In this document: positions 1 through 64,000 of the stretch, piece after piece
Layout of the letters: the number at the start of each line of letters is the position of its first letter
How positions within the stretch are numbered: the first letter of the stretch is position 1
Source: Micromonospora sp. NBC_01796
GTDB taxonomy: Bacteria; Actinomycetota; Actinomycetes; Mycobacteriales; Micromonosporaceae
Assembly (NCBI RefSeq): GCF_035917455.1
Contig: NZ_CP109078.1
Span: forward strand, 4,882,001 to 4,946,000
Length of the DNA: 64,000 nucleotides
Reading direction: 5' to 3'
Made by a program: the position numbers and the translations under genes
Notes under the pieces: generated by a model
Told to the model about the DNA's origin: nothing
Seen by the model: the letters and a program-made list of their open reading frames with translations, nothing else
Databases searched by the model: none

Positions 1-201
1 GCCTTCGACAAAGCCCTCGTCCTTCAGGATGCGTAGCGCTCGCTGCACGGTCTGGTTGGTGACGCCGTACTGCTTGATGAGTGCGGCGGTTGCCGGGAGT
101 TGTGCGCCGGGCGCGAGGTCTCCGGACAGGATGAGGGCGCGCAGGTCAGCCGCGATCTGTTGTTGCCGATCGCGGGTCTGCTCGCCCGTGGGCTCAGTCA
201 T
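1..201 (-). CDS. GntR-family DNA-binding (winged helix) protein, partial
   Basis: The 67 residues visible form a GntR-type winged helix: a helix with AADLRALILSGDLAPGAQLP, then a recognition segment TVQRALRILKDEGFVEG. The gene runs off the left edge of the window, so its C-terminus is unknown. The ATG at 201 lies inside the last codons of the upstream UTRA gene (8-nt overlap), so translation is probably coupled. In the usual GntR/HutC architecture this domain sits N-terminal to UTRA in one chain; here it is a separate, downstream gene. The family identification is firm; the claim that it partners the UTRA protein is inference from position. Confidence 0.85.
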   Translation of the reverse strand, partial: MTEPTGEQTRDRQQQIAADLRALILSGDLAPGAQLPATAALIKQYGVTNQTVQRALRILKDEGFVEG

Positions 202-739
202 CGAGGGATACCTGCATCTGGTAGGTGAAGCCGGGGGACAGTCGAGAGACAGTGTGGGTCACGACGTACTCGACCGGTGTGCCGTCTGTGTTCCGGCTCA
301 GTCGCCTCATCACGAGCAGTGGCTCGTCCGCGTCGACACCGAGCAGCGTCCGTTGCGCCTCGGAGGGTTGGCGGGCGGTGATGTGTTCGGTGACGGTGGC
401 CGCCGTGTGCCCGAGCTGCGCGAGCACGCCGATGGCGCCGCCCCGGATCTTCCGGTTCTCGGCGAGCGGGGTGCCGCCGGCCAGCCAGAACGGGTAGTAG
501 GAGTCGGCCAGTTCTACGGACTGGTCGTCCTCCAGGATCAACCGGCGCCGAACCACGACCTGACCCTCCTCGCCCAGGCTGAGGGCGGTGCGGATGGGCG
601 CTTCGGGAGTCAGCGTCTCGACGCCCAGGAGGCGCTGGGAGCCGGTACGGCCACGAGCGGCAGCCTCGTTCGCCCACGCGTCGCCGGCTCCGGGCGTGAC
701 GTAGGGGTCGGACGTGCTGGTCCAGCGCGGGGTGCTCAT
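194..739 (-). CDS. stand-alone UTRA effector-binding domain protein (GntR/HutC type)
   Basis: 181 aa, matching a UTRA ligand-binding domain with no winged helix of its own. Features are a variable N-terminal 30 residues, the strand pair VVVRRRLILEDDQSVELADS, the YYPFWLAGGTPLAE segment, and a C-terminal GTPVEYVVTHTVSRL typical of UTRA. The start at 739 is preceded by GGAGG at good spacing; a longer frame upstream lacks a ribosome site. It overlaps the winged-helix gene downstream by 8 nt. UTRA domains sense small molecules and alter DNA binding of a fused HTH; here the two halves would have to work as a complex (inference). It is divergent from the small-gene chain beginning at 941, which is the likely target. 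Confidence 0.8.
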   Translation of the reverse strand: MSTPRWTSTSDPYVTPGAGDAWANEAAARGRTGSQRLLGVETLTPEAPIRTALSLGEEGQVVVRRRLILEDDQSVELADSYYPFWLAGGTPLAENRKIRGGAIGVLAQLGHTAATVTEHITARQPSEAQRTLLGVDADEPLLVMRRLSRNTDGTPVEYVVTHTVSRLSPGFTYQMQVSLDD

Positions 740-842
740 CGCTACTACCTCCAGATGTGGCCCTCGATCATGTTGCCCGATGCCGAGGCTGTTCGGTATC
801 TGGACCGGCGTTGCCGGAGGCACTCCCTGCCTGCACACTCTT

Positions 843-872
843 GTGACCTTACTACTAACTGTATAAGCTTCG
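843..872. promoter_or_regulatory. AT-rich divergent promoter/operator region
   Basis: The 200-bp gap between the split GntR genes and the small-gene chain is GC-rich except for this AT-rich block containing TTACTACTAACTGTATAAGC. Repeated TTA/TAGT elements and a TATAAG-like hexamer make it the likely site of the divergent promoters and of a GntR-type operator. No exact palindrome is obvious, so this rests on composition and position. Confidence 0.4.
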
Positions 873-940
873 GATCAACGGGAGGGTGTTCGGGACGAGC
901 CCGTACCGGTGCCCTGTGCTCACGAAAAGGGAGGTACGCG

Positions 941-1159
941 ATGCGATGGCGTTGGTTTGTGCGGGCTGCTGTCCAGCAGCCGGATCGGGTGGGGCCGGCG
1001 ACGCAGTACGGGGGTCGGTCCGGTGGTTACCTGAGGGCGGCTGGGCCGGATGGTGCCGAGGCGCGGCCCGTACGCGGTGACGAGCCCGTTGTGGTCGAGC
1101 GGGCCGGGACCCGGGTGAGGTGGCCGGAGAACCGTGGGTCGCACTGGCGGTCGGTATGA
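941..1159 (+). CDS. small basic hypothetical protein, first of an overlapping chain
   Basis: 72 aa, Arg/Trp-rich at both ends (starts MRWRWFVR, ends SHWRSV). A strong ribosome site (GGGAGGT) sits 7 nt before the ATG. A longer frame exists upstream but has no ribosome site and runs antisense through the regulator genes. The stop overlaps the next ATG (ATGA). No family is recognised. It looks like the leader gene of a divergent transcript controlled by the split GntR pair. Confidence 0.6.
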   Translation: MRWRWFVRAAVQQPDRVGPATQYGGRSGGYLRAAGPDGAEARPVRGDEPVVVERAGTRVRWPENRGSHWRSV

Positions 1160-1365
1160 GTGAGTCGAGTCCGATCCGTCTCACCTTCAGTCGGTCGCTG
1201 TGGCCTGCGTTGATGCAGCAGGCGCGCAATGTTGTCGCCGCGCACGAGGGCGGCAGGCTGTGTGACTACTGCATCGAGCCGGGTGACTGTGGGCGGCTTC
1301 GGGGCGCGCACAGTCGTCTGGCTGATCCGGAGATGCTGGCCGCCGAGCAGGAGGAGCGGTCGTGA
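1156..1365 (+). CDS. small Cys-containing hypothetical protein
   Basis: 69 aa. It begins at the ATGA overlap with the previous gene and ends with a GTGA overlap into the next. The centre has CDYCIEPGDCGRLRGAH: three Cys and one His spaced as a possible metal-binding knuckle, followed by an acidic helix (DPEMLAAEQEERS). I recall similar small proteins next to GntR/UTRA regulators in actinomycetes, but cannot name a family. Function unknown. Confidence 0.65.
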   Translation: MSESSPIRLTFSRSLWPALMQQARNVVAAHEGGRLCDYCIEPGDCGRLRGAHSRLADPEMLAAEQEERS

Positions 1366-1676
1366 GCGGGCTTTATGGCGTACGCCGGAATCACGCCGAG
1401 TCGGACGTGGCGCTGCTTCGGCCGCGGCATCGCGCCGACGGACCTCGTGCCGCACAGCCTGCCCGGACCCGCCCGACGGGGAGGTTCCGCCGCTGGTGGT
1501 GTCGCCTGTGGCCGTGGGCGGTGCGGCGGAGTGTGCCGGTGCCGGCCGCGTCCGGGCGCAGCGCGGTGCCGCCTCCGGGGTGGGCGGCGGCGCCGACCAT
1601 GCACTCCGGGCCGCTGCTCACCTACGGGCAGCAGGTCGGATATCGGGTACGCCGACCAGGCGGTGACCGCCGATGA
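1362..1676 (+). CDS. small Arg/Pro-rich hypothetical protein
   Basis: 104 aa with a GTG start in the GTGA overlap and a stop that overlaps the ATG of the next frame. The middle has a Trp/Arg cluster (RFRRWWCRLWPWAVRR) that could be a short membrane-associated segment or a basic amphipathic helix. No family is recognised. Support comes from the unbroken chain of start/stop overlaps on both sides. Confidence 0.5.
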   Translation: MSGLYGVRRNHAESDVALLRPRHRADGPRAAQPARTRPTGRFRRWWCRLWPWAVRRSVPVPAASGRSAVPPPGWAAAPTMHSGPLLTYGQQVGYRVRRPGGDRR

Positions 1677-1795
1677 ACGAAGTTTTCCCGGCTCGGCCCT
1701 GCGGGGACGAGCTGCCGATGGTGGTACACCTTCGGGCGTTGACGGGGTATCGGCCGGGGACGCCCCCGCCCATCGTCGGACCGGTCGAATGGTGA
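1673..1795 (+). CDS. 40-aa microprotein in the overlapping chain
   Basis: A 40-codon frame from the ATGA overlap at 1673 to the TGA at 1793-1795, encoding MNEVFPARPCGDELP followed by MVVHLRALTGYRPGTPPPIV. It is too short for most gene finders, but it exactly bridges the gap between its neighbours and keeps the overlap pattern: its last 7 nt contain the start of the next gene. Function unknown; it could act only as a coupling frame. Confidence 0.5.
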   Translation: MNEVFPARPCGDELPMVVHLRALTGYRPGTPPPIVGPVEW

Positions 1796-2076
1796 CGCCG
1801 ACCGGGGCGACCTCGTCCAGTGGGCTGCATCTGCCGCTCCGACCGCTGTGGATATGCCGGATTGACGCCTACCCTTGGCCGTGCGCGGATGCGCGACTCG
1901 ACCTGACGAGCGGCTACCGCGACAAGACGATCAGTCTGACCCTCTTCCTCGCCTCCCAGTTCGTCGAAGCGCTCGGCGACCTGAACACGATCGACCCGGC
2001 CATCGGACCGCCACCCGACCCACGTGCGCTGTACGAGCGTTTCATCGGCTGGGTTCCGGCAAGGCGTACGCGATGA
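1789..2076 (+). CDS. conserved actinobacterial small protein with PWPC motif
   Basis: 95 aa, starting at the ATG inside the end of the 40-aa frame. It has the pattern WICRIDAYPWPC, then a Tyr/Arg stretch and a hydrophobic helix SLTLFLASQFVEALGDL, ending with ALYERFIGWVP. I recall this arrangement from small proteins common in Streptomyces and Micromonospora and sometimes mis-annotated as flavin reductases; no catalytic domain fits in 95 aa. The two Cys could bind metal. The start is set by the overlap, since no in-frame alternative between genes has a ribosome site. Confidence 0.65.
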   Translation: MVTPTGATSSSGLHLPLRPLWICRIDAYPWPCADARLDLTSGYRDKTISLTLFLASQFVEALGDLNTIDPAIGPPPDPRALYERFIGWVPARRTR

Positions 2077-2276
2077 GCGGGCTGATCAAGGTGACCGTCA
2101 ATCTGACCCCGGCGGCCGAGGCGGCACTGACCAGGCTCGGCGACGTGCACGCCAACCGGACCGACGCGGTCAACTTCGCGTTGCGGTTGGCCTCGCTGAT
2201 GGCCGACCTGGCGCCCGAAGGGCACTTCACGATCGTCCAGCCGGACGGTACCCACGACCGCGTACACCTGATCTAG
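2073..2276 (+). CDS. small ribbon-helix-helix-like protein
   Basis: 67 aa, beginning in an ATGA overlap. The N-terminal strand IKVTVNLTPAAEAAL, a helix, the turn-containing NRTDAVNFALRLASLM and a C-terminal strand pair resemble the ribbon-helix-helix fold of CopG/MetJ-type DNA-binding proteins. It is the last gene of the chain. Whether it binds DNA or only dimerises is not shown by sequence. Confidence 0.6.
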   Translation: MSGLIKVTVNLTPAAEAALTRLGDVHANRTDAVNFALRLASLMADLAPEGHFTIVQPDGTHDRVHLI

Positions 2277-2352
2277 CGGTCCCAGCATCAGAGTTTGCCC
2301 TGCTTGCGCGTGCCTTACGTGCGTGCACCGGACCCGACGGAGTCACCGTTTG

Positions 2353-2541
2353 ATGAGTCAGCACCCGGAGCCGGTCAACGCCGACGCCATCCGGGCCTCG
2401 GCCGACCTGACCTGGCAGCAGCACCAGGCCGGCGGCAACTCCTGGCACCCGGGCACCTGCCGGCAGTGCACCCCGGAAGGGTGCCCCCAACTGAACTGGG
2501 CAACCGCCGTACGGGCCGCCGGCCCGGCCCCTTCGGAATAG
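2353..2541 (+). CDS. Cys-rich microprotein (paralogue of 5900-6097)
   Basis: 62 aa with the invariant core WQQHQ...GGNSW.PGTCRQCT..GCPQL, giving Cys36, Cys39 and Cys44 as a possible zinc or thiol site. A second copy at 5900-6097 is identical at 39 of the first 50 positions without gaps. The start is the ATG preceded by GGAG; a longer upstream frame lacks a ribosome site. No named family is known to me. It lies 77 nt after the overlapping small-gene chain and could belong to the same transcript. Confidence 0.65.
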   Translation: MSQHPEPVNADAIRASADLTWQQHQAGGNSWHPGTCRQCTPEGCPQLNWATAVRAAGPAPSE

Positions 2542-2645
2542 GTCGCTTGGCCGGCCTGCCGGTTTTGCCACGCTGGGCGGGACTCGGCGGGGGCGGTTCG
2601 GAGCTGTACGGTCTGAGCAGCGCGTTTGTGACGGGGGAGGGGCGG

Positions 2646-3020
2646 ATGGCCGAGGAGATCACGTTCGAGGACGTTGCGCCGGTGGTGCCCGTACTCGACC
2701 TGGACGCCGCACTCGATCGTTACCGGCGGCTGGGCTTCACCGCTCACCCCTACGAGGGCGGCGAGCGGTACGGCTTCGTCGAGCGCGGCAACGTGTCACT
2801 GCACCTGACGGAGTGGGCCGAGCACGACCCCCTCCGTACGGCGGCAACGGTGTACCTCTACGTCTCCGACGCCGACGCCCTGCACACCGAATGGGCCGGG
2901 TCGGGTGTGGAGGGGCGCCTGCTCGAACCGCGCGACACCCCGTACGGCCTCCGGGAGTTCGCCTTTGTCGACCCGGACGGAACCCTGCACCGGGTCGGCT
3001 CCCCACTCCCTCGTCCGTAG
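2646..3020 (+). CDS. VOC-superfamily (glyoxalase/bleomycin-resistance-like) protein
   Basis: 124 aa, one full vicinal-oxygen-chelate module pair: VVPVLDLDAALDRYRRLGF at the N-terminus and YGLREFAFVDPDGTLHRVG at the C-terminus, the hallmark of small VOC proteins. Members bind drugs such as bleomycin or act as metal enzymes; substrate cannot be told. GGGGAGG precedes the ATG at 2646, whereas a much longer open frame upstream has no start signal. It is a single gene followed by an unrelated hypothetical on the same strand. Confidence 0.8.
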   Translation: MAEEITFEDVAPVVPVLDLDAALDRYRRLGFTAHPYEGGERYGFVERGNVSLHLTEWAEHDPLRTAATVYLYVSDADALHTEWAGSGVEGRLLEPRDTPYGLREFAFVDPDGTLHRVGSPLPRP

Positions 3021-3038
3021 TTGCCGGTGGTGAGGACG

Positions 3039-3563
3039 ATGACGGCAGAGCTTGGAGCCGCTGAGGACGAGTACGCGTCCTCGTGGGAGGGAGTTGTCCT
3101 CCTTCCCGTCGAACCACCGCCGCTCTCCGACCGCGACGAGGTTTTCGTCGTTGACGGAGAGCGTTACAGGGAGCTGAGCGAGTCGGGCTGGGACGCCCTG
3201 ATGGCATGGCTCGTGGGGATCTCACACCTGGCCCGCTATCCGGAACGACGGACTCAGCACGTGGATGTGACGGTCACCGACCGGCTCGGTCATGTTCAGG
3301 ACCGGCACCAGGTGGCGCGAACCGCCGCCGACCAGGCAATCATCGACACGGAGGCAAACAGCTACCTCCGCGACGCGGGTATCCCTGAACGGCCATCGGG
3401 CTATCGCTGGTTCCAGCGGCTTCCGGATGGTCACGCTCTGGAGGACGTCGAAGGCGCTGTTGCGCAGGCATTTGAGGTGTCTCCCCCTCTGTCCATGCAT
3501 CCTCGCCATGTCGCGCCGGTGATGCGCGATGCACTCGACAGGATCTACAGGCGCCAGCCGTAA
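3039..3563 (+). CDS. hypothetical protein, soluble, 174 aa
   Basis: Begins 18 nt after the VOC gene stop; ATG 3039 has a GAGG upstream, while an alternative TTG at 3021 has none. The sequence has an N-terminal WEGVVLLPVEPPPLSD, a central GWDALMAWLVGISHLARYPER and a C-terminal HPRHVAPVMRDALDRIYRR. It resembles uncharacterised DUF proteins of Streptomyces (possibly the DUF5956 type, low certainty). No signal peptide, membrane segment or catalytic motif is visible. Co-transcription with the VOC gene is likely from spacing. Confidence 0.6.
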   Translation: MTAELGAAEDEYASSWEGVVLLPVEPPPLSDRDEVFVVDGERYRELSESGWDALMAWLVGISHLARYPERRTQHVDVTVTDRLGHVQDRHQVARTAADQAIIDTEANSYLRDAGIPERPSGYRWFQRLPDGHALEDVEGAVAQAFEVSPPLSMHPRHVAPVMRDALDRIYRRQP

Positions 3564-3593
3564 CCATGAGTGGTGTGACCGCGAAGGTATGGC

Positions 3594-4274
3594 CTAACCG
3601 ACCTTTGTCATGTCCCACCGCTCGCTGCCACTGTTCATCTTCAAAAGACCAGAACCCGACAACCGCAACCGTACGGGGTACCAGCGACCGTCGGTGAACA
3701 TCTGCCGCCCCCGGATGTCATTCCGGTTGAATTCCTCGATCACCAGAATCGTCTGGCCCGGACCGAAGTACGACGATGCGTTGGTGACGGTGCAGATCCC
3801 GACGCCATTTCTGAGCCGGAACGCGTACTCGCCCACGCCCCGTGGCCGCCCCGATCGCCACGCCCATTCGCCGTTGTACCGACCGTCGTCCACCCCACGT
3901 GCCTGCTGCCGGGGGTGACCGCCGAGCTGCGCGGGGTCCGGGGGAGCGCCGGATGACCCGCGACCGAGTCTGAGCGCCCAGTAGATGGCGAGGACGCCGA
4001 GGGACCCCGCCACGACCCCGTTCCTGCCTGCGCCGGGTGGCGTGACGGACGGGGCGAAGGAGAGCACGAAGACCGCGGCCACGTGCATGCCGAGCGCCCA
4101 GAAGCCAAAGTATCGGCCGAAAACCACGCTGAGGATGCGCCCGATGAGTTTGTTCAATCCTGGTATGGCCACGTGTGCCAAGGCAAAGATGAACATGAGG
4201 AGGAAGCCGCCACCGGCGGTGAATACTGCTCCCGCCACGGCACCGGAGCCGAAGGTCTCGACGTAATCCGACAT
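3594..4274 (-). CDS. membrane protein with C-terminal soluble domain, hypothetical
   Basis: 226 aa. About three hydrophobic segments lie in the first 115 residues (AVAGAVFTAGGGFLLMFIFA; FGFWALGMHVAAVFVLSF; VVAGSLGVLAIYWAL), followed by a Gly/Pro/Arg-rich linker and a roughly 90-residue soluble domain rich in strands (TILVIEEFNRNDIRGRQMF). The start at 4274 has GGGAG upstream; a TTG start 75 nt further out does not. It is convergent with the preceding gene, only 30 nt away. No family recognised. Confidence 0.6.
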   Translation of the reverse strand: MSDYVETFGSGAVAGAVFTAGGGFLLMFIFALAHVAIPGLNKLIGRILSVVFGRYFGFWALGMHVAAVFVLSFAPSVTPPGAGRNGVVAGSLGVLAIYWALRLGRGSSGAPPDPAQLGGHPRQQARGVDDGRYNGEWAWRSGRPRGVGEYAFRLRNGVGICTVTNASSYFGPGQTILVIEEFNRNDIRGRQMFTDGRWYPVRLRLSGSGLLKMNSGSERWDMTKVG

Positions 4275-4622
4275 CTGATGTCTCCCGCTCGCCGGAGGGG
4301 CCTCGTGGGGGTGCGGGTCATTGCGTCGTATCAATGGTTCGGAAATCAAATACTAGCGATGTCGCACCGCGTTGAAAGGTACGGACGGGCCCTACCCGGC
4401 GGCAGGGTGGTCGAAGCCGTCAGCCGATCAGCGGGGCGTGGACGACCCGTCGGCGCGGAACACCTCGACTGAGGTGGACGGGTGCTCCCGTCGGCTGGGC
4501 GTGGCAGACGTTGCGGCGGGCGTACATCACCGGGCGGGTACGTACATCGAATTTGATGTAAGAGATTGACGCGTTACCCGGCCCGGCGGGTTGGTCGGGG
4601 GTGGCCCAGCTCGAAGTTGCCG
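4275..4622. other. intergenic region upstream of the membrane protein gene
   Basis: No frame here has coding support. It holds the presumed promoter of the minus-strand membrane protein, an AT-rich block near 4340-4370, and one copy of the TACATC-N6-GATGTA palindrome described separately. A lone half-site TACATC also occurs at 4522. Confidence 0.5.
4543..4560. promoter_or_regulatory. palindromic operator, TACATC-N6-GATGTA, copy A
   Basis: Perfect 6-bp inverted half-sites around an AT-rich 6-bp centre. It is followed, 8 nt later, by GACGCGTTA, a string also found next to the two copies at 6226-6263. The pattern suggests a dimeric repressor or activator site. Which regulator binds is unknown. 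Confidence 0.55.
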
Positions 4623-4685
4623 TGATCGTTGCTCGCTCAGGCACGTTGCTGCCGGCGTGTGACGTGCGTGAGGGAGCAACGATCA
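4623..4685. terminator. long hairpin downstream of the aldo/keto reductase gene
   Basis: Arms of 24 nt (4623-4646 and 4662-4685) pair with two mismatches around a 15-nt loop; the outer 12 bp (TGATCGTTGCTC) are perfect. It begins 17 nt past the reductase stop on the minus strand. No U-tract follows, as usual for actinobacterial terminators. Confidence 0.7.
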
Positions 4686-4701
4686 TCGGATCCGGGGGCG
4701 G

Positions 4702-5703
<1,002 letters not shown>

Positions 5704-5899
5704 TCAACACGTTAGTAGGCCGCGCGGATCGCCGGGAGTGTCCGGCAGGGCCTCCCGGCAGGGGCTCCGGCCTGGCATAGGACCTAGTTGATATCCGAAG
5801 GACATTCACGATTGACCGGCCGGACGGTTCCCCTGGGCGCGCGTACACGTTTTGATCGAGGGTAGCGCGATCGTCACTAAAAGGAGTGGAGTCATCGCC

Positions 5900-6097
5900 A
5901 TGAGCCGCAACCAGGAGCCGATCAACGCGGGCGTGATCCGTGCGTCCGCCGACCTGACCTGGCAGCAGCACCAGCCCGGTGGCAACAGCTGGCAACCCGG
6001 CACCTGCCGGCAGTGCACCCGCGACGGTTGCCCCCAACTGACCTGGGCGACCCGCGTACGCGCCAGCGGTCTGGCGGCACAGCGCAACGTCGGGTGA
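5900..6097 (+). CDS. Cys-rich microprotein (paralogue of 2353-2541)
   Basis: 65 aa. Same core as the copy at 2353: WQQHQPGGNSWQPGTCRQCT..GCPQLTWATRVRASGL, with Cys at 36, 39 and 44. An AAAAGGAG precedes the ATG at 5900; further in-frame start codons upstream lack a ribosome site. Two paralogues 3.5 kb apart with unrelated genes between suggest duplication or repeated acquisition. Function unknown; the spaced Cys could coordinate zinc. Confidence 0.65.
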   Translation: MSRNQEPINAGVIRASADLTWQQHQPGGNSWQPGTCRQCTRDGCPQLTWATRVRASGLAAQRNVG

Positions 6098-6395
6098 TCG
6101 GCCCGCCCCGCCGGTTCCCGTGATGCCGTCGGGAGGCGGTGCGGGAACGGGCGATCGGGGTCGGATCCGGTCGACGCATGCGGGCGGCGAGGTTCGGGTC
6201 GCAGGCGAGTAACTCGGTTGGGGCTTACATCTTCTTTGATGTTTTTACATCGAAGAAGATGTAAGAACTCGACGCGTTATGCCGGTTCGGCGGAGGAACG
6301 GGTGTGTGGTCCCCGGCCCGACGCAGGCCGCCGGTGGCGAACGTGCGGCAGGGGCCGGCGACCGGCAGTCCGAGCAGATCCCGGAGGGCGCCTCG
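6098..6395. other. intergenic region with palindromic operators
   Basis: No supported gene. Open frames on both strands are GC-driven shadows. The region carries the double palindrome at 6224-6265 and continues into the large hairpin at 6396-6466 that follows the marR-like gene. Confidence 0.5.
6224..6265. promoter_or_regulatory. double palindromic operator, TACATC-N6-GATGT(A), copies B and C
   Basis: Copy B (6226-6243) and copy C (6246-6263) are each TACATC-N6-GATGT and are mirror images, so the whole 42 bp forms a 19-bp stem with one mismatch and a TTTT loop. Copy C is followed by GACGCGTTA as at 4543. It could bind two dimers cooperatively, or act as a cruciform. No gene starts immediately downstream on the plus strand. 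Confidence 0.6.
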
Positions 6396-6466
6396 CGCTG
6401 ATCGTCGGCTGCCGTTGCGCACTGTCAACGGTGTGGTCGTGCGCCTCGGGCAGCCGACGATCAGCG
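6396..6466. terminator. hairpin downstream of the MarR-family gene
   Basis: Perfect 18-bp inverted repeat (6396-6413 with 6449-6466, core GCTGATCGTCGGCTGCC) with an inner GCGCAC/GTGCGC pair. It lies about 75 nt past the stop of the minus-strand MarR gene and probably ends that transcript. Confidence 0.6.
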
Positions 6467-6539
6467 ACGCGGACCCACCCTATCCGTTGCCGCCGGGCCG
6501 GTTCGAAGCCAGCGGCTGGGCGGGCACACGGGTCGGCGG

Positions 6540-6995
6540 TCAGCGCCCCTGCGCCTGTGTCTCGGCGTCGGCGCGGGCTCCGGCGGCGCGGAGGGTGCTG
6601 ATGGTGGCACTGAGGTGTTCCAGGTCGCGCTTCGGGAGCGCCGAGCCGAGCCGTACGTCGAGTTCGTTCTCGACCGTGGTGGTGGCCCTGGCGAGGAGGG
6701 ACTCTCCGGCGGGGGTCAGCTCGATGATCGAGGAGCGCCGGTCCTCGGGGTGCGGCCGGCGTACGCACAGCCCGTTCGCCTCGATCCGGTCGACGCTCTT
6801 GCTGGCCGCCCCGACCGTGATCGACACCTCCCGGGCCAGGTCGTACACCCGGCACCCCCGCGTACGGGAGATCACCTGCATCAGGTCGTACCTGCCCAGC
6901 GGGAGATCGAACTCGGCGCGCAGCCGCTGGTCGACCGCGTTCCACAGCTCGGTCTCCAGGCGTACCAGGTCGGTGAAGAGCTGCTTGAGGTTCAT
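6540..6995 (-). CDS. MarR-family transcriptional regulator
   Basis: 151 aa winged-helix repressor. The recognition region VYDLAREVSITVGAASKSVDRIEANGL is followed by the wing VRRPHPEDRRSSIIELTPAG, the MarR signature. It faces the esterase gene at 7110, and a repeat that could be its operator lies between them, so it probably represses both itself and the esterase. A longer minus-strand frame extends far upstream through the esterase but is a shadow; the ATG at 6995 begins the conserved MarR sequence. Confidence 0.9.
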   Translation of the reverse strand: MNLKQLFTDLVRLETELWNAVDQRLRAEFDLPLGRYDLMQVISRTRGCRVYDLAREVSITVGAASKSVDRIEANGLCVRRPHPEDRRSSIIELTPAGESLLARATTTVENELDVRLGSALPKRDLEHLSATISTLRAAGARADAETQAQGR

Positions 6996-7010
6996 CACAC
7001 CGCACTTAGA

Positions 7011-7033
7011 TTCCGTGGAATTAACTTCCGTGG
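7011..7033. promoter_or_regulatory. putative MarR operator in divergent promoter
   Basis: Direct repeat TTCCGTGG-AATTAAC-TTCCGTGG; the first copy with its following AA also makes the palindrome TTCC-GT-GGAA. It lies 16 nt upstream of the marR start and about 77 nt upstream of the esterase start, in the only AT-rich part of the gap. Confidence 0.55.
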
Positions 7034-7109
7034 CAACGTGTTGGGCCGGAGGCACCACCACGTCGAGTCTAGGTAGTGAGCCCCTCGGGGGTTCGGATGG
7101 AGATGGATC

Positions 7110-7991
7110 ATGAGCAGGGAACAGCGGGTCGCGCTCGACCAGATGATCCGGCAGGCGCCGCCGAGCCACACCCTGGCCGAACAGCGGGCCGGGTACGACC
7201 GGATGATGCGGGCCCTGCCGCTGGCCGAGGGAGCCAGCGCCAAGGTGTCGACGCTCGGGGGCGTACCCGTGGTCGACATCGAGCGGACCGGAGCCGACGA
7301 CGTCATCCTCTACCTGCACGGTGGCGCGTACACGCTGGGCAGCGCCGAGGCGTTCGCGGGGCTCTCGTCCGATCTCGGCCGCCGGGCGGGAGCGCGGGTG
7401 GTGAACGTCGACTACCGGTTGGCGCCGGAGCATCCGTACCCGGCGGCGCTCGAAGACGCGGTGGCCGCGTACCGGGGGCTGCTCGACAGCGGCGTACCGG
7501 CGAACCGGATCGCGATTGCCGGTGACTCCGCCGGCGGCGGCCTGGCCCTGGCAACCCTGGTGAAGTTGAAGAGTGAGGGGGTTTCGCTGCCGGTCGCGGC
7601 CTTCGTGATCTCCCCGTGGGCCGACCTGACGCTGAGCGGGGCGAGCATGAGCGGCAAGCGTGCGGTCGAGCCGATCCTCGGCGAGGAGGGCCTGCGGGAG
7701 CGGGTCGCCGGGTACGCCGGCACCCACAGTGTCAAGGACCCGCTGATCAGCCCCGTCTTCGCGGACCTGGCCGGGCTGCCGCCGCTGCTGATCCAGGTCG
7801 GATCGCACGAGATCCTGCTCGACGACGCGACCCGGCTCGCCACGGTGGCGGCGAGCGCCGATGTGGCGGTGACGCTCGAGGTGACGCCGGAGGTCCCGCA
7901 CGTGTTCCACTCGTTCGCGGCCGTACTCGAAGAGGGGGACGCCGCCCTGAGCAGGGCGGGCGCCTTTTTGCGTACCCGGTTCTCCGCATAG
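7110..7991 (+). CDS. alpha/beta hydrolase, hormone-sensitive-lipase (family IV) type esterase
   Basis: 293 aa. Oxyanion-hole motif HGGAY at 70-74, nucleophile Ser140 in GDSAGG, an acidic motif GSHEILLDD near 231-239 and His264 in VPHVF form the expected catalytic machinery. The N-terminal 40 residues give the cap domain of this group. Members hydrolyse short-chain acyl esters in the cytosol. The gene is single and divergent from the MarR regulator, so induction by a small lipophilic compound is likely (inference). A GC-rich hairpin follows. Confidence 0.9.
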   Translation: MSREQRVALDQMIRQAPPSHTLAEQRAGYDRMMRALPLAEGASAKVSTLGGVPVVDIERTGADDVILYLHGGAYTLGSAEAFAGLSSDLGRRAGARVVNVDYRLAPEHPYPAALEDAVAAYRGLLDSGVPANRIAIAGDSAGGGLALATLVKLKSEGVSLPVAAFVISPWADLTLSGASMSGKRAVEPILGEEGLRERVAGYAGTHSVKDPLISPVFADLAGLPPLLIQVGSHEILLDDATRLATVAASADVAVTLEVTPEVPHVFHSFAAVLEEGDAALSRAGAFLRTRFSA

Positions 7992-8005
7992 CCGTCCGGG
8001 GTGGC

Positions 8006-8041
8006 GGCGGCGCGGGGACAACGTTGGCCCCGCGCCGCCGG
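8006..8041. terminator. convergent-gene terminator hairpin
   Basis: A 13-bp perfect GC stem (outer C-G pair plus GGCGGCGCGGGG / CCCCGCGCCGCC) with a 10-nt loop between two convergent genes. It can serve both strands. Confidence 0.7.
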
Positions 8042-8049
8042 GTCCCGCC

Positions 8050-11000
8050 TCAGCTCTGAGGCTCGATCCAGATGTTGCGGTAACGGACGTTGGCGCCAGC
8101 GTCGCCGTGGTCCTGGAGCTTGATCGGGCCGATCGCCGGGCTCTCGGCGGCACCGCCACCCGTCGACCCGTCGATCTCGACGTTGTTGTGCACCACGACG
8201 CCGTTCCAGACCACGGTCACCCGGGCGTTCTCGGTCTTGGTGGTCCCGTTCCACCGGGCCGCCCGGAACGTGATCTCGTACGTCTGCCAGGTCTCCGGCG
8301 CCGTCGCCCGGTTACTGTCCGGGGCCCGCTTCTGGTAGAAACCGCCGCACTCGTTGTCGGCCGGCGTGGTGTCGCCGAACGAGTCCAGGACCTGCAACTC
8401 GTACCGGTCCTGGAGGTAGATGCCGCTGTTGCCGCGCGCCTGGCCGGTCACCTCCGGCGGCAGGTTCGGGATCCAGAACTCGGCGTGCAGCTTGAAGTCA
8501 CCGAAGCTCTGCTTCGTCCGCAGATCCCCACCGAGCACCTCGGCCGAACCGTTCGACACCGGCCAGGTCGGCGCGGCCCCGTTGGTGTGCTCCCAGTTCG
8601 CCGACAGGTTCGTGCCGTCGAACAGGTTGATCCGGGTCGGCGGCGCTGCCGTCCCGTACGCCTCGAACTCGTAGATCCGGGCCGCGTTGTCGGTGGTGCT
8701 GGTCGGCGCGGTGATGTTCAGCCGGATGTAGCGGGCCTGGACCGCGGTGATGTTGTGGGTGGTGGTCGACGCGGTGTTGCCGGTGACCGTGGCCGCCGTC
8801 GACCAGGTGGTGCCGTTGGTGCTGGTCGCGATCGTGAAGTCACGGGTGTTCCAGGCGGTGTTCTCCCCGCCCGCACCCGCGTGCGCGACCACGAACCGGC
8901 TCACCGACTGGGCCTGGCCCAGGTCGACCTGGAGCCACTTCGAGGTGCCGAGGGAACACCACTTGTCCAGGCCGCCGCCGGTGACGCTGCCGTTGACCGC
9001 CTTTGCCGGGGCCTCGTTGGCGTTGCACGAGGAGTCGGCGGTCGCAGGCTTGCCCAGGGCCAGGTTCGTGGTCGGCGGCGGAGCCGAAGTGCCGTACGCC
9101 TCGAACTCGTAGATCCGCGCGGCGTTGCCGCCGGCCTGCTCACCGGCGGTGATGTTCACCCGGACGTACCTTGCCTGGACCGGGGTGATGGTGTGGGTGG
9201 TGGTCGAGGCGGTGTTGCCGGTCACCGTGGCGGCCGTGGTCCAGGTGGTGCCGTTGGTGCTGGTCGCGAGGGTGAAGTCGCGGGTGTTCCAGGACGCCTG
9301 CTCCCCACCGGCCCCGGCGTGCTGGAGCACCAGGCGGCTCACCGTCTGGGCCTGGCCCAGGTCGACCTGGAGCCACTTCGAGGTGCCGGTCGAGCACCAC
9401 TTGTCCAGGGTGCCGCCGGTGACGCTGCCGTTGACGGCCTTCGCCGGGCCCTCGTCGGCCTTGCAGGAGGAGTCGGCGGTGGCGATCTTGCCCAGTGCCA
9501 GGTTCGGCTGGGCGGCGGTGCCGGGGATGTTGTTCAGGGTGTACCAGGCCTCGGTGCTCCACAGCGACTGGCCGGTGTTCGAGGTGAACGGGCGGGGTGA
9601 ACGGACGTACACCACCCGGTCGGGCTGGAGGCCGTTGATCACCAGGTTGACCTTCTTCCCGTCGGCCGACAGGGTCGCCGAGGAGACGGTCAGGGTCTGC
9701 AGGTTCAGCTTCGGGCCGCCGTACGCGGCGGTCGGCTGGTAACGCCACTGCTGCACCTTGTACGAGGTGGCCAGCGCCGCCGCGGTCGCCGCCGACAGGG
9801 GCTGGGTGTACTCCATCTCGAAACCGGTCGGCGTCGCCCGCATCGCCAGGATGTCGAACGTGTTCGCCCCGTTCGGGGTCAGCTTCTGCAGGCCGTAGCT
9901 GAGCTTGCCCTCCTGGCCCCAGTTCCCGCCCGCACCCAGGCCACCGGCGTAGATCGCGCCGTCCGGCCCCTGGGTCAGCTCGGTCACCCCGGCCTCCAGG
10001 CCCTGGGTCAACCGGAACAGGGCGCCCTGGTACTCGCCGTTGACCTTCTCCAGGTACGCCCGCTGGATCCCGCCGTACGTCACGTCGCTGATCAGCATCT
10101 GACCGGCGAAGGTGCCGGTGTTCAGGTAGACCGGGGTGCTCGGTGAGTTCGCGATCTCGTTCTGCGGCATCCACAGCACCGGCTGGGTCACCGGGCGGGA
10201 GTCGAACGGGCCCGCCGGGTTCATGTAGTGGTTGAAGAACCGGTCCTGCTTGACGTGCAGCAGCTTCGACGACGGCAGCCAACCGCCCTGGTTGTCGGTG
10301 ACGAAGATGCCTCCCTCCGGACCCCACCCGATCCCGTGCGGCGTACGCAGACCGCCCGCGACGTAACTGACCGCGCCGGTGGTCCGGTTCACCTTGATGG
10401 TGGTGCCCCGGTTGGGGGCCGGCTGCGGGTCGGTGGTGTTCCCGCCCAGGTTGATCGAGACGGAGAGGTTGAGGTAGAAGAACCCGTCCTGGTAGAGCAG
10501 GCCGAACCCGAACTCGTGGAAGTTGCCGCCGAACGGCCAGGTCGCGACCGTACGGTAGTTGTCGGTCACCCCGTCGCCGTTGGTGTCGTTGAGTTCGGTC
10601 AGCCGGTGTTTCTCCGACACGTAGATCTTGCCGTCCACGATCTTGATCCCCTGCGGTTCCCGGAGCCCGCTCGCCACCCGCTGCGTGGTCACCTGGCCGG
10701 GGCCGGTGTTGCCGGTGGTGTTGCCCAGGACCCAGACCTCGCCGAGCAGGTTGTCGGTGCCGCCCCAGGTGGTGATCGCGAGCCGGCCGTCGGGGAAGAA
10801 GTCCATCCCGGTGACCTGCGGCTGGAAGCCGGTCGGGCGCAGGTTCGTCAGGTTGTAGCTCGGGTGGACCGAGGTCAGCGGCAGCCCGTCACCGGGGGTG
10901 TCGGTGCTCGCCTCGCACTGCTTCTGACCGGGGGCGGTCACCCGTACGACACCGGAGTCGGTGCTGAGCACCGAGTTGGGCACCAGGACGTACGACGAGG

Positions 11001-11556
11001 CGCCCGGCGGCTGCCAGTGCAGGGTGATCTGCTGGTCCGCGCCGCGCTCGAAGTGGTCGATGCGCAGCGAGTGGTAGCCCGCGGTCAGGCTGATCGAGCC
11101 GTCGACCGGCGGGTTCGCGCCGTGCAGGCCGTCGTGGTCGATGACCACGGTGCTGTCGATGGTCAGCCGGGACCCGTCGTCACTGAACAGCCGGAAGTTG
11201 TACGTACCCGCCTGGGGGACGTTGATGTTGCCGATCACCTGGGTGACGAAGTTGTCGGCGATCCCGCCGAAGTCCGCGGTGGTGGTCCAGTTGATCGTCG
11301 GCATCAGCTTGTCGATGTTCGGGGTCTGCCCCGGCTTCAGTACGCAGATCTCCTCCAGCGGCACCTGCACGTCGAAGACCCGCAGGGTGACGCCGGGCTC
11401 CTGCGGCGGAGGGGCCAGCGCCGACAGTGGGCCTGTGGCGTGGACCGGCGCCGCGGCGCGGATCGGGCCCGCCGAGGCGGGCGAGGGCAGGGTGGCGGGT
11501 ATTACCAGGGCGAGGGAGGCAACTGCGAGGGCATGGCGAAGCCATCGTCTGTCCAT
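8050..11556 (-). CDS. secreted multidomain carbohydrate-active protein: PA14, beta-propeller, two CBM32, DUF1080
   Basis: 1168 aa with a Sec signal peptide (MDRRWLRHALAVASLALVI...ASA). Then: a PA14-like domain (about 45-200, GTYNFRLFSDDGSRLTID), a glucose/sorbosone-dehydrogenase-like six-bladed propeller (about 230-670), two F5/8-type C modules (about 683-825 and 830-970; NLALGK.ATADSSC), and a DUF1080/3-keto-disaccharide hydrolase-like domain (about 972-1168, INLFDGTNL...GNSGIYLQDRYELQVLDS). The start at 11556 has AGGAG; 30 more upstream codons do not. It is probably an extracellular glycan-binding enzyme; the substrate is not evident. The two CBM copies are near-identical in DNA. Confidence 0.85.
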   Translation of the reverse strand: MDRRWLRHALAVASLALVIPATLPSPASAGPIRAAAPVHATGPLSALAPPPQEPGVTLRVFDVQVPLEEICVLKPGQTPNIDKLMPTINWTTTADFGGIADNFVTQVIGNINVPQAGTYNFRLFSDDGSRLTIDSTVVIDHDGLHGANPPVDGSISLTAGYHSLRIDHFERGADQQITLHWQPPGASSYVLVPNSVLSTDSGVVRVTAPGQKQCEASTDTPGDGLPLTSVHPSYNLTNLRPTGFQPQVTGMDFFPDGRLAITTWGGTDNLLGEVWVLGNTTGNTGPGQVTTQRVASGLREPQGIKIVDGKIYVSEKHRLTELNDTNGDGVTDNYRTVATWPFGGNFHEFGFGLLYQDGFFYLNLSVSINLGGNTTDPQPAPNRGTTIKVNRTTGAVSYVAGGLRTPHGIGWGPEGGIFVTDNQGGWLPSSKLLHVKQDRFFNHYMNPAGPFDSRPVTQPVLWMPQNEIANSPSTPVYLNTGTFAGQMLISDVTYGGIQRAYLEKVNGEYQGALFRLTQGLEAGVTELTQGPDGAIYAGGLGAGGNWGQEGKLSYGLQKLTPNGANTFDILAMRATPTGFEMEYTQPLSAATAAALATSYKVQQWRYQPTAAYGGPKLNLQTLTVSSATLSADGKKVNLVINGLQPDRVVYVRSPRPFTSNTGQSLWSTEAWYTLNNIPGTAAQPNLALGKIATADSSCKADEGPAKAVNGSVTGGTLDKWCSTGTSKWLQVDLGQAQTVSRLVLQHAGAGGEQASWNTRDFTLATSTNGTTWTTAATVTGNTASTTTHTITPVQARYVRVNITAGEQAGGNAARIYEFEAYGTSAPPPTTNLALGKPATADSSCNANEAPAKAVNGSVTGGGLDKWCSLGTSKWLQVDLGQAQSVSRFVVAHAGAGGENTAWNTRDFTIATSTNGTTWSTAATVTGNTASTTTHNITAVQARYIRLNITAPTSTTDNAARIYEFEAYGTAAPPTRINLFDGTNLSANWEHTNGAAPTWPVSNGSAEVLGGDLRTKQSFGDFKLHAEFWIPNLPPEVTGQARGNSGIYLQDRYELQVLDSFGDTTPADNECGGFYQKRAPDSNRATAPETWQTYEITFRAARWNGTTKTENARVTVVWNGVVVHNNVEIDGSTGGGAAESPAIGPIKLQDHGDAGANVRYRNIWIEPQS
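8660..9520 (-). repeat. tandem duplication of a CBM32 module, unit 438 bp (146 codons)
   Basis: Two adjacent stretches within the secreted-protein gene can be laid over each other at an offset of 438 bp with nearly 90% visible identity (for example, the segments starting at 8747 and 9185). The reading frame is kept. This is a recent in-frame duplication of one F5/8-type C module. Confidence 0.8.
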
Positions 11557-11851
11557 GGTGTCTCCTGGGCGCGGTGGGACGGGACGGTCCACATGCGACG
11601 CGCCGTCGACAACTGGCCCGGAGACACCGACTCGGAGGCCAGCCACGCCGACGATGTAACTTCGCCGATACGTCGCGCTGAGGTTGGCGTCACACTAATC
11701 GACAAACGTCGAATTTTCTATGCCTTTCGCGGCGACCGCCACAACTTCCGATCGACGGATACAAAAGTCCCGGCGGATGGCGGCCGTACCCGCCGGCCGG
11801 GGCGCGGTGGTGTTCAATGTAGACGCGCGCGAACCGTGGGAGGTATCACCG
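11557..11851. other. divergent promoter region between the secreted protein and the EACC1 gene
   Basis: 295 bp with no supported gene. It holds the ribosome site of the secreted-protein gene, a small palindrome TCGAC-AAAC-GTCGA at 11699-11712 followed by an AT-rich stretch, and the ribosome site GGGAGG of the EACC1 gene. The palindrome could be an operator for the conflict locus. Confidence 0.4.
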
Positions 11852-12313
11852 ATGTCCGAGGTCGCCGTCGCGATCGAACCGCAGACACCCGTCGCGGCCG
11901 AACGGCTCGACGCACTCGCCGGAGGGCTCGCCGACGACCTCCGTACCATCCGTGGGCTCCGGATCGGGCACGCGGGATCCACCGCGATCGGCCCCGGCAA
12001 GTCGCCCCAGGCGTGGGAACTCGGCATGCTCGTGGTCAGCGGTGTCTTCTCCGCCGCCACCATGGGGGCGGTCGCCCAGATCGTGGTCGCGTACGTCAAC
12101 CGGGCCAACGCGCGGTCGATCAGGCTGCGCAGCGGCGAGAACGAGGTCGAGATCACCGGCTCGACCCGGCTCGACGACCCGGCCCTGGTCGCCCAGCTCG
12201 AGAAGATCTTCGGCACCGGGTCTGCTCCGCTGAGCACCGCGCCCGCTCCGCCGGGCGGCGGGGACGGGCCACGGGCGGTCGAGGGCGAACAACGCGCCGA
12301 CACCGATCGCTGA
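11852..12313 (+). CDS. effector-associated constant component EACC1-like protein
   Basis: 153 aa. The pattern DDLRTIRGLRIG, a hydrophobic stretch (LGMLVVSGVFSAATMGAVAQIVVAYV), then basic NRANARSIRLR and acidic strand ENEVEITGSTRL, ending with a helix PALVAQLEKIF, matches EACC1, a small adaptor linked to caspases, trypsins and other effectors in actinobacterial conflict systems. A good ribosome site (GGGAGG) sets the ATG at 11852. The caspase-ATPase gene begins 6 nt after its stop, so the two form an operon. The family call is from memory of its pattern, not a search. Confidence 0.75.
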   Translation: MSEVAVAIEPQTPVAAERLDALAGGLADDLRTIRGLRIGHAGSTAIGPGKSPQAWELGMLVVSGVFSAATMGAVAQIVVAYVNRANARSIRLRSGENEVEITGSTRLDDPALVAQLEKIFGTGSAPLSTAPAPPGGGDGPRAVEGEQRADTDR

Positions 12314-12319
12314 GTCACG

Positions 12320-15300
12320 ATGGGACGCCGCCTCGCCCTGCTGATCGCCAACGACCGGTACATCGACGAGTCGCTGTCGGACCTGTACGCGCCGCGCGAC
12401 GAGGCCCGCGATCTGTCCAGCCTGCTGTCGGACGCCGACGTCGGCGCGTTCGACCACACCGTACTGCTGGAGAACGAGTCCAAGAGCGCGGTCGAGCGGG
12501 CGATCGAGTCGATGCTGCGTACCGCCGGGCCCGAGGACCTGTTCCTGCTCTACTTCTCCGGTCACGGGATCCGCAGCAACAAACGCGGCCGGCTCTACCT
12601 GGCGGTGGCCAACACCGAACTCGACGCCCTGTCGTCCACCGCCATCTCCGCCTCCTTCGTCCGCGAACTCCTCGACGAGTCCGACGCCGCCAGCTCGGTC
12701 ATCCTGCTCGACTGCTGCTACAGCGGCGCCTTCGACGGCCAGGGCCTCAAGTCCACCGACGACCTCCCGATCGACGGTGAACTGAGCGCCGGCTACGGGC
12801 GTTACGTCATCACCGCCACCAACTCCGTCGAGCGGGCCGACGACGGCCGCCCGGCCACCGAGATCACCCCACGGCTGCGGTCCGCGTTCACCGAGACGAT
12901 CATCCAGGGGCTGGGAACCGGCGCCGCCGACATCACCGGGATCGGCCGGATCACCCCCGAAGACCTCTGGCGGTACGTGCGGATGGAGCTGCCCCGGCGG
13001 GCGCCCAACCAGTCACCGTGCCAGTTCGGCCGGGCCAGCGACGAGGTCCACATCGCCCTGTCCCGGGACGGGCACCACCGCCAGCGCCGTCACCGCGACC
13101 AGCGGGAGATCCGCCTCGGTGACCTGCTCGGTCCGCTCGAACCCAGCGACGACGTACGCCTCTGCGCCACCGAATGGCGCCGGCGCGGGCTGCTCAAGGT
13201 GCCGATCGGGCAGGCGCAGCGGATCGACCAACCGGCCGGCGAACCAGTCTGGCTCGACCTCGCCGCCACCGAGGGGCACCTGCTGCTCGTCGGGCGCGCC
13301 GGCACCGGCAAGACCACCCTGCTGCGCACCATCATCGGCGGGCTCGCCCTCACCCACACCGACCACGAGGTGGCGTTCTACTGCCTCGAATCCGGCGGCA
13401 ACTGGCTCGGCCCGATGCGCCGGCTGCCACACGTACGGGCGGTGGTCGGTGACGACGAGGTGGGCGAGGTCGGCAAACTGCTCGACCACCTCGAACAGGA
13501 CGTGCTGCGGCGCAAGCAACTGTTCCGCGAACACGAGCTGGAATCACCGACCAGCCTGCGCGCCAAGCGGGCCATGCTGGACTCCGGACCGTACCCGGAC
13601 GTTTTTCTCGTGGTCGACCGCTGGCAGGACTTCGCCACGCTGATCCACGACTTCGCCCCGAGGGTCATCGACCTCGCCAACAAGGGCCTCGGGTACGGCA
13701 TGCACGTCGTCGTACTCGACCGGAGCTGGCGGACCATCCCCGAGGAACTGCGCGAACTGCCCCAGTCGCGGATCGAGACCCGGCTGACCCAACCGCACGA
13801 GTCGCTGGTCAACCCGGACCACGCCGGCCGGCTGCCGAACCTCCCCGGCTGGGCAATCCACGGCCGGCAGACCTTCCGCATCGCCCTGCCCGACCTGACC
13901 CCGAGCGAGGTCGACGTCGACACCGAACCGGTGGACGGCGCACCCGACGGCGCGGTCCTGCTGGTCTCGACGATCGCCGAGGCGTGGCAGCCACCGGGGC
14001 CGTCCGGCGACCGAACGCCGGGAGGGACCATCGACGGACTACCCCCGTGGGGAGAGAACGGCGGCGTACCACGCGGGGTGGTGGTGCCGCAGACCGATCC
14101 GGGTGACCCGACGAGCGCGGTGGAAACGGCGGAGACGCCGGGAACGGTCGCGCCACCCAGCGAGGTCCTGACCGTGCTCGGCGTGCCGAACTACGCCGCG
14201 CTGCTGGAGTTCACCGGCGCCGGGACCCCGAGCGGCGCCGACTACCTGCGGGTGCCGATCGGGCTCGACGAGCACGGGGGGCCCGTACAGCTCGACATCA
14301 AGGAGGCCGCGCAGGGCGGTGACGGGCCGCACGGCCTGCTCGTCGGCGCGACCGGGTCCGGCAAGAGCGAACTGCTCCGTACGCTGGTCACGGCGTTGGC
14401 GATGCGGCACACGCCGGACCAGCTGAACTTCCTCCTGATCGACTACAAGGGCGGGAACACCTTCAGACCACTGGGCCAGCTCCCGCACACCGCCGCGGTC
14501 ATCGCCAACCTCGCCGACGACCTGTCGCTGGTCGAGCGGGCGGCCGAGGCGTTGCAGAGCGAGCTTCGGCGCCGGCAGGAGGTGCTGCGCGAAGCCGGCA
14601 ACGTGGGCGGCCGGTGGGAGTACGAACGGGCCCGGCAGACCAACCCGAAGCTGCCTCCGATGCCCACCCTGCTGGTGATCTGCGAGGAGTTCGCCGAACT
14701 GCTCGCCGCCAGGCCGGACTTCGTCGACGTGTTCATCCTGATCGGACGGATCGGACGCAGCCTCGGCGTACATCTGCTCCTGGCCAGCCAGCGGATCGAG
14801 GAGGGCCGGCTGCGGGGCCTGGAAAGCCACCTGTCGTACCGGATCGGGTTGCGCACCTTCTCCGCCTCGGAGTCCCGGGCGGTCCTCGGGGTGGCCGACG
14901 CGTACGAACTGCCCACCGCCCCCGGTCACGGCTACCTCAGGGTCGGCCAGGACCTGACCCGCTTCCACGCCGGGTACGTCTCCGGCCCGTACCTCGCCCA
15001 CGTATCGCCGCCGCTGGCCGGTGACCGCGAACTGGGCGACAGCACCGTCCTCGACGTGGTGATCTCGCGGCTGCGCGGCTCCGGAACACCCGCCCGCCCG
15101 ATCTGGCTGCCGCCGCTCGACGAACCGCCCGGCCTCGACAGGCTGATGAACCTGGTCGAAGACCCGGAACTCGGCCTGCGCGCGGCCGAACGTCACCTGC
15201 TGACCGTGCCGGTGGGCATCGTCGACCTGCCCTTGGAGCAGCGCCAGGACCGGCTCCTGCTCGACTTCGCCGCCCCGACCAGCAACCTCGCCGTCGTCGG

Positions 15301-16765
15301 TGCGCCCCGCAGTGGCAAGAGCACCCTGGTCGCCTCGGTCATCGCCGCGCTCGCGCTCACCCACACCCCACGCGAGGTGCAGTTCTACTGCCTCGACTTC
15401 GGTGGCGGGTCGCTGGCGAACCTGGCGAGCCTGCCGCACCTGTCCGGGCTCGCCACCCGCCGCGAACCCGATGCCGTACGCCGTACCGTCGCCGAGGTCG
15501 AGAACATCGTCGACGAGCGCGAGGCGCTGTTCGGCCGGCTGGGCATCGACTCGATCGGTGCGTACCGGGACCGGCGGGCGTCCGGTGAGTTTCCCGAGGA
15601 CCCGTTCGGGGACCTGTTCCTGGTGGCGGACGGTTGGAGCGCCCTGCGCCAGGACTACGAGGAGCTTGAGGAGGCGATCTTCACCCTCGCCGCCCGGGGA
15701 CCGGGAGTCGGGGTGCACGTCATCCTCACCGCCGTCCGGTGGACGGAGATCCGACCGGCCCTGCGCGACCTGCTCGGCATCCGGCTGGAGCTGCGGCTCT
15801 CCGACCCGACCGAGTCGGAGGTCGATCGCCGGGTGGCGCGCAACGTGCCGGGTCACCGGCCCGGCCGGGGTCTGACCGCCGACAAGCGGCACTTCGTCGC
15901 CGCCGCACCCCGGATCGGCGAGGGCGGACCGACGCACCGGGAACAGGCCGAGGCGACCACCGCCCTGGCCCGCCGGATCCGCGAGTGCTGGCCCGGACAA
16001 CCCGCGCCGAGCGTACGGCTGCTTCCCCGTACGCTCACCGCCGACGACCTGGCCAGGGTGGTCGACCCGGACCGGCCGGGGCTGCCGATCGGGGTGAACG
16101 AGGCCGCCCTCGCCCCGGTGTACCTCGAACCCTCGATCGACCCGCACCTGCTGGTCTTCGGCGACGCCGAGTGCGGCAAGTCGAACCTGCTGCGGCACAT
16201 CGCCCGGACCATCGTGGCCCGGCACACCCCGGCCGAGGCGCGGATCGTCATCGCCGACTACCGGCGCAGCCTGCTCCGGGCGATCGAGGGTGAACACCTC
16301 ATCGGCTACGCCGCGTCCCACCAGGCATTCAGCGAGATACTGGGCCAGGTCCGCTCGGTGATGCAGGAGCGGCTCCCGGGAGCCGACATCACCCCGGCCC
16401 AGCTCCGGGACCGGACCTGGTGGCGGGGACCGGAGCTGTACCTGCTGGTGGACGACTACGACCTGGTCGCGACCGGTGGCGGCAACCCGCTGGCGGCCCT
16501 GATCGACCTGCTGCCGCAGGCCCGCGACCTCGGCCTGCACCTGATCCTGGCCCGCCGGGTCGCCGGGGTGGCACGGGCCCAGTACGAGCCGGTCCTGCAA
16601 CGCCTGCGCGAACTGGACACTCCGGGGCTGCTGATGTCCGGCAACCGCGAGGAGGGTGCGGTGCTCGGCTCGATCCGCCCCACCCCGCTGCCACCGGGCC
16701 GGGGCACGCTGGTCCGGCGCCGGGACGGCGTACAGGTCGTGCAGACCGCACTCGCCGAACCCTGA
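12320..16765 (+). CDS. caspase fused to four EccC-like FtsK/SpoIIIE ATPase modules
   Basis: 1481 aa. Residues 1-240 are a caspase-type protease of the EACC1-associated kind, with His82 in SGHG and Cys133 in DCCYSG as the catalytic dyad. Four P-loop modules follow, with Walker A lysines at about 331 (GRAGTGKT), 682 (GATGSGKS), 1000 (GAPRSGKS) and 1287 (GDAECGKS). Modules 2-4 resemble the three ATPase domains of type VII secretion EccC (DYKGG, EEFAELLAARPDF, IGRIGRSLGVHLLLASQR, DAYELPTAPGHGYL). Module 1 looks like a copy of module 3. The EccC transmembrane N-terminus is absent and no other T7SS gene is nearby, so it is probably cytosolic. A role in regulated proteolysis during conflict or cell death is inference. 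Confidence 0.9.
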   Translation: MGRRLALLIANDRYIDESLSDLYAPRDEARDLSSLLSDADVGAFDHTVLLENESKSAVERAIESMLRTAGPEDLFLLYFSGHGIRSNKRGRLYLAVANTELDALSSTAISASFVRELLDESDAASSVILLDCCYSGAFDGQGLKSTDDLPIDGELSAGYGRYVITATNSVERADDGRPATEITPRLRSAFTETIIQGLGTGAADITGIGRITPEDLWRYVRMELPRRAPNQSPCQFGRASDEVHIALSRDGHHRQRRHRDQREIRLGDLLGPLEPSDDVRLCATEWRRRGLLKVPIGQAQRIDQPAGEPVWLDLAATEGHLLLVGRAGTGKTTLLRTIIGGLALTHTDHEVAFYCLESGGNWLGPMRRLPHVRAVVGDDEVGEVGKLLDHLEQDVLRRKQLFREHELESPTSLRAKRAMLDSGPYPDVFLVVDRWQDFATLIHDFAPRVIDLANKGLGYGMHVVVLDRSWRTIPEELRELPQSRIETRLTQPHESLVNPDHAGRLPNLPGWAIHGRQTFRIALPDLTPSEVDVDTEPVDGAPDGAVLLVSTIAEAWQPPGPSGDRTPGGTIDGLPPWGENGGVPRGVVVPQTDPGDPTSAVETAETPGTVAPPSEVLTVLGVPNYAALLEFTGAGTPSGADYLRVPIGLDEHGGPVQLDIKEAAQGGDGPHGLLVGATGSGKSELLRTLVTALAMRHTPDQLNFLLIDYKGGNTFRPLGQLPHTAAVIANLADDLSLVERAAEALQSELRRRQEVLREAGNVGGRWEYERARQTNPKLPPMPTLLVICEEFAELLAARPDFVDVFILIGRIGRSLGVHLLLASQRIEEGRLRGLESHLSYRIGLRTFSASESRAVLGVADAYELPTAPGHGYLRVGQDLTRFHAGYVSGPYLAHVSPPLAGDRELGDSTVLDVVISRLRGSGTPARPIWLPPLDEPPGLDRLMNLVEDPELGLRAAERHLLTVPVGIVDLPLEQRQDRLLLDFAAPTSNLAVVGAPRSGKSTLVASVIAALALTHTPREVQFYCLDFGGGSLANLASLPHLSGLATRREPDAVRRTVAEVENIVDEREALFGRLGIDSIGAYRDRRASGEFPEDPFGDLFLVADGWSALRQDYEELEEAIFTLAARGPGVGVHVILTAVRWTEIRPALRDLLGIRLELRLSDPTESEVDRRVARNVPGHRPGRGLTADKRHFVAAAPRIGEGGPTHREQAEATTALARRIRECWPGQPAPSVRLLPRTLTADDLARVVDPDRPGLPIGVNEAALAPVYLEPSIDPHLLVFGDAECGKSNLLRHIARTIVARHTPAEARIVIADYRRSLLRAIEGEHLIGYAASHQAFSEILGQVRSVMQERLPGADITPAQLRDRTWWRGPELYLLVDDYDLVATGGGNPLAALIDLLPQARDLGLHLILARRVAGVARAQYEPVLQRLRELDTPGLLMSGNREEGAVLGSIRPTPLPPGRGTLVRRRDGVQVVQTALAEP

Positions 16766-16810
16766 GCCCCGCGTACCCCGGCCGCTCCGCGCCCGCCCGT
16801 CCGGCCCCGG

Positions 16811-17344
16811 TCAGTCCACGTCGGTGCAGACGTCGTGGGTGGTGCCGTGCGCCATCGTGATGGTCTTGTCGAACGTCGGGGTGAACTCGACCATGAACAC
16901 TCCGTCGACTATCCACAGGCCACGCGGCAGGGAGCCGGCGTTCTCCCGGAAGCCGAGCAGGACCGGCCCGGTGACGTACCAGGTCATCGAGCCGTCGGTG
17001 GCGTACTCGACCAGCGAGGTGCCGCTCGCGTCCGCCGTGCTGGTGGCACCGGTCTCGAGGTTCGTGATCTCGTTGATCAACGCACCCGTGTACAGCTCCC
17101 GCTTGGGCGAGCCGTCCGGATACACCGCCAGGACCAGCTTGCGGACCTCGTCCACCACCGGCTGCACCCGTACGGCGAAATCACAGCGCGCCCCCGCGGG
17201 CATCTCGAACGCCTCCTGCGGTGCCGGCACCCAGCCGCCGGGCCACCCGCCTCCGGTGCCGGCCGGTGCGGCGGACGCCGTGGCGGGCACGGTCGCCACC
17301 AGCAGCGCCGCCGCGATCGCTCCGATGCTCAGTCTCCAACGCAT
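16811..17344 (-). CDS. secreted hypothetical protein
   Basis: 177 aa with a clear Sec signal (MRWRLSIGAIAAALLVATVPATASA). The mature part has two Cys, one near the N-terminus (GARCDFAV) and one at the end (HDVCTDVD), likely a disulfide, and mostly strand-forming sequence (LWIVDGVFMVEFTP). The start at 17344 has GGAG upstream; the longer frame has no ribosome site. It is convergent with the caspase gene. No family recognised. Confidence 0.7.
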   Translation of the reverse strand: MRWRLSIGAIAAALLVATVPATASAAPAGTGGGWPGGWVPAPQEAFEMPAGARCDFAVRVQPVVDEVRKLVLAVYPDGSPKRELYTGALINEITNLETGATSTADASGTSLVEYATDGSMTWYVTGPVLLGFRENAGSLPRGLWIVDGVFMVEFTPTFDKTITMAHGTTHDVCTDVD

Positions 17345-17519
17345 GATCACTCCAGGTCTGTCCGAAAGCATGACCGGATCAGCATTTCCCGCCCCGATCA
17401 CCACGTCCTGACCGTCCGGTGACGCCGGAACACCCCTACCGGCCGACCGGGGCACCGGGACTCACCATCGGCTGACCGGGGCGGCAACCGTCCCCGGCGG
17501 CCAGGCTGTCAGTGTGGGT

Positions 17520-18935
17520 ATGGAATTCCGACTGCTCGGCCCGTTCGAAGCCCGCCACGACGGTCACCCCGTCGACATCGGCAGCCGTCGCCAGGAGCGG
17601 TGCATCCTCGCCGTCCTCCTGCTCGACACGGGCCGCGTGGTCAGCACCGACCGGCTCATCGACCTGCTGTGGAACGGGCGCCCGCCGGTGTCGTTCCGCA
17701 GCGCTGTGCACACGTACATCGGTCGGCTCCGGGCGGCACTGACCCCGTACCGGGTACGGATCATCACGCGCGGGGACGGCTACCTGGTGGAGGCGGAGGG
17801 GCACCGGGTCGACGTGGCGGAGTTCACCCGGCTCACCTCCCTGGCCGGCACGACCACCGACCTGGGTGAACGTGTACGGCTGCTCGACCGGGCGTTGTCG
17901 CTCTGGCGTGGACCGCTGCTCGCCGACACCGCCGACGACGAACTCCGGGAACGGCTGGACGGCCCGATCGAGGAACTCCGGCTGACCGGCATCGAGTCGC
18001 GGGCGCAGGCCCAGCTCGCCCTGGGACAGCACACCCTCGTGGTCGGCGACCTGACCCCGCTGGTCGACCGGTTCCCGACCCGGGAACAGCTCGTCGCGAC
18101 CCTGATGACCGCCCTGTACCGGGCCTCCCGCCAGGCCGACGCGCTGCTGCTCTACCGGACGACCCGGCAACGACTGGTGGACGACCTCGGAGTCGAACCG
18201 GGGCCGAAGCTGCGGGAGGTGCACCAACGGATCCTGCTCGACGACCGCCGACTCGACCGACCCGGTCGGCCCGCGTACGAGGTGCGGGTGCGCGACGAAG
18301 CCCTGCCGTGGAACGTGGGCGGGCATCCGGCGTTGGAGTTCTGCAACACGTTCGCCGGTTGGGGACAGGAGCCGCCGCTGCCCGGTTCGGAATGGCTGCG
18401 CGCGTACCGGACCGTGGCGGTCTGGGCCGGGTACGTCGGACTTCTCGACGACGTCGAGGTGAGCCGGCTGGTCGAACTCGCCCGACGGGACCCCGGTACG
18501 GCAGCCACCGTGCTCGACGAGGTTCGCGCACTGCGTACCCGGTTGTATGCCTGCCTGACCGACCCCGACGACCGGCGGGCGTTCGACGCGGTGGCCCGGT
18601 CCGCGGAGGCCGCCGCGAAAACGCTGGTCTTCGGGCGCGACGTGGACGGCGTCGGGCGGTGGCGCCCGGCCGCCGCCGCGGGCCTGCGATCACCCCTGTA
18701 CGCGGTCGCGTGGAGCGCCGCCGAACTGCTGGCCGATCCGCGCCGGCTCACCATCCGGATGTGCCCCGACCCGCGCTGCGGCTGGCTGTTCCTCGACGAG
18801 ACCGGGCTGCGCCGGTGGTGCAGCCTCGCGGCCTGCGGCCCGTCGGTGCCGACCGTCCCCTGCCGTCCCGCCCGGCAGAGCAACGGCGACCGGTCGGGTT
18901 TCGGGACCTCCGCGAAGTGGGCACCTGGTTGGTGA
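17520..18935 (+). CDS. SARP-type regulator with C-terminal ABATE/CGNR-like domain
   Basis: 471 aa. Residues 1-90 are an OmpR-type winged helix (MEFRLLGPFEARHDG) and 95-245 the BTAD TPR-like domain (RALSLWRGPLLAD, LGVEPGPKLREVHQRIL). Residues about 262-450 look like the ABATE domain (GGHPALEFCNTFAGW) with a terminal Cys cluster (MCPDPRCGWLF...RWCSLAACG) of CGNR zinc fingers, but the CGNR motif itself reads CGPS. The fusion of SARP to CGNR is unusual. ATG 17520 was chosen because it fits the family N-terminus; GTG 17514 is possible. The F420 oxidoreductase follows 28 nt later and is a likely target. Confidence 0.75.
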   Translation: MEFRLLGPFEARHDGHPVDIGSRRQERCILAVLLLDTGRVVSTDRLIDLLWNGRPPVSFRSAVHTYIGRLRAALTPYRVRIITRGDGYLVEAEGHRVDVAEFTRLTSLAGTTTDLGERVRLLDRALSLWRGPLLADTADDELRERLDGPIEELRLTGIESRAQAQLALGQHTLVVGDLTPLVDRFPTREQLVATLMTALYRASRQADALLLYRTTRQRLVDDLGVEPGPKLREVHQRILLDDRRLDRPGRPAYEVRVRDEALPWNVGGHPALEFCNTFAGWGQEPPLPGSEWLRAYRTVAVWAGYVGLLDDVEVSRLVELARRDPGTAATVLDEVRALRTRLYACLTDPDDRRAFDAVARSAEAAAKTLVFGRDVDGVGRWRPAAAAGLRSPLYAVAWSAAELLADPRRLTIRMCPDPRCGWLFLDETGLRRWCSLAACGPSVPTVPCRPARQSNGDRSGFGTSAKWAPGW

Positions 18936-18963
18936 CAACGACCACGACGGCCGGGAGGTCCTG

Positions 18964-19923
18964 GTGACCACGTACGGGTTCCACGCATCGCACGAGCAGC
19001 TTCCGCCGAGCGAGTTGCTGCGTCAGGTCCAGGCAGCGCAGCAGGCGGGGTTCAGCCGGGCGATGTGCTCGGACCACTTCGCCCCGTTCGGCCCCGAGCA
19101 GGGCGAGTCCGGGTTCGCGTGGTCCTGGCTGGGCGCCGCACTGGCCAGCACCGACCTGCCGTTCGGTGTGGTCAACGCACCGGGCCAGCGGTACCACCCG
19201 GCGATCATCGCCCAGGCCGCAGCCACCCTGGCCGAGATGTTCCCGGACCGGTTCTGGATGGCGGTCGGCAGCGGGGAACTGGTCAACGAGCACATCACCG
19301 GCGAACGGTGGCCGGCCAAGGACGAGCGCAACGCCCGCCTGCTCGAATCGGTGCAGATCATGCGGGCCCTGTTCGCGGGCGAGACGGTCAGCCACCGGGG
19401 CCTGGTCACCGTCGACCGGGCGAGACTCTGGACGCTGCCGGCGTCACCCCCGGCGATCTTCGGTGCGGCGGTCACCCCGGAGACCGCCCGGTGGGTCGGC
19501 TCCTGGGCCGACGGACTGATCACCGTGAACCGGCCGGTGGAACAGCTCCGACCGGTGATCGAGGCATACCGCGAGGGCGGTGGCGCGGGCAAGCCGGTCA
19601 AGTTGCAGGTGCACCTGTGCTGGGACCGGGACGAGGAGAAGGCACTGCGGATCGCGCACGAGCAGTGGCGTACCGGGATCCTCGGCAGTGACGTGGCCTG
19701 GGATCTGGCCATGCCGGCCGAGTTCGCCCGCGCCACCGCGTACGTCCGCCCCGACGACATGCGCGAACACGTCCTGATCTCGAACGACCCCGCCCGCCAC
19801 ACCCACTGGCTGAACGAGTACGCCGACCTCGGCTTCGACGAGATCTACCTGCACCACGTAGGCCTCGACCAACGCGACTTCCTCGAGACCTTCGCCACCC
19901 ACGTCCTTCCCGACCTCACCTGA
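18964..19923 (+). CDS. F420-dependent LLM-class oxidoreductase
   Basis: 319 aa TIM-barrel protein of the luciferase-like monooxygenase superfamily in its F420 branch: YGFHASHEQLPPSELL at the N-terminus, MCSDHFAPF, FWMAVGSGELVNEHITG (the phosphate/deazaflavin-binding loop) and the C-terminal LGFDEIYLHHVG. It resembles the TIGR03885 group. F420H2 would be the hydride carrier; the substrate is unknown. The GTG start has GGGAGGT upstream. It shares direction and close spacing with the SARP-CGNR gene. A hairpin terminator follows. Confidence 0.85.
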   Translation: MTTYGFHASHEQLPPSELLRQVQAAQQAGFSRAMCSDHFAPFGPEQGESGFAWSWLGAALASTDLPFGVVNAPGQRYHPAIIAQAAATLAEMFPDRFWMAVGSGELVNEHITGERWPAKDERNARLLESVQIMRALFAGETVSHRGLVTVDRARLWTLPASPPAIFGAAVTPETARWVGSWADGLITVNRPVEQLRPVIEAYREGGGAGKPVKLQVHLCWDRDEEKALRIAHEQWRTGILGSDVAWDLAMPAEFARATAYVRPDDMREHVLISNDPARHTHWLNEYADLGFDEIYLHHVGLDQRDFLETFATHVLPDLT

Positions 19924-19949
19924 CCACCCCCTCCACCCCCAAGATCCGC

Positions 19950-20009
19950 CCTCTTGTAGAGAACGAGGCGCAATCCGGCGAACGATTGCCACTCTTTCTC
20001 TACAAGAGG
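19950..20009. terminator. bidirectional hairpin of a probable dispersed repeat family
   Basis: Perfect 14-bp arms (CCTCTTGTAGAGAA / TTCTCTACAAGAGG) with a 32-nt loop between two convergent genes. Its low GC and its exact form look like a mobile or repeated terminator; I recall similar CTCTTGTAGAGAAAGAG strings in Micromonospora genomes but cannot verify copy number here. Confidence 0.65.
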
Positions 20010-20017
20010 GGCCTGCT

Positions 20018-21124
20018 CTACGGGGTGGGGTGTTCGCGGTCGGCGGTGCGGCCGAGGGCGACCATTCGGAGGGTGTGCTCGCGTCGTCTCAGTAGGAGCA
20101 GCGCGATCAGGAGCGTCAGTAGGGGGACGGTGGCGAGCGCCAACCACTGGGCCGGCACGAGGTAGATCGGGTGACCCATGTTCATGTTGGACACCGCCCA
20201 CCCGTCGAGGGTCTGCTCGACCAGCACGACCAGTGCGACGACCGGTGCGAGCAGGACCGCGATCCGCCGGCGTACCGGTCCGTCCATGGTGGCCACCGTG
20301 ACGAGCAGGGCGAGTACGGCCGCCGCGAGGAACGCCAGGTAGAACATGACCTGGGCGTCGGAACCGGAGGCCAGTTCGAGATTGGGACGCGGCACCTTGT
20401 TGTCGTGCAGGTGGAACACGTAGAACGTCGCGCCGTTCGCGCCGATGTTGTCGCTGGCGAGCCGGTTGATCAGGAAGACCGCGTCGATCGTCGCCAGGGC
20501 CAGCACGATCGTCAGGAGTCGACGGATGCCGAGCACTACGAGCGCGCGGCGACGCGGTGCCCGTACTGTGACCGCGACGGCGGCGACCAGTGCCAGCGGG
20601 ATTTGCCACAGGGCGCTCACGGCTGGTACGGGATCGGTGTCGTACTGCGACGGGACCAGGGCGACCTCGGTGAGCAGTGCCGCCCAGACGAGCACGATCG
20701 CCGGCCGGCGCAGTCCAACCAGCAGGGCGAGGCTGACCGCCGCCCAGGTGCCGACCGGTAACCAGTCGATCGCATCGACTCCGTCGCCACCGTACGGGTA
20801 GTAGCGCTGTCCCAGCGTCGGTGCGAGGTTCGATATCAGGGCGTGGCCGTTCATGGTGAGCAGGGTGAGTGCGGCCAGCAGGCCGGTCACCGCCGCCGCG
20901 TCGGGCCAGGCCCGGTCGGTCAGCCCGTGGGCGGTCCAGCCCAGCCGGGCCCGCAACCCGGCGACGACCAGGTTGGCGGTGTCGCCGATGCCGGGGTGCC
21001 GCTGGCCGGGTCGGGCGTCGTCGAGCAGTACGCCGAGCATCTCGTCCTCGTAGCGGCGGCGGTGCTCCCAGGGGTAGACGGCGAGCAGCCGCCGGTAGCG
21101 GGTCTCCAGATCCCGGCCGGTCAT
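20018..21124 (-). CDS. multi-pass membrane protein paired with PadR regulator
   Basis: 368 aa. A basic cytosolic N-terminus (ETRYRRLLAVYPWEHRRRYEDEMLGVLL) typical of permease-associated proteins downstream of PadR regulators is followed by about seven to eight hydrophobic segments. The start overlaps the padR stop by 4 nt (ATGA), so the pair is translationally coupled. Such pairs often respond to membrane-active compounds; the specific role is unknown. Confidence 0.75.
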   Translation of the reverse strand: MTGRDLETRYRRLLAVYPWEHRRRYEDEMLGVLLDDARPGQRHPGIGDTANLVVAGLRARLGWTAHGLTDRAWPDAAAVTGLLAALTLLTMNGHALISNLAPTLGQRYYPYGGDGVDAIDWLPVGTWAAVSLALLVGLRRPAIVLVWAALLTEVALVPSQYDTDPVPAVSALWQIPLALVAAVAVTVRAPRRRALVVLGIRRLLTIVLALATIDAVFLINRLASDNIGANGATFYVFHLHDNKVPRPNLELASGSDAQVMFYLAFLAAAVLALLVTVATMDGPVRRRIAVLLAPVVALVVLVEQTLDGWAVSNMNMGHPIYLVPAQWLALATVPLLTLLIALLLLRRREHTLRMVALGRTADREHPTP

Positions 21125-21468
21125 CCGACGCCTCCCTCGGCGAGCAGGTCACGGCGGCGCAGCCGGCTGCCGGCCGTGTTCGCGTTGTGCCGCAGGCGGG
21201 CGGCCTCCTCGGCGAGCCGTCGCGCGCCCAGGGCGGTGAGGCGGTAGTAGCGGCGCAGCCGGGACTGCACCACCTCCTCGCGGTCGACCTCGATCAGGCC
21301 CTCGGTCCGGAGCCGGTCGAGTACGGCGTAGAGGGTGCCGGCGCGCAGCTTGACCCGGCCGTCGGAGATCTCCAGGACGTCCCCGATCACGCCGTATCCG
21401 TGCTGGGGTGTCTCGGCCAGCGCGGTGAGAATCAGGAACGTCGGTTCCGTGAGTGGTGGACTACTCAT
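21121..21468 (-). CDS. PadR-family transcriptional regulator
   Basis: 115 aa. Typical PadR winged helix: LTEPTFLILTALAETPQHGYGVIGDV, then LRAGTLYAVLDRLRTEGLIE and the wing RRYYRLTALGARRL. A short C-terminal helix replaces the long one of class I proteins (class s). A perfect palindrome 7 nt upstream of its start is the likely autoregulatory operator. It is co-transcribed with the membrane protein. Confidence 0.9.
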   Translation of the reverse strand: MSSPPLTEPTFLILTALAETPQHGYGVIGDVLEISDGRVKLRAGTLYAVLDRLRTEGLIEVDREEVVQSRLRRYYRLTALGARRLAEEAARLRHNANTAGSRLRRRDLLAEGGVG

Positions 21469-21475
21469 GTCGGCA

Positions 21476-21500
21476 GCATATACCGAGCGACGGTATATGC
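21476..21500. promoter_or_regulatory. PadR operator palindrome
   Basis: Perfect 9-bp inverted repeat GCATATACC-N7-GGTATATGC just upstream of padR. The AT-rich ATATAC/GTATAT form is characteristic of PadR sites, and it overlaps the expected promoter. Confidence 0.75.
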
Positions 21501-21652
21501 AGGGCCCCGAGGCGGCCGACGGTTGATCGCCGGTCCGACGTCAGGGCAGCGCGAAGAGTGAAGTAACTTCAAATTTGCCTTAACTGCGGCTTTTTCGTGT
21601 TGATGCACCGAGCGGCGGTCTTTAGGTTTTCCCTGCGACGGCTACCGCGTTT

Positions 21653-21744
21653 GTCGCGGTTGACCCGCATCTGCCGTCGCGGTTGACCCGCAACTGCCGT
21701 CGCGGTTGACCCGCAACTGCTGTCGCGGTTGACCCGCATCCGCC
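21653..21744 (+). repeat. four tandem 23-bp repeats upstream of the glycoside hydrolase
   Basis: Units at 21653, 21676, 21699 and 21722 share GTCGCGGTTGACCCGCA followed by a variable end. They are head-to-tail with no spacers and end 33 nt before the start codon. Each carries GCGGTTGACCCGC, a partly symmetric core, so they could be an array of protein-binding sites; the TTGACC in each could also act as repeated -35 elements. Confidence 0.75.
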
Positions 21745-21777
21745 AGCGGGCGACGCCGAATGATTCAAGGGAGTTCC

Positions 21778-23421
21778 ATGGGCATCTCACGACGGTCGGT
21801 CCTCGCCTCCGCGCTGGTGGGAGCCGGCCTCGGAGGTTCGGCGTACCTGGCCGGACCGGCGTCGGCGGCCAGCGGACCGGGCGATGTCGTCGGAAAGATC
21901 ACCGTCGGCTACCAGGGCTGGTTCGCGTGCGCCGGCGACGGGGCGCCGATCAACGGCTGGTGGCACTGGAGCGAGAACTGGTCCCAGTCCCCGTCACCGA
22001 GCAACAACGTGATCAAGGGCTGGCCGGACATGCGCGAGTACACGAACGTGTACCGGACCGCGTACCCGAACTTCGGCAACGGGCAGCCGGCGACCCTGTT
22101 CTCCTCGTACGACCAGCAGACCGTCGACACCCACTTCACGTGGATGCAGCAGTACGGCTGCGACACCGCGGCCCTGCAACGCTTCAACCCGAACAGCTCC
22201 GAGGGGCCGACCCGCGACGCCATGGCGGCCAGGGTCCGCAGCGCGGCGGAACGCACCGGGCGCAAGTTCTACATCATGTACGACGTCACGAACTGGACGA
22301 ACATGCAGTCGGAGATCAAGGCCGACTGGACCGGCAAGATGTCCGTCCACACCGGATCGTCGGCGTACGCCCGGCAGAACGGCAAGCCCGTCGTCTGCGT
22401 CTGGGGCTTCGGCTTCAACGACCCCGGCCGCCCGTTCGGCGCGGCGGCCTGCCTCGACGTGGTCAACTGGTTCAAGGCCCAGGGCTGCTACGTCATCGGG
22501 GGTGTGCCGACGCACTGGCGGTCCGGTAACGAGGACTCCCGGCCCGGCTTCGGTGACGTCTACCGCGCCTTCCACATGCTCTCCCCGTGGATGGTCGGGC
22601 GGATCGGCAACACCGCCGACTCGGACCGGTTCTACGCCAACGTCAACCAGGCCGACCAGGCCGACTGTGACGCGAACGGGATCGACTACCAGCCGTGCGT
22701 ACTTCCCGGCGACCTGACCGAGGGCCAGCGGGCGCACGGCGACTTCATGTGGCGGCAGTTCTACAACATGGTCCGGCTCGGCGCCCAGGGCATCTACATC
22801 TCCATGTTCGACGAGTACGGCGAGGGCAACCACATCGCCAAGAACGCCGAGAACGCCTCGATGGTGCCGGTCGGGATCACCATGCCCTCGCTCGACGAGG
22901 ACGGGACCGTGTGCTCCTCCGACTACTACCTGCGGCTCACCGCCGACGGGGGCCGGATGCTCAAGAAGCAGTTGGCGCTGACCGCCACCCGTCCGACCCC
23001 GCCGGTGGTCGGTGGCCCGGTCGTCGGGACCGGGATCAGCCTGCGCTCGCGGGCCAACAACCTCTTCGTCTCGGCCGGCACCGGTGGCGACTCCGCCCTG
23101 ATCGCGAACGCGTCCGGTGCGGGTGCCGCCGAACAGTTCGACCGGGTGGACCTCGGCGACGGCGGGATCGCCCTGCGGTGTCGGGCCAACGGGAAACTGG
23201 TCACCGCCGAGGACGCGGGTGACGGCCCGCTGGTCGCGAACCGTACGGCGGCCGGACCGTGGGAGTCGTTCACCCTGGTGCAGAACCCGAACGGCACGGT
23301 CAGCCTGCTCGCCCGGATCAACAGCAGCTACGTCTGCGCCGAGGGTGGTGGATCGAGCGCGCTGGTCGCCAACCGGACCGCGATCGGCCCCTGGGAACAG
23401 TTCGACCTGATCACCGCCTGA
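21778..23421 (+). CDS. Tat-exported glycoside hydrolase (GH71/GH99-like) with beta-trefoil C-terminus
   Basis: 547 aa. The twin-arginine signal MGISRRSVLASALVGAGLGG is followed by a catalytic (beta/alpha)8 domain (about 35-405: KITVGYQGWFACAGDG, WPDMREYTNVYRTAYP, YIMYDVTNWT, SMFDEYGEGNHI) of the type seen in GH71/GH99-like proteins. A fascin-like beta-trefoil of three repeats follows (about 420-547: SLRSRANNLFVSA, ALRCRANGKLVTAED, SLLARINSSYVCAE). It should be secreted folded and act on a polysaccharide. ATG 21778 has GGGAG; an earlier ATG at 21760 does not. The tandem repeats upstream suggest dedicated regulation. Confidence 0.85.
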   Translation: MGISRRSVLASALVGAGLGGSAYLAGPASAASGPGDVVGKITVGYQGWFACAGDGAPINGWWHWSENWSQSPSPSNNVIKGWPDMREYTNVYRTAYPNFGNGQPATLFSSYDQQTVDTHFTWMQQYGCDTAALQRFNPNSSEGPTRDAMAARVRSAAERTGRKFYIMYDVTNWTNMQSEIKADWTGKMSVHTGSSAYARQNGKPVVCVWGFGFNDPGRPFGAAACLDVVNWFKAQGCYVIGGVPTHWRSGNEDSRPGFGDVYRAFHMLSPWMVGRIGNTADSDRFYANVNQADQADCDANGIDYQPCVLPGDLTEGQRAHGDFMWRQFYNMVRLGAQGIYISMFDEYGEGNHIAKNAENASMVPVGITMPSLDEDGTVCSSDYYLRLTADGGRMLKKQLALTATRPTPPVVGGPVVGTGISLRSRANNLFVSAGTGGDSALIANASGAGAAEQFDRVDLGDGGIALRCRANGKLVTAEDAGDGPLVANRTAAGPWESFTLVQNPNGTVSLLARINSSYVCAEGGGSSALVANRTAIGPWEQFDLITA

Positions 23422-23434
23422 CCCGCAAGTCGGA

Positions 23435-23505
23435 CACCCACCCTCCGGGCAGGCATGGAGAGCGGCTGAGCGGGTACGCCGCACTCCAGCACCGGAGGGT
23501 GGGTG
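23435..23505. promoter_or_regulatory. hairpin overlapping the ribosome site of the next gene
   Basis: A perfect 14-bp inverted repeat (23435-23448 with 23492-23505; core ACCCACCCTCCGG). The right arm contains the GGAGGG ribosome site and ends 3 nt before the ATG at 23509. It can serve as terminator of the hydrolase gene, and when transcribed through would mask the ribosome site of the next gene. Confidence 0.6.
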
Positions 23506-23508
23506 GAG

Positions 23509-24627
23509 ATGTCGAGGGGTGACGAACCGACCATCGGCGTGATCGGGTCGTACGGTGGCCGCAACCTCGGCGACGAGGCGATCCTCACCGGCATCCTCGG
23601 GGACGTGCGCGCCGCCCGCCCGGAGGCGCGGATCATCGTCTTCTCCCGCAACCCCGAGCACACCGCGCACGCGCATCCGGGGGTCGAACCGGCGGCCTGG
23701 GACGGGATCCGGCGGGCCGACTCGGCGGCCACGGTCGCCCGGCTCGACCTGCTGATCCTCGGCGGCGGCGGGATCCTCTACGACAGCGAGGCCCGGCGTT
23801 ACCTGCGGCTGGTCCTGGCCGCACAGGAGCGGGGCCTGCCGGTGTTCACGTACGCGGTGGGTGCGGGTCCGTTGACCGACTCGATCGACTGCTCGATGGT
23901 GCAGCAGAGCCTCGACGGAGCCGTCGGGGTGACCGTACGCGACGACGAGTCGCAGTTGGTGCTCGAGGGGATCGGGGTGAACACCCCGATCACGGTCACC
24001 GCGGACCCCGCCTTCCTGCTCGAACCGGAGGAGTTCCCGGTGGAGTGGCTGCGCCGGGAGGGCGTACGTCCAGGACGGCGGCTGGTCGGGATGAGCGTAC
24101 GGGAGCCGGGGCGGGCCGCCTCCCGCCTCGACGTCGACGGTTACCACCGGCTCCTGGCCCAGATCGGCGACTTCCTGGTCCGGCGGCTGGAGGCGAACGT
24201 CCTGTTCGTCCCGATGGAGCGCGACGACATCAAGCACTCGCACGGGGTCCTGTCCCACATGACCGCACCGGACCGGGGTCGGATCCTGCACGGCGACTAC
24301 TCGCCCCGGCAGCTACTGGGGCTGATGTCGCATTTCGACATGGCAGTCGGGATGCGACTGCACTTCCTGATTTTCGCCGCCATGTCCGGCGTACCGTTCC
24401 TGCCGTTGCCGTACGCGGGAAAGGTCTTCGACTTTGCCCAGCGGATCGGGGTGCCGGCGCTCAGCGGGCTGGCCCGGGAGGTCGAGGGGCCGCTGCTGGC
24501 CGAGGTCGACCAGCTCTGGGACGAGCGGGAGGAACGCGCTGCCGACACCGCCCGCCGGGTCGACGAGGTACGCGAACAGGCCCGGCTCACCAGCCAGCTC
24601 GTGACCCCGCTGCTGAAGGGCCTCTGA
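23509..24627 (+). CDS. polysaccharide pyruvyl transferase family protein (CsaB-like)
   Basis: 372 aa. The N-terminal IGVIGSYGGRNLGDEAILTGIL and LDLLILGGGGILYDSE, and the C-terminal HFDMAVGMRLHFLIFAAMSGVPFLPLPYAGKV, are the conserved blocks of PS_pyruv_trans. Members transfer pyruvate from PEP to sugar hydroxyls of cell-surface polymers, anchoring SLH-type proteins or modifying exopolysaccharide; the acceptor is unknown. No glycan-biosynthesis cluster surrounds it. A GTG at 23503 in frame is an alternative start. The hairpin over the ribosome site may control translation. Confidence 0.85.
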   Translation: MSRGDEPTIGVIGSYGGRNLGDEAILTGILGDVRAARPEARIIVFSRNPEHTAHAHPGVEPAAWDGIRRADSAATVARLDLLILGGGGILYDSEARRYLRLVLAAQERGLPVFTYAVGAGPLTDSIDCSMVQQSLDGAVGVTVRDDESQLVLEGIGVNTPITVTADPAFLLEPEEFPVEWLRREGVRPGRRLVGMSVREPGRAASRLDVDGYHRLLAQIGDFLVRRLEANVLFVPMERDDIKHSHGVLSHMTAPDRGRILHGDYSPRQLLGLMSHFDMAVGMRLHFLIFAAMSGVPFLPLPYAGKVFDFAQRIGVPALSGLAREVEGPLLAEVDQLWDEREERAADTARRVDEVREQARLTSQLVTPLLKGL

Positions 24628-24645
24628 TCGCGGCGGTTCCGACGT

Positions 24646-24852
24646 TCAGGACGCCGGGCCGCGCCAGCGGTAGACCCAGGGCGGGCCGTCGTCCAGGACC
24701 GACTCCAGCTCGTACATCTCGGCCTTGGCCAGGCCGCCCTCGCCGAGGTGCGGGTGGACCAGCGGCGGGCGACCGTGCGCGTCCAACTCGACGGTGACCA
24801 CGCCACCGTCGGCCACCCCGCCCTCCAGCGGTACCTGTGCCGTCGCTCCCAT
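24646..24852 (-). CDS. small acidic hypothetical protein
   Basis: 68 aa (MGATAQVPLEGGVADGGVVTVELD, ending PWVYRWRGPAS). Strand-rich, with no membrane or signal segment. It lies convergent to the pyruvyl-transferase-like gene with an 18-nt gap. Only weak upstream GGTGG supports the start. Plausible but unproven gene. Confidence 0.45.
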   Translation of the reverse strand: MGATAQVPLEGGVADGGVVTVELDAHGRPPLVHPHLGEGGLAKAEMYELESVLDDGPPWVYRWRGPAS

Positions 24853-24936
24853 GCCACCATCTAACCCGCCGGCCGGGACCGCCCGCAGCGGATCGCCCCG
24901 GTCCCGCAGGCCCGCACCGATCGGGGCGGCTCGGGC

Positions 24937-25878
24937 TCAGCCGGTCAGGTCGCGGATCCAGCGCACCTCGGTCGCGCACTCCTGGTAGCCGAACCACTTG
25001 TTGATCGCGAGCATCGGTTCGTTGCCGCTGTCGTTGTTGGTGAACGCCTCGGTGTAGCCGGCCGCGCCGGCCCGGTGCAGCGAGGCGGACTTCGCCAGCT
25101 TCGCCAACCCCCGCCGCCGGTAGGCGCGGCGGGTGCCGGCCATCCCGGACATGTAGCGGGTGTCGCCGTCGGTGATCGCGAGGCTGAACGCGGCCACCTC
25201 GCCGTCCACGGTCACCACCGAGGTGAGTTCCCGGTCGTGCTCCGGGTGCAACCAGTACTGGCTCAACCACACGTCGTAGCTGATCGGCTCGATGTTCACG
25301 TCGTCCGGCTCGTCCATGGCCGCCTCGTTGTCGGCCACCCAGATGCCCCGCAGGTCGTCGCCGAAGCTGGCCCCGGTGCGTACCTCGACGCCGGGCGGGC
25401 AGGACGGCATCGGGGGCAGCGAACCGTCGTCGAGCGCCAGCCGCTGGAAGTGCGCCGAACGGCCACGCCGGTACCCGTTGCGCTCGGCGAATCCGATCGA
25501 CCGGTCGTCGTCCAGGGACCAGCAGAAGTTGGTCCGGGCGTCGAGCCCGGTCACGTACGCCTCACCGGCCGCCAGCAGCGCGCGGCCGGCACCCCGGCCG
25601 CGCCGGTCCGGGTGGACGTAGATGTTCAGGTACGCCTGACCGGGCTCGCTGCTGTCGTAGTAGATCCCGGTCCGCGCACAGCCCAGGAGCTGCCCGTCCG
25701 CCTCGGCCAGCAGCAGCCGGTGGTGCTGGGCTTCGGGCGCGGTCTCCACCTGCCAGCGCAACGCCCGTGGCGTCACCACGAGGTACGGCAACACGGCGCG
25801 CAACACCGACGCGGCGGCCTCGGTATCGGCCTCGGCGGTCGGGCTGTCGAGCCGGAACTCGCGGATCGTCACACTCAT
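24937..25878 (-). CDS. tandem GNAT-family N-acetyltransferase
   Basis: 313 aa with two GNAT folds. The N-terminal one carries the acetyl-CoA loop VHPDRRGRGAGRALL (about 110-125) and the C-terminal one TRRAYRRRGLAKLAKSASL with the terminal GNEPMLAINKWFGYQ. This two-domain layout resembles mycothiol synthase MshD and related actinobacterial acetyltransferases, but the specific MshD residues cannot be checked here. The ATG at 25878 begins the conserved sequence; the longer frame upstream runs through the next gene. Confidence 0.85.
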   Translation of the reverse strand: MSVTIREFRLDSPTAEADTEAAASVLRAVLPYLVVTPRALRWQVETAPEAQHHRLLLAEADGQLLGCARTGIYYDSSEPGQAYLNIYVHPDRRGRGAGRALLAAGEAYVTGLDARTNFCWSLDDDRSIGFAERNGYRRGRSAHFQRLALDDGSLPPMPSCPPGVEVRTGASFGDDLRGIWVADNEAAMDEPDDVNIEPISYDVWLSQYWLHPEHDRELTSVVTVDGEVAAFSLAITDGDTRYMSGMAGTRRAYRRRGLAKLAKSASLHRAGAAGYTEAFTNNDSGNEPMLAINKWFGYQECATEVRWIRDLTG

Positions 25879-25916
25879 GTGCCCGTACGGTACGGACGAA
25901 CCGGGCCGAACGCCCG

Positions 25917-26504
25917 TCAATTTCCGGCGACGACCGGCGTACGCCAGACCACGTTGTCGAGCCACTCCTCGATCGCGGTGACGACCCGACCGAGCACCTC
26001 CGCCGACCCGGCCAGCGGTCCGGGGACGTACATCCCGTGGTCGGCGTCGGGCACCTCCAGCACGTACGGCGAGAGCTGGCGGGCGAGTGCACCGTCCCAC
26101 GCCGGGTCGGCGGTCCCCCCGATCAGCAGGGTCGGCGCGGTGGCCCGGCGCAGTTGCGCGGCGACCGGCTCGACGGTGAGCAGCGGGGTGAGCCAGACCG
26201 CCGGCAGTCCCCGGTCGGCGGCGAGTGGTGCGGCGTGCGTCCCGAGCGACTTGCCGATCAGCAGCGGCGGGTCACCGGGCGTCCCGGCGGTCAGCTCGTC
26301 CAGGACCGGCGTCACGTGCGCGGCGACCCAGTCGAAGAGTTCCTCCGGCGGGACCTCCCTCGGGTTCCCGGTCCAGGAGATCGGATGCGGCCGGGCGCCG
26401 CGGGCCTCGGCCGCGTCCGCGGCGTACATCAACAGGGGCGCCTGCGGGCCGTACCCGCCGCCCGGGACGATGACGGCGTTGCGCTGGTTCGTCGACTCGG
26501 TCAC
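25917..26504 (-). CDS. alpha/beta hydrolase-fold protein, small
   Basis: 195 aa. The first strand and glycine loop NAVIVPGGGYGPQAPLLMYAAD, a nucleophile elbow LLIGKSLGTHAA (Ser in GKSLG), the acid segment TLLIGGTADPAWD and DADHGMYV (His) give the Ser-Asp-His layout. It resembles the KANL3/Tex30-like hydrolase group. The GTG at 26504 has no ribosome site but follows a TAGCCT hexamer by 7 nt, suggesting a leaderless mRNA; an ATG-less longer frame adds 24 poor residues. Confidence 0.7.
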   Translation of the reverse strand: MTESTNQRNAVIVPGGGYGPQAPLLMYAADAAEARGARPHPISWTGNPREVPPEELFDWVAAHVTPVLDELTAGTPGDPPLLIGKSLGTHAAPLAADRGLPAVWLTPLLTVEPVAAQLRRATAPTLLIGGTADPAWDGALARQLSPYVLEVPDADHGMYVPGPLAGSAEVLGRVVTAIEEWLDNVVWRTPVVAGN

Positions 26505-26644
26505 CCGGCCGAGGCTAGCCGGGCGGCCCGTCCGGCGGGGGGCGGAACCGACCGGCGGGGCGTGCTGGACGGTCACGGCGGAGAGGCCGGTTACACCGGA
26601 CCGTCCGTCCGTCGGGGTGGGTCCGCCGGATGACTAGCCTGGGA

Positions 26645-26697
26645 TGTTAGGAAGGGACCCTTCCTGCTTCGAGAACGACGAGAAGGGCCCTTCCTTG
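26645..26697. repeat. AGGAAGGG double-hairpin repeat element
   Basis: Two small palindromes, AGGAAGGG-A-CCCTTCCT and AGAAGGGCCCTTCCTT, separated by about 20 nt. The pattern GTTAGGAAGGG...CCCTTCCT recurs, as I recall, as a dispersed intergenic repeat in Micromonospora and Salinispora. It lies just before the helicase start and overlaps an apparent in-frame ATG. Confidence 0.6.
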
Positions 26698-26700
26698 CGG

Positions 26701-29700
26701 GTGATCCACGGGCTTTGGCTGCGCGGTGGGCGGCTGGCGCTCTGGGGCGAGGACTCGACCCTGGTCGCGCCGGTGGTCCGGCGATCGGGTCGGGCACCGA
26801 GGGAGCGGGCGCATCCGTACGCCGCCGGTCACGCCGTCCTGGCCGAGGTGCTCGACGAGGTCGCCGCGAAGGCCGCGACCAGCACCGCGCTGCTCACCCT
26901 GCCGACCCGCGCCGGCCTCCCGGTCGACTCACCGGAACTGATCCGGGCCGACCAGGCCGAGCCGGGTCGGGCGACCCTCACCCTGGCCGGGTGGCGGGTC
27001 CCGACCCTGGAGTACGACGCCGACCACGCCCTGCCGGTGCTCCTGGCCCTCGCCGACGATCCGACCGTGGTCCGGGGCGGCACCCTGCGGCTGATCGAGG
27101 AACTGGCCGGTTTCGCCGCCGACCTGGTCGGGCGGGGGCGGACCCTGCCCGGCGTACGCACCGGCACCGACGGCACCGGCCCGGCCACCGCCGTCTGGCG
27201 TCCGCTGCTCACCGGTGCCGACGCGGCCCGGGTACGGGCACTGGCCATGGCGCTGCCCCCGGCGGCACGGGCGGCCGAACCGGACCTCTCCGTCGCCGTA
27301 CTCGTCGCCGACGCCCTGGACACGCTCACCGACGCCGCCGCCCGTACGGCCCTGGAGGGCGTACGCCTGATCGACTCGCGGGCCACCGGGGTGTCGGTGG
27401 GCGTACGGGCCTGGTTGCGGGCGCTCACCGGGCGGCAGCGCCGGTTCGACATCGCACCGGACGCGCTCGGCACCCTGGTCACGGAACTCGACACCTGGCA
27501 GCGTGACGCCGCCGGCAGCCAGGTACGGGCCTGCTTCCGGCTGGTCGAGCCACCGGCACCGGACCCGGAGGAGATCGGGGCCGAGGCGGTGGACGGCGTC
27601 GGGATCGAGGTTGACACCGACGGCGGCTGGCGGGTCGAGTTCGCGCTCCAGTCGGCCGACGAACCGAGCCTGGTCGTCGGGGCCGACCGGATCTGGCAGT
27701 CCCGGGGCGGGCTGCGGGCGCTGGCCCGGCACCTCGACGCGCCACAGGAGACGCTCCTGGCGGAGCTGGGCCGGGCCAGCCGGCTCTGGCCGGAGCTGAC
27801 CGACGCGCTGCGTACGGCCGCACCGGACGGGTTGGCGCTGGACACCGAGGGGGCGCACCGGTTCCTGCGGGACGGGGCGCCGGTCCTGCACGCCGCCGGG
27901 TTCGGGGTGCTGCTCCCGTCGTGGTGGTCCCGGCCCAGCGCCCGGCTCGGGGCCAGGTTGCAGGCGAAGAGCCGGACCGCGCCGGGCACCGTCGCCGCGC
28001 GCAGCTCGCTCGGCCTGGACGCGCTGGTCGACTACAAGTGGGAGCTGGCCCTCGGCGACCAGCCGCTGTCCGGCCGGGAACTGCGCGACCTGGCCAAGCT
28101 CAAGACCCCGCTGGTACGCCTGCGCGGGCAGTGGGTCGAGTTGGACGCCCGCCGGCTGGCGGCAGGGCTGCGGCTGCTCCGGGACAGCGGCGAGCTGACC
28201 GTCGCCGACCTGCTGCGCCTGGGGTTGGAGAGCGCGGACGAGCCGGACGCGTTGCCGGTGCTGACCGTCGGCGCCGACGGGGCGCTCGGTGACCTGCTCG
28301 CCGGGCAGGCCGAGCGGCACCTGACCCCGCGCGACGAGCCGGAGGGGTTCCGGGGGACGCTGCGGCCGTACCAGAAGCGGGGTCTGGCCTGGTTGGCGTT
28401 CCTCCAGTCGCTCGGCCTGGGTGGGGTGCTCGCCGACGACATGGGGCTGGGCAAGACCGTGCAGTTGCTGGCGCTGCTCGCCGGTGACGGGCCGACCGAC
28501 GGGCCGACGCTGCTGGTCTGCCCGATGTCGCTGGTCGGCAACTGGCAGCGGGAGGCGGCGAAGTTCGCGCCGGAGCTGCGCGTACACGTGCACCACGGTG
28601 CCGAGCGGGCGCGCGGGGAGACGTTCACCGCGGCCGTGCGGGACGCGGACCTGGTCCTGACCACCTACTCGGTCGCGGCGCGGGACGCGGCGGCGTTGGC
28701 CGAGGTCGACTGGCACCGGCTGGTGGTGGACGAGGCGCAGGCGATCAAGAACGCGGCGACCCGGCAGGCCGCCGCGGTCCGGGCACTGCCCGCCCGGCAC
28801 CGGATCGCGGTCACCGGTACGCCGGTGGAGAACCGGCTCGCCGACCTGTGGTCGATCATGGAGTTCGCCAATCCCGGCCTGCTCGGCACCGCCTCGGCGT
28901 TCCGCAAGCGGTACGCGGTCCCGATCGAGCGGCACGGTGACGACGCCGCCGCCGAGCGGTTGCGCCGGTTCACCGGCCCGTTCGTGTTACGCCGCACCAA
29001 GACCGACAAGTCGATCATCTCCGATCTGCCGGAGAAGCTGGAGATGGAGGTGCTCTGCAACCTCACCGCCGAACAGGGCTCGCTCTACCAGGCGGTGGTC
29101 GACGACATGATGGCCAGGATCGAGTCCAGTACGGGGATCGAGCGCCGGGGCCTGGTGCTGGCCACGATGACCAAGCTCAAGCAGGTCTGCAACCACCCGG
29201 CGCAACTGCTGCGCGACGGCTCCGCGCTGACCGGCCGGTCGGGCAAGCTGGCCCGGCTGGAGGAGATCGTGGACGAGGTCCTGGCGGCGGGGGAGAAGGC
29301 CCTGCTGTTCACCCAGTACGCCGAGTTCGGCAACATGCTCCGGGCGCAGCTCTCGGCCCGGCTCGGCCGGGAGGTCCTCTACCTGCACGGCGGCGTCGCC
29401 AAGGCCGAGCGGGACACCCTGGTGACCCGGTTCCAGTCCGACGACGGCCCGCCGCTGTTCGTCCTCTCGATCAAGGCCGGTGGGACCGGGCTGACCCTGA
29501 CCGCCGCCAACCACGTGGTGCACGTCGACCGGTGGTGGAACCCGGCGGTCGAGGACCAGGCCACCGACCGGGCGTTCCGGATCGGGCAGCGCCGGGCGGT
29601 CCAGGTACGCAAGTTCGTCTGCGCCGGCACGGTCGAGGAGAAGATCGCCGCGATGATCAACGAGAAGCGCGGTCTGGCCGCGAAGATCGTCGGCACCGGC

Positions 29701-29778
29701 GAGCAGTGGGTGACCGAACTGTCCACAACGGAACTACGCGGCCTGTTCGCCCTGGAAGCCGGGGCGGTGGCCGAGTGA
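26701..29778 (+). CDS. SNF2-family DEAD/DEAH-box helicase
   Basis: 1025 aa. The N-terminal 550 residues are the SNF2-associated region seen in actinobacterial homologues. RecA-like domain 1 has DDMGLGKT (Lys585) and DEAQ at 677-680; domain 2 has the SNF2 C-terminal block GGTGLTLTAANHVVHVDRWWNPAVEDQATDRAFRIGQ. It should translocate on duplex DNA with ATP. The GTG at 26701 matches the family N-terminus (VIHGLWLRGGRLALW); an upstream ATG at 26644 lies inside a repeat element. The next gene starts within its stop codon, and the two are usually partners. Confidence 0.9.
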   Translation: MIHGLWLRGGRLALWGEDSTLVAPVVRRSGRAPRERAHPYAAGHAVLAEVLDEVAAKAATSTALLTLPTRAGLPVDSPELIRADQAEPGRATLTLAGWRVPTLEYDADHALPVLLALADDPTVVRGGTLRLIEELAGFAADLVGRGRTLPGVRTGTDGTGPATAVWRPLLTGADAARVRALAMALPPAARAAEPDLSVAVLVADALDTLTDAAARTALEGVRLIDSRATGVSVGVRAWLRALTGRQRRFDIAPDALGTLVTELDTWQRDAAGSQVRACFRLVEPPAPDPEEIGAEAVDGVGIEVDTDGGWRVEFALQSADEPSLVVGADRIWQSRGGLRALARHLDAPQETLLAELGRASRLWPELTDALRTAAPDGLALDTEGAHRFLRDGAPVLHAAGFGVLLPSWWSRPSARLGARLQAKSRTAPGTVAARSSLGLDALVDYKWELALGDQPLSGRELRDLAKLKTPLVRLRGQWVELDARRLAAGLRLLRDSGELTVADLLRLGLESADEPDALPVLTVGADGALGDLLAGQAERHLTPRDEPEGFRGTLRPYQKRGLAWLAFLQSLGLGGVLADDMGLGKTVQLLALLAGDGPTDGPTLLVCPMSLVGNWQREAAKFAPELRVHVHHGAERARGETFTAAVRDADLVLTTYSVAARDAAALAEVDWHRLVVDEAQAIKNAATRQAAAVRALPARHRIAVTGTPVENRLADLWSIMEFANPGLLGTASAFRKRYAVPIERHGDDAAAERLRRFTGPFVLRRTKTDKSIISDLPEKLEMEVLCNLTAEQGSLYQAVVDDMMARIESSTGIERRGLVLATMTKLKQVCNHPAQLLRDGSALTGRSGKLARLEEIVDEVLAAGEKALLFTQYAEFGNMLRAQLSARLGREVLYLHGGVAKAERDTLVTRFQSDDGPPLFVLSIKAGGTGLTLTAANHVVHVDRWWNPAVEDQATDRAFRIGQRRAVQVRKFVCAGTVEEKIAAMINEKRGLAAKIVGTGEQWVTELSTTELRGLFALEAGAVAE

Positions 29779-30707
29779 CCGAGCAGAGCACCGGATCCGG
29801 ACGGTTCGCCGACTACGGGCGCCCCCGCAAGGTCGACGGCGGACTGCGGGCGCGTACGGCCCGTGGCTCGATCGGGGCGTCCTGGTGGTCCCGCCGGTTC
29901 GTCGACGTACTGGAGTCGTTCGCGCTCGGCACCAGGCTCACCCGTGGCCGGGCGTACGCCCGCGCGGGGCAGGTGCTGTCGCTGGAGGTCGCGCCGGGAC
30001 TGGTGACGGCGGTGGTGCAGGGCTCACGGCCGAAGCCGTACCAGGTGACGGTGCGACTGCACCCGTACCCGGAACCGGTCTGGACCGGGATCGAGACGGT
30101 CCTCGCCGGTCAGGCGCTGTTCAGCGCCCAACTACTGGCCGGGGACCTGCCGCCGGAACTGGAACGGGTGTTCGCCGAGGCGGACGCGCCGCTGTTCCCG
30201 AGCGTGATCGACGACCTGACGATGCGCTGCAACTGCCCGGACTTCGCGGTGCCGTGCAAGCACCTCGCCGCCTCGTTCTACCTGCTCGCCGAGGCGTTCG
30301 ACGCGGACCCGTTCCAGTTGCTGCACTGGCGCGGCCGTACCCGTGCCGAACTGCTCGACCGGCTGCGCGAACTCCGCACCGGCCACCCGTCCGTCGAGCC
30401 GGTCGGCCCGTCCGACGAGTACGCCGACCCGGTGCCGGCCGAGCCACTGCCGGGACTGGAACGTCCGGCGGTGCCGGTCGCCGGTGCCGGACTGGCCCTG
30501 GCCGACCTGCCCGACCTCGCACCGGCCACGGCGGTCGACCGCTACTGGCAACCACCGGTGCCGCTGCCGGATCCGGTGCCGATCCTGGCCACCGAACCCG
30601 ACCTGCTGCTGCGCCAACTCGGCGCTCCCGGTGCCCCGATCGGCGGCCCCGGACTGGTCGAGCGTCTGCGGCGGGCGTACGACCGGTTCGGCCAACCCGC
30701 ACCGTGA
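29775..30707 (+). CDS. SWIM zinc-finger protein, partner of the SNF2 helicase
   Basis: 310 aa. GTG start overlaps the helicase stop (GTGA). The N-terminal WWSRRFVDVLESFALGTRLTRGRAYARAGQV and the SWIM motif CNCPDFAVPCKHLA (C-x-C-xn-C-x-H) near 155-170 identify it. The C-terminal 100 residues are Pro-rich. SWIM proteins next to SNF2 helicases are a conserved bacterial pair thought to act together on DNA; the exact process is unknown. Confidence 0.9.
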   Translation: MTEQSTGSGRFADYGRPRKVDGGLRARTARGSIGASWWSRRFVDVLESFALGTRLTRGRAYARAGQVLSLEVAPGLVTAVVQGSRPKPYQVTVRLHPYPEPVWTGIETVLAGQALFSAQLLAGDLPPELERVFAEADAPLFPSVIDDLTMRCNCPDFAVPCKHLAASFYLLAEAFDADPFQLLHWRGRTRAELLDRLRELRTGHPSVEPVGPSDEYADPVPAEPLPGLERPAVPVAGAGLALADLPDLAPATAVDRYWQPPVPLPDPVPILATEPDLLLRQLGAPGAPIGGPGLVERLRRAYDRFGQPAP

Positions 30708-30716
30708 CGACCCGCG

Positions 30717-30739
30717 CGTGCCGACGGTGAACCGGCACG
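30717..30739. terminator. short GC hairpin between convergent genes
   Basis: CGTGCCG and CGGCACG pair over a 9-nt loop, midway between the SWIM gene stop and the stop of the DUF3040 gene. Stem is only 7 bp, so this is weak. Confidence 0.35.
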
Positions 30740-30752
30740 GGTGACGCCGGGG

Positions 30753-31010
30753 TCAATGGTGCAACCGGCGGACCCGCCAGGCCAGCACGCTGGCGGCGGC
30801 GAGCACGACCGGCGCTATCACGGCCGCCAACCAACCGCCGATGACAACCACGGCCGGTACGGCGCTCCAGAGCACGACGGTCAACAGGAGCAGAAGTCTG
30901 CCCCGGCGGTGCTGGGCACGATCGCTGAGCCGGGCGACGAAGTCCGGGTCGCTGATTCTCAGCTGGCGGGTGATCTCGTCGAACCGACGCTGATCCTCTT
31001 TGCTGAGCAT
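30753..31010 (-). CDS. DUF3040 family membrane protein
   Basis: 85 aa. The N-terminal MLSKEDQRRFDEITRQLRISDPDFVARL is the DUF3040 signature, followed by two transmembrane helices (LLLLLTVVLWSAVPAVVVIGG; AAVIAPVVLAAASVLAWRV). Small inner-membrane proteins of this type are common in actinomycetes; function unknown. The family start was chosen over an ATG 27 nt upstream. Confidence 0.75.
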   Translation of the reverse strand: MLSKEDQRRFDEITRQLRISDPDFVARLSDRAQHRRGRLLLLLTVVLWSAVPAVVVIGGWLAAVIAPVVLAAASVLAWRVRRLHH

Positions 31011-31447
31011 GGCGGCAGCCTTCCCCTCACGCGTCAACTGTCCGGGGCGGGGATACCCGATCCGTAGCCGCTCTCACTCCCGCTCCCGATCGCCTGCGTT
31101 CCAGCGCTCGGATTGCCGCAGGTTTTACTTATTCCCACCTTAAGTTTGCCTTTACCGCCGAATCCCGGTCCGTGCTACGAGCAGGTTACGGATCCCTTCG
31201 TAACCACCGGCCCGGCGACATCGGTGCTGCTGGCGACCGTTGCCGTGCGCCCCGGTCGAAACCGCGCGCCGGTGATTCCCCTTCAGGGTTGCTTAAGTCG
31301 CTGCTGGAGGGCGGTTTCGGCGACCTTGAAGCGGATCGGCGGCTTGGTTACTTTGCCGTAGCAACCCCCCTCAGTAACCGCCGCCGGATCACCGCCCCTG
31401 CCGTTTACGCGGCTGAATCCGGCGCGCCTCAGCAGACGGATTGGTAC
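31011..31447. other. non-coding gap upstream of the DUF1800 operon
   Basis: No supported gene. It contains AT-richer stretches at 31120-31155 (likely divergent promoters), a perfect palindrome GGTTACG-N8-CGTAACC at 31184-31205, and several GTTAC/GTAAC elements near 31345-31378 that could be further sites for the same protein. The 5' leader of the operon could be up to 300 nt. Confidence 0.4.
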
Positions 31448-33631
31448 ATGGCTGACCAGAATGTGCCACCACGCCGATCGCGTGACGACAGCCCTTGGGA
31501 CGGTCGACCCCAGCCCGGCGCCGACGGATACCGGGCCGCGCCCGGCCAGTCCGCGTACGGCCGCCCGGCCCCCGGATCCGACGCGTACCCGGACGCGCGC
31601 TACCCGCAGTCGGCGGGTCACCAGCAGTACCCCGGCTACCCCCAGCCGGGCCACCCGCAGCGTGGCCCGCAGCACCCCGACCAGTACGTGGACCAGTGGA
31701 CCCAGGAGCACCGCGCCGGTGGCACCGGGCACCGGGGCCCGCAGTGGGTCGGTCCGGAGGGCTTGGAGCCGCAGGGCCGCGACCCGTACGCCGGGCCGTC
31801 GCAGCTTCCCGAACTGGACGACGACGGTGAGCCGGGCAAGCGCAACGTCGGGCGTCGCCGGGCCCTGGTCGCGCTGACCGGTGCCGCCGCGGTGGTGGCC
31901 GGTGCCGGTGCGATCGCGATGGCCTCGCGCGGCACCGAACTGGGCGACAAGATCCTCGGCAACACCCCGTTCGGTGGCGGCAACGGCAACGCGACCGCCG
32001 CCGCGATCACCGACGGGACCGCCGACCGCCCCAGCGGACAGCAGCCGAGCACGGTGCGTACCTACACCGAGCAGAACGAGAGCTACATGGGCTCCCGGGC
32101 CGGGGCCGAGCTGAAGAAGAACGCGCCGGCCAGTGGTCGTACCCTCGCCGGCCCGGCCTCCGCAGCGGCCGAGACCGAGGTCACGGTCAAGACGGTGCTC
32201 GCCAAGGACCCGATCCGGCACCTCGCCACCCGGGCCACCTTCGGCGCCACCCCCAAGGTCCTCGCCGAGATCAAGACCATGGGGATCGACGAGTGGCTGC
32301 GCTGGCAGCTCGATCCGGACAAGATCGCGCCGACCAAGGGTGAGCTGAAGCTCTCCGAGCTGCCCACCCTGAACCTGTCGATCAAGCAGCTCCGGGAACG
32401 CCGCGACACGGTCAAGGACGTCGACAACTCCGACAACGAGTTCGTCTGGGCGTCGGTCGCCCGCCAGATCTGGTCCGACCGGCAGCTCTTCGAGGTCATG
32501 GTCGACTTCTGGAACGACTTCCTGCACGTCGCCGCGTTCTTCGACGGCGGTGACATCACCCGCTCGACGTTCGACCGGGACGTGATCCGCAAGCACGCCC
32601 TGGGAAACTACGCGGACATGCTGGTCGCCGCGAACACCCACCCGGCGCTGATCGTCTACCTGAACCAGAACGAGTCGCACAAGGACGCGATCAACGAGAA
32701 CCTGGCCCGGGAGAACCTGGAGCTGTACTCGGTCGGCGTCGACGGCGGCTACACCGAGATGGACGTACGGCAGGCCGCGATGCTCCAGACCGGCCTCGGC
32801 GTGGACAAGGACGAGTACGTCTACCGCGCCAACCGGCACTACGTCGGCAAGGTCAGCATCCTCGGCTTCAACAGCGACAACAGCTCCGCCGAGGGCGGCG
32901 AGTCGGTGATCAAGGCGTACCTGAAGCACCTCGCCCTGCACCCCTCGACCGCGAACTACATCGCGCAGAGCCTGGCCACCCGGTTCGTCTCGGACACCCC
33001 GCCGAAGTCCCTGGTCGAGCGCCTGGCCAAGACGTACACGGCCAACAAGGGTGCGATCAGGCCGACCCTGATGACCCTGTTCAGCTCCACCGAGTTCTGG
33101 GGCTCCGTCGGCCAGAAGGTACGCCGCCCGATGGAGTACCTGGTCGCCACGTACCGGGTGCTCGGCATGCAGCCGGACCCGTCGCCGGACTACCAGAAGC
33201 GGGCCGACCTCAGGCGGACCCCGTTCGCGGACGGGCTGAACCAGCTCAGGAACAAGATGGAGGAGCTGGGCCAGTTCCCCGCCGGCCTCTCCACCCCGAA
33301 CGGCTACCCGGACGTCTACGTCGCCTGGACCTCCGCCGGGACCATGGTCAACGGCTGGAACGAAGCCCACGACGTGATCAACGGCAACCGGAAGGTCTTC
33401 TCCTACACCAAGCCGGACAAACTGGTGGCGGCCCCGCCGGCCACCGCGGGCGCCTACCTCGACGCCCTGTCGCTGCGGTTGGTGCACCAGAAGCTGACGG
33501 ACAAGGAAAAGTCCCTGATTCTCGGCATCGCCGGGGTGACCGCCGACGCGAAGGTCGACGCCACGTTCAACGGCGCGATCACCGCCATCGCGCGGGCGCT
33601 TCTCGCCTCCCCCCAGCACCACCTCCGGTGA
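31448..33631 (+). CDS. DUF1800 family exported protein
   Basis: 727 aa. The first 120 residues are Pro/Gln/Tyr/Gly-rich and disordered (repeats of QYPGYPQPGHPQ type). GRRRALVALTGAAAVVAGAGAIAMA is a single membrane anchor or Tat-like signal. The DUF1800 domain (about 240-725: IRHLATRATFGATPKVLAEIK, MVDFWNDFLHV, RENLELYSVGVDGGYTE) follows. DUF1800 and DUF1501 proteins are almost always adjacent and thought to act together at the cell surface, biochemical role unknown. The start lacks a strong ribosome site; ATG 31448 is the first Met before the low-complexity region. Confidence 0.85.
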   Translation: MADQNVPPRRSRDDSPWDGRPQPGADGYRAAPGQSAYGRPAPGSDAYPDARYPQSAGHQQYPGYPQPGHPQRGPQHPDQYVDQWTQEHRAGGTGHRGPQWVGPEGLEPQGRDPYAGPSQLPELDDDGEPGKRNVGRRRALVALTGAAAVVAGAGAIAMASRGTELGDKILGNTPFGGGNGNATAAAITDGTADRPSGQQPSTVRTYTEQNESYMGSRAGAELKKNAPASGRTLAGPASAAAETEVTVKTVLAKDPIRHLATRATFGATPKVLAEIKTMGIDEWLRWQLDPDKIAPTKGELKLSELPTLNLSIKQLRERRDTVKDVDNSDNEFVWASVARQIWSDRQLFEVMVDFWNDFLHVAAFFDGGDITRSTFDRDVIRKHALGNYADMLVAANTHPALIVYLNQNESHKDAINENLARENLELYSVGVDGGYTEMDVRQAAMLQTGLGVDKDEYVYRANRHYVGKVSILGFNSDNSSAEGGESVIKAYLKHLALHPSTANYIAQSLATRFVSDTPPKSLVERLAKTYTANKGAIRPTLMTLFSSTEFWGSVGQKVRRPMEYLVATYRVLGMQPDPSPDYQKRADLRRTPFADGLNQLRNKMEELGQFPAGLSTPNGYPDVYVAWTSAGTMVNGWNEAHDVINGNRKVFSYTKPDKLVAAPPATAGAYLDALSLRLVHQKLTDKEKSLILGIAGVTADAKVDATFNGAITAIARALLASPQHHLR

Positions 33632-33638
33632 GCTAACA

Positions 33639-35018
33639 GTGGAGAAGACTGTGCACTCGTACCCCCTGCACCCCGACTGCCCCGACCTGCGGCGTCTCGC
33701 CCCGAACCGGACCGAGGCCGTGCTGCGCGCCGAGCACGCCGCGGTGACGGCCGAGAACGCCGCCGTACGCGAGCAGTTCCTCAACCTGTCCGAAGTGGAG
33801 GAGGCCCAGCAGGACGGGCGCGGCGTCACCCGCCGTACGTTCGTCGCCGGTGCCGCCGCCACGGTGACCGCCCTGGCCACCACCCAGTTCGTCTCGACCC
33901 AGGCATCGTTCGCCGCCACCCCCGGCGGCACCCTGATCCACGTCTTCCTCTACGGCGGGCTGGACGGGCTGAGCCTGGTCGCGCCGGACAACGACCCGGT
34001 CCTCAGCAAGGCCCGCCCCGACCTGCTGCTCGGCACCGACTCGCTCGCCCTGGACCGCGGGTTCAAGCTGACCAGCGCGTTCGCCCCGTTGCAGAAGTTC
34101 CTGGACGCCGGGCAGCTCGGCTTCGTACCGGCCGCCTCCGACCCTCGGGTGTCGCGCAGCCACTTCCAGGCCGCGGACGCCTGCAACCTCGGTGGCCTGC
34201 CGAACGAGACCGGTGGCCGGGGCTGGCTGGACAGCCTGGTCGACGCCCTCGGGCCGGGCACCGCGTTCCGCAGCGTCGGTGTCGGCAGCACCCTGCCGCG
34301 CTCGCTGGTCGGCAACAACAGCGCCCTGTCGCTGAACAACGTCGGCTCGCTCGGCTTCAACGGCGACGGCCGGTTCAAGGACGCCACCGCCAGGGCCATC
34401 CAGGGCCTCTTCACCGGGATCAACCACCCGGTGGAGGAGTCGGTGATCGCCGGGCTGGGCGCGCTGAAGACCGCGCAGCAGTTGGCCGCCAAGCCGTACG
34501 CCCCGGCCGAGGGGGCCGAGTACACCGGCATCGGTAACTCGTTCCGTACCCTGGCCCAGCTCATCAAGGGCGGCGCCAACGTACGGGTGGCGACCATCGG
34601 CATGGGCGGCTACGACACCCACGAGAACCAGGGCACGGCGGCCGGCGGTCAGCTCCACAACCGGCTGGGCGAGCTGGCCAAGGGCATGGCGGCGTTCTTC
34701 ACCGACCTCGGCCCGTTGGCCGCCGACGTGACCATCATGGTCAGCAGCGAGTTCGGTCGCCGGGTCGCCTCGAACAGCGGCGGCACCGACCACGGCCACG
34801 GTGGCGTGGTCACCATCCTGTCCGGCAAGAAGCTGGCCGGTTCCCTGCTCGGCAACTGGAACGGGCTGGACAAGCTCGACAGCGGTGACGTGCCCGAGTA
34901 CAACAACATGTTCAACGTGTACGGGTCGGTGGCCCAGGGCCGCTTCGGCCTGACCGACGCCGAGGTGAAGAAGATGTTCCCCCGTCAGACCTTCACCCCG
35001 GTCAAGCTGTACGCGTGA
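33639..35018 (+). CDS. DUF1501 family protein, Tat-exported
   Basis: 459 aa. Residues 63-95 are a twin-arginine signal (TRRTFVAGAAATVTALATT). The DUF1501 domain follows: FLYGGLDGLSLVAP near 105-118, SRSHFQAADA, IGMGGYDTHENQ, SSEFGRRV and DHGHGG (sulfatase-like metal site residues). It begins 7 nt after the DUF1800 stop with GTG. It belongs to the alkaline-phosphatase-like superfamily by recollection; the substrate is unknown. Confidence 0.9.
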   Translation: MEKTVHSYPLHPDCPDLRRLAPNRTEAVLRAEHAAVTAENAAVREQFLNLSEVEEAQQDGRGVTRRTFVAGAAATVTALATTQFVSTQASFAATPGGTLIHVFLYGGLDGLSLVAPDNDPVLSKARPDLLLGTDSLALDRGFKLTSAFAPLQKFLDAGQLGFVPAASDPRVSRSHFQAADACNLGGLPNETGGRGWLDSLVDALGPGTAFRSVGVGSTLPRSLVGNNSALSLNNVGSLGFNGDGRFKDATARAIQGLFTGINHPVEESVIAGLGALKTAQQLAAKPYAPAEGAEYTGIGNSFRTLAQLIKGGANVRVATIGMGGYDTHENQGTAAGGQLHNRLGELAKGMAAFFTDLGPLAADVTIMVSSEFGRRVASNSGGTDHGHGGVVTILSGKKLAGSLLGNWNGLDKLDSGDVPEYNNMFNVYGSVAQGRFGLTDAEVKKMFPRQTFTPVKLYA

Positions 35019-36550
35019 CAAACCGGTCGACCTCCACTGGCCACCGTTCCGGGGACTACTCCCGGGACGGTGGCCAGCAGCCGTACGTCTACGCCGACGA
35101 CGCCCGTTGGACCGACGAGACCCGCTACCCCGAACAGCCCCGCCGTACCGAACAGCCCCGGTCGGGCGGGCAGCAGACCCGGCCGGCGCGGTCGGATCCG
35201 CCTGCGGGCGTACCGAACGAGGTGCCGGAGCAGCGGGGGCCGGTGGGCCGGTGGGTGGTCGTCCTCCTGCTCTGGGTGGGGCTGCTGGCCGCGGTGGTGC
35301 CGTGGTGGCTGGACACCGAGCCCGGTGCGGTGAACAGCGAGCACGCCGCCCTCACCGCCGCCGGCCGGATCAGCGGCCTGATCGCCGGTTACCTGCTCCT
35401 GGTCCAGGTGCTGCTGATGAGCCGGCTGCGGTCGCTGGAGCGGTGGATCGGCGCCGAGCAGCTCAGCCGGTGGCACCGCGACATCGGCGGCACCGTGTTC
35501 GTCGCGGTGCTGGCACACGTTGGCCTCATCCTCGCCGGCTACGCCGGCCTGGAACGCAAGACGCTGCTAGCCGAGGCGACCACCCTCCTGCGCGACTACG
35601 AGGACATGCTCGCCGCGTTCGGCGCCGCCGCCATCATCGTCCTGCTCGGGTTCACCGGGATCCGGTTCGTCCGCAACGCACTGCCGTACGAGTTCTGGTA
35701 CTACCTGCACCTGAGCAGTTACGCCGTACTGCTGCTCGGTTTCGGCCACCAGTTCACGTACGGCCAGCAGTTGTTCCGGCCCGGACCGGTGCGGACCGGT
35801 TGGATCGCCGTGTACGTCCTGGTGATCGCGGCCGTCGTCTGGGGTCGGGTGTTCACCCCGCTGTGGCTGAACCTGCGGTACCGGCTGCGCGTCGCCGACG
35901 TGGTGGCGGAGAGCCGGGACACCATCTCGATCTACCTGACCGGTCGGAACCTGGACCGGTTGCAGGTGCTCGCCGGGCAGTTCTTCCGGTGGCGGTTCCT
36001 CTCCGCCGGGCGCTGGTGGCAGTCGCACCCGTTCTCGCTCTCCGCCGCCCGCAACGGCCGCTGGCTGCGGCTGACCGTGAAGGTGGTCGGCGGGCACACG
36101 GCCGAGCTGCGCCGGCTGCGTCCCGGCACCCGGGTCTGGGCCTCCGGCCCGTCCGGTACGTTCACCGCCGCGCACCGGGTCGCCGAGCGGTCGCTGCTGA
36201 TCGCCGGGGGGAGCGGGATCTCCCCGATCCGGGCCCTGCTGGAGGAGTTGCCGCCCGGTGCCGCCCTGATCTACCGGGCCAGCACCCCGGACGACCTGCT
36301 GCTCCGGCGGGAGCTGGACTGGCTGGCCGAGGCCCGGGAGACCGAGATGTGGTACGTCCTCGGTTCCCGCAACGACCCCGGTCCGCAGCAGATCTTCACC
36401 GCCCGTGGCCTGCGCCGGCTGGTGCCCGACCTGACCGAGCGGGACGTCTACCTCTGCGGGCCGGCGGGTCTGGTCCGCGAGTCGGTCCGGGCGCTGCGTC
36501 GTGCAGGGGTGCCGCGCCGGCAGATCCACCTGGCCACGTTCGAACTCTGA
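35015..36550 (+). CDS. ferric-reductase-like transmembrane flavoprotein (FRE/NOX type)
   Basis: 511 aa; GTG overlaps the DUF1501 stop. The first 80 residues are hydrophilic. About six membrane helices span 80-285, with His residues on successive helices (WHRDIGGTVFVAVLAHVGLI; YYLHLSSYAVLLLGFGHQFTYG) suited to bind haem. The C-terminal FAD/NAD module has HPFSLSAARNG (FAD), LLIAGGSGISPIRALLEEL and DVYLCGPAGLVRESVRALR (NAD(P)H). It would pass electrons from cytosolic NAD(P)H across the membrane, here plausibly to the FMN-bind protein encoded next. Confidence 0.9.
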   Translation: MTNRSTSTGHRSGDYSRDGGQQPYVYADDARWTDETRYPEQPRRTEQPRSGGQQTRPARSDPPAGVPNEVPEQRGPVGRWVVVLLLWVGLLAAVVPWWLDTEPGAVNSEHAALTAAGRISGLIAGYLLLVQVLLMSRLRSLERWIGAEQLSRWHRDIGGTVFVAVLAHVGLILAGYAGLERKTLLAEATTLLRDYEDMLAAFGAAAIIVLLGFTGIRFVRNALPYEFWYYLHLSSYAVLLLGFGHQFTYGQQLFRPGPVRTGWIAVYVLVIAAVVWGRVFTPLWLNLRYRLRVADVVAESRDTISIYLTGRNLDRLQVLAGQFFRWRFLSAGRWWQSHPFSLSAARNGRWLRLTVKVVGGHTAELRRLRPGTRVWASGPSGTFTAAHRVAERSLLIAGGSGISPIRALLEELPPGAALIYRASTPDDLLLRRELDWLAEARETEMWYVLGSRNDPGPQQIFTARGLRRLVPDLTERDVYLCGPAGLVRESVRALRRAGVPRRQIHLATFEL

Positions 36551-36564
36551 CGGAGGTTGCACCG

Positions 36565-37188
36565 TTGCGTCGCGCCATTCTCGGCATCACCGGTCTTGCC
36601 GCGAGCACCACCCTGCTGGTGGTGCTCAAGGGCGGGCCGGCGACGACCGCGACCGCCCAGGACGTACCGGTCGGGACGGCGGGTGCGTCGACCGACCCGA
36701 GCGCCGGTGCCCCGCCGGAGCCGACCCCGGACCCGGCCGATGGCGGTGCGCAACCGACCGTGTCCGGTAAGCCGGGTGCGCCGAGCGGATCACCCGGAAA
36801 GTCACCGTCGAAGACCCCGACCGGCAAGCCCACGTCGAAGGCGCCGACCGGTGGGGGAGCGCCCACCACCACCAAGGCACCCCCGCCGCCGGCCAGCGGC
36901 CCCCGCAAGATCGACGGTTCGGTGACACCCGCGGCCGACTTCGGCCTGGTCCAGGTGCAGATCACCGTCTCCGGTGACCGGGTCACCAACGTCATCGCGC
37001 TGGAACTGCCGGGCGAGACGGCCACCTCGGAGGGGAACAGCGACCGGGTGGACCGGGCCTACAGCGGGACCGGCGGGCAGGCGGTCACGGCGGCGAACCA
37101 GGGCCGGCTGCCGGACACCGTCAGCGGGGCGACCGCGACCAGTTCGGCGTACCGGCGGTCGTTGCAGGCCGCCCTGGACAAGATGTGA
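36565..37188 (+). CDS. FMN-binding domain lipoprotein-like/exported protein, ApbE substrate
   Basis: 207 aa with a TTG start 8 nt after a GGAGG. An N-terminal hydrophobic segment (AILGITGLAASTTLLVVLK) is followed by a 90-residue Pro/Ser/Thr/Lys-rich linker that would span the wall, then the FMN_bind domain. The flavinylation motif SGATAT lies at 187-192 with Thr192 as the expected acceptor for covalent FMN. ApbE is the next gene, as usual. Function: extracytoplasmic one-electron carrier, inferred from family and context. Confidence 0.85.
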   Translation: MRRAILGITGLAASTTLLVVLKGGPATTATAQDVPVGTAGASTDPSAGAPPEPTPDPADGGAQPTVSGKPGAPSGSPGKSPSKTPTGKPTSKAPTGGGAPTTTKAPPPPASGPRKIDGSVTPAADFGLVQVQITVSGDRVTNVIALELPGETATSEGNSDRVDRAYSGTGGQAVTAANQGRLPDTVSGATATSSAYRRSLQAALDKM

Positions 37189-37195
37189 GGTCGGC

Positions 37196-37966
37196 GTGAC
37201 CAGCGTACGGACCAGGCCGGGGCTGCGCCGGGTCGAGTTCGTCATGGGTACGGCGATCAGCCTCGACCTCGCCGACGACCTGCCCCCGGAGCGCCTCGAC
37301 CAGCTCGCCGAGCAGGTTTTCGGCTGGATGCGCGAGGTCGACCAGCGGTTCAGCACGTTCAAGGCCGACAGCGAGGTGAGCCGGTTCGACCGGGGCGAGG
37401 TGGTGCTCTCCGACGCGTCGGCGGACCTGCGGGCCACCCTGGAACGCTGCGCCGACCTGTGGGGCGACACCGACGGTTTCTTCGACGCGTACGCCACCGG
37501 CCGGTTCGACCCGTCCGGGTACGTCAAGGGCTGGTCGGCCCAGGTCGCCTCGGACCGGCTGGTGGCCGCCGGGGCGCCGAACCACTGCGTCAACGCCGGT
37601 GGTGACGTCCGGGTACGCGGCCTGTCCAGTTCCGGCGAGCCGTGGCGGGTCGGGGTGCAGGACCCGTGGGACCCGAGCCGGGTCGCGCTGGTGGTGCACG
37701 GGACCGACCTGGCGGTCGCCACCTCCGGCGTCTACGAGCGGGGGCACCACGTGATCGACCCGCGCCGGGGCACCCCGGCCCGGGGCCTGCGTTCGGTGAC
37801 GGTGGTCGGCACCGACCTCGGCACCGCCGACGCGTACGCGACCGCGGCGCTGGCGATGGGGCAGGCCGGAGTGAGCTGGCTCGGCCGGTTGTCCGGGTAC
37901 GAGTGGGCCGTGGTCACCGACGACCGGCGTACGCCCCGGTCCGACCGCCTGCCGATCACGGACTGA
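37196..37966 (+). CDS. apbE: ApbE family FAD:protein FMN transferase
   Basis: 256 aa, GTG start 7 nt after the FMN-bind stop with GAGG upstream. Family blocks: VEFVMGTAISLDL, DQRFSTFKADSEVSRF, FDPSGYVKGWSAQ (Lys in the FAD-binding loop), VNAGGDVRVRG, LAVATSGVYERGHHVIDPRRGTPA (metal-binding and active site). It transfers FMN from FAD to Thr/Ser of FMN_bind proteins. Length is shorter than Gram-negative ApbE because no lipoprotein signal is present; actinobacterial versions without signal are common, so where it acts (cytosol or outside) is open. Confidence 0.9.
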   Translation: MTSVRTRPGLRRVEFVMGTAISLDLADDLPPERLDQLAEQVFGWMREVDQRFSTFKADSEVSRFDRGEVVLSDASADLRATLERCADLWGDTDGFFDAYATGRFDPSGYVKGWSAQVASDRLVAAGAPNHCVNAGGDVRVRGLSSSGEPWRVGVQDPWDPSRVALVVHGTDLAVATSGVYERGHHVIDPRRGTPARGLRSVTVVGTDLGTADAYATAALAMGQAGVSWLGRLSGYEWAVVTDDRRTPRSDRLPITD

Positions 37967-38311
37967 CGTACCGTGGTGGGCCGGGTCAGCGCACGGGGCG
38001 GTGGGTCCCGGCTGGTCGGGAGCCGGTCGGCCGAGGACCGCCGGGGCGGGATCCCTTCGGTCGGGTCCCCGCCCACCGGCACGGCGGTGAGCCGGTGGCC
38101 GGCTCCGCCCCGTCCATACCGCCGGAGGCCGGCGGTGTCTCGTCAGTTCGCATGTCATCCCCCGTGTGCGCGCCGGCTCGGTTTGCCTCTTGCGGTCCCG
38201 ACCTCGGCTGTGCTACCTGCGTTAACGACCGTTACCTCGGCGGGTCGCTGCATGCCGCGCGCCGACTCGCCCGGACCGGCGTGGGAGCCGGGCGCCACGC
38301 GGTGCGGTGGT
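37967..38311. other. intergenic region between the flavin operon and the prim-pol-like gene
   Basis: 345 bp between convergent genes. No frame has start and codon support. It contains a hairpin CCACCGGC-N10-GCCGGTGG at 38073-38098, likely the terminator of the flavin operon. Confidence 0.45.
38073..38098. terminator. hairpin after apbE
   Basis: Perfect 8-bp GC stem with a 10-nt loop, 107 nt past the apbE stop and between convergent genes. Confidence 0.4.
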
Positions 38312-38998
38312 TCAGTAGCCGCGCCGGGGAGCGGGCAGCCGTCCGGGCAGCAGGGCGACCGGGATCGCCGGGGTGTGCGCCTGCAACGCGTCGACCAGGA
38401 GTTCCTGCACGGCGTACGAGTCGGGAAGCTGCCAGCGGACCTCCTCCGGCGGCACCACCCAGCGCACGGTTCCCTCGGGCAGCCGGGTCGGCGGGGCGGG
38501 GATCCAGGAGCCGGGACCGTGCCGGACCACGTACAGGCACTGGTCGAGTTCCGGTCGGAGCGGGTCACCGGGGCGGACCAGGAACATCCAACGCCCGCCC
38601 GGGGTGAGTGCGACCGGGCCGCGTACCTGGTCGTGGCCGGGGATGGTCACGCCGGGGTGGGGCCGGGAGGCGTCGAGTACGTGCTGGCCGAGGTACGCCG
38701 GCACCTCCAGGACGTCGAAGGTGTAGCCGGTGGCGAGCAGTACGGCGTGCGGCCGTACCCGCCACCAGGCGCCGACCCGGGCCGGGTCGGAACTGGCGGC
38801 TCCCTCCCACTCCTCCAGGGCGGGGTGGCAGCCGGTGGTGGGGCAGCCGGCCCGGCCGCAGACGAAGCGCTGCCGGTTGAGGAAGGCGCCGGGGGTCACC
38901 TCCCAGCCGTGCATGGCGTACCGGACGGCGACCCGCCTCAGGCGTACCCGTTCCAGGGTGGTCAGGCGGGTGATGGGCGGTCGGGTGGTCCCCCACAT
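38312..38998 (-). CDS. prim-pol-like (bifunctional DNA primase/polymerase N-terminal) protein
   Basis: 228 aa. It resembles the small actinobacterial proteins annotated as bifunctional DNA primase/polymerase: RYAMHGWEVTPGAFLN at the start of the fold, the Cys-rich CGRAGCPTTGCHPA insert, WWRVRPHAVLLATGYTFDVLEVP (where prim-pol enzymes have the metal-binding DxD, here FDV) and GRWMFLVRPGD. The DxD is not intact, so catalytic activity is doubtful. A GAGGAG precedes the ATG at 38998. It is divergent from the XRE regulator. Confidence 0.65.
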   Translation of the reverse strand: MWGTTRPPITRLTTLERVRLRRVAVRYAMHGWEVTPGAFLNRQRFVCGRAGCPTTGCHPALEEWEGAASSDPARVGAWWRVRPHAVLLATGYTFDVLEVPAYLGQHVLDASRPHPGVTIPGHDQVRGPVALTPGGRWMFLVRPGDPLRPELDQCLYVVRHGPGSWIPAPPTRLPEGTVRWVVPPEEVRWQLPDSYAVQELLVDALQAHTPAIPVALLPGRLPAPRRGY

Positions 38999-39139
38999 GG
39001 CACGCAGCTCCTCTCGGGGTCGATCAAGGTGAGATCGATGGAGTGGCACCGTCACCGGCGCCGGGCGTATTCGTTGCTCCTGGCATAAAGCCACTTGCAA
39101 CTTGCATCGAAAAGTACGAGCACCAAACGGGGGTCAGAC

Positions 39140-39180
39140 GCACAGAATGTGCGACCGGCACATAGCGAACAAAACGCACA
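39140..39180. promoter_or_regulatory. array of GCACA/TGTGC sites upstream of the XRE gene
   Basis: Order: GCACA (39140), TGTGC (39148), GCACA (39158), GCACA (39176). The first two form a palindrome with a 3-nt centre; the second and third form ATGTGC-N5-GCACAT. The cluster lies in the divergent gap and is a good candidate operator for the XRE protein or another HTH factor. Confidence 0.5.
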
Positions 39181-39288
39181 ATGGATCTCGTACGGCAACG
39201 AAGCGTACATCTGAAAAGTGAGCCCGATACATACCCGACAGAGCTCGACCGGCCCGGACCGCCGGCATGGCAAAGGGGAGGAACGGAC

Positions 39289-40518
39289 GTGGACGAGCTG
39301 CCCATCGGGCGCCGCGTCGCCTATTGGCGTGGTCGACGCAAGTTGTCCCAGCAGGTCTTCGCCGACCGCCTCGGCAAGTCCAAGAGCTGGGTGGACAAGG
39401 TCGAACGCGGGGTACGCCGGCTGGACAAGTTCTCCGTCCTCTACGAGATCGCCGACGTGCTCACCATCGACGTACAGCTCCTGCTCGGCAAGGACCCGGA
39501 ACGGCGTACCGATGCCCTGAACTGCATCGACGAGGTCGAGGTCGAGGAGATCCGGGCCGCACTGGAGCGGTACGTCTCGATGAGCAAGTACTTCGACGCG
39601 CAGGTGGTCCCGCCGCCCCTGCCGGAGTTCCGCAAGGCGGTCAGCCACGCCTGGCTGACGTACCAGTACGCGCGCTACGGCGTACTGACCCGGGCGCTGC
39701 CGAAGCTGCTGCGCGACGCGCAGGCGGCGGACGCGTACTACACCGGCGACGACGGGCAACTCGCCGCGAGCCTGCTCGGGCAGGTCTACCAGATCGCCTC
39801 GTCGGCCCTGCGCAAGCTGGGTGAGCACGAGCTGGCCTGGCTCGCCGCCGACCGCTCCATGGCCGTCTCCGTACGCGCCGACGACCAGTTGCTCGCCGGG
39901 GTGGCCACGTACCGGGTCGGCAACGCCCTGCTTGCCCTGGGCCGGGCCCGGTCGGCGCTGGAGGTCAACGTCAACATCGCCAACCGGCTCGCCCCCGGCG
40001 GCACCAACGGCGCCGACCCGGACCGGCTCTCGGTGTACGGCATGCTCCTGCTCCAGGGTGCGATGGCCGCCGCCCGGCTGGGCGACAACGCCACCGTCCG
40101 GGACCTGATCCGGGGCGCCGAGGAGGCGTCGAACGCGCTCGGCTCGGACCAGAACTACTACTGGACCAGTTTCGGTCCGACCAACCTGGAACTGCACCGG
40201 GCGGCGGCGGCGGTGGAGCTGGGTGAGGGCCGGCAGGCGGTCGAGACCCACGAGCAGCGGATCGACAAGCGGAGGTTCGCCGCCCTGCTCCCCGAGCGGC
40301 GGGCCCACCACCTGCTCGACATCGCCCGCGGCTTCGCCCAGATCGGGGACGTGAGCAGCGCGGGGGAGATGCTGGTCGACGGCGACCGGCTGGCCCCCTC
40401 GGAGATCCGGTGCCGGCCGATCGCGCACGAGGTGATGTCCGACATCCTCCGTCGCACACGTGGTGCGCCGCCCGCGCCGATTGCGGAGTTGGCTGAGCAC
40501 ATGGGTGTCGGCATATGA
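39289..40518 (+). CDS. XRE-family regulator with C-terminal TPR-like domain
   Basis: 409 aa. HTH at about 5-60 (GRRVAYWRGRRKLSQQVFADRLGKSKSWVDKVERGVRRLDK). The rest is an all-helical sensor domain typical of Streptomyces-type regulators with TPR-like repeats. The GTG at 39289 has GGGGAGG upstream; the earlier ATG at 39181 lies within the putative operator and has no ribosome site. Downstream flavoprotein gene starts 16 nt later. Such regulators often control development or secondary metabolism. Confidence 0.8.
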   Translation: MDELPIGRRVAYWRGRRKLSQQVFADRLGKSKSWVDKVERGVRRLDKFSVLYEIADVLTIDVQLLLGKDPERRTDALNCIDEVEVEEIRAALERYVSMSKYFDAQVVPPPLPEFRKAVSHAWLTYQYARYGVLTRALPKLLRDAQAADAYYTGDDGQLAASLLGQVYQIASSALRKLGEHELAWLAADRSMAVSVRADDQLLAGVATYRVGNALLALGRARSALEVNVNIANRLAPGGTNGADPDRLSVYGMLLLQGAMAAARLGDNATVRDLIRGAEEASNALGSDQNYYWTSFGPTNLELHRAAAAVELGEGRQAVETHEQRIDKRRFAALLPERRAHHLLDIARGFAQIGDVSSAGEMLVDGDRLAPSEIRCRPIAHEVMSDILRRTRGAPPAPIAELAEHMGVGI

Positions 40519-40534
40519 GTGGGTTGGTGGCCGG

Positions 40535-41104
40535 ATGACCGGGCAACCCCAGCGCAGAGTCCTGTACGTGATCGCCTGTGGGTCCCCGTTGGCCCGCAAC
40601 GTCGACCGGCTGGTGGCACTCGCCCAGCAGGACGGCTGGGTGGTCTGCGTGGTGAGTACGCCGGACGGGCGCAAGTTCGTCGACGTACCGGCGATCGAGG
40701 AGCAGACCGGTTATCCGGTCCGTTCGACGTACAAGTCCCCGGGTGATCCGGACCTGCTGCCGCCGGCCGACGCGATGATCGTCGCCCCGGCCACGGTCAA
40801 CACGGTCAACAAGTGGGCGGTCGGGATCACCGACAGCCTCGCCCTGGGCTTGTTGATCGAGGGACAGGGGTTGGGGCTGCCGATCGTGGCGATGCCGTTC
40901 ACCAACGCCGCCATGGCCACCCACCCGGCCTTCCGGACCAGCCTGGACCGGCTGCGCGGGTGGGACGTGACGGTGCTGTTCGGCGACGACGTGCTGCCGC
41001 CGTTCGCCCCCGGCAGCGGTGCGCACTACCTCGACCAGTACCCCTGGGAGCTGGGGCGCGACGCCCTGCGGGCCCGATGCGCGGTCAACGGCCTCCCCGG
41101 CTGA
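40535..41104 (+). CDS. flavoprotein of the HFCD (PPC decarboxylase-like) family
   Basis: 189 aa. Rossmann-like start RVLYVIACGSPLARNVDRLV, the FMN loop and PADAMIVAPATVNTVNKWAVGITDSLALGL, the conserved ATANT-like motif of this family, and a PXMNXXM-type region (MPFTNAAMATHPAF). These enzymes oxidatively decarboxylate cysteine-type thiols using FMN; actinobacterial single-domain copies of unknown substrate are common. It directly follows the XRE regulator and precedes the Nif3-like gene. Confidence 0.8.
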   Translation: MTGQPQRRVLYVIACGSPLARNVDRLVALAQQDGWVVCVVSTPDGRKFVDVPAIEEQTGYPVRSTYKSPGDPDLLPPADAMIVAPATVNTVNKWAVGITDSLALGLLIEGQGLGLPIVAMPFTNAAMATHPAFRTSLDRLRGWDVTVLFGDDVLPPFAPGSGAHYLDQYPWELGRDALRARCAVNGLPG

Positions 41105-41228
41105 GCGCCCCGACCGGCCCGGCCCCGGCCCGGTCGGCGGTGGTGCGACCGGACCGACCGGGCGAACCGGCCGGGCCGATCGAGCCGGCACCACGGTCGA
41201 CGGGCCGACGCCGGTAAGCTGGGCCGCC

Positions 41229-42167
41229 GTGGGAACAACTGGATCCGAGACGTCGAGCGTGGCCGAAGTGGTGGCCGCGCTGGACCGTCGTTACCCGCCG
41301 GCCTGGGCCGAGCAGTGGGATCGGGTCGGGTTGGTGCTCGGCGACCCCGAGGCGCCCGTACGCCGGGTCGCCTGCGTGGTCGACTGCGTGCCGGAGACCG
41401 TGGCCGAGGCACTGGCCCGGGGGGCGGACCTGATCGTCGCCCACCATCCGCTGCTGCTGCGCGGAGTGTCGTCGGTCGCGGCGACGACGTACAAGGGTCG
41501 GATCGTGCACCAGTTGATCAAAAACGACGTCGCCCTGTACGTCGCGCACACCAACGCCGACGTCGCCGACCCGGGCGTCTCCGACGCGCTCGCCGCCCGG
41601 CTCGGCCTCACCGACCTGCGCCCGCTGCGTCCGGCCACCGGCCCGGCGGCGGGAGCGGGACGGGGCGCCGGGCGGATCGGCCGGCTGCCCCGACCGATGA
41701 CGCTGACCGACCTGACCCGGTACGCGGCCGACGCGCTCCCGCCCACCACCTGGGGCGTACGCGCCGCCGGTGACCCGGACCGGGTGATCCACACCATCGC
41801 GGTCAGCGGCGGCGCGGGCGACGGTTACCTCGACGACGCGCGCACCGCCGGGGTGGACGCCTTCCTCACCGCCGACCTGCGTCACCACCCCGCCAGCGAG
41901 TACCTGGCCGAGGGCGGCCCGGCGCTGCTGGACGCCGCCCACTGGGCCACCGAACGTCCCTGGTTGGATGATCTCGCGGCCCACCTGCGGGAACACCTGC
42001 CCGTCAGCGCGTACGTGTCCGACCTGGACACCGACCCGTGGACGGTCCGGGCCGGATCGCCGTCCCACGGCGCCCCCGCACCACCCGTCACCCCCGTACC
42101 TTCGCCTGTGGCCGCCGTACCTCCCGTGCACGCCGCATCCCCCGTGGACAAGGAGCACCTTCTGTGA
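41229..42167 (+). CDS. Nif3-like dinuclear metal-center protein
   Basis: 312 aa. The family blocks WDRVGLVLGDPEAPVRRVACVVD, LIVAHHPLLLRG (metal-binding His pair), VAHTNADVADPGVSDALA and C-terminal LTADLRHHPASEYLAEGGPALLDAAHWATERPW (metal-binding His/Glu) are present. It lacks the long central insertion of longer homologues, but has a Pro/Ala-rich C-terminal extension. Possibly a GTP cyclohydrolase I type 2 relative; true activity not settled. The GTG start follows TAAGCT by 8 nt, which suggests a leaderless mRNA. Its stop overlaps the next start. Confidence 0.9.
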   Translation: MGTTGSETSSVAEVVAALDRRYPPAWAEQWDRVGLVLGDPEAPVRRVACVVDCVPETVAEALARGADLIVAHHPLLLRGVSSVAATTYKGRIVHQLIKNDVALYVAHTNADVADPGVSDALAARLGLTDLRPLRPATGPAAGAGRGAGRIGRLPRPMTLTDLTRYAADALPPTTWGVRAAGDPDRVIHTIAVSGGAGDGYLDDARTAGVDAFLTADLRHHPASEYLAEGGPALLDAAHWATERPWLDDLAAHLREHLPVSAYVSDLDTDPWTVRAGSPSHGAPAPPVTPVPSPVAAVPPVHAASPVDKEHLL

Positions 42168-42904
42168 AGGCCAACCCGCAAGAGCAGCGTCGCCTGCTGG
42201 ACCTGCAAGCGATCGACACCCAGCTCGCCCAGCTCGCGCACCGGCGCCGCACCCTGCCGGAGCACGCGGAGTTGGAGGCGCTGGCCCGGCAGCTCTCCGC
42301 GCTCGAGGACGAGCGGGTACGCGCCCAGGTGGCGGTCGACGACCTCGACCGGGACATCAACCGGATGGAAAAGGACATCGACCAGGTTCGGGCCCGCAAG
42401 GACCGGGACCAGGCACGGTTGACCGTCGGTTCCGGCCCGGCCCGCGAACTGGAGGCGATCCAGCACGAGCTCAACTCGCTCAACCGGCGGCAGAGCGAGC
42501 TGGAGGACACCGAGCTGGAGCTGATGGAGCAGCGGGAAACCGCCCAGGGTGTGCTGGACGGGATCCTGGAGCGGTTGACCACGACCCGGGAGACGCGCGA
42601 GGCGACCGAGCAGCGGCGGGCCCAGTCGCTGGCCGACATCGCCAAGGAGGAGGAGTTCAAGGCCGGCGCGCGGCAGCCGCTCTCAGCGGACCTCCCGGCG
42701 GACCTGGTGGCCCTCTACGACAAGATCCGCGAGACCTCCGGTGGGCTCGGCGCGGCGCTGATGACCCACGGCCGGTGCGGCGGGTGCCGGCTGGAGCTCT
42801 ACGGCGCCGACCTGGCCCGGATCAAGGCGGCGGCGCCGGACGAGGTGGTGCGCTGCGAGGAGTGCCGGCGGATCATGGTCCGGACCGCCGAGTCGGGGTT
42901 GTGA
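42164..42904 (+). CDS. C4-type zinc ribbon coiled-coil protein (DUF164 / CdsZ-like)
   Basis: 246 aa. GTG overlaps the previous stop. Residues 1-175 are a long coiled coil (LLDLQAIDTQLAQLAHRRR through RAQSLADIAKEEEFKAG), followed by the zinc ribbon CGGCRLELYG...CEECRRIMV with two CxxC pairs. Almost always next to nif3-like and rnhA genes in actinobacteria. Proposed roles involve nucleic-acid or flagellar/secretion chaperoning in other phyla; here unknown. Confidence 0.9.
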   Translation: MKANPQEQRRLLDLQAIDTQLAQLAHRRRTLPEHAELEALARQLSALEDERVRAQVAVDDLDRDINRMEKDIDQVRARKDRDQARLTVGSGPARELEAIQHELNSLNRRQSELEDTELELMEQRETAQGVLDGILERLTTTRETREATEQRRAQSLADIAKEEEFKAGARQPLSADLPADLVALYDKIRETSGGLGAALMTHGRCGGCRLELYGADLARIKAAAPDEVVRCEECRRIMVRTAESGL

Positions 42905-42978
42905 CCGTGTCAGCCCGTCGGCGCCGGAACCGGGCCGAGGTCCACCGTCCGGAGCCCGTGGATCGGGTGCTCGAATGA
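42901..42978 (+). CDS. 25-aa Arg-rich coupling frame
   Basis: A GTG-initiated frame (MTVSARRRRNRAEVHRPEP...) that starts in the GTGA overlap with the zinc-ribbon gene and stops in the ATGA overlap with the RNase H gene. It bridges a gap of 70 nt exactly. It may be a real microprotein or only a device for translational coupling. Confidence 0.35.
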   Translation: MTVSARRRRNRAEVHRPEPVDRVLE

Positions 42979-44138
42979 GCCGCCGGCTGCGGGTGGTGAT
43001 GGAGGCCGACGGCGGGGCGCGGGGCAATCCGGGTCCGGCCGGCTTCGGCGCGGTGGTCCGGGACGCCGAGTCCGGCGAGGTCCTGGCCGAGCGGTCCGAG
43101 TCGATCGGGGTGGCCACGAACAACGTCGCCGAGTACCGGGGCCTGATCGCCGGTCTGGAGGCCGCCGTCGAGCTGGGGGCCGCCGAGATCGACGTACGGA
43201 TGGACTCCAAGCTCGTCGTCGAGCAGATGTCGGGCCGGTGGCAGATCAAGAACCACGGGCTGCGCCCGCTGGCGGCGCAGGCGGCCACCCTGGTCCGCAA
43301 GTTCGAGTCGGTGCGGTACCAGTGGATCCCGCGCGACCAGAACCGGCACGCGGACGCGCTGGCGAACGCGGCGATGGACCTGGCGGCGGGCAGGCCGGAG
43401 GTTGCCGAGGCCGGTGCCCTGACCGGGCCGGACGCCTCCGCCCGGGCCCGTGCGCGGGAGGTCGCCGCCCAGGGCTCGACCACCCGCAGTTCGTGGGAGC
43501 CGAGGCCGGCGTCGACCGCGACCCGGCTGCTGCTGGTCCGCCACGGCGAGACCGAGCGGACCGCCGAGCGCCGCTACTCCGGCCGGGGCGACGTGCCGCT
43601 CTCCGAACGCGGCCTGGCCCAGGCGCGGGCGACGGCCGCCCGGGTGGCCGGGCTGGCACCCTCGGCCGCGGTCGTGGTCAGCTCACCCCTGTCCCGGTGT
43701 ACGGCCACCGCCGCGATCATCGCCGAGCAGCTCGGCGGCAAACCGGTGGGGATCGAGCCGGACCTGATCGAGTGCGACTTCGGTCGCTGGGAGGGGCACA
43801 CCTTCGCCGAGGTGCAGGAACGCTGGCCGGGGGAGATGGACGCCTGGCTGGCCTCGCCGGCCGTCGCCCCGCCGGGCGGGGAGTCGTTCCGGGCGGTGAC
43901 CGGTCGGGTCCGTCGGGCCCAGTCGGCGCTGCTGGCGGCGTACCCGGGGGAGACGGTGGTGGTGGTCTCGCACGTGTCGCCGTTGAAGATCCTGCTCCGG
44001 GACGCGCTCGCGGCCGGTGACGCCTTCCTGCACCGCCTCTACCTGGAGCCCGCCGGACTGTCCATCGTGGACTTCTGGCCGGACGGGGGCGTGGCCGTAC
44101 GCACCGTCAACGACACCGCCCACCTGACCACGATCTAG
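42975..44138 (+). CDS. bifunctional RNase HI / histidine phosphatase (Rv2228c type)
   Basis: 387 aa. N-terminal RNase HI with Asp12 (EADGGARGNPGP), Glu53 (NNVAEYRGL), Asp77 (VRMDSKL) and Asp127 (NRHADALAN) as the metal-binding set. C-terminal phosphoglycerate-mutase-like phosphatase from about 184 with His190 in LLLVRHGETERT and a second His in VVVSHVSPLK. The M. tuberculosis homologue Rv2228c has both RNase H and CobC-type alpha-ribazole phosphatase activity. It ends by overlapping the convergent hydrolase stop by 4 nt. Confidence 0.95.
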   Translation: MSRRLRVVMEADGGARGNPGPAGFGAVVRDAESGEVLAERSESIGVATNNVAEYRGLIAGLEAAVELGAAEIDVRMDSKLVVEQMSGRWQIKNHGLRPLAAQAATLVRKFESVRYQWIPRDQNRHADALANAAMDLAAGRPEVAEAGALTGPDASARARAREVAAQGSTTRSSWEPRPASTATRLLLVRHGETERTAERRYSGRGDVPLSERGLAQARATAARVAGLAPSAAVVVSSPLSRCTATAAIIAEQLGGKPVGIEPDLIECDFGRWEGHTFAEVQERWPGEMDAWLASPAVAPPGGESFRAVTGRVRRAQSALLAAYPGETVVVVSHVSPLKILLRDALAAGDAFLHRLYLEPAGLSIVDFWPDGGVAVRTVNDTAHLTTI

Positions 44139-45010
44139 GCGGTGTGCGGGGCGACGGCGGTGAGGTGGGTGAGCACCAGTCGGGCGAAGGTCGGTCCGTC
44201 GTCCACCCACGGGTAGTGGCCGGCCCGGTCCTGCACGACAAGTTCGCCGTACGGGAACAGGTCGGTCAGCGCCCGTGCGGCCGGTGGCGCCGGCATCGGG
44301 TCCAGCTCACCGGCCAGCACCAGCACCGGTACGTCCAGCGTCGCCAACGCGGCGCGTACCGCTGCGGTGTCCGGTTCGAAGCCGGCGTAGAAGCCCTCGG
44401 TGGCGGCGTCGGCCCGTTCCCAGGCGTCGGCCTCGCGGTGGGCGCGGGCGCGTTCGTCCCACCGGCCGTAGCTGAACGGGGCGGCGGCGAGCCGAAGTGC
44501 GGCGGTGTCGGCCAGGCTGGCCCCGCCGGCCACCGCCTCCTGCCAGGTGGCCCGTGCCGCTCGGGCGCCCCGGTACCACCATTCGCCGGCCCGGGCGGCG
44601 AGGGCGTCGTCCTGCCCGACCGGCTCGGTCCCGGTGGCCCGCAGGGCCGGGGTGATCAGGAGTAGCCGTTCCAGTCGGTCCGGGAACCGGGCGGCGTAGA
44701 GCTGGGCCAGGTCACCACCGGCGGAGTGGCCGAGCAGGCTCATCCGGTCCAGGCCGAGGTGTTGCCGGAGTGCCTCGACGTCGTCGACCAGTCGGTCGCA
44801 CCGGTAGCTGGCCGGATCGGCCGGCACCTCGGACTCGCCGGTCCCCCGGTGGTCCAACATGATCAGAGTCCGGTACGCGGAGAGCCCGCCGAGTTTGTCC
44901 AGATAGGACGACGCGCGTCCGGGGCCGCCCGGTAGGCAGACCAGCGGTGGCCCGGCACCGTGCACGTGGTAGGTCAACTCGGTCGCGTCGTACGAGGGGA
45001 ACCTCGGCAC
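44135..45010 (-). CDS. alpha/beta hydrolase (proline iminopeptidase-like)
   Basis: 291 aa. Motifs: VCLPGGPGRASSYLDKLGGL (oxyanion loop of peptidase S33 members), DHRGTGESEVP, the nucleophile elbow LLGHSAGGDLAQLYA (Ser), acid ELDPMPAPP and final VVQDRAGHYPWVDD (His). It is likely an esterase or aminopeptidase acting in the cytosol. It is convergent with the RNase H gene and its stop overlaps that stop. No ribosome site comparison was needed as the ATG begins the conserved N-terminus. Confidence 0.9.
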   Translation of the reverse strand: MPRFPSYDATELTYHVHGAGPPLVCLPGGPGRASSYLDKLGGLSAYRTLIMLDHRGTGESEVPADPASYRCDRLVDDVEALRQHLGLDRMSLLGHSAGGDLAQLYAARFPDRLERLLLITPALRATGTEPVGQDDALAARAGEWWYRGARAARATWQEAVAGGASLADTAALRLAAAPFSYGRWDERARAHREADAWERADAATEGFYAGFEPDTAAVRAALATLDVPVLVLAGELDPMPAPPAARALTDLFPYGELVVQDRAGHYPWVDDGPTFARLVLTHLTAVAPHTA

Positions 45011-45056
45011 CCGACCAGCATGCCAGAGTCAGGGCTTGACCGCAGCAGGTGATCAG

Positions 45057-45073
45057 CAGATCATCGATCTGCA
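45057..45073. promoter_or_regulatory. palindrome in the chitinase promoter
   Basis: GCAGATC-ATC-GATCTGC, perfect 7-bp arms, preceded at 45038 by TTGACC (possible -35) and 38 nt upstream of the chitinase start. Candidate operator; the factor is unknown, and it does not match the direct repeats I recall from Streptomyces chitinase promoters. Confidence 0.45.
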
Positions 45074-45110
45074 AGGTTTCCTTACAGATCTCAGCTCCTC
45101 AGGAGTGTGG

Positions 45111-46439
45111 ATGAATAACCGTCTCGCCCGTCGACTCGGTGTCCTCGTCGTCACCGCGTCTCTGCTGCTCACCGCCGCTCCGCCCACCGTCGCGCAGGCC
45201 ACCGGCACCAACCGGGCCTCGGACGGTTACTACAAGGTCGGCTACTTCACCCAGTGGGGCATCTACGGCCGGGCGTTCCCGGTCAAGAAGCTCGACACCT
45301 CCGGCGCCGCCGCCCGGCTCACCCACGTCAACTACGCGTTCGGCAACGTCACCGAGGACGGCAAGTGCTACGTGGACGGTGGGCCGGGCGAGGGTGACGC
45401 CTGGGCCGACTACCAGCGGCCGGTCCCGGCCGAGGAAAGTGTGGACGGGGTCGCCGACGCGCCCGGCCAGGCCCTGAACGGCAACTTCAACCAGCTCGCC
45501 AAGCTCAAGGCCAAGCACCCCGACCTGAAGGTGCTGATCTCGCTCGGCGGCTGGTCCTGGTCGACGTACTTCTCCAACGCCGCCGCGACCGACGCCTCCC
45601 GCAAGGCGTTCGTCTCCTCCTGCATCGACCTCTATCTCAAGGGCAACCTGCCGGGCACCGCCCCCGGCACGGCCGCCGGTGTCTTCGACGGGATCGACCT
45701 GGACTGGGAGTGGCCGGGATCGGCCGGCGAGCCGGGCAACGTGATCCGCGCCGAGGACAAGCAGAACTTCACCAAGCTGCTCGCCGAGTTCCGCAAGCAG
45801 CTCGACGCGTACGGCAAGAAGCAGCGCGAGCACTACGAGCTGACCGCGTTCCTGCCCGCCGCCCCGGCGACCATCGACGCCGGCTTCGAGGGCAACAAGA
45901 TCTTCAAGTACCTGGACTTCGCCACCGTGCAGGGTTACGACTTCCACGGCGGCTGGGACGCCCGCGCCAACCAGCAGTCCGCGCTGCGGGTGCCGGCGGG
46001 TGCGCCGGACAACCCGGACTTCTCCGTCGAGGTCGCGATCAACGCCTGGCTCGACCGGGGTGCTCCGGCCCGCAAGCTGGTCCTCGGGGTCCCGTACTAC
46101 GGGCGGGGTTGGACCGGGATCACCGGCGGCGGCAACGGGCTCTTCGGCCCCGCCACCGGCCCCGCACCGGCCACCTTCGAGGCCGGGTACGAGGACTACA
46201 AGGTGCTGAAGAACCTGGCAGGCAACGGCTACACCGTGCACCGCGACCTGCGCGCCGGGCACGCCTGGCTGTTCGACGGCACGACCCTCTGGACGTACGA
46301 CGACCCGGCGGTGGTGCTGCAGAAGGCGCTCTACATCCGGACCAAGGGACTGGGCGGGGCGATGATCTGGTCGCTCGACGGTGACGACGACAACGCGTCA
46401 CTGACCCGGACGCTCTCCCTCGGACTCTGGACCTTCTGA
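45111..46439 (+). CDS. secreted GH18 chitinase
   Basis: 442 aa. Sec signal peptide (residues 1-30, ending AQA), then a single GH18 barrel with SLGGWSW near 144-150 and the catalytic DGIDLDWEW with Asp193, Asp196, Asp198 and Glu200 as general acid. A later GVPYYGRGWTG supports the chitinase D/A-like group. There is no separate binding module. It hydrolyses chitin outside the cell. The ATG at 45111 has AGGAG; the longer frame is rejected for lack of signal. It should be induced by chitin, but no direct evidence is visible. Confidence 0.9.
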   Translation: MNNRLARRLGVLVVTASLLLTAAPPTVAQATGTNRASDGYYKVGYFTQWGIYGRAFPVKKLDTSGAAARLTHVNYAFGNVTEDGKCYVDGGPGEGDAWADYQRPVPAEESVDGVADAPGQALNGNFNQLAKLKAKHPDLKVLISLGGWSWSTYFSNAAATDASRKAFVSSCIDLYLKGNLPGTAPGTAAGVFDGIDLDWEWPGSAGEPGNVIRAEDKQNFTKLLAEFRKQLDAYGKKQREHYELTAFLPAAPATIDAGFEGNKIFKYLDFATVQGYDFHGGWDARANQQSALRVPAGAPDNPDFSVEVAINAWLDRGAPARKLVLGVPYYGRGWTGITGGGNGLFGPATGPAPATFEAGYEDYKVLKNLAGNGYTVHRDLRAGHAWLFDGTTLWTYDDPAVVLQKALYIRTKGLGGAMIWSLDGDDDNASLTRTLSLGLWTF

Positions 46440-46478
46440 GCTACCGGGAAAGCGTCGCCACCTGCACCTGCTTGACGG

Positions 46479-46510
46479 CTGCCCCGTCGACCACCCGGTC
46501 GGCGGGGCAG
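46479..46510. terminator. hairpin after chitinase gene
   Basis: 12-bp stem with one mismatch (CTGCCCCG.CGA) and an 8-nt loop 40 nt after the chitinase stop. Confidence 0.5.
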
Positions 46511-46643
46511 TCCTCGTATCGGCCGTTCGGCGCAGCGCGCTCGCCGTTCGGCGCACCACCTCCGCCGTCGGTACGTGATGGCGGTCACAGCCTCGATAAC
46601 CTCCGGCCGCGTACGAGATCAGAACCGCTGGTGGAGGTGTGCG

Positions 46644-46946
46644 ATGAGCGAACCAGAATCGGCCAACCCCGGTACGGCGGACCCACCGGATCCGGCCGGT
46701 ACGCCCGAGGCCCCCGCTCCCACTCCCGAACCGGTGCCGGTGGCGGCCTCGAAGGCCGGCGACCGCAGCCCGTGGAACTGGCTCCTCTTCCTGCCGATCC
46801 TGGTCCCGCTGATGACACCCCTGTTCAACCAGGACTCACCCCGGCTGTTCGGCTTCCCGGTCTTCTACTGGCTGCAACTGGCCTTCATCCTGCTCGGCGT
46901 CACCACCACCACGGTGGTCTACCAGCTCACGAAGCGGCGGGGGTGA
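46644..46946 (+). CDS. DUF3311 small membrane subunit of an SSS transporter
   Basis: 100 aa. A Pro/Glu-rich 40-residue N-terminus is followed by two membrane helices (WLLFLPILVPLMTPLF; YWLQLAFILLGVTTTTVVYQL) as in DUF3311 proteins, which sit next to sodium:solute symporters. GGAGG precedes the ATG. The symporter gene starts 6 nt after its stop, so they form one operon and probably one complex. Confidence 0.8.
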   Translation: MSEPESANPGTADPPDPAGTPEAPAPTPEPVPVAASKAGDRSPWNWLLFLPILVPLMTPLFNQDSPRLFGFPVFYWLQLAFILLGVTTTTVVYQLTKRRG

Positions 46947-46952
46947 GCCCAC

Positions 46953-48608
46953 ATGTGGCGCGACCATCTCACTGAGATCATCATTTTCACCCTGCTGTTC
47001 CTGCTGGTCAGCGGCATGGGCTTCGTCGCCGCCCGGTGGCGGGCACCGAAGGACATGGCCCACCTGGACGAATGGGGGCTGGGCGGGCGCAGCTTCGGCG
47101 GCTGGATCACCTGGTTCCTGGTCGGCGGGGACCTCTACACCGCGTACACCTTCGTTGCCGTACCGGCGCTGCTGTTCGGGGCGGGGGCGGCCGGCTTCTT
47201 CGCGGTGCCGTACACGATCATCGTCTATCCGTTGATCTTCCTGGTGGTGGTCCGGCTCTGGTCGGTGTCGCACCGGCACGGATTCGTCACCCCGGCCGAC
47301 TTCGTCCGGACCCGGTTCGGGTCACCACTGCTCGCCCTGCTGATCGCGATCACCGGCATCGCCGCCACCATGCCGTACATCGCGCTGCAGCTCGTCGGGA
47401 TCGAGGCGGTGCTCAAGACGATGGGCGTGACCGGGGAGAGCACCATCGCCCGGCACCTGCCGATCATCGTCGCGTTCGCCATCCTCGCCGCCTACACCTA
47501 CCAGTCCGGACTGCGGGCACCGGCGCTGATCGCGTTCGTCAAGGACATACTGATCTACATCGTGATCCTGGTGGCGATCATCTACCTGCCGTACAAGTTG
47601 GGGGGTTGGGGGGAGATCTTCGACGCGGCGGACGCCAAGTTCGACGCGAGCGCCGCGCCGGGTGACGGCACGCTGCTCAACGCCAACAACCAGATCCAGT
47701 ACGTCACCCTCGCGCTCGGCTCCGCGCTCGCCCTGTTCCTCTACCCGCACAGCATCACCGGCATCCTTGCCAGCAAAAACCGGGACGTGATCAAGCGGAA
47801 CATGTCCGCGCTGCCGGCCTACAGTCTGCTGCTCGGGTTGATCGCCCTGCTCGGTTACATGGCCATCGCGGCCGGGGTGAAGCCGCTGCCCGGCGCGACC
47901 GAGGGCAGCGTCGACAACAACACCGTGGTCCCGTTGCTCTTCGAGCAGCAGTTCCCGAGCTGGTTCGCCGGCATCGCGTTCGCCGCCATCGGCATCGGCG
48001 CCCTGGTCCCGGCCGCGATCATGTCGATCGCGGCGGCGAACCTGTTCACCCGCAACATCTACAAGGAGTACCTGAAGCGGGACGCCTCCCCGGCCCAGGA
48101 GGCGCACGTCTCGAAGATCGCCTCCCTGGTGGTCAAGGTCGGCGCGGTCGCCTGCATCGTCTTCCTCGACCCGCAGTTCTCCATCGACCTGCAACTCATC
48201 GGCGGCGTGATCATCCTCCAGACCCTGCCGGCGGTGGCGCTCGGTCTCTACACCCGCTGGTTCCACCGGGGCGCCCTGATCGCCGGCTGGGCCGCCGGCA
48301 TGGGTCTGGGCATGTGGATGCTCTACCAGATCCCGAACGCCGCTTCGAAGCGCGCCCACTTCGGCGGCTCCAACTTCCCCCTGGAGAAGTTCGGCCTCGA
48401 CACCCCCAAGACCATCTACGTAGGACTGGTGGCGGTCGCCCTCAACCTCCTGGTAGCCACCATCCTCACCCTGATCCTGCGCGCCCTACGGATAACCGAG
48501 GGCCCCGACGGCACCACCCGCAACGACTACTTCGCCGACGAAAACGACCCCCACCCCATCCCCACCCAACGCACCGAAACCCCCACCCCGGCAGAACCCA
48601 TCGCCTAA
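46953..48608 (+). CDS. sodium:solute symporter (MctP-like monocarboxylate permease)
   Basis: 551 aa with about 13 membrane helices. SSS blocks: GWITWFLVGGDLYTAYTF, FVTPADFVRTRFGSP, ITGILASKNRDVIKRNMSALPAYS (the conserved sodium-site region), and AAIGIGALVPAAIMSIAAANLFTRNIYKE. It resembles the monocarboxylate uptake (MctP) subgroup paired with DUF3311, so acetate, lactate or pyruvate are likely substrates (inference). A hydrophilic Pro/Thr-rich tail ends the protein. Confidence 0.85.
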   Translation: MWRDHLTEIIIFTLLFLLVSGMGFVAARWRAPKDMAHLDEWGLGGRSFGGWITWFLVGGDLYTAYTFVAVPALLFGAGAAGFFAVPYTIIVYPLIFLVVVRLWSVSHRHGFVTPADFVRTRFGSPLLALLIAITGIAATMPYIALQLVGIEAVLKTMGVTGESTIARHLPIIVAFAILAAYTYQSGLRAPALIAFVKDILIYIVILVAIIYLPYKLGGWGEIFDAADAKFDASAAPGDGTLLNANNQIQYVTLALGSALALFLYPHSITGILASKNRDVIKRNMSALPAYSLLLGLIALLGYMAIAAGVKPLPGATEGSVDNNTVVPLLFEQQFPSWFAGIAFAAIGIGALVPAAIMSIAAANLFTRNIYKEYLKRDASPAQEAHVSKIASLVVKVGAVACIVFLDPQFSIDLQLIGGVIILQTLPAVALGLYTRWFHRGALIAGWAAGMGLGMWMLYQIPNAASKRAHFGGSNFPLEKFGLDTPKTIYVGLVAVALNLLVATILTLILRALRITEGPDGTTRNDYFADENDPHPIPTQRTETPTPAEPIA

Positions 48609-48609
48609 C

Positions 48610-48682
48610 CGCCCCCGGCTCCCCCGGCTCCCCCCGGCTCTCCCCGGCTTTTCCCGGCCCCCCGGCCCCCCGGCTCTCCCGG
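48610..48682. repeat. C-rich low-complexity tract of CCCCGGCT-type units
   Basis: A run of about eight degenerate 9-10 bp units (CCCCCGGCT and variants) follows the symporter stop. Slippage-prone; no coding sense. Confidence 0.6.
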
Positions 48683-48741
48683 TTGATCATGAAGTTAGCG
48701 CCGGATTTCGGCTTGATTCATGTCGCTAACTTCATGGTCAA
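48683..48741. terminator. AT-richer hairpin, probable dispersed terminator repeat
   Basis: 18-bp arms with one mismatch (48683-48700 TTGATCATGAAGTTAGCG with 48724-48741) around a 23-nt loop. I recall GATCATGAAGTTAGCG strings as intergenic repeats in Micromonospora; copy number cannot be checked here. Confidence 0.65.
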
Positions 48742-48742
48742 C

Positions 48743-48836
48743 GGCGGGGGTGGACGGGGGTGGACGGGGTGGGGGTGGGGTGGGAGGGTGGTGGGGTGGA
48801 TGGGGTTGATGCTTCGGGTGGGCGGGGGGTGCAGGT
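48743..48836 (+). promoter_or_regulatory. G-rich tract, possible G-quadruplex at the NLR-like gene start
   Basis: Over about 90 bp the plus strand carries more than ten runs of three to six G separated by one or a few bases. It covers the upstream region and first codons of the NTPase-TPR gene. Intramolecular G-quadruplexes could form in DNA or mRNA. Confidence 0.55.
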
Positions 48837-51081
48837 CAATCAGGGGGGCGTCAACAGTCAGCAGAACAACTTTTACGTGCAGGCCGGGCCGCCGGTCGGG
48901 TGGCCGCAGCGGGTGGGGGTGGTGCCCGCGCTGGCATCGGCGTTCCAGGACCGCGCCGGGCTCCGCGCCACGATCGAAACCAGCCGTACGCGCCACAGCG
49001 GCGCCGTGTCCACTCAGGTCCTGACCGGAGGGGGCGGGGTCGGCAAGTCACAACTCGCCGCCGCGTACGCCATCGAGGCCGCCCGGGACGGCGTCGACCT
49101 GCTGGTATGGGTCGACGCCAGCGGACCCGACGCGGTGGTGGCCGCGTACGCGCAGACCGCTGGCCGCGTACAGGCTCCCGGTGGGGGTGGCTCCGACGCC
49201 GTCGTGGCGGCACGGGCGCTGCTGGACTGGTTGGCCACCACCGAACGTACGTGGCTGATCGTCCTCGACGACATCACCGAGCCGGAGCGGATCGAGCTGT
49301 GGTGGCCGACCGGTGCCACCGGCAACGGACGGGTGCTCGCCACCACCCGCCGCCGCGACGCCATCCTCTCCGACCACGGCCGGACCGTGATCGACGTCGA
49401 CGTGTACGACGAACCCGAATCCGCCGGCTACCTCGCCGAACGGCTCACCGCCGCCGGAGCGCCGCACCTGCTCGACACCGGCGCCCGCCCGCTCACCACG
49501 GCACTGGGGCACCTGCCGCTGGCCCTGTCGCACGCTGCCGCGTACATGGTCAACGAGGCGGTCGGGTGTGCCGCGTACCTCGGTCTGTTCACCGACCGGC
49601 GGTCGCAGCTCGACGCCGTGCTGCCGTCGACCACCGACTCCCGGGGCTGGCGCCGGTCGATCGGCGCCACCCTGCTCGTCGCCCTCGACGCCGCCCAGGC
49701 ATGCGAACCCGTCGGCCTGGCGCTGCCCGCACTCCGGTTGGCGGCCGTGCTCGACCCGGCCGGACACCCCGACAAGCTCTGGACCGACGCCGCCGTCGTC
49801 GCTCACCTGAGCAGGCACAACCCGGCGCCGGACCGGGGCGTGACCGTCAGCCGGGCGCGGGCCGCGATGCGCCTGCTGCACCGGTACGGACTGCTCGCCC
49901 ACGACCCGCGAACCGGACCCCGCGCGGTACGCGTGCACGCCCTCACCGCCCGAGCCGTACGCGAAACCACCCCGCCGGCCGAACTGGAAGCCGCCATCCA
50001 GGCCGTCGCGGACGCCCTGCTCGACGCCTGGCCCGACCCGGACACCCACCCCGACCAGGCAGAACTGGTCGCCGCGCTGCGTACGAACACGGCGGCGCTG
50101 ATCGACAACACCGCAGGTGGGTTGTGGTATCCCGACCCGCCGGTGGTCCTACTCACGCTCGGGGACAGCCTGTTGGCCGGCGGACTGCACCAGGCCGCGA
50201 TCCGCTACTGGGAGCACCTGATCTCCGTCACCGGACGGCTGGTCGGCCACCGGCATCCGGGCATGGCAACCCTCTGGCTCGGTCTTGCCGACGCCTACCG
50301 GCACAGCGGTCGTACCGCCGAGGCGATCACCATCGAGGAGCAGATGGTCGCCGACCGGGAGCGCAACCTCGGTGACCAGCACCCGAACACCCTGTCCGCC
50401 CGGATCAACCTGGCCGCGTCGTACTGGCAGGCCGGGCGCGTTACCGAGGCGATCACGATCGAGGAGCGGGTGGTCGTCGACAACGCGCAGGTGCTCGGCG
50501 ACCTGCACCCGAACACCCTGACCGCGCGGATGAACCTCGCCGCCTCCTACCGGGTCGCCGACCGGCACGCCGAGGCGATCGAGCTTGCCGAACGGGTGGC
50601 CGCGGACTGTGTCGAGGTCCAGGGCGACGAGCACCCGCAGACGCTGACCGTGCTCGGCAACCTCGCCTCCTCGTACCGGGAGGCGGGGCGGGTCGCCGAG
50701 GCGATCCCGATCGCGGAACGGGTGCTGGCCGCCAGCGAGCGGACCCTCGGCGAGGGGCACCCCGAGACCGTGACCGCGCGGGCCAACCTCGCCGCCTCGT
50801 ACGCGGACGCCGGGCGAATCACCGAGGCAATCCCCATGCTCGAACGGGTGATCAACGACAACGGCCGGGTGTACGACGAAGCGCACCCGAGCGGACCGAA
50901 CGCGAGGCTCGCCCTCGCCGGCCTCTACTGGAAGGCCGAGCGGACCGGCGAGGCGATAGCCACGCTCGAACGGCTGCTCGCCGACAGCACCCGGTTCGTC
51001 GGTGAACAGCACCCGCAGACCGTGAAGCTGGCCGCCGCACTGCGCGAGTGGAAATCGATCGTTTCCGGAGCACAGCCGTGA
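48796..51081 (+). CDS. NLR-like NTPase (NB-ARC type) with C-terminal TPR repeats and N-terminal amyloid-like motif
   Basis: 761 aa from GTG 48796; other in-frame GTGs lie at 48760, 48769, 48775 and 48829 in the G-rich tract, so the true start is uncertain. Residues 11-27 read GVQVNQGGVNSQQNNFY, similar to prion-like amyloid signalling motifs of bacterial NLRs. The P-loop GGGGVGKS lies near 77-84 and the Walker B LIVLDD near 155. About six kinesin-light-chain-like TPRs of 42 residues (HPNTLSARINLAASYWQAGRVTEAI) fill the C-terminal 300 residues. STAND proteins of this layout act in immunity or signalling; the effector partner is not obvious here. Confidence 0.8.
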   Translation: MDGVDASGGRGVQVNQGGVNSQQNNFYVQAGPPVGWPQRVGVVPALASAFQDRAGLRATIETSRTRHSGAVSTQVLTGGGGVGKSQLAAAYAIEAARDGVDLLVWVDASGPDAVVAAYAQTAGRVQAPGGGGSDAVVAARALLDWLATTERTWLIVLDDITEPERIELWWPTGATGNGRVLATTRRRDAILSDHGRTVIDVDVYDEPESAGYLAERLTAAGAPHLLDTGARPLTTALGHLPLALSHAAAYMVNEAVGCAAYLGLFTDRRSQLDAVLPSTTDSRGWRRSIGATLLVALDAAQACEPVGLALPALRLAAVLDPAGHPDKLWTDAAVVAHLSRHNPAPDRGVTVSRARAAMRLLHRYGLLAHDPRTGPRAVRVHALTARAVRETTPPAELEAAIQAVADALLDAWPDPDTHPDQAELVAALRTNTAALIDNTAGGLWYPDPPVVLLTLGDSLLAGGLHQAAIRYWEHLISVTGRLVGHRHPGMATLWLGLADAYRHSGRTAEAITIEEQMVADRERNLGDQHPNTLSARINLAASYWQAGRVTEAITIEERVVVDNAQVLGDLHPNTLTARMNLAASYRVADRHAEAIELAERVAADCVEVQGDEHPQTLTVLGNLASSYREAGRVAEAIPIAERVLAASERTLGEGHPETVTARANLAASYADAGRITEAIPMLERVINDNGRVYDEAHPSGPNARLALAGLYWKAERTGEAIATLERLLADSTRFVGEQHPQTVKLAAALREWKSIVSGAQP

Positions 51082-51115
51082 GGGTGGGGTCCCCGGGCGC
51101 GCTTTCCGGTGCTAG

Positions 51116-51862
51116 CTAGATCAGGAGCAGGCCGATGGTCGTACCGAAGGCCACGATCAAGCCCTTGAGCACGGCCGGCGGCAACCGGCGGGCGACCCGC
51201 GCGCCGAGGTAACCGCCGACCAGGGTGGCGGGCGCGACGATGGCGACGGCTGCCCAGTCGACCGGCCCGAACGCGGAGAAGATCGCCACCGTGGTCAGCC
51301 CGACCACCGCCGAGATCACGTTCTTCAGGGCGCTGACCCGGGCCAGGGTTTCGTCCAGCACCAGGGCGAGACCGGCCACCAGCATCACGCCGAGGGCGGC
51401 ACCGAAGTAGCCCCCGTACACCGAACCGAGCGCGACCATGCCCTGGAGGGTGAGCGTACGGCGGCGCGGCCCCAGGTCCGCCGGATGCCCGACCAGGCGG
51501 CGCAGCCGATCCTGAAACGCGAGTACGGCCGTCGCGCCGAGGACCAGGATCGGGATGACGATCTTGAATGCGTCCTCGGAGGTGTTCAGCAGCAGCGCGC
51601 CCCCGGCGGCGGCACCGAGCACGGCGGTGGGGAGCAGCGGCAGCAGCCGCCGATAGTCGGGCAGGTCATCCTTACTGCCGGCAACCGCAGCCAGATAACC
51701 CGGACAAACCGACACGGAATTGGTCACGTTAGCCTGGATCGGCGGCAGTCCGACCGCGATCAGCGCCGGGAAAGTGATCAGCGACCCGCCACCGGCGACC
51801 GCGTTGATGGTGCCCGCGGCGAGCCCAGCGGCGAGCAGCAGGCCCGCGTCGAGGAAGTCCAT
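51116..51862 (-). CDS. TauE/SafE family sulfite exporter-like permease
   Basis: 248 aa, about seven to eight membrane helices with the family repeats AAGTINAVAGGGSLITFPALIAVGLPPIQANVTNSV and VYGGYFGAALGVMLVAGLALVL. It is thought to export sulfite, sulfonates or related anions. A much longer frame upstream runs antisense into the RNase P RNA gene and was rejected; the ATG at 51862 begins the conserved sequence. It is convergent with the NLR-like gene and divergent from rnpB. Confidence 0.85.
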   Translation of the reverse strand: MDFLDAGLLLAAGLAAGTINAVAGGGSLITFPALIAVGLPPIQANVTNSVSVCPGYLAAVAGSKDDLPDYRRLLPLLPTAVLGAAAGGALLLNTSEDAFKIVIPILVLGATAVLAFQDRLRRLVGHPADLGPRRRTLTLQGMVALGSVYGGYFGAALGVMLVAGLALVLDETLARVSALKNVISAVVGLTTVAIFSAFGPVDWAAVAIVAPATLVGGYLGARVARRLPPAVLKGLIVAFGTTIGLLLI

Positions 51863-51934
51863 CGCTGCCGAGAGTAACGACCGGTCAGGTACGGGCAGCG
51901 TCACTCCCGGCGGCTCTGTGACGCCGTCGACAAG

Positions 51935-51940
51935 TAGACT
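51935..51940 (+). promoter_or_regulatory. -10 hexamer of the RNase P RNA promoter
   Basis: TAGACT lies about 9 nt before the predicted 5' end of the RNA. No good -35 is found at the right distance. Confidence 0.5.
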
Positions 51941-51948
51941 TGCCGGCG

Positions 51949-52397
<449 letters not shown>

Positions 52398-52843
52398 CCC
52401 TCCTGGTCACGGTCTCGATGAGGGCTCTGACCTGCCAATTCTCTTGGCGTTATTGGTCATCGTTGGGCGATCCCGGTCGGCATCCGGCGGCCCGGACAGC
52501 TCCGCTTACCGCGGCATGTCCTCGTGTGCCGGTGCTCGGTGGGATAGGCAGCCGAGCGGAGATCTGCGATCCGGTCCTGGCCCATGGCTATGCCCTCACG
52601 CCGGATGGGTCTGCTCGCTCGGGGCATGCAGACGACACCGGCCAAGTCCATCAGAAATCCGACAGCATCAATGCTGCGGGCAAGGTTCGCATAGGCCTAG
52701 CAGCCAAGCTGCTCGCGAGCGGCCAAAATGCCGGAAGTTGAGCCGCCACACCCGAACGAGCAAGCATTGGCAACCACCAAACATGCACGTACCGTAATCA
52801 ATCGGTGATCTAGAGCGATGACGATCTGGATGGTGGTCTGAGC
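52398..52843. other. non-coding gap downstream of rnpB, edge of the accessory region
   Basis: 446 bp. Frames on both strands start inside rnpB or lack ribosome sites and family matches, so no gene is called. GC is visibly lower than in flanking core DNA. A decayed gene is possible but nothing recognisable remains. No direct repeat of the rnpB 3' end was noticed that would mark an integration site. Confidence 0.45.
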
Positions 52844-53719
52844 ATGGCAGGGAACACCCACAGAGCGAACTGCGCCAATGCCCAGAGGCCCGGCTGTGAG
52901 TGCTCCGGCTGCGGCGGCTCGCTGCACGGTTGGCGAGGGTGGACAACACTCGCCGCGGGCCCGCGACAGGTACGCGACGAGTTGCGGCGCGAACTCGAGC
53001 ACGGCGTAAAAACAGACCGACGGTCCGGGAGCCTGAGCTTCAACGCCCACAATCGGCGGACCTATCTCAACCTGGCGCGCCTGGACATCGCCGATCACCT
53101 GTGGACTACCGGCCCGCGCCCGGTGCTGGACGTCCGAATGCCACCTGATGTTGACACCGCCGACCTGGCGTCCGTGTCATCCGACTTCGACCGGGTGAAC
53201 GTCTTTGCCAAAGCGATCATGGAGGACACTTGGGACGAGATTTCAATAGAGATCGATAACCTTGTCCAGAACGAGCCGAACGCCAGGGAAGTCAAGAAAA
53301 GTTTGGCCAATCACGCCTGGTGCGGCTTGCTGGTGGCCCTGATTCAGTTGATCGAGAAGACCAACAAGGCTATCGACTTACTCAGCGACGCGGCCAGGCA
53401 GTTCGTCAAGAACGCGTTGTCACAGCACTTCAAGTCGGGGATCTCCCGGCTGGTTGCCGACGCCGTCATCAGCATCGTCGTGGACAAGGTGTGGTCAGCC
53501 TTGAAAAGGCTGTTGGAAGCCCACTTCCCCCTCCTAGGTGCAGACACTCTGCGCGTCCTCCGAATACTGACCGTATACACCTGCCCTTCCGTAGAACAGC
53601 ACCCAGATGTCTACAAGCACGCCGTCGAACCGCTCATGGGGGACACCCACGAGATCATTGGAGAGGAGGTCAAGACGCAGGTAAGCGCCCTCTTCGCCGC
53701 ATGGTGGGGGCGTGCCTGA
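52844..53719 (+). CDS. hypothetical protein with N-terminal Cys cluster
   Basis: 291 aa. Cys10, Cys18, Cys20, Cys23 and His28 (CANAQRPGCECSGCGGSLHGW) suggest a zinc knuckle. The rest is mainly helical with hydrophobic stretches (CGLLVALIQLI; LVADAVISIVVDKVW) and a soluble C-terminus. Codon use is less GC-biased than in neighbours (AATAGA, ATA, TTA codons appear), consistent with recent acquisition. No family is recognised; the ribosome site is weak. It could be an accessory or defence gene by location only. Confidence 0.65.
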   Translation: MAGNTHRANCANAQRPGCECSGCGGSLHGWRGWTTLAAGPRQVRDELRRELEHGVKTDRRSGSLSFNAHNRRTYLNLARLDIADHLWTTGPRPVLDVRMPPDVDTADLASVSSDFDRVNVFAKAIMEDTWDEISIEIDNLVQNEPNAREVKKSLANHAWCGLLVALIQLIEKTNKAIDLLSDAARQFVKNALSQHFKSGISRLVADAVISIVVDKVWSALKRLLEAHFPLLGADTLRVLRILTVYTCPSVEQHPDVYKHAVEPLMGDTHEIIGEEVKTQVSALFAAWWGRA

Positions 53720-53854
53720 TTGGCGCTCGAGGTGCTCGTGCCGGCAATTAGCCGGCTTGGGACCTCGTCGGCCGGTGCCCGCAGCAGCGCGACCCGCGCG
53801 AAGGATCCTGCATCCGGAGCGGTACCGTGTCGTCCCGGCTGAGGGGAGATATCT

Positions 53855-54406
53855 ATGGCGAAGGGCCCGCTCCAGCGGAGCTTCCCGGAACTCGACTTGG
53901 ATACGTTTTGGGACGACAGCGACTACGCGATGCGCGCCTACGTTGACGGGCCGCCGTCTGACGGGTTGGTCGCATCAGTTGAGGTGGAACTGGGCTTCCG
54001 GTTGCCGGCGCTGTACGTGGCCCTTATGCGGTTGCACAACGGCGGGATGCCCCGCAACACCTGCTGCCCGGCGCCGAAAAGGACCACGTGGGCCGACGAC
54101 CATGTCGCCGTGTCCGGGATCATGGGAATTGGGCGGCAGAAGGATTATTCGCTGGCGGGTAGCGCTGGTAGCCGCTTTTGGATCGACGAGTGGGGTTATC
54201 CCGCGATCGGGGTGTATTTCGCTGACTGTCCCTCTGCGGGGCACGACATGATCGCGTCGACTACCGAGACTGCGGACCCGGCGGCGAGCCGCAGGTGGTC
54301 CATGTCGACCAGGAAAGTCGACTACCGGGTCACCGTACTGGCGCCGAACTTCGTGAGCTTCGTTCAAGCCCTGCGGCCGGAAGAGGACTACGACGTCGAG
54401 GACTGA
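53855..54406 (+). CDS. SMI1/KNR4 (SUKH-type) family protein
   Basis: 183 aa with GGGGAG before the ATG. The SUKH pattern ELGFRLPALYVALMRLHNGGMP at about 43-65 and the later SRFWIDEWGYPAIGVYFADCPSAGHDMI place it in SMI1/KNR4. In bacteria these are often immunity proteins against contact-dependent or Rhs toxins, but solitary copies are frequent. No toxin gene is visible in the window, so the role is open. Confidence 0.8.
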   Translation: MAKGPLQRSFPELDLDTFWDDSDYAMRAYVDGPPSDGLVASVEVELGFRLPALYVALMRLHNGGMPRNTCCPAPKRTTWADDHVAVSGIMGIGRQKDYSLAGSAGSRFWIDEWGYPAIGVYFADCPSAGHDMIASTTETADPAASRRWSMSTRKVDYRVTVLAPNFVSFVQALRPEEDYDVED

Positions 54407-54528
54407 CTGCCTCGGGACGGGCGTTGGGCAGCGGATGCAGCCCACAGCCCCTTGACCCTACCGAGCCGGGGACCCACGCCGGACCTCCGTCGGCTTCGGT
54501 TCTGCCGGGGCCGGCTCCGGCGTCGTAC

Positions 54529-54936
54529 TCAGGCTTTGTCCACCATTGCGCGGGCCAGAATGCGAAGGCGATCGACCACGTCCGGTCGACCGGCCCAGCC
54601 ACTCTCTTCCCACTCCTCCAGAGCATAGAACAGCTCGAGCTCGTGCTCCTGGAGCGGTCGCAGCTCCACGACCTTGTTCATCGCCGTCCTGAAGGCGTAG
54701 GTGTAATCGACCACCGACAGGTCGCCGCGCAAGAAGGACACTGCAGCTGCTTGGATGCCTGGATCAACTGGCGTGCTCACCACGGCATCATTGCTCAGGA
54801 GCGCGAGGCGCCCTTCGGGGAGGGGACGATCGCCGGGGGCAACGCTGTCACTGAGTGCACTGGCCTGCTTCAGCGCGCCGCTCTCGTTCAGGCGACTTCC
54901 CAGGCTTCGGTTGTGCAGGCCTCTTCGAAGTGCCAC
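54529..54936 (-). CDS. hypothetical protein overlapping DUF4265 gene
   Basis: 135 aa. A disordered N-terminus is followed by a helical domain with LRGDLSVVDYTYAFRTAMNKV and LFYALEEWEESGWAGRPDVVDRLRIL. The GTG start at 54936 lies inside the end of the DUF4265 gene (49-nt overlap); a later start would be ATG-less. This helical pattern resembles small immunity-type proteins, but no family can be named. Confidence 0.55.
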   Translation of the reverse strand: MALRRGLHNRSLGSRLNESGALKQASALSDSVAPGDRPLPEGRLALLSNDAVVSTPVDPGIQAAAVSFLRGDLSVVDYTYAFRTAMNKVVELRPLQEHELELFYALEEWEESGWAGRPDVVDRLRILARAMVDKA

Positions 54937-55400
54937 CAGCCCTTCGCCTCACCCTCGATCAGGAACGCCTTGATCCGTGGAAGGTCCGCCCCGGCCGGCA
55001 CGGTGAGCGCGACGAGAGGAAGTTCCTCGCTGAACACCTCGCCGCCGAGGCCAAGTGGTGCAACGAGGTCGTGCACCGCCTGGGCGCTTCGCCCGAGCGG
55101 GCCGTCGGGGATCGGAAGAATCCGTACCGTGCAGTTGCCGGACGACTCGACGCGGCCGGTAGCCCAACGGAGTCCGGCGGGGTCTGCCTCGAAGCGTACG
55201 AGGTCGCCCTCGGCCACACCGTCCTGGAGGAACGGAACGTTGCTGATGCGAGCGGTGTCAGCACCGACGGCCATGGCCCACAGGCCCTCGGTGTCGTAGG
55301 GAAGCCACCCTTCGCGCGGGACGAACCGGAACCAGATCTTGACGTACTCGTCCTCGGATGGCCGGCTCCGGTCCGGTGCGGTTGCGCTCACGTACGACAT
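54888..55400 (-). CDS. DUF4265 domain protein
   Basis: 170 aa. EYVKIWFRFVPREGWLPYDTEGLWAM and ISNVPFLQDGVAEGDLVRF are the DUF4265 signature, followed by a C-terminal alpha/beta part (LPRIKAFLIEGEAKGWWHFEEA). Proteins of this type occur in polymorphic-toxin immunity clusters and as orphans. It lies in a minus-strand run of small genes; spacing of 15 nt to the upstream gene suggests an operon. Confidence 0.8.
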   Translation of the reverse strand: MSYVSATAPDRSRPSEDEYVKIWFRFVPREGWLPYDTEGLWAMAVGADTARISNVPFLQDGVAEGDLVRFEADPAGLRWATGRVESSGNCTVRILPIPDGPLGRSAQAVHDLVAPLGLGGEVFSEELPLVALTVPAGADLPRIKAFLIEGEAKGWWHFEEACTTEAWEVA

Positions 55401-55415
55401 GATCGCCCGGCGGCG

Positions 55416-55712
55416 TCACGTACGCCGGGCGCGGCGGCGGGTGATCGCCGTACGGAGCACGAGCCCGATGCCGCCGGCAAGCAGGACGCCGCCCCCGGCC
55501 AACCCGAGCTTCATGAGGCGGTTGGACGCCGCCACCTCCCGGTTGAACTGCTCCGCCATCTCGGGCGTCGGGTCCTGGTACGGCATGTTGACTCCCGAGC
55601 AACACGCGATCAACGGAAGCAGGAACCCGCCGGCAATCAGGAGCCACCCGAATCCCGAAACGATCCTCGTCCGTCTTACACGGACACGGTCGTCTGGAGC
55701 GCTCGGGTTCAT
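55416..55712 (-). CDS. small two-helix membrane protein
   Basis: 98 aa. Two membrane segments (GFGWLLIAGGFLLPLIACCSG; LGLAGGGVLLAGGIGLVLRT) with a short loop (NMPYQDPTPEMAEQFNREVAAS) outside or inside, and an Arg-rich tail. The start overlaps the previous gene by 4 nt (ATGA). Function unknown. Confidence 0.6.
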   Translation of the reverse strand: MNPSAPDDRVRVRRTRIVSGFGWLLIAGGFLLPLIACCSGVNMPYQDPTPEMAEQFNREVAASNRLMKLGLAGGGVLLAGGIGLVLRTAITRRRARRT

Positions 55713-56002
55713 GCTCGCCCCGACTCACCCTCGTCACCGGCGAGGCGCATCGCCACGAACTCTTCCCCCAGGATCTCGCGCAGCCGTCCGCGAGCGGCTT
55801 CCAACCGCGCACTGTAGTCCGGGGAGAAGATGAGCGGGTCCGACTTCAACATGCCGTCGAGGACGTAGATGGCCGACCACACCGTCGGGTCCCGGTCGAC
55901 GATGCGGTCGAAGTCTTTGCTGCCCATCACCTCGTACAGCCAGTGCGACAGGACGAATGCCTGGTCCCGGCTGAACGTCACGGTAACTTGATCACCCGAC
56001 AT
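55709..56002 (-). CDS. small hypothetical protein
   Basis: 97 aa (MSGDQVTVTFSRDQAFVLSHWL, ending AGDEGESGRA). Helical, with an acidic tail. The ATG at 56002 follows TACTCT by 7 nt, so a leaderless transcript is likely; a longer frame to 56071 has no support. It is coupled to the membrane protein gene downstream. Confidence 0.65.
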   Translation of the reverse strand: MSGDQVTVTFSRDQAFVLSHWLYEVMGSKDFDRIVDRDPTVWSAIYVLDGMLKSDPLIFSPDYSARLEAARGRLREILGEEFVAMRLAGDEGESGRA

Positions 56003-56055
56003 GCCCGGGAGAGTAGCCGGCGTCCGCCAGCCCGTTCGCCGGGAGACGCGTGCGG

Positions 56056-56529
56056 TCAGGCGTACTTCCATTTGGTGTTGGGGTTGCGGGGTTTGGGGTT
56101 GCCGGCGCGGTTGAGCGGATGCCTGGTTGCCCTGCGTACGAGGGCTTCGGCATCAGGGGACAGGAGCAGGGGCATCAGGCGGCGGAGCCAGATCGCGCTC
56201 TGGTCGAGGGTGTCGCGTACGGCTTGGGGGGTGTGGGCCTTGCGGGTGACCAGGTGTCGGGGCGCGAATTCGGCGGCCTCGACCAGGTCCGGCAGTTCCG
56301 CCTTGGCGGGCCAGTCGCGCCGGAGCAGGTCGACGCTGACCGAGATGCTGGTGCCGGCCCCGTCACCCGACTCGAGAAACACCCACACCCACAGGTCCGG
56401 TCGCTTGTAGAGGACGCCCGGCAGGAGCAGTTCGCTGTATTCCGGCTCGGCCGTGTGGTAGGCGTCCACGAGGAACTGGAAGCGTCGCCGGACCTCGGTT
56501 TCGAAGAAGATCGGCTGCTGCCTGGCCAC
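56056..56529 (-). CDS. hypothetical protein
   Basis: 157 aa with a GTG start. Contains FFETEVRRRFQFLVDAYHTAEPEYSE, the strand-rich VWVFLESGDGAGTSISVSVDLL and an Arg/Pro-rich end. It looks like an alpha+beta soluble protein; no family recognised. It follows the PPOX gene by 12 nt. Confidence 0.6.
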   Translation of the reverse strand: MARQQPIFFETEVRRRFQFLVDAYHTAEPEYSELLLPGVLYKRPDLWVWVFLESGDGAGTSISVSVDLLRRDWPAKAELPDLVEAAEFAPRHLVTRKAHTPQAVRDTLDQSAIWLRRLMPLLLSPDAEALVRRATRHPLNRAGNPKPRNPNTKWKYA

Positions 56530-56541
56530 TGTGCCGGCCCC

Positions 56542-56976
56542 TCAGACCGACATCCCGATGACCCGGTCCGGTTTCACCCGGACAACCAACCGGAGTACGT
56601 CGTCCGACTCCGGCGGCGGGTCCACGCCGAGGTACTTGTGCGAGACCGTACGCGGTAGCAACTTCTCCGGGTCCGCGACCAGCTCGACCGTTCCGCGAAT
56701 CTCCACCGACCGGTACGGGTCCTCCAGGTCGAAGACCGTGAGGCTGATCCGCGGGTCACGGGCGAGGTTGCGCGCCTTCTGCCGTCCGGCGGTGGTGGAG
56801 AAGAGGACGGTGTCGTCGTCCCGGAGGATCCAGACCACCGAGGTCTGCGGTCCGCCGTCCCGGTTCAGGGTGGCCACGGTGGCGAAGTTCCGCCCGTCGA
56901 GCAGCTTGCGTATCTCCTCGTTGAACTCCACCGGCACGGTCTGCCTCCACTCGATCGCGTCGCTACTCCACTCCAT
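56542..56976 (-). CDS. PPOX-class F420-dependent flavin/deazaflavin oxidoreductase
   Basis: 144 aa split-barrel protein. Motifs: LLDGRNFATVATLNRDGGPQTSVVWI, VLFSTTAGRQKARNLARDPRISLTVF and the C-terminal PRTVSHKYLGVDPPP. It matches the TIGR03618-like F420-binding group of the pyridoxamine-phosphate-oxidase fold, and probably reduces small molecules with F420H2. It is the lead gene of the shorter minus-strand run. Confidence 0.85.
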   Translation of the reverse strand: MEWSSDAIEWRQTVPVEFNEEIRKLLDGRNFATVATLNRDGGPQTSVVWILRDDDTVLFSTTAGRQKARNLARDPRISLTVFDLEDPYRSVEIRGTVELVADPEKLLPRTVSHKYLGVDPPPESDDVLRLVVRVKPDRVIGMSV

Positions 56977-57033
56977 CGAGTAGAACAGCTGTATCGGTCG
57001 ACTCCTTCCCGCGATGGGGGGCTGCTCTGGTCG

Positions 57034-58800
57034 TCAGATTGACTGTGGTTTTTCTGGCGGTTCACCCGGGAACAGTGTCTTGCCGAACTGATCAAGATGC
57101 CACCCCTCGGGCCACAGGCTGGGGAACGGGCGGTTGCTGTTGACAACCACGTTGTCGAACCAGACCTCTCCGTCCCCGCTCGTACCGCCGAACCAGGCAT
57201 CGCCCTCGAAAGTCGTGTCACTAAACCACGCCTTGCCGTCGAACGTCGCCCGGTCGAACCATGCACCCGCGCCGAATCCCGATCGAGCGAAGGTTGCGTC
57301 GCCGCGGAAAGTCGCCGATCCGAACCATGCGTCGCCGCCGAAGACAACGCTGTCGAACACCGCGTCGCCGCTGAACGTCGATTCTCCGAAAGCGACACGC
57401 CCGCTGAACGTCGCCCCACCGAATACCGCATCGGTTCTGAACATAGATCCGGCGAAGTCGGGTCCGATAGCAGGGCCGAACCGTTCGAAGTCTCCGGCCC
57501 CCGAGAACCTGCCGTACACGGCGGTCCCCCGGAACGTTGCACTCGCGAACATGGCACTGCCAGTGAACGTCGCCCCGGCGAACCAGGCACCGTCCCTGAA
57601 CACCACACTGCCGAAGGACGCTCCATCGCTGAAGGTCGCGCCATTGAAGCGAGCGATGTCGGCGAACGTAGCACCGTCGAACTCGGCGTCGCCGGTAAAC
57701 CTTGCGCCGTCGAATCCTGCTTCACCGATGAACGCCGCTCCGTCGAAGGTTGCCCGGTGGAGGTGACAGCCAGTCATGTCAAAATCGATCAGGACGGCTT
57801 CGGTGAGGTCGAGGATCACCGGGCCCCAGTGGATCGGATCTGGTCTGCCACCCCGTACGCCCGGTTTCAGGTGGCGGGCGAGGATGCGCTGTGCGGTGAG
57901 GCGCACCTGCCGTTCCTCGCGTGAGTCTTCTTCCGGCCTAGCCGACGAGTCACCGCTCGGCACATGAGTCTCGTCGGTAGCGGGTTCCGTTGTAACGCTC
58001 CCCGAGACGGTGCCGGGCCGTTCGGGCGCGAGGTAAGGCATCCGTAGATAGGCGCAGAGCACGTCAACAATGCTCTGCCGGTGCATCGGGTTGTCTTGAG
58101 CCAGCCGTTCCAGTGCATAGAGGCCGGCAAGCCGAACGGGAGCCTTTTCGGAACCGAGCTGGTCAGCGGCCTTGACGTACAGCTCCGTGATTCGTCGCTC
58201 GGCTGCGTCGTACTCAGTTGCCTGCTGCGTTCGTTCTGCGAGCTGCTGCCGCCGTAGGGCCAGCACCAGCGCGAGTACGGCCGCAACACCCGCGCCAATC
58301 GATAAACCGGTTCGGATTGTCTCGACCCGGAGCTGTGCCCGCTCCACAGCTCCACCCGCAGTCGGCACCCCGCCCTGTAGCGCCCACGTTGCTACCACGG
58401 TGATCACCGCGACCACAGTGCCTCCGGCGAGGATGGTCCAGGGCGGAATCGGTCTCAGTGACTGCTGTGGCGGCAGCGCCGTAGTGAATGCCTCATCCTG
58501 GAGTTTTCGATGCCGATGCAGGATCCACCCCAGGATGAGGCAGCCCACTCCCGGCACTGCCAGCACCAGCGTCGGCGTATGCGCCGTCAACGTGGTCGCA
58601 AGGCTCGACCACCACGGCGCCGGCACCAGTCCCAACGCTGCGAGGGACAGGACCGACCCACCGATAACGGCGACAACCAGCGGGCGAAGCCTCATCCAGA
58701 GTGGCTTCGCCATCATGTCGGCTGTCGTGAGCGGATGATTTTCGATGTTGAGGATCGGGGTCCGCGGTTCAGGCTTGGTACGGCGTAGCGTCACCGGCAC
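57034..58800 (-). CDS. membrane-anchored pentapeptide-repeat protein
   Basis: 588 aa. Four hydrophobic segments lie within the first 200 residues (LRPLVVAVIGGSVLSLAALG; PTLVLAVPGVGCLILGWIL; WTILAGGTVVAVITVVATWAL; GLSIGAGVAAVLALVLAL). A helical region (AADQLGSEKAPVRLAGLYALERLAQD) and about 30 A(D/N)FxxAxF-type pentapeptides follow (FDGARFTGDAEFDGATFAD), forming a right-handed helix. GTG 58800 has AGGAGG; GTG/ATG further upstream do not. The layout is common in actinomycetes and its function is unknown. It overlaps the upstream gene by 32 nt. Confidence 0.8.
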   Translation of the reverse strand: MPVTLRRTKPEPRTPILNIENHPLTTADMMAKPLWMRLRPLVVAVIGGSVLSLAALGLVPAPWWSSLATTLTAHTPTLVLAVPGVGCLILGWILHRHRKLQDEAFTTALPPQQSLRPIPPWTILAGGTVVAVITVVATWALQGGVPTAGGAVERAQLRVETIRTGLSIGAGVAAVLALVLALRRQQLAERTQQATEYDAAERRITELYVKAADQLGSEKAPVRLAGLYALERLAQDNPMHRQSIVDVLCAYLRMPYLAPERPGTVSGSVTTEPATDETHVPSGDSSARPEEDSREERQVRLTAQRILARHLKPGVRGGRPDPIHWGPVILDLTEAVLIDFDMTGCHLHRATFDGAAFIGEAGFDGARFTGDAEFDGATFADIARFNGATFSDGASFGSVVFRDGAWFAGATFTGSAMFASATFRGTAVYGRFSGAGDFERFGPAIGPDFAGSMFRTDAVFGGATFSGRVAFGESTFSGDAVFDSVVFGGDAWFGSATFRGDATFARSGFGAGAWFDRATFDGKAWFSDTTFEGDAWFGGTSGDGEVWFDNVVVNSNRPFPSLWPEGWHLDQFGKTLFPGEPPEKPQSI

Positions 58801-59275
58801 GGTCTCGTCCTCCTGGCTGACACTCTGAGCCCGCTTCACCATCTACGCCGACGATGCTATCCGTCAGCTCCTTCCCGTCCTCCCAGACCTTTTGCCGCTG
58901 GGCGTACTCGGCGAAGATCCGCGCGAGGCCGCCGTGTTGTTCTCGCACTGCCAGGAACTGGTCCAGCAGCTCGAACATCAGGTCGAGCGCCGCCGTCTCG
59001 ACGGCGGGGGTGAAGGCACGGGGGCTGCGCTCGTAGTACGTCGGGTCCGCGAGTTGCACGACCATGCTGGACCATCCGAGAGAGCTGTTCGCACCGATCC
59101 GGAGCTGTAGCCACTCGCGGAAACCTTCGAGCAGCATCCAGCCGGTGCCGGCGTCGCACCCGGTCACGAGGGCGGCCGTTTCCCAGTACGTCCGGACGCC
59201 GTACATGCCCGGTCGCAGGTGGACCAGACGGAACAGCTCGCGGTAGTTGGTCAGCACTGCTCGCACCTCGGTCAC
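58769..59275 (-). CDS. hypothetical protein, RPGMY-type
   Basis: 168 aa with GTG start. Residues 1-60 contain YRELFRLVHLRPGMYGVRTYWETAALVTGCDAGTG, a motif I associate with small alpha/beta proteins found among immunity or accessory genes. The C-terminal 30 residues are disordered and overlap the next gene. No ribosome site is strong. Confidence 0.6.
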   Translation of the reverse strand: MTEVRAVLTNYRELFRLVHLRPGMYGVRTYWETAALVTGCDAGTGWMLLEGFREWLQLRIGANSSLGWSSMVVQLADPTYYERSPRAFTPAVETAALDLMFELLDQFLAVREQHGGLARIFAEYAQRQKVWEDGKELTDSIVGVDGEAGSECQPGGRDRAGDATPYQA

Positions 59276-59389
59276 TCGTCAGCCCGGCCCGGTCGGTGAT
59301 GCCGGTGCGCAGCACCGGCGTCAGGCCGAGATTGAGTGGATCTTCGCACGGGCGGGGGAGCCCGCTCGGCGGTGCAGTCGGGAACGGCG

Positions 59390-62176
59390 TCAGGTGAGGT
59401 CGATCGCCCGGCGCCAGGCGGCTCGGGCCGCGTCGAGGTCGCCGAGCGCCCGGTACGCCAAACCGAGCACCACCCGGTACGAGTCCGCCGCGTTCCGGTC
59501 GCCGAGTTCGTCAAAACGCTCCACCGCCGTACGCAGATGAGCCAGGGCTTCCTCGGGTGCACCGGCGTCGAGCAGGGTGACCCCGAGTTCGGCGAGCACG
59601 TACGCCTCACCCTCGCGCATGCCGTGACGCCGGACCAGGGTCAGGCACCGCTGGTGGGTGTCGAGTGCCTCGTCGTACCGGCCGGTCGAGGACTGGCAGC
59701 GCGCCTTCTGGTGCAGCAGCATCGTCCGGGAGCCGTCGTCGCCGGGTTGCAGCAGGTTCTCGGCCGTGGCGACCACCGACAGGCCCTCCTCACCCCGTTT
59801 CTGGGTGGCCAGGCACTTGGCCAGGTTGATCCGCGCGGCCATGCACCCGGCCGGATCGTCCAGGTCGGAGAAGAGCTTCAACGACGCCTCGTGCACCTCG
59901 ATCGCGGCGACCGGTCTGGCCTGGCAGAACAGCAGGAGCCCGAGCAGGTTCAGGACCTGCGCCTCGGCGCGTACGTCACCGAGGTTGTGTGCGAGCGCCG
60001 ACGCCCGGCTCAACTGCGTCCCGGCCTCGTCGAAGTCGCTGCGCAGGGTGGCGAGCTGACCGAGCGGCATCCGGGCGACCAGCTCCGTCGCCGGGTCACG
60101 GTCGCGTTCGGCAAGCTCCAGGACCGCGTACGCCAACCGGTGGCCCTCGTCCCACTCACCCGACGCCCGCAGGTACGGGCCGAGCGCGGTCGCGATGTCG
60201 GTCAGCACCGCCGGGTCCACCGGAGCCCGTGACCGTACCGCCCGGAGCACCGCCGCCACCACCAGGTGGCACTCGCCGGCCAGCCACTGCCGGGCCTGCT
60301 CGGCGTCCTCGAACCGGCCGGCCGGTACGCCCTGACCGGCCTGTCGCGCGTCCCGTACCAGGGTCCGGTACGCCTCGGCCAGCCGCCCGAGCAGCAGGCC
60401 GGTGATCCCGTCCGGATCGTCGCGGGTGGACTTTTCCTGGGCGAAGAGCTGGACCAGGTCGTGGTAGCGGTATCGCCCCGACCGGGGCGAGCCGAGCAGC
60501 CGGGTGTCGACCAGTTCCTCGGCGATGCCGGCCGCCGTTGTCGGGTCGACGTCGAGCATGGCGGCCACCACGTCGACCGACAGCTCACCCAGCTCGGCCC
60601 GGGACAGGTGCCGGAACGCGGTCGCCCCGGCGGCGCTCAGCGCCCGGTAGCTCAGCTCCAGGCTGGCCCGTACCTCCTGGTCCGCGACCCTGAGTTCCTC
60701 CAGCCGGCGGTGGCCGGCGGCCAGCCGGGCGGCGAGGTCTGCGACCGTCCAGTTCGGACGTGCGGCGAGCCGGGCGGCGGCCAGGCGGACCGCGAGCGGT
60801 AGCCGCCCGCAGGCGTCGATGACCTCGGCCGCGGCGGCCGGGTCGGCGGCGACGCGACCCGCGCCGGAGACGGCTCGGAGTAGGTCCAGGCTCTCGTCCC
60901 GGTCGAAGACGTCGAGGTCGACGGCGACGGTGGCGGGCAGACCGGTCAGCGGTTCGCGGCTGGTGACCAGCACCGCGACCGGTCCGGTGCCGGGCAGCAG
61001 GGACAGGATGGCGCCGGCGTCGGGGACGTTGTCCAGCAGCACCAGGATCGCCCGGTCGGACAGGAGCGAACGCCACAGGCCGGTCCGTTCCGCCGGGTCG
61101 GTCGGCACCCCGGGCGGGGGCACGCCGAGCGCCCGCAGGAACGCCCCGACGACCCGGATCGGGTCCACCGGTTCGGCCTGGATGCCGCGCAGGTCCGCGA
61201 AGAGCTGCCCGTCGGGGTAGTCGGTGCGCAGCAGGTGGGCGACGTGCAGCGCGAGACTGGTCTTGCCGACGCCGGCCATGCCGGTGATCGCGGCGACGGC
61301 CGGGTTCCCACCGGAGGGCCGCAACGCCGCGACCAGCCGGGTGACGAGCGCCGCCCGACCGACGAAGTCGGGCAGGTCGGCGGGGAGTTGGGCGGGCCGG
61401 GCGGGTGCGGATGACATGGGTGCGTTGGCCGGGGCGGCGGTGCCGATGGTGCCGCGCAGGATCGCCCGGTGCAGGTCCCGCAACTCCGGCCCCGGGTCCG
61501 CGCCCAGCTCGTCGGCCAACCGGGTCTGGACCAGGCTGTAGTGGTCGAGCGCCTCGGCGCCCCGCCCGGCGGCCACCAACGCCCGCATCAGGGTCGCCGA
61601 CAGCGGTTCCACCAGGGGATGCGCGGCGGTCAGCTCGGTGAGCTGCCCGATCACCCCGTCCGGGTTACCGATCCGCAGCTCCGCCCGCGCCCAGGACAGC
61701 ACCGCGTCGAGGCGGCGCCGCTGCCACCCTTCGCGTACCTGGTCGACCCAGTCGCCGGAGAGGTCGGCCAGGGCGTCGCCGCGCCACAGCCGCAGCGCCC
61801 GCCGCAGCAGCAGGGCCCGCCGCTCGTCCGGCAGTCGGTCGGTCGCGGCCTGCGCCACCAGCGCCTCGAACCGGTGTACGTCGACCCGCCCGGCCTCGGT
61901 CTCCAGCAGGTAACCGCCGGATCGGCGGACGAGCGTCGCGGGCGCGTCGGCGCGGGCCAGCAACTGCCGGATCCGGGCGATGTAGACGTGCAGGGTGTGC
62001 CGCCCGCGCTGCGGTGGTGCCGTACCCCACACCCGGCTCATCAGCGCGTCCGTGGAGACGGTCCGGCCGACGTCGACGGCGAGCGCCGCCAGCACCGCAC
62101 GCTGCCGGGGCGGCCCGGCGTCGAGCAGGCCGCCGTCGATCCACACCTCGACCGGTCCGAGGAGCCGCAACTCCAC
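59390..62176 (-). CDS. AfsR/SARP-family regulator with NB-ARC and TPR domains
   Basis: 928 aa. OmpR-type winged helix 1-95 (VELRLLGPVEVWIDGGLL, RQRAVLAALAVDVGRTVS), BTAD 100-245 (LRLWRGDALADLSGDW, ADELGADPGPELRDLHRAIL), NB-ARC about 270-560 (P-loop ITGMAGVGKTSLALHVA; VLLDNVPDAG; GTGPVAVLVTSREPLTGL), then TPRs to the end. The GTG at 62176 has GGAGG at good spacing; a TTG start 72 nt upstream does not. It resembles AfsR of Streptomyces, which couples ATP binding to activation of secondary metabolism. Its target is probably elsewhere. Confidence 0.9.
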   Translation of the reverse strand: MELRLLGPVEVWIDGGLLDAGPPRQRAVLAALAVDVGRTVSTDALMSRVWGTAPPQRGRHTLHVYIARIRQLLARADAPATLVRRSGGYLLETEAGRVDVHRFEALVAQAATDRLPDERRALLLRRALRLWRGDALADLSGDWVDQVREGWQRRRLDAVLSWARAELRIGNPDGVIGQLTELTAAHPLVEPLSATLMRALVAAGRGAEALDHYSLVQTRLADELGADPGPELRDLHRAILRGTIGTAAPANAPMSSAPARPAQLPADLPDFVGRAALVTRLVAALRPSGGNPAVAAITGMAGVGKTSLALHVAHLLRTDYPDGQLFADLRGIQAEPVDPIRVVGAFLRALGVPPPGVPTDPAERTGLWRSLLSDRAILVLLDNVPDAGAILSLLPGTGPVAVLVTSREPLTGLPATVAVDLDVFDRDESLDLLRAVSGAGRVAADPAAAAEVIDACGRLPLAVRLAAARLAARPNWTVADLAARLAAGHRRLEELRVADQEVRASLELSYRALSAAGATAFRHLSRAELGELSVDVVAAMLDVDPTTAAGIAEELVDTRLLGSPRSGRYRYHDLVQLFAQEKSTRDDPDGITGLLLGRLAEAYRTLVRDARQAGQGVPAGRFEDAEQARQWLAGECHLVVAAVLRAVRSRAPVDPAVLTDIATALGPYLRASGEWDEGHRLAYAVLELAERDRDPATELVARMPLGQLATLRSDFDEAGTQLSRASALAHNLGDVRAEAQVLNLLGLLLFCQARPVAAIEVHEASLKLFSDLDDPAGCMAARINLAKCLATQKRGEEGLSVVATAENLLQPGDDGSRTMLLHQKARCQSSTGRYDEALDTHQRCLTLVRRHGMREGEAYVLAELGVTLLDAGAPEEALAHLRTAVERFDELGDRNAADSYRVVLGLAYRALGDLDAARAAWRRAIDLT

Positions 62177-62331
62177 CCGCTGCCTCCGCTTCGCGCCCGG
62201 CTGGTCGCCGTACACCGGGCTTGACCTGTGCTTTTGATGTTTCGCCAAGAAAAGGCCGACCTCTGTCGCCGATCCTCGTCAGCAGAACGGTGAACGTCAA
62301 TGCGATACCCGACCAACGGAACGGAGCACGT

Positions 62332-62928
62332 ATGCGCAAGCACCTGTCCGGACTTCTCGGCCTGGCGCTGGTGGGGGTACTGGCGGCGACCGCCGTCCCC
62401 GCACCGGCGGGCGCCGCCCCGGCCGCCGAGCCGGCCGTGGCCGTCGACCCCGTCGTGTCGGCGAACCAGACGGTCGAGCAGCAGATCGACCGGATGCTGA
62501 GTTTCCCCGGCGCCAAGCGGATCGACCGGTACACCGTCGAGATGACCGAGGGGGCCTTCGTCACCGTTCCGGACCCGTCCGGCGGTGCGAGCACCATGGC
62601 CAACTGCGGCTACTACTACCTCTGCCTCTGGTCCGAGCACGGCTTCGTCGGGCCCCGGATCACGTTCACCGTCTGCGGTCGCGGGGTGGAGAACTTCGGA
62701 CCGTGGCCGTTCCCGGACGGTGGCATCTGGAGCGACAAGGTGTCGTCGATCATGAACAACCAGAGCAGCGGGACCTGGTCCGGTTTCTACGACTGGCGGT
62801 CCGACGGCGGCGGCTGGGACGACCTCAAGTTCCTCAAGGCGTACGGCTACTGGCGGGACCTCAGCAAGGACAAGGCCGACGACGGCTCCCACATGAACGA
62901 CCGGATCGACGCCGTACAGACCTGCTGA
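62332..62928 (+). CDS. secreted peptidase-inhibitor I36-like protein
   Basis: 198 aa with a Sec signal (MRKHLSGLLGLALVGVLAATAVPAPAGA). The segment ANCGYYYLCLWSEHGFVGPRI and IWSDKVSSIMNNQSSG are characteristic of the beta/gamma-crystallin-like peptidase inhibitor family I36 of actinomycetes (SMPI type). It may inhibit extracellular metallopeptidases. It is divergent from the AfsR-type gene. ATG 62332 has GGAG upstream. Confidence 0.75.
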   Translation: MRKHLSGLLGLALVGVLAATAVPAPAGAAPAAEPAVAVDPVVSANQTVEQQIDRMLSFPGAKRIDRYTVEMTEGAFVTVPDPSGGASTMANCGYYYLCLWSEHGFVGPRITFTVCGRGVENFGPWPFPDGGIWSDKVSSIMNNQSSGTWSGFYDWRSDGGGWDDLKFLKAYGYWRDLSKDKADDGSHMNDRIDAVQTC

Positions 62929-62957
62929 CCGGAGAACACCGACCCGGAAGGGGAAAC

Positions 62958-63455
62958 ATGTTGCGAAACGTTCGGTCACACCGACCCGAGCGCGGTGCGA
63001 TCACCGTGGTCTCCGCCCTGCTCCTGCTCCTGGCGACGGCCGTACTGGCGGTGGTCCTGCCCGGGACCGCCCAGGCCGCCACGCCGGTCTGCAACAACCT
63101 GACCTACATCTCCGCCCCGAGCCAACCGCCGAGCGACATGCACGTGCCCACGTACGGCGCACAGACCGGGAACAAGGAGTGCCACCTGTCGCGCGGTCAC
63201 CAGGGCCTCGCGGTGAAGGTGCTCCAGGAGGCGCTGAACAGTTGCTACAGCCGAGGGCTGCTGCTCGACGGCAAGTACGGCCAGAACACGTACAACGCGG
63301 TGCTCTGGGTGCAGCGGGACATCAACGCCACCTGGGAATGGGCGAACATCGCCGAGGACGGCGGTTACGGGCCGCAGACCCGGGCCTGGATGGGGTTCGC
63401 CATCTTCGGCAAGAACGGCGGCCCGATGATGCAGGGCTGCTACTTCCCGGGCTGA
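62958..63455 (+). CDS. secreted peptidoglycan-binding-like protein
   Basis: 165 aa. The N-terminal SRHRPERGAITVVSALLLLLATAVLAVV-type segment and AQA are a signal peptide with a basic n-region. The mature part has CHLSRGHQGLAVKVLQEALNSCYSRGLLLDGKYGQNTYNAVLWVQRD, a PG_binding_1-type three-helix fold, followed by DGGYGPQTRAWMGF, with Cys residues suited for disulfides. It starts 29 nt after the inhibitor gene, with GGAAGGGG as ribosome site, so both are likely co-expressed. No catalytic domain. Confidence 0.75.
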   Translation: MLRNVRSHRPERGAITVVSALLLLLATAVLAVVLPGTAQAATPVCNNLTYISAPSQPPSDMHVPTYGAQTGNKECHLSRGHQGLAVKVLQEALNSCYSRGLLLDGKYGQNTYNAVLWVQRDINATWEWANIAEDGGYGPQTRAWMGFAIFGKNGGPMMQGCYFPG

Positions 63456-63538
63456 TCCCTAGCCGGATGCCGGTCGGAGTCCTCAACGGGGAACTCCGGC
63501 CGGCGTCGTCCGAACCGTTCGATCACCGCTAGGTCGGG

Positions 63539-63544
63539 TAATGT
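63539..63544 (+). promoter_or_regulatory. -10 hexamer of the TetR gene, probable leaderless mRNA
   Basis: TAATGT ends 6 nt before the ATG at 63551, and no ribosome site exists between. This spacing fits transcription starting at the start codon. Confidence 0.5.
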
Positions 63545-63550
63545 AGCGCT

Positions 63551-64000
63551 ATGCAGCCCGAGGTGACGCTGGGGATCAACGAGGCCGCGCCCGCCCGGGA
63601 CCGGCTGCTGCTGGCCGCCGCGCAGCTCATGGAGGGCGGCGACCGGTCCTTCTCCACCCGGGCGATCTGCGACCTGGCCGGGGTGACCGCGCCCACCCTC
63701 TACCACCACTTCGGCAGCAAGCAGGGGCTGGTCGACGCGGTGATCCACCACGGGTTCACCCAGTACGTCTCACCCGCCGGGTCGCCCGAACTCTCCGACG
63801 ACCCCGTACGCGACCTGCGCGACGGATGGGACAGGCACGTCGACTTCGGTCTGCAACACCCCAACTTCTACGCCCTGCTCTACGGGGACGTCGTACCCGG
63901 ACGGCCGTGCGCGATCACCGGTCCCGCGACCGACATGCTGGTCCGGCTGCTGGACGAGGCGGCCCGGCGCGGCCTGCTCCGGGTGCCACCGGCCGAGGCC
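63551..64000 (+). CDS. TetR-family transcriptional regulator, partial
   Basis: 150 codons, open to the right edge of the window. The N-terminal helix-turn-helix DRLLLAAAQLMEGGDRSFSTRAICDLAGVTAPTLYHHFGSKQGLV is a clear TetR domain. The ligand domain (DVVPGRPCAITGPATDMLVRLLDEAA) is incomplete. The ATG was set by family and the leaderless promoter; the gene is the last in the window so its target is unknown. Confidence 0.9.
   Translation, partial: MQPEVTLGINEAAPARDRLLLAAAQLMEGGDRSFSTRAICDLAGVTAPTLYHHFGSKQGLVDAVIHHGFTQYVSPAGSPELSDDPVRDLRDGWDRHVDFGLQHPNFYALLYGDVVPGRPCAITGPATDMLVRLLDEAARRGLLRVPPAEA

Follow-up and report, generated by a model that had tools for sequence, protein, structure and literature searches.

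Six small reading frames, each beginning within the end of the one before, face a GntR-type regulator in Micromonospora sp. NBC_01796. Are they genes, and if so, what could they do together? Feature positions refer to the window, which is the whole 64,000-nucleotide stretch that was analysed, unless the genome is named. ORF re-derivation recovers the frames (ORF1 to ORF6) on the plus strand at 941, 1156, 1362, 1673, 1789 and 2073, as in a preliminary description of this DNA. They encode products of 72, 69, 104, 40, 95 and 67 aa. Successive frames overlap by 4, 4, 4, 7 and 4 nt, and the overlaps read ATGA, GTGA, ATGA, ATGGTGA and ATGA. Spaced cysteines in two products (frames 2 and 5) and a ribbon-helix-helix (RHH)-like sequence in frame 6 are likewise present where they had been described. 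The claim that such chaining is hard to explain by chance was overstated. Chains of at least six ORFs, each of at least 40 aa and joined by 4- or 7-nt overlaps, occur in 7 of 60 order-2 Markov versions of the 64-kb strand with the same composition as the window; none occurs when a fixed 1.4-kb stretch is simulated 2000 times. Codon usage favours ORF5 and ORF6 only and is weak for ORF1-4. Since chaining alone is weak evidence and codon statistics favour just these two frames, conservation had to decide. ORF1 has a strong ribosome-binding site; none is recognisable at ORF2, ORF4 or ORF5, which start/stop coupling would permit.

A diverged copy of the block is found at genome positions 362.7-365.9 kb (L024), and a related chain is found elsewhere in the genus (L139). 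Between window and duplicate, dN/dS is 0.38 for the shared part of ORF1, 0.06 for ORF2, 0.31 for ORF3, 0.09 for ORF5 and 0.23 for ORF6, the ORF1 and ORF3 values being based on small counts. By this measure, purifying selection is shown for these five genes. The duplicate's ORF4 carries a 93-nt deletion which leaves nine codons; its 4-nt overlap with the next start is retained. The L139 chain runs P0001-P0002-X-P0005-(P0006/P0008)-AmcB, with overlaps of 4, 4, 7, 4 and 4 nt that include the same odd ATGGTGA, at a synonymous divergence of ~0.65 from the window. Frames and overlaps, whose conservation in relatives had been proposed as a check, are both kept in the duplicate, in sister cassettes and in L139. 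Chance ORFs of GC-rich DNA would be consistent with the simulated chains and with the weak codon usage of ORF1-4, but homology, selection and the kept overlaps counter this reading. It is refuted for ORF1, 2, 3, 5 and 6, is partly true of ORF4, which is a relic, and as an account of the block is extremely improbable. A genuine coupled small-gene block facing GntR-type regulators, as first described, is borne out by homology and selection. The block is one translationally coupled operon and a member of a multi-copy, modular cassette family of the Micromonosporaceae; that it is real, selected and part of such a family is highly probable. Literature searches found no experimental study of these small genes.

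Five of the six frames are real genes; the sixth, at 1673-1795, is the decaying relic of a larger one. ORF1 (941-1159, +; P0001 family) encodes 72 aa with the conserved ends MRWRWF and ENRGSHWRSV. It has four family copies in its own genome and is 71% identical to its L139 counterpart. The conserved aromatic C-terminus raised the possibility of a RiPP precursor; this is not supported, since the linked AmcB loci have their own AmcA-like peptide. ORF2 (1156-1365, +; P0002 family) encodes 69 aa with a zinc-knuckle-like H-x5-C-x2-C-x5-C pattern. ORF3 (1362-1676, +; P0003 family) has a GTG start and encodes a Pro-rich protein of 104 aa with the conserved tail TLGQxxGYxVxR; nine family copies are present in the genome, and relatives were found only within the genus. 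ORF4 (1673-1795, +) encodes 40 aa and is a relic of gene X (~100 aa) with its middle deleted. This follows from its C-terminal 30 aa, which align with the C-terminus of the intact 101-aa X of L139 with a score of 97, compared with a maximum of 51 in 5000 shuffles. ORF4 is perhaps kept just for coupling.

ORF5 (1789-2076, +) encodes the 95-aa anchor protein of the cassettes (P0005 family), with an HxPxRPxWxC...PWPC motif; one of the three cysteines is lost in part of the family. Its AlphaFold2 model (mean pLDDT 86) has short strands around the Cys motif followed by three helices, and a fold search with it against the PDB gave no match. In Micromonospora, P0005-like proteins are apparently annotated as 'flavin reductase' at times. 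ORF6 (2073-2276, +; P0006 family, 17 matches in its own genome) encodes an RHH-like protein of 67 aa with a C-terminal hairpin. The strand pattern KVTVNLT is followed by two predicted helices. One relative matches RHH_1 (E 0.008, below cut-off), and every member is below the Pfam cut-off. Modelled without an alignment, ORF6 gives a low-confidence structure (pLDDT 59) that places helices at 13-25 and 29-46, where an RHH protein would have them; its fold search gave no match.

The block was described as ending at 2276. The chain does end there, and the cassette goes on to a seventh, non-overlapping gene at 2353-2541 (+; P0008 family, 62 aa, zinc-knuckle-like H...C-x2-C-x4-C), which is assigned to it as a homologue of ORF2. 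H, C, C, C, L and A are invariant between the two, and the ligand set H, C, C, C is invariant in 14 ORF2/P0008 sequences; by sequence resemblance, these proteins are predicted to bind metal. A second zinc-knuckle-like gene of the P0008 family (5900-6097, 65 aa) is found ~3.4 kb farther downstream and belongs to no chain. None of Pfam, NCBIfam, PHROGs and PADLOC gave a usable family for the small proteins, no Pfam or NCBIfam model scored above cut-off, and PDB sequence and fold searches gave nothing convincing.

The facing genes had been taken for a split GntR pair, which is wrong: they are a complete GntR-UTRA protein and a separate UTRA-only gene. The regulator (1-201, -; genome 4881422-4882201, the remainder lying left of the window) is 259 aa long and matches PF00392 with 62 bits and PF07702 with 75 bits, both above Pfam cut-offs. 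The UTRA-only protein (194-739, -; 181 aa; ATGACTGA) matches UTRA with E 5e-21 and has no GntR HTH or other DNA-binding domain; its gene and the GntR start share 8 nt. UTRA-only relatives are found in 25 of 121 Micromonosporaceae genomes (11 of 44 genera), and a full GntR-UTRA gene adjoins the UTRA-only gene in 17 of the 20 loci fetched. Literature searches on stand-alone UTRA proteins found no description. The UTRA-only protein is 91% identical to that of the duplicate (dN/dS 0.23), where the adjoining regulator is an XRE-type HTH protein. It is 79% identical to that of L139, which has another GntR protein nearby. Taken together, the two comparisons indicate that the DNA-binding part was swapped while the UTRA-only gene remained with the tiny genes.

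The 201-bp divergent intergenic region (740-940) is, from its anatomy, the presumed promoter/operator site. Promoter, terminator and inverted-repeat scans of 740-940 recognised none, and 730-945 has weak repeats only. A 43-bp sequence just left of the window (genome 4881342-4881384) is ~91% identical to 927-969. The repeat takes in ORF1's ribosome-binding site and opening codons, and its second copy lies beyond the GntR/UTRA-only pair. The arrangement would fit an exchange in which the two regulator genes were inserted where ORF1 begins. Rearrangement of this region is also seen in the duplicate. In one other genus (L216, L219, L220), a UTRA-only/GntR pair faces two genes joined by a 1-nt overlap: an ORF whose zinc-knuckle-like end is rich in C-x2-C, and an X-like gene.

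The genome contains ~40 paralogous tiny-gene cassettes. P0005 has 39 matches in it (E <= 1e-5) and 22 and 27 in two genomes of the same genus. Of 61 Micromonosporaceae genomes, 34 carry it (in 23 of 44 genera), and so do 2 of 396 genomes of a phylum-wide sample, both of them Micromonosporaceae. A scan with a tight P0005 alignment (a 17-member one being too diverse) gave Micromonospora, Plantactinospora, Actinoplanes and Jidongwangia as named carriers. Phage and plasmid searches with P0005 gave no match, a P0002 scan of genome contigs found nothing, and literature searches on this family in Micromonospora found no description. Profiles made from the block genes were applied to 94 loci from the same genome, the genus, other genera and named contigs. 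In the recurring order, P0001, P0002 or P0003 opens the cassette, X or Y follows, and P0005, P0008 and P0006 come next, variously combined. There is no fixed two-gene core, and most cassettes have no RHH gene. An exact 4-nt overlap joins 74 of 106 neighbouring small-gene pairs, which are related by duplication and not independent. X and P0005 are fused as one ORF in L028 and, judged from translations, in L049, L225, L228 and L229, which argues that they act together. In L041, L050, L054 and L055, the second cassette protein resembles the DivIVA N-terminal domain (the L050 member was scanned), hinting at a link to polar growth. Near-identical IS3-type transposase genes lie beside L024 (335-658) and L029 (just after P0005) and are a possible duplication route.

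Most cassettes face a divergent DNA-binding regulator, often with an accessory partner. The most frequent arrangement is a divergent XRE and DUF397 pair, found at 17 of 39 loci in this genome, 10 of 20 in the same genus, 10 of 14 named and 13 of 20 in other genera. In a representative pair, Pfam identifies DUF5753 in the XRE protein and DUF397 in its partner. With 62 DUF397 genes in a genome of 8.56 Mb, chance placement would give less than one case in 39. None of the 62 lies within 80 kb of the block, and a recognised regulator is absent at 8 of the 39 loci. A third divergent regulator facing P0005, at L034, L035, L038, L053, L137, L168 and L170, is a 62-69 aa HTH_17-like protein below the Pfam cut-off. 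A divergent XRE/DUF397 switch over small effectors has a precedent in Streptomyces (PMC10294661, PMC10364602).

Some cassettes lead directly into RiPP genes. In L139, the chain continues through a GTGA overlap into a radical SAM protein, which matches the cyclophane RiPP maturase AmcB with 531 bits (cut-off 425); next comes an AmcA-like peptide whose sequence ends in FDNRPTWDNKPKFDSKPGWDNWSKKGK. A P0005-containing cassette is joined to AmcB by a 4-nt overlap, with an AmcA-like peptide after it, in L139, in L036 (same genome as the block, ~1.46 Mb) and in L236 (G427, another genus), that is, at three loci in two genera. AmcB is widespread among Micromonosporaceae (95 of 121 genomes). Of 32 AmcB loci scanned, 29 lack a cassette in the flank that was covered; the link is therefore confined to certain loci. 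No AmcB or AmcA is found near the block; AmcB occurs in this genome only at 1.46 and 3.22 Mb. Literature searches on AmcB found no description.

The preferred reading, to which a probability of about 0.55 is given, is a divergent ligand-gated switch over a co-translated small-protein operon. For operator binding, the role of the UTRA-only protein and the regulatory output, we infer the following. The GntR protein would bind the divergent intergenic region and set transcription of both arms. The UTRA-only protein would adjust its activity, either through a ligand of the same kind or through mixed dimers with it, in the way that WhiJ-type regulators are tuned by BldB-type proteins. Once the switch is open, a single mRNA would be read through the start/stop overlaps, which would tie together both the amounts and the location of the small proteins. 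P0005 and X (here a relic) would form one unit, with the zinc-knuckle-like and RHH-like proteins as partners. Together they probably make up a small regulatory complex that acts on development or specialised metabolism.

Three other readings can be weighed against this switch. The tiny proteins might be RiPP partner or chaperone proteins in a copy that has lost its precursor and maturase. The AmcB genes and AmcA-like peptides coupled behind three cassettes would fit, as would the XRE-DUF397 pairs reported beside graspetide clusters (PMC13097080). This reading is doubtful, given that nearly all scanned AmcB loci have no cassette, that most cassettes have no AmcB, and that the genome has two AmcB genes to ~40 cassettes. 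The cassettes could instead be toxin-antitoxin (TA) or anti-phage modules that spread selfishly, with the RHH-like protein as both antitoxin and repressor and another small protein as toxin. An RHH-like protein within a multi-copy tiny operon invites this idea, and XRE/DUF397 pairs were formerly proposed as TA systems; fourteen such pairs of S. coelicolor, however, acted as pleiotropic regulators, and none as a TA system (PMC10364602). The modules have no PADLOC match, P0005 is without a phage or plasmid match, and neither an RHH gene nor a fixed two-gene core is general among the cassettes. A TA or anti-phage function is thus unlikely.

Less likely still is that integrative elements left the cassettes as cargo or debris, and that duplication, not function, maintains them. 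Their many copies, the IS3-type transposase genes beside two of them and the 43-bp duplicate of the ORF1 start flanking the regulator pair are what mobile cargo might leave. Purifying selection, the gene order and overlaps kept across genera, and the lack of phage or plasmid matches for P0005 all speak against it.

If the switch reading is right, a different actinomycete family has a switch of this type opposite a set of tiny proteins that is compact, conserved and much repeated. A wider and more tentative possibility is lineage-specific combinatorial signalling. Dozens of exchangeable regulator pairs (XRE/DUF397, GntR/UTRA-only) and exchangeable chains of co-translated tiny proteins that form small complexes might stand in front of outputs such as RiPP enzymes, with cross-talk like that of BldB/WhiJ paralogues; the UTRA-only protein might sense a ligand on its own and act in trans on the GntR protein beside it. 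Because regulators have been swapped and genes fused in nature, partners and the direction of control can be tested. The analysis also yields several families of small proteins that no Pfam or NCBIfam model covers (~40 anchor genes in one genome), the conserved pairing of UTRA-only and GntR genes, and the link of cassettes to RiPP clusters.

Several known systems resemble parts of this locus. Like HutC-type GntR regulators, the 259-aa protein has both the GntR HTH and UTRA; it differs in being paired with a separate, conserved UTRA-only gene that overlaps its start. ORF6 is reminiscent of CopG/Arc RHH repressors in having a strand pattern (KVTVNLT) followed by two predicted helices, but its family is below the Pfam cut-off throughout and its model is of low confidence. 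AmcA/AmcB cyclophane RiPP clusters lie directly downstream of the related cassettes L139, L036 and L236, whereas this locus has neither the AmcB maturase nor the AmcA precursor. The XRE-DUF397 pair in most sister cassettes resembles Scr1/Scr2 (SCO4441/SCO4442). The pair is absent at this locus, and the facing tiny-gene operon is, in the sample, a Micromonosporaceae feature.

BldB/WhiJ-type loci, whose switches are tied to sporulation and antibiotic synthesis, have been important in Streptomyces genetics for decades; what BldB and IosA do biochemically is, to our knowledge, not yet understood. The sister cassettes resemble WhiJ-BldB-AbaA/IosA loci (e.g. S. venezuelae iosA-whiJ9-bldB9) in having XRE and DUF397 genes facing small effectors, and in having many paralogous copies. 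The locus described here shares small genes divergent from a regulator. It differs in having GntR-UTRA and UTRA-only proteins in place of XRE(DUF5753) and DUF397, and its putative effectors are tiny-gene chains and not AbaA or IosA. Since XRE and DUF397 are both absent, the locus would be WhiJ-BldB-like in its working but is not a member of that group.

Follow-up and report, generated by a model that had tools for sequence, protein, structure and literature searches.

The five genes at 31448–37966 of the window are a true and conserved operon of the Micromonosporaceae, for which no earlier description was found in the literature searched. They join a pair of DUF1800 and DUF1501 proteins to a membrane flavoprotein, an FMN_bind protein, and the FMN transferase ApbE. 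The explanation that we favor, and to which we give about an even chance of being right, is a two-module operon in which a polymer-directed, Tat-exported pair would be co-expressed with an electron-export module without being its electron sink. What the two halves have in common is probably a promoter and not a reaction.

Gene layout and conservation of the operon

The window is the whole stretch of DNA that was analysed (64,000 nt); its host is a soil actinomycete. The five genes lie on the same strand over 6.5 kb with gaps of 7, −4, 14, and 7 nt (Table 1), and both coordinates and Pfam domains agree with the earlier note, which had read five same-strand genes with overlaps or short gaps. Because the neighbors on either side (30753–31010 and 38312–38998, placed with a home-made gene caller) are on the opposite strand, the five genes constitute one directon. 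PF08811 (DUF1800) matched the first protein with 364.6 bits against a curated cut-off of 26.1, and PF07394 (DUF1501) matched the second with 73.3 bits against 27. The membrane flavoprotein was matched by PF01794 (56 bits, cut-off 28), PF00175 (36.8 bits, cut-off 22, C-terminal), and PF08022 (28.8 bits), and the last two proteins by PF04205 (FMN_bind, 28.1 bits) and PF02424 (ApbE, 149 bits), these last three profiles also scoring above their curated cut-offs. A scan of 30900–38350 revealed neither a sigma-70-like promoter nor a terminator-like site, which is weak evidence in a high-GC actinomycete, and a search of 30700–38700 for RNA elements or riboswitches gave no Rfam match at gathering score.

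Table 1. Features of the five-gene directon (positions in the window).
Feature	Position	Strand	Details
DUF1800 protein	31448..33631	+	ATG, 727 aa; PF08811 at residues 258-724
Tat-like RRR + hydrophobic segment of DUF1800	31841..31921	+	Residues ~132-158; hydropathy
DUF1501 protein	33639..35018	+	GTG, 459 aa; 7-bp gap after DUF1800
Predicted Tat signal of DUF1501 (VTRRTFVAGAAATVTALATTQF region)	33822..33908	+	Twin-arginine motif before hydrophobic stretch
Ferric_reduct / FAD- and NAD-binding membrane protein	35015..36550	+	GTG, 511 aa
4-nt overlap, DUF1501 stop / membrane flavoprotein GTG start	35015..35018	+	Coupling point of both halves
FMN_bind protein	36565..37188	+	TTG, 207 aa; 14-bp gap after membrane protein
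SGAT flavinylation motif	37123..37134	+	FMN_bind residues 187-190
ApbE FMN transferase	37196..37966	+	GTG, 256 aa; 7-bp gap after FMN_bind

Among 121 Micromonosporaceae genomes sampled, 32 carry a DUF1501 of the window type (at least ~60% identity over the aligned part) and five more hold only more distant copies. Surroundings were read for all 32 (31 plus the window) on gene maps from the home-made caller. The pair with an adjoining membrane protein is present in 20 of the 32, across seven genera, and the complete five-gene order in 17. Three linked loci fall short of five genes: L047, in which the DUF1800 and membrane-protein frames are broken and ApbE was not found; L060, with no adjoining ApbE; and L053, where the contig ends. 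The pair stands alone in 12 genomes, six of group g31 and six of group g44, one of these loci (L065) lying on a contig that starts inside or just before the pair.

A larger set of named loci from GTDB, with Micromonospora, Asanoa, Dactylosporangium, and Phytohabitans among the related ones, shows the same layout. In the best 80 of 222 loci, an uneven sample drawn mostly from Micromonospora, the membrane protein follows the pair in 60 and all five genes are present in 54, the other six being short contigs or contig ends. The overlap between the DUF1501 stop and the membrane-protein start measures 4 nt (GTGA) in 54 of these 60 loci and 8 nt in four, with two unplaced. An arrangement that recurs in this way among relatives is no mere coincidence. 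The earlier note had named independent promoters, together with halves that fail to co-occur in related genomes, as the result that would speak against their association; the halves do co-occur there, in one directon.

The flavin module

The last three genes are a published MsrQ-like flavinylation system and represent the already known half of the operon. Section 10 of Meheust et al. (2021; PMC8238504) reports 1797 such clusters in 1468 genomes, 1437 with PF00175, and describes them as broadly conserved across Actinobacteria. The genes studied here share with the clusters described in that section a PF01794 membrane protein with C-terminal PF00175, an adjacent FMN_bind gene with [S/T]GA[S/T], and an adjacent apbE, but differ in the upstream DUF1800/DUF1501 pair, whose overlap with the membrane-protein gene we read as translational coupling. 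They also differ from the iron-uptake subset described there, which has VIT1 in the cluster, whereas no VIT1 lies nearby here. Iron uptake via VIT1 was rejected as a reading, the only PF01988 match of the genome lying at 1.14 Mb and the window at 4.9 Mb. A search of the main text of Meheust et al. and of the wider literature brought up no link of DUF1800/DUF1501 to flavinylation; the supplementary tables of that paper may list the linkage.

The proposal in the earlier note that these three genes fit a transmembrane electron path is supported by the Pfam domains, by the resemblance to the MsrQ-like system as described in that section, and by conserved residues. The heme-type histidines 154, 168, 232, and 245 of the membrane flavoprotein recur in every one of 24 homologues, and 22 of 23 FMN_bind homologues have [S/T]GAT. 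Among the matches listed, the membrane protein adjoins FMN_bind in 29 of 30 class loci. The SGATAT of the FMN_bind protein, also noticed earlier, spans residues 187–192. The assignment of the flavin to Thr192 in the earlier note fared less well; because the published flavinylation motif is [S/T]GA[S/T] (Meheust et al., PMC8238504), Thr190, the T of SGAT, is more likely the predicted acceptor. The FMN_bind N-terminus reads MRR followed by a hydrophobic, signal-like stretch. Considered as a possible sign of Tat export of this protein, the RR is general in the Micromonosporaceae, but certain class rows have MKR instead. In ApbE no signal peptide is visible and the domain begins immediately.

The DUF1800/DUF1501 pair

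Both proteins of the window pair have their own Tat-like segment (Table 1). That of DUF1800 follows an N-terminal tail of ~130 residues rich in Pro, Gln, and Tyr, and an RR motif is present in 37 of 39 DUF1800 rows. On DUF1501, TIGR01409 scored 15.9 bits, slightly below its curated cut-off of 16.7; an RR-type motif is present in 37 of 38 DUF1501 rows, and 72 of 77 rows of other loci are Tat-like. A simple hydropathy test found a hydrophobic segment upstream of 43 of 77 DUF1800 domains from the paralogue and distant loci. For 21 pairs the longest DUF1800 frame begins approximately at the domain and leaves no room for a usual signal, although in about six of these a non-ATG start farther upstream could add a short hydrophobic stretch. 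The DUF1501 partner is Tat-like in all 21 (in L104 the motif was read from the alignment), and because DUF1800 lacks a signal where DUF1501 has one, the sequences suggest that DUF1800 leaves the cell in complex with DUF1501. A possible alternative is that DUF1800 remains inside the cell in those 21 pairs.

The AlphaFold2 model of DUF1501 was fair (pLDDT 77.3). Its best Foldseek rows were LtaS, alkaline phosphatases, sulfatases, and EptC, six of them with E ≤ 0.001. VIA-align matched the model to NPP3 with a Z of 15.2 and an rmsd of 3.6 over 239 aligned residues, and returned a Z of at least 8 for 487 of 998 compared chains, which had been pre-chosen by Foldseek. DUF1501 is thus predicted, from its model, to share the fold of the alkaline-phosphatase superfamily (NPP, LtaS, EptC, sulfatases), from which it differs in having no significant sequence match and a partly deviant metal-ligand set. 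Residues D109, S174, D326, H328, E371, D384, and H385 are invariant across 18 diverse rows and, judged by their roles in the superfamily, we take them to be compatible with a Ser nucleophile plus metal ligands. The superfamily usually has a second-metal Asp-His, which is not obvious in DUF1501, and because the strand expected to hold it reads SEFGRR, the putative activity is unproven. The single protein had no sequence relatives in the PDB and its profile no significant alkaline-phosphatase relative; the profile met only non-significant matches, to Tat signals in nitrous-oxide reductase (E 0.12 and 0.75) and to BcsG, the best-placed superfamily row (E 0.73–1.2). A pairing of the two DH motifs through the BcsG match was dropped, the mapped match stopping at SEFG.

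The DUF1800 core gave a good, mostly helical model (pLDDT 89.6) with no Foldseek row at E ≤ 0.001, and none of the PDB chains compared gave a relative that could be trusted. Phycobilisome linkers, considered as fold relatives, reached a best Z of only 3.4 and were not trusted. Neither the single protein nor the profile had sequence relatives in the PDB, and no well-conserved Cys column was found in the alignment. The earlier view that the pair has no known chemistry is still fair for DUF1800 and too strong for DUF1501, with its predicted phosphatase-superfamily fold.

Paralogous pairs are found at polysaccharide loci. The genome of the window has a sister pair (L012) that closes a tight exopolysaccharide (Wzx/Wzy) operon, in which Wzy_C, Polysacc_synt (scoring under its cut-off), a polysaccharide pyruvyl transferase, and three glycosyltransferases are followed by DUF1800 and DUF1501, and a relative of its DUF1501 at E 1e-60 occurs in 71 of the 121 family genomes. 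We examined 20 of the best places together with L012; at least two glycosyltransferase/Wzy genes are present in 20 of these 21 loci, the middle of the locus varying between genomes. The profiles used were built partly from six of the 21 (L012, L200, L203, L205, L210, and L211), and 14 of the 15 loci not used for them were positive. The same profiles matched at none of 31 window-type loci and at one of 40 distant loci. The L012 paralogue has the two families and their order in common with the window pair, but its DUF1501 is ~28% identical, its DUF1800 has no obvious signal, and its partners are glycosyltransferases. In proteobacteria, according to the passages of PMC5122149 that mention them, DUF1800 and DUF1501 adjoin bacterial chitin synthases; those pairs likewise consist of these two families side by side, with a Tat-type signal on DUF1501, whereas the window pair has a flavin module in place of a glycan synthase. 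Because the L012-type loci and this chitin-synthase link, as those passages give it, agree, the DUF1800/DUF1501 family overall points by analogy to extracellular polymers. The window-type pair has no such neighbor, and since no glycan gene lies near it or its orthologues (0 of 31 loci), a polymer substrate for this pair would be carried over from its paralogues at the low DUF1501 identity given above.

Separability of the two halves and its bearing on function

Each half is also kept alone. The window genome (8.56 Mb) holds four DUF1800/DUF1501 pairs and only one FMN_bind match, that of the window itself, so the other three pairs have no FMN_bind neighbor. In the Phytohabitans-type g31 loci the pair lies between its usual flanks with the triad absent (not all of these flanks are visible in L065 and L066), and no FMN_bind match exists anywhere in the six genomes. 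G008 (g9; locus L071) has the triad between the usual flanks with the pair absent, in a genome without any DUF1800 match. In the tree, the membrane protein of G008 nests among those of linked loci, next to one of them (support 89/87, below the 95/80 mark), which suggests that G008 lost the pair. All six g44 genomes have both halves, but apart: L054–L059 lack the triad, with FMN_bind elsewhere, and the stand-alone triads read were L068 and L069. A class survey found DUF1501 at E 1e-35 or better in 71 of 394 genomes. Among the best 40 of 82 places, examined as distant pairs, DUF1800 was called beside DUF1501 in 39 (in L108 the contig ends within DUF1501) and FMN_bind in none; L106 has a weak membrane-protein match ~4 kb from the pair, L113 has a divergent ApbE beside ETF genes and no FMN_bind, and no recurring partner was found among the neighbors. 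Fifteen class genomes outside the family have a gene of each half, and in none are the two adjacent, though many of these assemblies are broken up. No residue column marks linked vs. unlinked pairs in DUF1800 and eight do in DUF1501, mostly in the N-tail and signal.

These distributions bear directly on the proposal, made in the earlier note, that the exported pair may consume the electrons of the flavin path or process a substrate at its end. The single directon with its coupled overlap, the co-occurrence in seven genera, and the lack of any other acceptor gene in the directon agree with it, but the pair persists without FMN_bind in all g31 genomes, the triad without DUF1800 in G008, and the halves are unlinked throughout g44 and, on the FMN_bind side, in every one of the 40 distant pairs (best 40 of 82). 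The predicted DUF1501 fold is also of hydrolase type, and DUF1800 offers no well-conserved Cys column. Phosphatases, sulfatases, and phosphodiesterases do no redox chemistry. Electron consumption by the pair is not supported, and with each half kept alone and the fold hinting at hydrolysis or group transfer we regard this proposal as quite improbable. We find it very improbable that the operon encodes a redox-driven polymer machine, in which the flavinylated carrier would feed NAD(P)H electrons to the Tat-exported pair as it remodels an extracellular glycopolymer, with DUF1800 as the electron-accepting or polymer-gripping part. There is likewise only a slight chance that the role of the triad is to keep a putative redox-sensitive DUF1501 metal site active or to shield the exported pair from oxidation: a protein with an alkaline-phosphatase-type fold that Tat exports in the folded state, next to an extracytoplasmic reductase, would suit such a role, but pair orthologues exist in genomes without FMN_bind, and no residue set marks the linked pairs.

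A different question is whether the association has much functional meaning at all. A two-gene and a three-gene unit may have met once in an ancestor and been kept by inheritance, which would explain why pair and triad are each found alone elsewhere and why the linkage is confined to one family, and the trees fit a descent of the linked triads from one ancestor. We consider such an accidental operon rather unlikely, though far from negligible; the linkage persists in g15 and g38 (L067; L060, without ApbE), where the flanks differ and yet the pair and the flavin genes remain together, and the start/stop overlap is preserved in 58 of 60 loci. The long conservation of this overlap across genera could even reflect a functional tie tighter than shared expression.

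Under the favored two-module explanation, cytosolic NAD(P)H would reduce FAD in the membrane protein. Two hemes, bound by its four histidines, would then pass electrons across the membrane to the covalent FMN attached by ApbE to the exported FMN_bind protein. The proteins of the DUF1800–DUF1501 module would leave through the Tat pathway, probably joined in one complex, with DUF1501 most likely cleaving or transferring a group of phosphate or sulfate type on a polymer outside the cell and DUF1800 acting as its dedicated partner. Co-transcription and translational coupling would let both modules be expressed together for tasks at the cell envelope, and electron flow from the first to the second would not be required.

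What is new here is the way in which known parts are arranged, and the finding is of value mainly because it gives a first idea that can be put to the test for DUF1800/DUF1501, widespread paired families on which hardly anything is in print and for which the literature searched, as far as its texts go, reports no tested function. The comparison offers a first testable mechanism for them, a Tat-exported enzyme of predicted phosphatase fold and its partner, linked to polysaccharide loci. The flavinylation system, which in most actinobacteria has no known physiological acceptor, gains a conserved and separable partner, and Micromonospora and Phytohabitans together form a natural knock-out series.

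Genes neighboring the operon and the DUF1800/DUF1501 pair

Upstream of the window operon lie a putative helicase-like gene, assigned by eye, and a second gene that overlaps it (clusters c10 and c11), and their synteny with the operon is retained in many relatives. Elsewhere in many Micromonosporaceae (L012 of the same genome; L195-L214), a DUF1800/DUF1501 pair forms the constant end of an otherwise variable Wzx/Wzy-type exopolysaccharide locus; the gene at the end opposite the pair (up1) gave no match in Pfam. A Micromonosporaceae metagenome bin carried two DUF1800/DUF1501 pairs on one strand, a few kb apart.

Coordinates of neighboring and pair-bearing features
Feature	Location	Detail
Helicase-like gene and overlapping upstream gene	window 26644-30707	1044 aa (helicase-like)
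Pair-ended exopolysaccharide locus, own genome	L012:2051-11755	C1:7323000-7342000
Doubled pair, metagenome bin	L194:4580-13230	

Aberrant five-gene loci in relatives

In one relative (genome G001, locus L047), DUF1800 was split over three frames and the membrane flavoprotein over two, and a search of the locus for ApbE found none; these broken frames and the missing gene reflect either mis-assembly or an operon that is decaying in that genome. At another locus (L046), otherwise normal, SQAT replaced SGAT as the FMN_bind flavinylation motif.

Export signals of the flavinylation system and the pair

In actinobacterial MsrQ-like clusters (window 36565-37966; L216-L245), ApbE often begins at the domain itself, without a visible signal peptide, and its FMN_bind substrate bears a putative N-terminal signal (MRR or MKR). 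FMN_bind would be flavinylated before its export in folded form by Tat, or else ApbE would leave by an unrecognised route.

In 21 pairs (in L011, L104-L112, and L194-L214), DUF1800 lacked an obvious signal and the partner DUF1501 carried a Tat-like signal. Such pairs possibly represent a new family of Tat hitchhikers.
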